From: Actinomycetes bacterium
Lineage (GTDB): Bacteria > Actinomycetota > Acidimicrobiia > Acidimicrobiales > Microtrichaceae
DNA length: 15,599 bases
Assembly (NCBI GenBank): GCA_023423475.1
Contig: JAFAFN010000279.1
Coordinates: 1-15,599, forward strand
Direction: 5' to 3'
In this document: positions 1-15,599 of the stretch, piece after piece
Layout of the letters: every line of letters begins with the position of its first letter
Numbering within the stretch: position 1 is the first letter of the stretch
Translations under genes and position numbers: made by a program
Notes under the pieces: model-generated
What the model was told of the DNA's origin: nothing
The model's input: the letters and a program-made list of their open reading frames with translations, nothing else
Database searches by the model: none

Positions 1-2
1 TC

Positions 3-1022
3 GCGTTCATCGGCACGGTGACCAACCACAGCGACCAGCCCTGGAGCTGGGACTGCCTCCAGGGCGAGCTGTCGCGTTGGGACGGCGACGAGTGGGCACC
101 CGTGGCGCCGTCGGCCATCTGGGGGCAGGGGCTGTTGGCGCTGCAGGACACCGTGGGGACGATGGACTGCGGGCCGGCGACCGACTTCCTCGATCCAGGC
201 GCGACCGTGGATCGGTCGATGCAGCCCGTGTGGCTCGACAACAACACCGGCGCAGGGACCCGGCCACTGAGCACCCCGGGGGAATTCCGACTGGTCACCG
301 AAGGTCGTGACGGCATCGTCGCCGTCGGCCGCTTCACGCTCGAGGAGCGCGATGCTCGGTCGTCGGCTGCCGTCTCGACCTACGACCTGTCCGGCGGCCT
401 CGCACTGCGTGAGGACCGACTGCCTGCCGGCGACCAGATCGAGCGGCAGCAGCCGGTCCACATCGAACGGGCGATCGGGGTCGAGGGTGGCACCCGGCTC
501 GGCCTGCTGCTCCGGGCCAGCTGCAACCACCCGCCGTCGCGCCTGACCGTCGATCGGGTGGACGGAACCATGCGTCTCTCGGTCGACGCGACGGCCTACA
601 TGACGATCGACTGCGTCGGTGAGCCGGACACGTGGTCGGTGATCGTCGACGTCGATGCTCCGCTCCTCCGCCGCCTCGAGCTCGTGGAGTCCGACGGCGA
701 CGTCGAGATCGTCGAGCTCGACCCTGCCGGCACCGAGGAGCGCACCGAGGTGCTCGCCTCGAGCGACGGCCGCGACGAGGTTCCGGCCAGGCTCACCCCG
801 CTCGCCGCGCAGTTCTGGCAGCCCTGGGGCACCGGCGCACCCGGGTACGTGGACTCGTTCCGCACTGGTGATCTGTGCACGACGGCCGCGACCGTCATCC
901 GATTCGCCGTCGGGGAGTCGCTGGTCGACGGGGTCAGTGCGAGCGCGACGCTGCCCACTCCTTCGACCGACGGGATGACCGGCTCCTGCCCGCTCCCACC
1001 GCCGTTGCTCCCCGTCGACTGA
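3..1022 (+). CDS. Hypothetical protein, 5' end outside window
   Basis: The frame is open from base 3 to a TGA at 1020-1022 (340 codons). A GTG at 18 could serve as start, but it has no ribosome binding site, and the residues before it (AFIGT) read as a continuing beta strand, so I treat the gene as truncated by the window edge. The protein is acidic, rich in Val, Thr, Asp and Pro, and has scattered cysteines (around WDC, MDC, SCNH, IDC, DLC and GSC). This is a composition typical of extracytoplasmic beta-sandwich proteins with disulfides. The early segment, with its Trp and Cys and the motif RWDGDEW, resembles an Ig-like strand pattern. No catalytic motif is recognised. It may be secreted or surface-attached, but the signal peptide would lie outside the window. 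It converges on panD. That it is a real gene is fairly certain; its function is unknown. Confidence 0.7.
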   Translation, partial: AFIGTVTNHSDQPWSWDCLQGELSRWDGDEWAPVAPSAIWGQGLLALQDTVGTMDCGPATDFLDPGATVDRSMQPVWLDNNTGAGTRPLSTPGEFRLVTEGRDGIVAVGRFTLEERDARSSAAVSTYDLSGGLALREDRLPAGDQIERQQPVHIERAIGVEGGTRLGLLLRASCNHPPSRLTVDRVDGTMRLSVDATAYMTIDCVGEPDTWSVIVDVDAPLLRRLELVESDGDVEIVELDPAGTEERTEVLASSDGRDEVPARLTPLAAQFWQPWGTGAPGYVDSFRTGDLCTTAATVIRFAVGESLVDGVSASATLPTPSTDGMTGSCPLPPPLLPVD

Positions 1023-1093
1023 GATCGACGAGACACGTCCCTACTGGGGCCACTTCTTCCGGTCCTGGGCGGCACCAGTGCCCCCAGAACGGA

Positions 1094-1184
1094 TCAGGCC
1101 GTGAGGCCGTTGTTGCCTCAGGCCGTCAGGCCGTCGATGACTCAGGCCGTCAGGCCGTTGTTGCCTCAGGCCGTCAGGCCGGGC
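1094..1184. repeat. 24-bp tandem repeat, about 3.8 copies
   Basis: Units start at 1094, 1118, 1142 and 1166; the last is partial. Each unit begins with two 9-bp-spaced copies of CAGGCCGT (GAGGCCGT for the second copy in unit 1) and ends in a variable 8-9 bp. Units 1 and 3 share the ending TTGTTGCC, while unit 2 ends CGATGAC. The array fills the gap between two convergent genes. On the minus strand its last unit supplies the final PanD codons (L-T-A) and the TGA stop. GGCC-TGAC-GGCC can fold into a small 4-bp hairpin in each unit, so a terminator-like role is possible. Confidence 0.85.
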
Positions 1185-1555
1185 ACCGAGACGATCTCCG
1201 GGCGGATCTCCTTCACCCGGTTGTGCTCGTCGACGAAGATCGCCGTCGGCTCGTGCACCTTCGCCTCGGCGTCCTCGAGCTCGACGAACGTCGCCAGGAT
1301 CACCAGGTCACCCGGGTGGATCAGGTGCGCCGCGGCGCCGTTGATCCCGATCACGCCGGAGCCACGCGGGCCCGAGATCGCGTATGTCGCCAGGCGGTTG
1401 CCGTTGGTGACGTCCCAGATGTGGACCTCTTCCCACTCGAGGATGCCCGAGGCGTCGAGCAGGTCCTGGTCGATGGTGACCGAACCCTCGTACTCGACGT
1501 TCGCGACGGTGACCGTCGCACGGTGGATCTTCGAGCCGAACATCCGACGTCGCAT
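1166..1555 (-). CDS. panD: Aspartate 1-decarboxylase precursor (PanD)
   Basis: PanD decarboxylates L-aspartate to beta-alanine for pantothenate and coenzyme A synthesis. It is a cytoplasmic pyruvoyl enzyme that cleaves itself. The 129-residue product matches the family length. With the chosen ATG, the self-cleavage site YEGS falls exactly at Gly24-Ser25. Lys9, His11, Arg54 and Tyr58 also fall at the positions known in E. coli PanD, and NGAAAH and the WDVTNG segment are conserved. AGGAGA ends six bases before this ATG. Upstream in-frame codons extend to 1606 but lack family similarity and such a site. The C-terminal LTA and stop come from the 24-bp repeat unit. The SDR gene upstream on the same strand is separated by a probable terminator, so panD probably has its own promoter. 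Identification is very secure. Confidence 0.97.
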
Positions 1556-1612
1556 GGGGTGTCTCCTGGGAATGTCGGTCGCGCCCCGGGCGGGTGCACG
1601 CTTCACACCGAA

Positions 1613-1618
1613 ACGCTA
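1613..1618 (-). promoter_or_regulatory. Possible panD -10 element (TAGCGT)
   Basis: Read on the minus strand, TAGCGT fits the actinobacterial TAnnnT -10 pattern. It lies about 58 bases before the panD start and just after the predicted terminator of the upstream SDR gene. I see no clear -35 element. Confidence 0.3.
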
Positions 1619-1619
1619 C

Positions 1620-1662
1620 AAAACGCGGCCGCCCGACGCCAGCCCCTCGTGTCGGGGGCGGC
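1620..1662 (-). terminator. Probable Rho-independent terminator after the SDR gene
   Basis: On the minus strand the arm at 1651-1662 pairs with GTCGGGCGGC (1628-1637) through a two-base bulge, around a 13-base loop. The stem is followed after four bases by TTTT (1620-1623). It starts 12 bases after the stop of the SDR gene at 1674 and before panD, so it would separate the two transcripts. Confidence 0.5.
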
Positions 1663-1673
1663 TGGGTCGACGC

Positions 1674-2582
1674 TCAGCCGGCACCGTAGACCGCGGTCGG
1701 CTGGGTCGCCTCACGGAGCAGGTCTGCGACGACGGGGCCGATCTCGGCCGGCTCCCAGCGGGCGCCCTTGTCGAAGCGCGGACCGTGGTTGTAGCCCTCG
1801 GCGATGCCGATGATGCCGCCCTCGACCTCGAACATGCGGCCGGTGACGTCGCCGGACTCGACCGAGCCCAGCCACACGACCAGCGGCGAGACGTTGGCGG
1901 GGTCCATCGCGTCGAATGCGTCCTCGCCGACCTCGGCCATCATGTCGGCGAAGGCCTCCTCGGTCATGCGGGTGCGCGCGGCCGGTGCCAGCGCGTTGGC
2001 GGTGACGCCGATGCGGCCGAGCTCGGCGGCCTGCACGAGGGTGAGGCTGGCGATGGCGCCCTTGGCAGCGGAATAGGCGGCCTGGGCGATCGAGCCCATG
2101 ATGCCGGCGCCGGACGAGGTGTTGATGATGCGGCCCTGGACGGTCTCGCCCGCCTTGGACCGACCACGCCAGTACGACGCCGCGTGACGCGCCGGTGCGG
2201 CGTGCCCGAGCACGTGGACCCGCAGCACCGCCTCCCACTCGTCCTGCTCGGAGTTCACGAACATGCGGTCCCGCACGATGCCGGCGTTGTTCACGACGAC
2301 GTCGAGGCCACCGAAGGTGTCGATCGCGGACTGCACCATCTCACCGGCGGCGTCCCAGTCGGCGACGTCGTGGCTCGAGGTGATCGCCTCACCGCCCGCG
2401 GCGACGATCTCGTCGACGACCTGCTGGGCCGGCGTGTCCGACGGATCCGAGCCGTCCTGGGCGACACCGAGGTCGTTCACGACGACCTTCGCCCCTTCCG
2501 CGGCGAACGCGAGCGCGTGCGCGCGCCCGAGCCCCCGACCCGATCCGGTCACGATCACCACACGTCCGTCGCAGATTCCCAT
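1674..2582 (-). CDS. SDR family dehydrogenase, (3R)-hydroxyacyl-CoA / 17-beta-HSD type
   Basis: This is an NAD(P)-dependent short-chain dehydrogenase/reductase of 302 residues. The cofactor motif TGSGRGLG is at 12-19, NNAG at 98-101, the catalytic Ser at 156-157 in INTSSG, and Tyr170 and Lys174 in YSAAK. The insert around residues 38-52 (NDLGVAQDG) and HVLGHAAPARH with His in place of the usual Asn resemble the MFE-2 / Mycobacterium Hsd4A (Rv3502c) group. That group oxidises 3-hydroxyacyl-CoA or 17-hydroxysteroid substrates. The C-terminal 50 residues extend beyond a minimal SDR, as in that group. I chose ATG 2580-2582; a TTG two codons earlier is also possible. Neither has a clear Shine-Dalgarno site, so the mRNA may be leaderless. 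An inverted repeat sits nine bases upstream and is shared with the LLM gene promoter. The exact substrate is inferred, not shown. Confidence 0.9.
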   Translation of the reverse strand: MGICDGRVVIVTGSGRGLGRAHALAFAAEGAKVVVNDLGVAQDGSDPSDTPAQQVVDEIVAAGGEAITSSHDVADWDAAGEMVQSAIDTFGGLDVVVNNAGIVRDRMFVNSEQDEWEAVLRVHVLGHAAPARHAASYWRGRSKAGETVQGRIINTSSGAGIMGSIAQAAYSAAKGAIASLTLVQAAELGRIGVTANALAPAARTRMTEEAFADMMAEVGEDAFDAMDPANVSPLVVWLGSVESGDVTGRMFEVEGGIIGIAEGYNHGPRFDKGARWEPAEIGPVVADLLREATQPTAVYGAG

Positions 2583-2590
2583 GGACAAGA

Positions 2591-2610
2591 ATCTGACATC
2601 CCGTCAGGTC
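2591..2610. promoter_or_regulatory. Candidate operator ATCTGAC-N5-GTCAG (site 1)
   Basis: CTGAC-ATCCC-GTCAG (2593-2607) is a perfect 5-bp-arm inverted repeat starting 11 bases before the SDR start codon. It shares 15 of 20 positions with the 3000-3019 site, including the complete ATCTGAC and GTCAG arms. The size and symmetry suit a TetR-type dimer. The regulator is not in the window. Confidence 0.5.
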
Positions 2611-2640
2611 GATGCACAAACCAACGGTGCGCGGCTCGAT

Positions 2641-2655
2641 ACGTGATGTTCACGT
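2641..2655. promoter_or_regulatory. Inverted repeat ACGTGA-TGT-TCACGT between divergent genes
   Basis: Perfect 6-bp arms around a 3-bp centre lie in the 186-bp gap between the minus-strand SDR gene and the plus-strand small membrane protein gene. An operator role is possible. The gap also holds TCGACA-GTTG-TGTCGA (2656-2671) and a 7-bp-stem repeat at 2702-2719. Confidence 0.35.
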
Positions 2656-2701
2656 TCGACAGTTGTGTCGACAAGGCCGTGGGCGACTACACATGTTGTT
2701 T

Positions 2702-2719
2702 CCCGACGACGACGTCGGG
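2702..2719 (+). other. Short hairpin in the leader of the small membrane protein gene
   Basis: CCCGACG and CGTCGGG pair around the four-base loop ACGA. The hairpin lies about 50 bases before the ATG at 2769. There is no T-tract, so I do not call it a terminator; it could be a leader structure or an operator. Confidence 0.3.
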
Positions 2720-2768
2720 GAACCGCAGGGCCTGTCACACCTCTCTCCCCCCCGTCGAGGCGCACGTC

Positions 2769-3005
2769 ATGGTCACCGTCATCATCATCACCGCCAGCAT
2801 CCTCGTCACCCTCGGCTGCCTCTTCCTCGGCGCCTACCTCGGCTACCGGGTGGGCTTCCGCGACGGCCGACGCTCGGCACGTCACACCACCGAGGCGCAC
2901 TGGGTCGACCTGCTCGAGGTGACCTTGAACGCCAACCGCTCGCGCAACGCGCATCCGAGCAACACACGCCGCGCGGTCCCGGAGCATCCGACCGAGCTGA
3001 TCTGA
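2769..3005 (+). CDS. Small single-pass membrane protein (78 aa)
   Basis: The 78-residue product has one strongly hydrophobic segment (about residues 3-24, ITASILVTLGCLFLGAYLGY) with small-residue spacing (G-x4-G-x3-G). A basic stretch follows (RDGRRSARH), and then a polar tail of about 40 residues. By the positive-inside rule the tail should be cytoplasmic. The ATG is preceded by GAGG eight bases upstream. I recognise no family. It is divergent from the SDR gene and lies just before the LLM gene on the same strand. Its TGA stop lies inside the left arm of the 2995-3023 inverted repeat. A much longer open frame extends upstream through panD and the SDR gene, but it is a shadow of their minus-strand coding. 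Coding status is likely but rests on the hydrophobic segment and the ribosome binding site. Confidence 0.6.
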   Translation: MVTVIIITASILVTLGCLFLGAYLGYRVGFRDGRRSARHTTEAHWVDLLEVTLNANRSRNAHPSNTRRAVPEHPTELI

Positions 3006-3028
3006 CGGGTCGTCAGATCAGCTGATCT
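2995..3028. promoter_or_regulatory. Compound palindrome / operator upstream of LLM gene (site 2)
   Basis: A perfect inverted repeat with 12-bp arms (AGCTGATCTGAC) and a 5-bp centre spans 2995-3023. Its right arm overlaps a second perfect 14-bp palindrome, AGATCAGCTGATCT, at 3015-3028. The ATCTGAC-N5-GTCAG core matches site 1 at 2591-2610. It sits where the -35 region would be if TACCCT (3028-3033) is the LLM -10 element. With no T-tract after it, an operator is more likely than a terminator for the small upstream gene, but both are possible. Confidence 0.6.
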
Positions 3029-3033
3029 ACCCT
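3028..3033 (+). promoter_or_regulatory. Possible -10 element (TACCCT) of LLM gene
   Basis: TACCCT fits the TAnnnT -10 pattern and would place the transcription start near 3040, about 60 bases before the GTG start. It overlaps the last base of the 14-bp palindrome. No clear -35 hexamer is seen. Confidence 0.3.
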
Positions 3034-3101
3034 GGGTGGACACTCGTCCAGCGTTCCGCCGACCGGCGGGGGCGGACACCGGCCAGCCACCAGGGGGACC
3101 C

Positions 3102-3953
3102 GTGCGATTCGGCGTCACGATCTTCGCAACCGACCAGTCCATGCAGGTGCCGCAGCTCGCGGTCGCTGCCGAGGAGCTCGGCTTCGATTCGGTCTGGATC
3201 CCGGAGCACACCCACATCCCGACCAGTCGGATGACCCCGCCCCCGACGGGTGACGACGTGCTCGCCGAGGAGTACAAGCGCTCGGTCGACCCGCTGATCG
3301 CACTCGCCGCGGCGGCATCGCTGACCTCGACGATCCGACTCGGCACCGGCGTGATGCTGCCGGCGCAGCGCGAACCGCTCGTCACGGCGAAGGCGATCGC
3401 GACGCTCCAGAACCTGTCCGGCGGCCGCTTCGACTTCGGCGTCGGCTTCGGGTGGAACGAGGACGAGATGGCCGACCACGGCGTCGACTACCGCACGCGC
3501 CGTGCCCACGCCCGCGAGCACATGCTGGCGATGCAGGCGCTCTGGAACGACGAGGTCGCCTCGTTCGACGGCGAGTACGTCAGCTTCCCCGACACGTGGT
3601 CCTGGCCCAAGCCGGACCACCACGTGCAGGTCCTCGTCGGCGGCGGGGCCGGCCCGAAGATGTTCGCCCACATCGCCGAGTACGCGGACGGTTGGATCCC
3701 GATCGGCGGCGCCGGACTCGCGGAGTCGATCCCCCGGTTCAAGGACGCCGTCGCCGCTGCGGGGCGCGATCCGGAGTCGATGCGCATCGTGCCCTTCGGG
3801 TCACATCCGACCGCCGCGAAGCTCGAGCACTTCGCCGAGATCGGCGTGACCGAATGCGTCTTCCGACTTCCGTCAGCTCCCGCGGACGACGTCCTGCCGG
3901 TGCTCGAGGAGCAGGCCCGCCTGATCGCCGAGTGGGTCACCCCCGAGGCCTGA
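3102..3953 (+). CDS. LLM-class F420-dependent oxidoreductase
   Basis: The 283-residue product is a bacterial luciferase-like TIM-barrel oxidoreductase, probably using F420 (F420H2) and cytoplasmic. Family motifs appear in order: RFGVTIFATDQS near the N-terminus, GFDSVWIPEH, then IRLGTGVMLPAQREP. These are followed by LQNLSGGRFDFGVGFGWN and finally VLVGGGAGPKM with YADGW. The overall pattern is like the Rv2161c-type subgroup. The GTG at 3102 has AGGGGG four bases upstream and puts the first beta strand at residue 2. An in-frame GTG at 3036 would add 22 low-complexity residues without family similarity. The substrate cannot be deduced; nearby lipid and steroid enzymes suggest a ketone or alcohol intermediate. 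The upstream inverted repeat, shared with the SDR gene, suggests co-regulation. Confidence 0.92.
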   Translation: MRFGVTIFATDQSMQVPQLAVAAEELGFDSVWIPEHTHIPTSRMTPPPTGDDVLAEEYKRSVDPLIALAAAASLTSTIRLGTGVMLPAQREPLVTAKAIATLQNLSGGRFDFGVGFGWNEDEMADHGVDYRTRRAHAREHMLAMQALWNDEVASFDGEYVSFPDTWSWPKPDHHVQVLVGGGAGPKMFAHIAEYADGWIPIGGAGLAESIPRFKDAVAAAGRDPESMRIVPFGSHPTAAKLEHFAEIGVTECVFRLPSAPADDVLPVLEEQARLIAEWVTPEA

Positions 3954-3962
3954 GCCGCTCCG

Positions 3963-3968
3963 TATCCT
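3963..3968 (+). promoter_or_regulatory. Possible -10 element (TATCCT) of lapA-like gene
   Basis: TATCCT lies 10 bases after the LLM stop and about 49 bases before the next ATG. No good -35 hexamer is seen, so read-through from the LLM gene is equally plausible. Confidence 0.3.
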
Positions 3969-4017
3969 GAGCCTCGACGCCTGCCCACCGCGGGCGCACG
4001 CACTCTGGGAGCACCCG

Positions 4018-4308
4018 ATGGCCGACCTACCGAACAAGCGACAACTCGAGTCGACCGGCGACAACTACGGCTTCCGGTTCAGTCCGAAGCTGCTGGGCGG
4101 CGGGCTGCTCGCCATCGTCCTCGTCGCGTTCATCCTGTCGAACCGACAGAAGGTGACCGTCAACTTCCTGTTCTTCTCGATGGACGACGTGCCGCTCTGG
4201 ATCACCCTGACGGTGACCGCGCTGCTCGGAGCAGCGGTCGGCACGATCGCGGTGTTCACCCGTCGCCGGGCGCGCCGCAAGGCACGCAGGGCCGAACGCA
4301 ACAGCTGA
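4018..4308 (+). CDS. LapA-like (DUF1049) two-helix membrane protein
   Basis: The 96-residue protein has a polar N-terminus and a first hydrophobic helix at about 24-40, followed by SNRQKVTVNFLFF. A second helix is at about 60-80 (PLWITLTVTALLGAAVG), and a very basic tail ends the chain (RRRARRKARRAER). The short N-x-Q-x-V-x-V-x-F-L stretch between the two helices is the hallmark of the LapA/YciS family. In E. coli, members of that family help regulate envelope lipopolysaccharide assembly; the role in actinobacteria is not established. GGAG lies eight bases before the ATG. It follows the LLM gene by 64 bases and converges on the next SDR gene. The family assignment is good; the biological role is unknown. 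Confidence 0.8.
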   Translation: MADLPNKRQLESTGDNYGFRFSPKLLGGGLLAIVLVAFILSNRQKVTVNFLFFSMDDVPLWITLTVTALLGAAVGTIAVFTRRRARRKARRAERNS

Positions 4309-4319
4309 CCGCCGCACCC

Positions 4320-4338
4320 GTCCGGCAGGCAGCCGGGC
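4320..4338 (+). terminator. Weak hairpin between convergent genes
   Basis: CCGGC (4322-4326) pairs with GCCGG (4332-4336) around AGGCA, extended by a U-G and a G-C pair. It starts 11 bases after the lapA-like stop and could end that transcript. No T-tract follows. Confidence 0.25.
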
Positions 4339-4364
4339 CGGGCGCGACGCGCTGGGCGGGGGCC

Positions 4365-5177
4365 CTACGCGCTGGGCGGCATCCAGTGTCCGGCGTTGAC
4401 CGGCAGCGCGGTCCCGGTGACGCACTTCGCGAGCGGTGAGGCGAAGAACACCGCCGCGCCCGCGATCTCCGAGGAGTGCGGGAGGTAGCCCAGCGCCGTC
4501 TCGGCCGCGCGCTCCTCGTAGACGTCCTCCCAGGTGGCCCCGTTGCCGCGCTCCTGCGCCTGCCACTCGAAGTAGATCTTCACGCTGTCACCCCAGATGT
4601 AGCCGGGGTGCACGGCGTTGACCCGGATGCCGTACTCACCGAGCTCGAGGGCGAGGGTCTTGGTGACCGCGCCGAGCGCCGCCTTGGACCCGGCGTAGGA
4701 CCCGGCCTTCTCCTCGAGCCACTGCACCGACATCGTGTTGATCATGACGATGCGTGCGTCGCCGGTGCGGGCCGCCGCGGCCTTGAGCTGCGGCAGCATC
4801 GCCTGGGTCAGCTGCAGCGTGCCGAAGTAGTTGATGTCGACCGGGCGACGCCAACGGTCGAGATCCGCGTCCTCGAAGCGCACGTGCTCACCGCCGTGGA
4901 ACGCGGAGTTGACCAGGATGTCGACGCCGTCGTCACCGACGGCGGCCGCGGTCTCGGCAGCGATGCGAGCGCAGTCCTCGGCCTTGGCAATGTTGCCGTA
5001 CACCTGGTGCGCGGTGCGACCGAGCGCCTCGATCTCCTCGGCCACCGATGGCACGACCTTGTCCGATCGAGCCACCAGCACCACGTCCGCACCTTCGCGG
5101 GCGAGGCCGAGCGAGATGTCACGCCCCATCCCCGGACCGATCCCGGTCACCACTGCGGTCTTGCCTTCGAGCAACAT
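4365..5177 (-). CDS. SDR family oxidoreductase
   Basis: This is a 270-residue short-chain dehydrogenase. The cofactor loop TGIGPGMG is at 11-18. The usual NNAG is replaced by NSAF (90-93). Asn115 in DINYFG, Ser150 in INTMS, and Tyr161 and Lys165 in YAGSK form the classical catalytic set, so it should be active. VLVARS after beta strand 2 hints at NADP, but this is weak. AGGGGG precedes the ATG by five bases. The gene follows the acyl-CoA dehydrogenase gene by 38 bases on the same strand and is probably co-transcribed with it. This order, acyl-CoA dehydrogenase then SDR, resembles the ipdE1-ipdF (Rv3560c-Rv3559c) pair of mycobacterial steroid-ring catabolism, but orthology is only a suggestion. 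The substrate is unknown. Confidence 0.92.
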   Translation of the reverse strand: MLLEGKTAVVTGIGPGMGRDISLGLAREGADVVLVARSDKVVPSVAEEIEALGRTAHQVYGNIAKAEDCARIAAETAAAVGDDGVDILVNSAFHGGEHVRFEDADLDRWRRPVDINYFGTLQLTQAMLPQLKAAAARTGDARIVMINTMSVQWLEEKAGSYAGSKAALGAVTKTLALELGEYGIRVNAVHPGYIWGDSVKIYFEWQAQERGNGATWEDVYEERAAETALGYLPHSSEIAGAAVFFASPLAKCVTGTALPVNAGHWMPPSA

Positions 5178-5215
5178 CTGGTCCCCCTGTTCTCGGCCCT
5201 CGTCGCGTCAGCGAC

Positions 5216-6451
5216 TCAGGACCGCTTGGTCTGCGTCCACGGCAGTTCACGATCCACCGACGGTTCCCTGGGCAGGCGCAGCGCCTGCTCCCCCAGGTTG
5301 TTCCGATGGACCTCTTCGGTGCCGCCCCCGATCCGCGAGGCGAACTGGTTGAGGCACTGGTACTGCCAGAAGCCGTCGCCCTCGGCATCGTGCCAGAGCA
5401 TGCCCTCGGCGCCCTCGGCGTCCACGGCGAGCTCGACACGACGCTTGAGCGAACGGGTGAAGAAGTTCTTCAGCAGCGACCCGTGCAGGGCCAGCTCGTA
5501 GCGCCCCGTCATGACGGCGGTCTGCGTCCGCCAGCCCATCCACCGCAGGATGTGCTCGTCGGTCCAGACCTGTACGAGCCGCTGACGGATGATCGGGTCC
5601 TGGTCGAGTCCGACACGGCGGACCGTCGAGAGGACCGCGGCGTACCCGGTCGCCTGCCCGGCTCCGGAGATCATGGAGCTCTCGGACTTGAGCGTCGTGC
5701 GCGTGACCTTCCAGCCGTTCCCGATCTCGCCGACGACGTTGGCCGCGGGAATCCGCACGTCGGACAGGAAGACCTCGTTGAAGTGGGCGACGCCCTGCGC
5801 CTGCACCAGCGGACGCACCTCGATGCCGGGTGAGGCCATGTCGACGATGAAGAACGTCAGCCCCTCGTGCTTGGGCACGTCCGGATCGGTCCGGGCGACG
5901 AGGATGCCGAACTGCGCGTGCTGCGCGCTCGAGGTCCAGACCTTCTGACCGTTGACGACCCACTCGTCGGCGTCCTCGTCGAACACGGCACGTGTCGCCA
6001 TCGCCGCCAGGTCGGATCCTGCACCGGGCTCGGAGAAGAGCTGGCACCACGACTCGTCACCGGCGAGCAGCGGCTCGACGTAGCGCTCCTGCTGCTCCGG
6101 CGAACCGTGCTGCATGAGCGTCGGCCCGACGAGCGCCTGGGCCGCGGTGATGAACCCGGAGGTCGCGTCGAAGTTGGCGAGCTCCTGGTTGAAGACGATC
6201 TGGTGCGCCGGGCTGAGACCTCGGCCCCCGAAGGCGACCGGCCACGTCAGGCCCGCCCAGCCCTCGTCGAAGAGCAGGCGCTGCCAGGCGTGGCAGCGTG
6301 CCCGGTAGTCCGCGGCGACCTCGGGATCGGTGGCCGCACCGTTGCGTGACCAGTCCCGCTCGTCGCCGTGCTTCGGTTCCGCGTGTGCGTCCAGGAACTC
6401 GCGCACCTCGGCGCGGAACGTGGCCAGCTCGGGTGAGTCCTCGAAATCCAC
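5216..6451 (-). CDS. Acyl-CoA dehydrogenase (FadE-type)
   Basis: This is a 411-residue FAD-dependent acyl-CoA dehydrogenase that introduces the alpha-beta double bond in a beta-oxidation cycle. The FAD/substrate signature FSEPGAGSDLAA is at about 139-150, NGQKVWTS at 167-174, FNEVFLSDVRIP at 224-235, and the C-terminal signature RIGGGTEEVHRNN at 373-385. The common catalytic Glu of YEGT is Gly here, so Glu257 in TLKSES is the likely base, as in dehydrogenases that use the alternative Glu position. The start is GTG at 6449-6451, with no Shine-Dalgarno site. TACGCT seven bases upstream would fit a leaderless transcript starting at the GTG. A KstR-box-like inverted repeat lies 15 bases before the start. 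Many actinobacterial FadE enzymes act on steroid side chains or rings as hetero-oligomers; no second subunit is present in this window. Confidence 0.93.
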   Translation of the reverse strand: MDFEDSPELATFRAEVREFLDAHAEPKHGDERDWSRNGAATDPEVAADYRARCHAWQRLLFDEGWAGLTWPVAFGGRGLSPAHQIVFNQELANFDATSGFITAAQALVGPTLMQHGSPEQQERYVEPLLAGDESWCQLFSEPGAGSDLAAMATRAVFDEDADEWVVNGQKVWTSSAQHAQFGILVARTDPDVPKHEGLTFFIVDMASPGIEVRPLVQAQGVAHFNEVFLSDVRIPAANVVGEIGNGWKVTRTTLKSESSMISGAGQATGYAAVLSTVRRVGLDQDPIIRQRLVQVWTDEHILRWMGWRTQTAVMTGRYELALHGSLLKNFFTRSLKRRVELAVDAEGAEGMLWHDAEGDGFWQYQCLNQFASRIGGGTEEVHRNNLGEQALRLPREPSVDRELPWTQTKRS

Positions 6452-6458
6452 GGGCCGC

Positions 6459-6464
6459 AGCGTA
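6459..6464 (-). promoter_or_regulatory. Possible -10 (TACGCT) for leaderless acyl-CoA dehydrogenase mRNA
   Basis: On the minus strand TACGCT is followed by seven bases and then the GTG start. This is the spacing expected when transcription begins at the start codon. The matching -35 region would lie inside the 6467-6498 inverted repeat. Confidence 0.35.
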
Positions 6465-6466
6465 GG

Positions 6467-6498
6467 CCACAGAACTGGAACCTGTTCCAGTTCTGTGG
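6467..6498. promoter_or_regulatory. KstR-box-like operator, 15-bp-arm perfect inverted repeat
   Basis: Arms CCACAGAACTGGAAC (6467-6481) and GTTCCAGTTCTGTGG (6484-6498) are perfect around a 2-bp centre. The core TGGAACCTGTTCCA (6476-6489) fits the published KstR consensus TnnAACnnGTTnnA at every fixed position. It lies 15 bases upstream of the acyl-CoA dehydrogenase GTG. It also lies just after the stop of the upstream same-strand gene, so it could fold as a hairpin and act as a terminator. No T-tract follows. Confidence 0.65.
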
Positions 6499-6509
6499 GC
6501 TGACCTGCG

Positions 6510-7268
6510 TCAGGACTGGGAGTTCGGTGCTGCCGTCGGCATCGAGTCGAGCGACATGCGCACGATCCCGATGCCGAGCAGCCGCGCCCGGTCGGCGACC
6601 TCGTCCGCGGGCGAGATCGCCCTGGTCAGCTCGTTGAACAACCAGCGGGCGACCCACCGACGCAGCAGCACGAGTCGACCGGGGACCGCGGCACCGGAGA
6701 GCCCCAGCCATGCCGAGAGCTCGGCGGAGGGGTCCGGGTCGGGGATCGAGTCGAGATGCAACGTGGGACGGACGTCGAGCAGCGCGGCATCGCCGCCCTC
6801 GGCCCACATGTGCGACAGGGCCGGACCGATCAGCGCGTACGGGGCGGGCCCACCGCTGCCGATCAGCACGAACTCGTGCTCGGCGTCCTGGGCCGACATC
6901 GCCAGCGCCGCCACCCTGCCGCCCTGGGGACGACGCAGCGCACGCCACGAGCGACCCGAGCGTGTCAGGCGGTCACGAAGGACCGACCTCGCAGGGTCCT
7001 CGGGCGACTCCATCACGAGCACCTCGACCCGGATCCGGTCCGGGTTCCAGGCATCGAGGCCCTCGAGGTAGCGCTCGCCCGCCGAACCGCCGGTCGGCAC
7101 GACCATGGACAGGCTCGTGACCACCGGGCCGGAGTGCTCCAGCAATCCGGCGGCACGGTCGTCGTGTCGACGGACCATCAGTCGGGTGACCGTCGGGTCG
7201 TCGAGCTCGGGGAGGTGGGGGTGGGGATGATCGAGATCAGACATGCAGTGGTGGGTCGGAACGGACAT
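6510..7268 (-). CDS. Degenerate GT2 glycosyltransferase-like protein
   Basis: The 252-residue product follows the strand order of a GT-A/GT2 fold. VVTSLSMVVPTGG (49-61) matches the first strand, RIRVEVLVMESPED (78-91) the second, RRPQGGRVAALA the nucleotide loop, and HEFVLIGSGGP (131-141) the strand that normally ends in the metal-binding DxD. Here DxD is replaced by SGG, and the usual VDDGS is VMESPED, so metal-dependent sugar transfer looks lost. There is a His-rich N-terminus (DHPHPH). The ATG at 7268 is one choice; ATG 7244 and GTG 7310 are alternatives and none has a strong ribosome binding site. It is on the same strand as the acyl-CoA dehydrogenase gene, ending 58 bases before its start. 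The fold assignment is by eye, and the function is unknown. Confidence 0.65.
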   Translation of the reverse strand: MSVPTHHCMSDLDHPHPHLPELDDPTVTRLMVRRHDDRAAGLLEHSGPVVTSLSMVVPTGGSAGERYLEGLDAWNPDRIRVEVLVMESPEDPARSVLRDRLTRSGRSWRALRRPQGGRVAALAMSAQDAEHEFVLIGSGGPAPYALIGPALSHMWAEGGDAALLDVRPTLHLDSIPDPDPSAELSAWLGLSGAAVPGRLVLLRRWVARWLFNELTRAISPADEVADRARLLGIGIVRMSLDSMPTAAPNSQS

Positions 7269-7326
7269 CGCCGTCCCGACCCGACTGGTATCGGAGTACC
7301 CGCACTGCACCTGAAGTTTTCTCCAA

Positions 7327-7340
7327 CACCCCGAGGGGTG
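7327..7340. promoter_or_regulatory. Inverted repeat CACCCC-GA-GGGGTG
   Basis: Perfect 6-bp arms around a 2-bp centre lie about 60 bases upstream of the GT2-like gene start and just past the thiolase relic. It could be an operator or the end of a lost gene's terminator. Confidence 0.3.
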
Positions 7341-7347
7341 ACGGGTG

Positions 7348-7398
7348 CTACAGGCGCTCGATGATCGTCACACGTCCGCCGACCCCACCCTCCGCCCG
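7348..7398 (-). pseudogene. Relic of a second thiolase 3' end
   Basis: On the minus strand the codons read R-A-E-G-G-V-G-G-R-V-T-I-I-E-R-L followed by TAG. The intact thiolase upstream ends C-E-G-G-G-Q-A-N-V-T-I-I-E-R-I. Nine of 14 residues from EGG onward match, with 14 identical bases in ACGATCATCGAGCG. In-frame stops occur just upstream (7399-7401), so only the last 16 codons remain. This looks like what is left of a tandem thiolase copy or of an older 3' end. Confidence 0.55.
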
Positions 7399-7448
7399 TC
7401 AGCTCCGCCGACGCGTGAGGAACGATCAGCGAGCGATCATCGCTCCGC

Positions 7449-8597
7449 TCAGATCCGCTCGATGATCGTGACGTTCGCCTGGCCGCCGCCTTCGCACATG
7501 GTCTGGAGGCCGTAGCGGCCACCGGTGCGCTCGAGCTCGTTGAGCAGCGTCGTCATGAGACGCACGCCGGTCGCACCGAGGGGGTGACCGAGTGCGATCG
7601 CGCCACCGTTGACGTTGACCTTGGACATGTCCGCGTCGAGCTCCTTGGCCCAGGCGAGCACGACCGACGCGAACGCCTCGTTGATCTCGACCAGGTCGAT
7701 GTCGTCGAGGGTCATGCCGGCCTTGTCGAGCGCGTAGCGGGTCGCCGGGATCGGCGCGGAGAGCATGCGGATCGGGTCCTCGCCACGCACCGAGAGGTGG
7801 TGCACCCGTGCACGAGGCGTCAGGCCGTACTGCTCCACCGCACGCTCGGACGCGATCAGCATCGCCGCGGCGCCGTCGGAGATCTGCGAGGCGAGCGCCG
7901 CGGTCAGGCGGCCACCCTCCATGAGCGGCTTGAGCGAGCGGATCTTCTCGACGTTGGGCTCACGAGGGCCCTCGTCCTGGGTGATCTCACCGAACGGCGC
8001 GATCTGGGAGTCGAAGCGGCCCTCGGCGCGAGCGGCGATCGCACGCTCGTGCGACTGGATCGCGAACGCTTCCATCTCTTCACGCGAGAGGTCCCAGTCG
8101 CGGGCGATCATCTCGGCACCGTTGAACTGGTCGACGGGCTGGTCGCCGTAGCGCTTCACCCAGCCCTCGGAACCCGAGAAGGGGTCGGTGTAGCCGAACT
8201 GCTCGGCGACGAGCATCGCCGACGAGATCGGGATGGCGGACATGTTCTGCACGCCGCCGGCGACGACCAGGTCCTGGGTCCCCGACATGACGCCCTGCGC
8301 AGCGAAGTGCACGGCCTGCTGGGACGAGCCGCACTGACGGTCGACGGTGGTGCCGGGCACCTCTTCGGGCAGTCCCGCGGCGAGCCAGCAGGTGCGGGCG
8401 ATGTCACCCGCCTGGGGGCCGATGGTGTCGAGGCAACCGAAGACGACGTCCTCGACGTTCGACGGGTCGATGCCGGTGCGGTCGACCAGTGCGTTCAGGA
8501 CGTGGGCACCCAGGTCGGCGGGGTGCACCTGCGACAGGCCGCCACCCTTTCGCCCCACCGGGGTGCGGACGGTGTCGATGATGTAGGCCTCGGCCAT
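7449..8597 (-). CDS. Acetyl-CoA acetyltransferase / 3-ketoacyl-CoA thiolase
   Basis: This is a 382-residue thiolase that cleaves 3-ketoacyl-CoA with CoA to release acetyl- or propionyl-CoA, the last step of a beta-oxidation round. The nucleophilic Cys89 is in VDRQCGSSQQA, NEAFA is at 306-310, His338 in NVNGGAIALGHPLGATG, and Cys368 in MCEGGG, so the catalytic set is complete. The motif usually read as TAGNAS is TAALAS here. The start ATG has GGAGG seven bases upstream; an open frame continues further upstream but without thiolase similarity. Length and motifs fit the FadA5/FadA6 type used in steroid catabolism, but also general degradative thiolases. It is divergent from the thioesterase gene. 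A relic of another thiolase end lies about 50-100 bases downstream. Confidence 0.95.
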   Translation of the reverse strand: MAEAYIIDTVRTPVGRKGGGLSQVHPADLGAHVLNALVDRTGIDPSNVEDVVFGCLDTIGPQAGDIARTCWLAAGLPEEVPGTTVDRQCGSSQQAVHFAAQGVMSGTQDLVVAGGVQNMSAIPISSAMLVAEQFGYTDPFSGSEGWVKRYGDQPVDQFNGAEMIARDWDLSREEMEAFAIQSHERAIAARAEGRFDSQIAPFGEITQDEGPREPNVEKIRSLKPLMEGGRLTAALASQISDGAAAMLIASERAVEQYGLTPRARVHHLSVRGEDPIRMLSAPIPATRYALDKAGMTLDDIDLVEINEAFASVVLAWAKELDADMSKVNVNGGAIALGHPLGATGVRLMTTLLNELERTGGRYGLQTMCEGGGQANVTIIERI

Positions 8598-8667
8598 GGG
8601 GGAACCTCCGGGACGGGTCGCCGGATGGCGACATGGTGTCGGTCGTGCCGACGTGCGACAGCGAACA

Positions 8668-8673
8668 CCGTAG
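8668..8673 (-). promoter_or_regulatory. Possible -10 (TACGGT) of thiolase gene
   Basis: TACGGT on the minus strand fits TAnnnT and lies about 70 bases before the thiolase ATG, in the 169-bp divergent gap. Short inverted repeats CGACA-TGG-TGTCG (8629-8641) and GTCGG-TCGTG-CCGAC (8638-8652) lie downstream of it and could be regulatory. The evidence is weak. Confidence 0.25.
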
Positions 8674-8766
8674 GTGCCGACTCCGTTCCCGGCCATGTGG
8701 CCGAGCCGGGTCGGCCGGGTGCACATCTGCGGCGGTGGGGCGTGCGGACCTGCAACACTCACAGCC

Positions 8767-9231
8767 ATGACGTCGTGGCGCGCCGAACAGTTCGACCTCC
8801 TGCCGCAGTCGGTGCACGACCGATGGTCGAACTTCGGCACATGGCCGGGTCACACCTACTTCTCGAACGTGGTGGGCATCGAGGTCGACGAGCTCCGTCG
8901 CGACTACGCACGGATGTCGCTCCCCTGGCGGGGCGAGCTCAACCAACCGCAGGGGCTGATGCACGGCGGTGCCATCGCCACGCTGATCGACACCGTCGTC
9001 GTCCCCCCGATCGGCACTGCGTATCCGGACCCTCGCCCGTTCTCGACCATCGAGATGTCGATCCGCTACCTGGGTCCGGTCCGTCAGGAGGACCTCGTCG
9101 CCGAGGGATGGATCACCCGTCGCGGCAGCGGCGTCGTGTTCTGCGAGGCAGAGGTGCGCACCGCGTCCGGGGTGAAGGTCGCGTCCGGCAACCTCATCTA
9201 CGTCGTCGGAGCACCTGTCGAACCGAGCTGA
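8767..9231 (+). CDS. PaaI-type hotdog-fold acyl-CoA thioesterase
   Basis: This is a 154-residue hotdog-fold protein that should hydrolyse an acyl-CoA to the free acid and CoA. The family signature is clear: Asn59, then HGG at 66-68 in LMHGGAIATLIDT, with Asp75 as the likely catalytic acid. The strand pattern STIEMSIRYLGPV and the C-terminal ASGNLIYVV complete the single domain. The ATG at 8767 gives the normal family length; an in-frame ATG at 8674 would add 31 unrelated residues. There is no Shine-Dalgarno sequence, so it may be leaderless. It is transcribed away from the thiolase gene and ends three bases before the stop of the convergent sulfatase gene. A role in recycling CoA during lipid or steroid breakdown is inferred from this context. 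Confidence 0.88.
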   Translation: MTSWRAEQFDLLPQSVHDRWSNFGTWPGHTYFSNVVGIEVDELRRDYARMSLPWRGELNQPQGLMHGGAIATLIDTVVVPPIGTAYPDPRPFSTIEMSIRYLGPVRQEDLVAEGWITRRGSGVVFCEAEVRTASGVKVASGNLIYVVGAPVEPS

Positions 9232-9234
9232 CGC

Positions 9235-11133
9235 TCACGGCTCGATGATGGGGAACCAGAAGTGGAAGTCGTCGAGCAACGACGACAGCTTCCGCAGCAC
9301 CTCGATGTCGCCGTCGACCTGTACGTCACCGCGGGCGAGGTGGTCATCGAGACCGCTCGACGAGGTCACCAGCGCCTTGAACGCCGCGGCCGTCGTGCGC
9401 AGGGTCACCCCCGCGTCGGGACGCAGCTCGCCGCCGGTGTGGTGCAGGACCGATCGTCGGACCTCGATGACCCGCTGCTCGGCAGGATCGGTGAGCTCCA
9501 GGTTGATCACCAGGTGCTCGCCGTCCGCAGCGGGTCCGTTGAGTCGGACTGCGAGGTAGTCGATCAGCATCGCGACCGGCATGGCGGCGATCGTGTCGGG
9601 GCTCACGAACGCGCGGTCGCCGAAGTCGAGCGTGCCGATGCGGAGCTCCTGCGCGCCGGTCAGGTAGAAGTTGCGCCAGACCCCGTTCTCGGTCTGGTAG
9701 CCGAGCTGCTCGAGCGTGTCCGCGAGCAGCTCGCGTGCGGTGGTGTCGGCGGGGTCCGCGAACACGACGTGGTTCAGCACCTGCGCGACCCACCGGTACT
9801 CACCCGCGGCGAAGTCGGCCCTGGCTCGTTCGATCACCGCCCCCGCACCGCCCATGTACTCGACGTACTTCACGCTCGACTCGACCGGCGGCAGCGGGTG
9901 CAGCGTCGACGGGTTGCCGTCGAACCAACCGAGGTAGAGGTTGTAGACAGCCTTCGCGTTGTGGTTGACCGAGCCGTAGTAGCCGCGGTTGCACCACCGC
10001 TCGCCGATCGAGGGTGGGAAGTCGATCTGCTCGGCGATCTCGACCATGTTCTCGCCGTGGTTCGCCAGTCGCAGCGTCTGGTCGTGCAGGTACTTGTAGG
10101 CGTCGCGCTGGGACTCGAGGAAGTCGACCACCCGGTCGCTGCCCCACGTCGGCCAGTGGTGCTGCGCGAAGCACAGGTCGGAGTCCTCGGCGAAGAGGTC
10201 GATCGCCTTGTCGATGTAGTACGCCCAGGCCTTGGCGTCGCGGGTCCGGGCGCCGCGCAGCGTGTAGAGGTTGTGCAGCGTGTGCGTCGCGTCCTCGGCG
10301 GTGCACAGCGCCCTGAACCCGGGGAGGTGGAAGAGCATCTCGGCGGGTGCCTCGGTGTCGGGCGCCAACATGAACACGAACTCGATGCCGTCGATCGTCA
10401 TGGTCTGGACGTCGTCGACGATCTCGTCGGTGGGCACCATGAAGCTGGTCGGGGCCAGCGGGATGCCGAGACCGAGCGCGGGTGACACGGTGCCGGTGGG
10501 GCCCTTCGGCAACAGAGGCCCGTACATGTAGCTCGCCCGACGGCCCATCGCGTTCCCGGCCAGCACGTTCTCGGACAGGGCCGCCTCGGTGAAGCCGACC
10601 GGCGCGATGATCCGGGTGCGACCCGCGTCGACGTCCTCGTCGGTGGTGACGCCCCGCACCCCGCCGTAGTGGTCGATGTGGCTGTGGGTGTGGATCACCG
10701 CGTGCACCGGCCGGGCACCGCGGTGTGCGGTGTAGAGCTCGAGCGCCGCACGCGCCGTCGGCGGCGCCGTCAGCGGGTCGACCAGGACCACACCGGTGTC
10801 GCCCTCGATGATCGTCATGTTCGCCAGGTCGGCGGACCGCACCTGGTAGATGCCCTCGCACACCTCGAAGAGCCCGTGGAGCGTGAGGAGCTGCGTCTGG
10901 CGCCGCAGGCTCGGGTGCACGGTGTCGGGGCACTCTTCCTCGTTGACCCACTGGTACGGCGCGACGTCCCAGACCTGTCCGCCGTCGGCGTCGAGGATCG
11001 ACCCGCCGTCGGGCAGCGGTGCGACGAAGCCTCGTTCGGCGTCGTGGAAGTCCGCTCGGTCGTCGCCGTCGAGCAGCTGCGCCGCGTGCGCCAGCACGTC
11101 CCTGGTGGCATCGGTCGCGGGCTTCGGGGTCAT
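9235..11133 (-). CDS. Class III alkyl sulfatase (metallo-beta-lactamase fold, SdsA1/YjcS-like)
   Basis: This 632-residue enzyme should hydrolyse alkyl sulfate esters to an alcohol and sulfate. Zinc-binding motif THSHIDHYGG is at 149-158 (His150, His152, Asp154, His155). TEAPAEMLFHLPG is at 260-272, and Glu280 lies in CTAEDATHTLHNLYTLRG. AQHHWPTWGSD is at about 323-333. A helical dimerisation region follows (about 340-510) and the last 120 residues form an SCP2-like lipid-binding domain. This matches the family in order and length. No signal peptide is seen, so it is probably cytoplasmic. GAGGAG ends five bases before the ATG; frames extending to 11550 overlap the upstream gene and are not real. 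It lies 67 bases after the nuclease-like gene on the same strand. Sterol or fatty-alcohol sulfates are plausible substrates from context only. Confidence 0.95.
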   Translation of the reverse strand: MTPKPATDATRDVLAHAAQLLDGDDRADFHDAERGFVAPLPDGGSILDADGGQVWDVAPYQWVNEEECPDTVHPSLRRQTQLLTLHGLFEVCEGIYQVRSADLANMTIIEGDTGVVLVDPLTAPPTARAALELYTAHRGARPVHAVIHTHSHIDHYGGVRGVTTDEDVDAGRTRIIAPVGFTEAALSENVLAGNAMGRRASYMYGPLLPKGPTGTVSPALGLGIPLAPTSFMVPTDEIVDDVQTMTIDGIEFVFMLAPDTEAPAEMLFHLPGFRALCTAEDATHTLHNLYTLRGARTRDAKAWAYYIDKAIDLFAEDSDLCFAQHHWPTWGSDRVVDFLESQRDAYKYLHDQTLRLANHGENMVEIAEQIDFPPSIGERWCNRGYYGSVNHNAKAVYNLYLGWFDGNPSTLHPLPPVESSVKYVEYMGGAGAVIERARADFAAGEYRWVAQVLNHVVFADPADTTARELLADTLEQLGYQTENGVWRNFYLTGAQELRIGTLDFGDRAFVSPDTIAAMPVAMLIDYLAVRLNGPAADGEHLVINLELTDPAEQRVIEVRRSVLHHTGGELRPDAGVTLRTTAAAFKALVTSSSGLDDHLARGDVQVDGDIEVLRKLSSLLDDFHFWFPIIEP

Positions 11134-11200
11134 GCGGTCTCCTCGGCTCCTGGTGTTCGGGTCGGCGCAGCGCGCGGCTCCGAGCGGGGTGCCGGCGACC

Positions 11201-12142
11201 CTACCGGGGGCCGCCCGACTCCTGGTCGTCGTGTGCTCGGACGGTCGGATCGGTCGACGGATCGGCGCCGAGGTGGGTCCGACCCTCGGCGCAGTCCTCG
11301 AGCAGGTGGCACCAGGTGCAGTCCCTGCCCGGCGCGGCCGGAGCGCCGTCGGGGTCGGCTCGGACCTGTACGACCTCGAGCACCCGGTCGACGGTGAGGT
11401 CGAGCAGGGCCTCGTCGACGACCACCGCGGTGCGCGTGCCGGTCGACGGTGCGCCGGTGGTGATGCGCACCGGTGCGTGTCGGGTGCCGAGGGACCGGAC
11501 GAGTGCCAGGTAGCCGGCGCGCAGTCGGTCCGAGGGCCGCGGCGCCGCATCGCTGATGCTCAGCAGGCGTTCGCCCGACACGACCCCGCCCATGACCGCA
11601 TCCAGCGTCGCCCGGAGCTGCACGACACGACCCGGCACGTTCCATGCGGGCGCACGAGCGGGATCCGCCCAGACGATCCTCGGGTCGCGCCCCACCAGGC
11701 GTAGTGCGCCGTCGCACCAGGTGGTGACCGCCGCGACGAGCGCGGCGGTGCCCGCCCGGTCGAGGTCGCCGACCCACATCCGGAGGTTGTTGGGCCAGTC
11801 GAGCTGCTCCTCGATGACCCGCTGGACCGCATCGGCGAGACCATCGCTCGAGGGCGTGCCGGGCGACCACGGACGAGCGGCGAGCTCACGGAGCACGAAC
11901 AGCCCGAGACGTCGCCGGGCGGTCGCGGTCGACTCGAGGAAGTCCTGCGGCGGGTGCGCGAGCCGGCGTGCGCAGCGCTCGGTGAGCCAGAACGCGTCGA
12001 CCACGACGCCGTCGGAGAAGTAGTCCGCCTTCTCGCCCTCGGCGAGCACGAGGCGGTCCCCGAGCAGCACGTCGATCGACGAGGTCAGCCGCTCGGTGGC
12101 GTGCTCGGCCAGACGACGCCGCTCGTCGCGCTCAGCACTCAT
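11201..12142 (-). CDS. Inactivated PD-(D/E)XK nuclease-like Fe-S protein
   Basis: The 313-residue protein parallels its upstream neighbour. Cys57 in LTERCARR and Cys275-x2-Cys278-x5-Cys284 in RDCTWCHLLEDC match the four-cysteine Fe-S frame of Cas4/AddB/RecB-like nucleases. The Cys57-Cys275 distance (218) is almost the same as in the neighbour (219). Asp181 in ATLDAVMG corresponds to the first active-site Asp. The E-x-K motif that should follow is S-I-S (195-197), and the Q-x3-Y motif is degenerate (RLRAGYLAL). It should therefore bind a cluster and perhaps DNA but not cut. The ATG at 12142 lies 11 bases inside the preceding gene, with GGAG nine bases upstream, so translation is probably coupled. 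A structural partner of the active nuclease is my inference. Confidence 0.8.
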   Translation of the reverse strand: MSAERDERRRLAEHATERLTSSIDVLLGDRLVLAEGEKADYFSDGVVVDAFWLTERCARRLAHPPQDFLESTATARRRLGLFVLRELAARPWSPGTPSSDGLADAVQRVIEEQLDWPNNLRMWVGDLDRAGTAALVAAVTTWCDGALRLVGRDPRIVWADPARAPAWNVPGRVVQLRATLDAVMGGVVSGERLLSISDAAPRPSDRLRAGYLALVRSLGTRHAPVRITTGAPSTGTRTAVVVDEALLDLTVDRVLEVVQVRADPDGAPAAPGRDCTWCHLLEDCAEGRTHLGADPSTDPTVRAHDDQESGGPR

Positions 12143-13064
12143 CGCTCGTCGCTCCGTCGTCGGGATCGCCGTCGTCATCGAGACGGGCACTGGGGCAGAC
12201 TTCGGCATCCGCGCACCAGCGGCACCACCGTCCCGGCGACTCGCCGGCGGGGCGACCGGCGCGGAGCTCGGCCCAGGTACCGATGGCATCGGTGAGCCGC
12301 GCCGCGGCGGCCTCGAGCACCCCGAGCGTGACCGGCGTGCCAGCCGGAGGCGAACCGGGGTACCAGCGAGCGACGTTGACCGGGGCGACCCCGTCACGCA
12401 GCCCGACGAGCAGCGCATAGAGGTAGGCCTCGGCCTGGTGCGATGACGCCGGCCGACCCGACTTCACCTCGACGACCACGCCCGGCAGTCCGGTCGTCGG
12501 TCCGCCGAGCTCGACGTCGACCACTCCGGAGCAGATCACGTCGCCGGCGGCGAGCACGATCGTCGCCCGGGACTGGGTCCTCGGCGCCCACGAGGGATCG
12601 ATGCCGGTCCAGGCGTCGGCGACCGACGACGCGAGCGGATCGAGCGACTCGGCGAGGGTGGACTCGTCGAGCCCGTCGATCTGCTCGACGAGGTCGAGCT
12701 CACCCTCGGCATCGCACATCGAGCGCAGTGCGGCGCTCGGTTCGAGGACCCGCCCCGCGACCAGCTGATGGGTGACGAAGCGGTCGAGCGCGATGCCGCG
12801 CAGCAGTCCCAGCGCGTCGGTCCCCGTCTCGGGAGCCGACGGAGCGGCCGGCCGTGCCGACGCGACCGCCGAGCGCTCGCATCGCTCGATCTCGGTGATA
12901 CGGCCCTTGGGGACGCGCAGCGGCAGCAGGTCGGCGTCGACGTGACCCGCGTGGAGCAGCGCCGCTCGAGCCGCGCCGTCGAGCTCGGCGCGCAGCTCGG
13001 CGATCGACCCGGCGTCGACCGCCGTCGGCATCACCAGATCGGACAACCACGACGGCACCGGCAT
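12132..13064 (-). CDS. PD-(D/E)XK (RecB/Cas4-like) nuclease with Fe-S cluster motif
   Basis: This 310-residue protein is a probable DNA exonuclease. The nuclease core has GIALDRFVTHQL (90-101), Asp183 in GVVDVELGG, Glu199-x-Lys201 in VVVEVKSG, and Gln210 with Tyr214 in HQAEAYLYAL. Cys62 in IERCERS plus Cys281-x2-Cys284-x5-Cys290 in RWCRWCADAEVC form the four-cysteine Fe-S frame known from Cas4, AddB and related RecB-family nucleases. No helicase domain is present and none is seen nearby. ATG 13064 is chosen; ATG 13031 also fits, and no clear ribosome binding site decides between them. Frames beyond 13064 run into the divergent promoter region. The gene overlaps the next gene by 11 bases. No cas genes or CRISPR array are in the window, so a Cas4 role is unlikely. 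Confidence 0.88.
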   Translation of the reverse strand: MPVPSWLSDLVMPTAVDAGSIAELRAELDGAARAALLHAGHVDADLLPLRVPKGRITEIERCERSAVASARPAAPSAPETGTDALGLLRGIALDRFVTHQLVAGRVLEPSAALRSMCDAEGELDLVEQIDGLDESTLAESLDPLASSVADAWTGIDPSWAPRTQSRATIVLAAGDVICSGVVDVELGGPTTGLPGVVVEVKSGRPASSHQAEAYLYALLVGLRDGVAPVNVARWYPGSPPAGTPVTLGVLEAAAARLTDAIGTWAELRAGRPAGESPGRWCRWCADAEVCPSARLDDDGDPDDGATSDEC

Positions 13065-13141
13065 CGCCCGACATGCTCGCAGACCGCAGGGACACGCCGG
13101 CCCGAAGATGAACGACCGATGACCTCCGGGTGGACGCAGGG

Positions 13142-13171
13142 TTGAACCAGAGGTGGCTCCCCTGACACGAT
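13142..13171 (+). promoter_or_regulatory. Possible promoter TTGAAC-18 bp-CACGAT
   Basis: TTGAAC (13142-13147) and CACGAT (13166-13171) are spaced by 18 bases, about 54 bases before the PI-PLC-like gene start. The -10 match is imperfect. A 7-bp-stem hairpin (GCGGGTC / GACCCGC, 13185-13203) lies in the leader before the GGGGGG ribosome binding site. Confidence 0.35.
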
Positions 13172-13224
13172 GCGGGTGCTGGCGGCGGGTCGTGGGGACC
13201 CGCGCACCGACCGGGGGGTCACCG

Positions 13225-14448
13225 ATGGGCGGAACGTTGACGAAGGACGGCTCGCGGTTCACCCGCCGGCTCCTGACGACCGGGACGATCGCGTTGTGCG
13301 GACTGCTGGCTGCGGCGTGCACCACCGCACCGCCGTCCAACTCGGGCGGTGGCGGCATCGGCTCGGGCGACGGAGAGGCGACCCAACCGAGCGGCGACGA
13401 GGACGTCGCTCTCAACGAACTGCAGTTCATCGGCTCGCACAACAGCTACCACGTCGCCCCCGAGGCGCCGATCATGCAGTGGCTGACCTTCGGTTCGATG
13501 CTCGTGCCCCAGGTCGCCACTGCACTCGGTGACCCGCAGCAGCTCAACTACACCCACGCGCCGCTGGCGACGCAGCTCGACCGGGGCGTGCGCACCTTCG
13601 AGCTCGACATCTTCGCCGACCCCACCGGCGGCCGGTTCGCCAACCCGCTGCTGCCCCAGCTCCTCAACCTCGCCGTCGCACGACCGACCGGCATGGACCA
13701 GCCGGGCATGAAGGTCGTGCACATCCAGGACATCGACTTCCGCTCGACGTGTCCGACCCTGGTCGGGTGCATGTCGGAGCTGAAGACCTGGTCCGACGCA
13801 CATCCGGGCCACCTGCCCATCGTGATCAACCTCGAGCTCAAGGACGACGCACTCCCTGCACCGTTCGACGGCACGAGCATCGTGCCGTTCGACCGTGCGC
13901 AGCTCGACGCCGTCGACGACGAGATCCTCAGCGTGCTCGGCGACCGCCTGATCACCCCTGACGACGTGCGCGGCGACGCCGTCGACCTGCGCACCGCGGT
14001 CAGCACCACCGGCTGGCCGAGCGTCGCCGAGAGCCGCGGCCGCTTCCTCTTCTTCATCGACAACGCCGGCAAGCGCGACGCCTACCTCGAGGACCATCCC
14101 TCGCTCGAGGGTCGCGTGATGTTCACCAGCTCGGGTGAGGGCCAGCCCGACGGCGCCGTGCTCAAGGAGAACGACCCCGGCGACGGCAGTCGCATCCGCT
14201 CCCTGGTCGAGCAGGGCTACCTGGTGCGCACCCGTGCCGACGCGGACGTCGTCGCACCGAGTGCAGCCACCCGCGACGTCGCGCTCGCCTCCGGCGCCCA
14301 GATCGTGCACACCGACTTCCCTCCCGGTGAGTCCCACAGCGCGAACGGCTACGTGGTCTCGTTCGGGACCCGTGTCGCCGCACGCTGCAACCCCGTACTC
14401 ACCTCGTCGAGCACCTGTGACGCCCCCGTCGCGGTGGAACCTCGCTGA
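13225..14448 (+). CDS. PI-PLC-C1-like phospholipase C, putative lipoprotein
   Basis: The 407-residue precursor begins with KDGSRFTRRLL and a hydrophobic stretch ending LLAAAC, so Cys32 is a likely lipid-attachment site. T-R-R-L-L fits a Tat-like twin-arginine motif, suggesting export in a folded state. A Gly/Ser-rich linker (38-58) follows, then a TIM-barrel domain. NELQFIGSHNSYH (64-76) carries the first catalytic-type His (72 or 76). RTFELDIFAD (123-132) and HIQDIDF (166-172) carry the second His and acidic residues, and INLELKDD (201-208) completes the active site. This order matches the Ca2+-dependent PI-specific phospholipase C family (PI-PLC-C1). ATG 13225 has GGGGGG seven bases upstream; an earlier in-frame GTG at 13153 lacks this. 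Phosphoinositide or glycerophosphodiester cleavage is expected from the family, but the substrate is not shown. It is divergent from the nuclease pair. Confidence 0.85.
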   Translation: MGGTLTKDGSRFTRRLLTTGTIALCGLLAAACTTAPPSNSGGGGIGSGDGEATQPSGDEDVALNELQFIGSHNSYHVAPEAPIMQWLTFGSMLVPQVATALGDPQQLNYTHAPLATQLDRGVRTFELDIFADPTGGRFANPLLPQLLNLAVARPTGMDQPGMKVVHIQDIDFRSTCPTLVGCMSELKTWSDAHPGHLPIVINLELKDDALPAPFDGTSIVPFDRAQLDAVDDEILSVLGDRLITPDDVRGDAVDLRTAVSTTGWPSVAESRGRFLFFIDNAGKRDAYLEDHPSLEGRVMFTSSGEGQPDGAVLKENDPGDGSRIRSLVEQGYLVRTRADADVVAPSAATRDVALASGAQIVHTDFPPGESHSANGYVVSFGTRVAARCNPVLTSSSTCDAPVAVEPR

Positions 14449-14687
14449 GCCGACCAGCGCCGGCGACCGGGTCGTCGACGAGGTGAACCACGTTCGACAT
14501 CCCGGAGAATTGTCCGAAAAGTCTTCAACACTGGACACTTGCCTATGGAGTTCCGAACGTCGCTCATGTACCGTCCGAAGGGTCATGAGCCGGCTGGGCC
14601 GTGGCGTTTGGGACGGAACGCTGCCGACATCGTCGGCGGCACGACACGGGCGAACGGCGGATCGTCGGCGCCGAGTGAGGGGAACAC
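14449..14687 (+). promoter_or_regulatory. Intergenic leader with AT-richer patch, promoter likely
   Basis: This 239-bp gap has a less GC-rich patch at about 14505-14580, unusual for this window, and probably holds the promoter of the next gene. TCTTCA (14521-14526), 16 bases and TATGGA (14543-14548), or TTGTCC (14511-14516) with GACACT 18 bases later, are weak candidates. The rest would be a leader of about 130 bases with an inverted repeat GCCGAC-ATC-GTCGGC (14623-14637). The direct repeat ATCGTCGGCG occurs at 14629 and 14661. I recognise no known riboswitch. Confidence 0.35.
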
Positions 14688-15560
14688 ATGCATCGCACGC
14701 GCACGTGGAGGGCGGCCGCGATCGGCCTGCTCGCCGTGGTCACCATCGCCGCCGGGGCATGCGCCCCGCAGACTCCCGGTGGCGGCATCGCCACCAAGGA
14801 CTGGCAGTTCCGCGGCACCCAGGTCACTGTCAACGACAGCCAGGACTCGATCGGCATCTGCTGGCCTGCCGTCCTGTGCCAGGACGAGCCCTACCTGCTG
14901 AACATCGGCTTCCGGGTGAAGATCGGCCAGGCCGGCTCCGCCCAGGTCCAGGTCACCAACGACCGGACGAACGCTCCCGAGAACGTCGGTGAGGGCCAGA
15001 CCGTGCAGGTCGCACCCGGTCCCGGCGGCCAGAACATCTTCAACGGCGTGCAGGCACTCGACGTGCTCGATCTTGCCAACTCGGCCAACAAGCTCGAGGT
15101 GTTCGGCACCTACGTCTGGGCCTCGGAGGAGGACCAGGTCGGCAACGGTCTGGCTGCGGACTCCGTGGCGGACGCACTCGAGGATGCCCTCAACAGCACC
15201 CTCGCCACCGCCAACCTGTCGAGCCTCGATGCGAGCTTCATCCTGGACCTCATCCTCGGCAACATCGGCAACGCGTTCGGCATCCTGGTGCAGAACATCC
15301 CACTGCTCGGCCTCGGTGACGACCTGCTCGGTGGCGGCATGTACATCGGCATCGGTGCCCAGGGCACCCTCGGCGCGGCCCTCGACGCGACGATCGGAAC
15401 CACCCCGTTCCCGGCGATCAACCTTCCGGTCGTCAACATCCCGCCGAACATCAGCGCCGGCGGCTTCTACACCCTGACCGGTCCGAAGACCTTCACCCAG
15501 ACCTTCAACGGTGCCGGCGGCAGCCACACCTGGACCATGCAGTCCGGTCCGGTCGCCTGA
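14688..15560 (+). CDS. Putative secreted lipoprotein of unknown function
   Basis: The 290-residue precursor has a basic start (MHRTRTWR), a hydrophobic stretch (about 9-22) and Cys25 in AAGACAP, so lipid attachment after export is likely. The ATG has GAGGGG about six bases upstream. The mature part starts with a beta-rich region (KDWQFRGTQVTVNDSQDS) with a probable disulfide pair (Cys58 and Cys64), then PYLLNIGFRVKIGQAGSAQV. Next is a Leu/Ile/Gly-rich amphipathic region (about 170-250), which includes GNIGNAFGILVQNIPLLGLG and GAQGTLGAALDATIG. The C-terminus is Thr/Gly-rich beta (TGPKTFTQTFNGAGG). I recognise no family. The alternating hydrophobic pattern could be an envelope-associated or self-assembling surface protein, but this is inference. 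It follows the PI-PLC-like gene on the same strand but has its own leader. Confidence 0.75.
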   Translation: MHRTRTWRAAAIGLLAVVTIAAGACAPQTPGGGIATKDWQFRGTQVTVNDSQDSIGICWPAVLCQDEPYLLNIGFRVKIGQAGSAQVQVTNDRTNAPENVGEGQTVQVAPGPGGQNIFNGVQALDVLDLANSANKLEVFGTYVWASEEDQVGNGLAADSVADALEDALNSTLATANLSSLDASFILDLILGNIGNAFGILVQNIPLLGLGDDLLGGGMYIGIGAQGTLGAALDATIGTTPFPAINLPVVNIPPNISAGGFYTLTGPKTFTQTFNGAGGSHTWTMQSGPVA

Positions 15561-15585
15561 TCCGAACCACCTCGAACGACGGCCC

Positions 15586-15599
15586 GGGCAGCGCTGCCC
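15586..15599 (+). terminator. Likely terminator stem, cut by window end
   Basis: GGGCAGCGCTGCCC is a perfect 14-bp palindrome 25 bases after the stop of the secreted protein gene. It would fold as a GC-rich stem, but a following T-tract, if any, is outside the window. Confidence 0.4.

Follow-up and report, generated by a model that had tools for sequence, protein, structure and literature searches.

A chromosomal pair of adjacent PD-(D/E)XK paralogues, a predicted Fe-S nuclease and a putative pseudonuclease, in an actinobacterial genome

Active/dead nuclease pairs are known from inside helicase machines and from eukaryotic repair. RecB, which is active, and the dead nuclease-like domain of RecC are active/inactive PD-(D/E)XK partners, and the RecC domain is not known to have cluster cysteines. 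In AddAB the nuclease domains are parts of long helicase-type chains, and both are regarded as active. XPF-ERCC1 and MUS81-EME1, which are eukaryotic or archaeal, are nuclease heterodimers of one active and one inactive subunit that arose by duplication. The related domains of AdnA, AddB, Cas4 and Dna2 cut or trim DNA ends or flaps, and for ACE1, an Argonaute-associated protein of the Cas4 family, we know of no active/dead pairing. Both active/dead PD-(D/E)XK partners and the Fe-S nuclease domain are of an already known kind.

Here we describe two adjacent genes, A and B, in a stretch of 15,599 nucleotides (the window) from the Actinomycetes bacterium assembly GCA_023423475.1. A has the nuclease core and cysteine cluster also found in Cas4, solo-Cas4 and the pfam12705 Cas4-like proteins (PMC5704561). 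The part of that article consulted states that the inheritance of solo-Cas4 is mostly vertical; it mentions a single inactivated Cas4-like protein, from an archaeal virus, and describes no active/dead pair (PMC5704561). Our own searches of the open-access literature, which were partly too broad, turned up no bacterial pair that lacks a helicase, has cluster cysteines in each partner and decays stepwise. The reading that we prefer, with a probability of roughly 0.6, is that A and B together make up a chromosomal, stand-alone Fe-S nuclease of two subunits that is vertically inherited and serves housekeeping DNA repair, not defence.

The gene pair and its predicted folds

A preliminary description of this DNA had claimed adjacent genes for proteins of 310 and 313 aa that overlap by 11 bases, and the coordinates on the minus strand agree with this (Table 1). 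The called starts of A and B are those of their homologues. A four-cysteine frame common to both proteins and an S-I-S in place of E-x-K in B had also been proposed, and both were recovered in an alignment of 131 rows, in which A Cys62/281/284/290 share their columns with B Cys57/275/278/284, and S195-I-S197 of B stands opposite E199-V-K201 of A. Among the motif residues listed for A, D183, E199 and K201 are present in 48/48 A rows, but Gln210 is not conserved (Q in 12/48). The supposed inactivation of B has to be narrowed: the second acid and the lysine are lost, but not the whole site, since the first metal-site acid is still there (D in 22/23 B rows, E in 1/23).

Table 1. Positions of genes A and B and of their main features in the window
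Feature	Position	Strand	Basis
Gene A, predicted Fe-S type PD-(D/E)XK nuclease, 310 aa, putative catalytic subunit	12132..13064	-	
Gene B, paralogue without E-x-K, four cysteines kept, 313 aa, putative pseudonuclease subunit	11201..12142	-	
A/B overlap, 11 bp	12132..12142	-	
GGAG, possible ribosome-binding site of B, within the 3' end of A, 9 nt before the B ATG	12152..12155	-	inference from sequence
A Asp183 codon, first metal-site acid	12516..12518	-	
A Glu199-Val-Lys201 codons, E-x-K	12462..12470	-	
A Cys62 codon	12879..12881	-	
A Cys281/Cys284/Cys290 segment	12195..12224	-	
B Asp181 codon, aligned with A Asp183	11600..11602	-	
B Ser195-Ile-Ser197 codons, at the E-x-K position	11552..11560	-	
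B Cys57 codon	11972..11974	-	
B Cys275/Cys278/Cys284 segment	11291..11320	-	

The two proteins are homologous to each other. With family profiles of A and B built from close relatives, hhalign gives a probability of 96.4 and E 1.4e-9 over 224 columns; wider sets give E 5e-14, and a direct sequence search with the A profile recovers 13 of 18 B ORFs (E 1.3e-12 to 1.8e-5). In predicted structures both adopt the AdnA/AddB/Cas4/Dna2-type nuclease fold, with structural matches to AdnA at Z 15.4 (A) and Z 12.2 (B), so the assignment of both to PD-(D/E)XK is supported, and a fold prediction that places B outside this superfamily did not occur. The top Foldseek match of B is ACE1 (PDB 9iab, 9iac; E 6.1e-5), which is also in the top ten of A; unlike ACE1, the pair has no Argonaute domain near it among the ten window genes scanned. 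In the B model, confidence is poorest in the cluster lobe (pLDDT 51, 56 and 50, residues 271-300). An unrelated fold for B was considered and rejected on its predicted structure and structural matches.

Family models place A near the edge of described families. PF12705 (PDDEXK_1) gives 21.5 bits on the window A, just under the Pfam gathering score of 22, and 33.2 bits on A of a relative (L095); the Pfam scan of B returned no family match. The NCBIfam cas4 equivalog TIGR00372, whose cut-off is 65 bits, scores A at 14.3 bits and does not match B, on which ground Cas4/CRISPR membership was rejected, and among the PADLOC families A has a weak Cas4 match (14.3 bits, E 0.0072) and B none. Neither protein matched an SF1 or other helicase family of Pfam or NCBIfam at E up to 10. 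Sequence searches of the PDB left A without a match at E up to 1; with the threshold at 10, B matched four entries, all weak and unrelated. When the best-sharing 7996 (A) and 7994 (B) candidates were scored, database relatives at E up to 1e-3 numbered at least 126 for A and at least 25 for B.

Based on its fold, its D...(D/E)-x-K motif and its four cysteines, A is a member of the Fe-S subgroup of the PD-(D/E)XK superfamily. B is homologous to this superfamily by fold, but is not an active-type member. Judged from the cysteine patterns, A and B may each carry a 4Fe-4S cluster.

The pair had at first been likened to the division of labour in AddAB-type enzymes. The fold type of the nuclease domain is indeed common to A, B and AdnAB/AddAB, which are among the best structural matches, but A and B are stand-alone proteins without a helicase polypeptide, and B has lost catalytic residues. 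Because the AddAB domains are parts of helicase-type chains and are both thought active, this comparison is the weaker one, and RecB with the dead domain of RecC appears to be the nearer analogy. The RecB and RecC chains are weaker structural matches of A and B, and they differ from the pair in two respects: B keeps its cluster cysteines, and A and B have no helicase. XPF-ERCC1 and MUS81-EME1 belong to another nuclease branch and are not known to have an Fe-S cluster in the nuclease.

To describe residue losses across relatives we used the same 131 rows, none of them identical: 48 A, 22 singletons (S), 23 B, and 18 and 20 from decayed versions of the two genes, A' and B'. The A' and B' sets were assembled from profile matches and neighbourhood, and A' of L109 is in neither set. 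The first metal-site acid is D or E in 131/131 rows. E-x-K and all four cysteines are present in 48/48 A rows, as are D-x-K and all four cysteines in 22/22 singletons. In the B rows (D/E)-x-K is found in 0/23, with the first acid and C-x2-C in 23/23 and the four cysteine columns all filled in 21/23 (three filled in 2/23); among close B homologues all 24 have four cysteines. An intact (D/E)-x-K among B-type homologues, which would have spoken against the earlier claim, was not seen in 24 close B homologues, 23 B rows or 20 B' rows. As minor observations, the unpaired intact relatives (L035-L054, L113, L117) have His where A has Asp94 (22/22 versus 0/48 A rows), and D-x-K instead of the E-x-K of A.

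Linkage, distribution and fusion

The contig search of genomes was carried out with the A alignment only; 50 stretches matched the pattern and 19 loci were confirmed, four of them with the record titles Microthrixaceae or Acidimicrobiales. B lies directly downstream of A in 18 of the 19, and in the remaining one (L007) the contig ends inside A. Gene calls of the compared loci come from a simple GC-frame script, and their starts may be misplaced. Two loci, L001 and L002, are very like L003 and L004 though titled Bifidobacterium breve, and these titles are probably wrong. The B of L016:10648-11641 is divided between two frames that overlap, by a sequencing error or a real break.

We then turn to a class sample of 296 genomes, from the GTDB class of IMCC26207 (L004), which we take to be Acidimicrobiia; NCBI taxonomy leaves IMCC26207 unplaced within Actinomycetes. 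Among the matches listed, the pair occurs in 31/296 genomes (nine with a strong B match, G282 and G245, 19 with B', and a fusion in G292), and so it is no local oddity. The B profile reaches E <1e-50 in nine class genomes, and all nine matches adjoin A, again among the matches listed. G282 and G245 have weaker B-profile matches, but these are adjacent to an A with E-L-K and four cysteines. The B' profile reaches E <1e-50 in 19 class genomes, with an A-type match directly upstream on the same strand in 19/19. In a phylum sample of 296 genomes, the B profile beats E 1e-50 in just two, G001 and G092, which the class sample contains as well, and the next match is at 4e-26. Linkage of the two genes, on which the first description depended, was thus found wherever a strong B match exists among those listed. 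Beside 20 singleton loci (L035-L054) no B was found within about 1.5 kb on each side, in ten longer regions (L064-L073) or in the class-wide searches.

In one genome the two genes are a single frame. The fusion (L114:2016-4580, G292) is an 854-aa ORF whose N-terminal part resembles A' and whose C-terminal part resembles B', with a low-complexity linker between them. Only one database relative of it was found, P0146, with 801 aa, two member sequences on two contigs, and 78% identity over 97%. This natural fusion is the best indirect support for a physical A-B complex, which we infer. Since the genes stay side by side in relatives and are fused in one lineage, A and B probably work as one two-part machine.

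The linkage could also be read as a mere trace of tandem duplication, with A and B as adjacent paralogues that act independently. Tandem duplication is the likely origin of the pair, and gene order is generally kept among related genomes, as this explanation would have it. However, the pair is kept in sub-clades that have different flanking genes, no strong B match apart from A was seen in the class sample among the matches listed, and A and B are one ORF in one lineage; we consider independent action highly improbable. A second joined frame is a side observation: P0145 (436 aa) has a B-like C-terminus joined to the start of an alkyl-sulfatase-like protein, and this may be a frame error, since the B and alkyl sulfatase genes are neighbours in the window.

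Ancestry and the decayed sub-clade

A tree of 107 rows was made by a quick search, with 24 of the 48 A rows, a midpoint root and six columns left out (the four Cys, E and K). A branch with SH-aLRT 99 splits B and B' from A, A' and S, and A' falls together with the intact A of L033 (SH-aLRT 95), a locus in which that A has a cluster-less, B'-type partner. B' is also nearer to B than to A by profile (hhalign E 2e-15 versus 0.002). On the simplest reading of these sequences, one duplication would have been followed by loss of catalysis in B, then of the B cluster, and then of E-x-K and the cluster in A. The pair and its relatives may offer a small helicase-free bacterial active/dead nuclease pair with natural intermediates: single intact nucleases, predicted active/dead pairs with two cluster frames, such a pair with one cluster frame (L033), and pairs with neither cluster nor full E-x-K. 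The roles of a dead nuclease partner and of a second Fe-S cluster become directly testable in it.

B is one clade under purifying selection. Among L001-L004, with six comparisons for each gene, dN/dS is 0.11-0.19 for B and 0.07-0.14 for A, and on the values for B a decaying pseudogene was rejected; comparisons of these loci with the window are saturated. Three comparisons of decayed pairs gave 0.24 and 0.36 for A' (one saturated) and 0.29, 0.29 and 0.23 for B'. The distances of A and B correlate over 30 loci (Spearman 0.81, 0/1000 permutations) and over the 12 loci with intact A (Spearman 0.67, 0/1000 permutations), and shared vertical descent could be an alternative source of this correlation and of the linkage.

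In the sub-clade of A' and B' the residues themselves have decayed. The 18 A' rows have the first acid in 18/18 and (D/E)-x-K in 0/18: the residue at the E position is D (15 rows), S (two) or T (one), and that at the K position is T (13), K (two), or L, V or H (one each). None of the four cysteine columns is filled in 16/18, two are in L096 and three in L114. The 20 B' rows all have the first acid, with R at the E position in 12/20, R at the K position in 15/20 and cluster cysteines in 0/20. The decayed loci, in which A' has no complete (D/E)-x-K and neither partner a full cluster frame, are L096-L105, L107-L112, L115 and L116. A typA/BipA gene lies directly downstream of the pair in 17/18 of them, and an lhr-type helicase gene is divergent and just upstream in six (L097, L098, L099, L107, L110, L115), supported at L115 by a Pfam scan. 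In L100, L102-L105, L108 and L112 the pair follows a small gene (about 73-90 aa) in place of lhr, and larger genes upstream of A' in L102 and L103 have no Pfam family match.

A cluster-bearing A that cuts cannot be the whole function in this sub-clade, because none of the 18 A' has (D/E)-x-K or four cysteines. The decayed lineage suggests that the A-B partnership may have a value beyond cutting, which makes a binding role a serious rival: the pair would mainly be a nucleic-acid-binding platform, with cutting ancestral or optional, and one sub-clade would be a pseudonuclease pair with TypA/BipA or Lhr. This is consistent with A' and B' remaining adjacent after the loss of (D/E)-x-K and the full cysteine set from A' and of every cluster cysteine from B', and with the typA and lhr neighbours in 17 and six loci, respectively. 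It also agrees with the absence of the second acid from every examined B and B', for which reason the role of B was probably never cutting. On the other hand, both acids are still present in 15/18 A', which may therefore bind metal or cut weakly, and in window-type A the intact site and the four cysteines are invariant in 48/48 rows, which argues that cutting matters there. We regard a platform as the general function of the pair as rather unlikely.

More tentatively still stated, though with slightly better odds, is a wider proposal, namely an obligate nuclease/pseudonuclease heterodimer that was founded once in the class and whose partnership outlives its chemistry. Its core job would be holding nucleic acid in a set geometry, with cutting as an accessory, because the pair is still adjacent, selected and once fused after the losses of B catalysis, the B cluster, and E-x-K and the cluster in A; in the decayed sub-clade the pair would have been taken over by a process linked to TypA or Lhr.

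The same sub-clade bears on the idea that B neutralises or chaperones A, which would be a harmful nuclease held in check by its dead sister. Overlapping genes, a B without a catalytic site and strict linkage would all be expected from such an arrangement. B' persists, however, beside an A' that no longer has (D/E)-x-K or the cluster, the nuclease-first order and the chromosomal inheritance are unlike those of mobile toxin pairs, and A has no plasmid or phage match. A neutralising B seems to us distinctly improbable.

Neighbourhood and possible function

The ten window genes scanned are mostly metabolic: PI-PLC-like, alkyl sulfatase, thiolase, acyl-CoA dehydrogenase, thioesterase, SDR and luciferase-like genes were recognized, and two of the ten are without a family. 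The thiolase family recurs in 15/22 and acyl-CoA dehydrogenase in 14/22 of the pair loci compared. No helicase was found among these ten genes, in line with the helicase-free pair first described, but helicase genes do adjoin the pair at L017, at L061 and, as lhr, at six decayed pairs. At L017 an AddAB-like operon (L017:2905-9754) is divergent from an intact-type pair, about 75 bp from the called A start, and consists of an AddB-like gene with a PF12705 match of 116 bits and an AddA-like gene with both UvrD and PF12705. The gene on the other side, beside B, has a weak REase-ARP match (31.1 bits). At L061:11476-13122 a DEAD/ResIII helicase gene converges on B, and its best NCBIfam model is far under the cut-off.

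The first description had left DNA repair and defence side by side. We prefer repair, which the analogy to known enzymes, the inheritance and a few neighbours suggest as the role of the pair, and defence has little for it. There are no defence or mobility genes among the ten window genes, no phage, plasmid or viral-contig relatives of A were found, and PHROGs gave no match. A defence system was rejected on the PADLOC result, on this lack of phage, plasmid and viral-contig relatives of A, and on the mostly metabolic neighbours.

For a stand-alone repair nuclease we propose the following course. By analogy to its relatives, A, with its complete metal site and predicted 4Fe-4S lobe, would cut or trim DNA ends or flaps. 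B, derived from one duplication and having lost the second acid and the lysine, would be a non-catalytic subunit that docks on A, and probably on DNA, where it may help to hold or orient the strand, its cluster being a structural element. The gene overlap may couple the synthesis of A and B, and the unit would be passed on vertically and contribute to repair alongside RecBCD- or AddAB-type enzymes of the same cells.

Such enzymes were found in genomes with the pair. RecC (PF04257) is present in 22/41 genomes tested, that is, in 10/12 with an intact-type pair, 10/19 with a decayed-type pair (G292 being under the cut-off) and 2/10 singleton genomes; as phylogeny confounds this distribution, no mechanism is drawn from it. 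RecC, RecB and RecD run together in three genomes with an intact-type pair (L074, L075, L077). Two adjacent long PF12705 frames occur in 3/4 singleton and 2/10 pair genomes, and those of G119 (L078), the one case scanned, are AddB-like and AddA-like. Where RecBCD or AddAB-type genes are present, the pair is additional to a helicase-nuclease. Finally, at L081 (G263) the gene calls look CRISPR-related, and short repeats run through the region.
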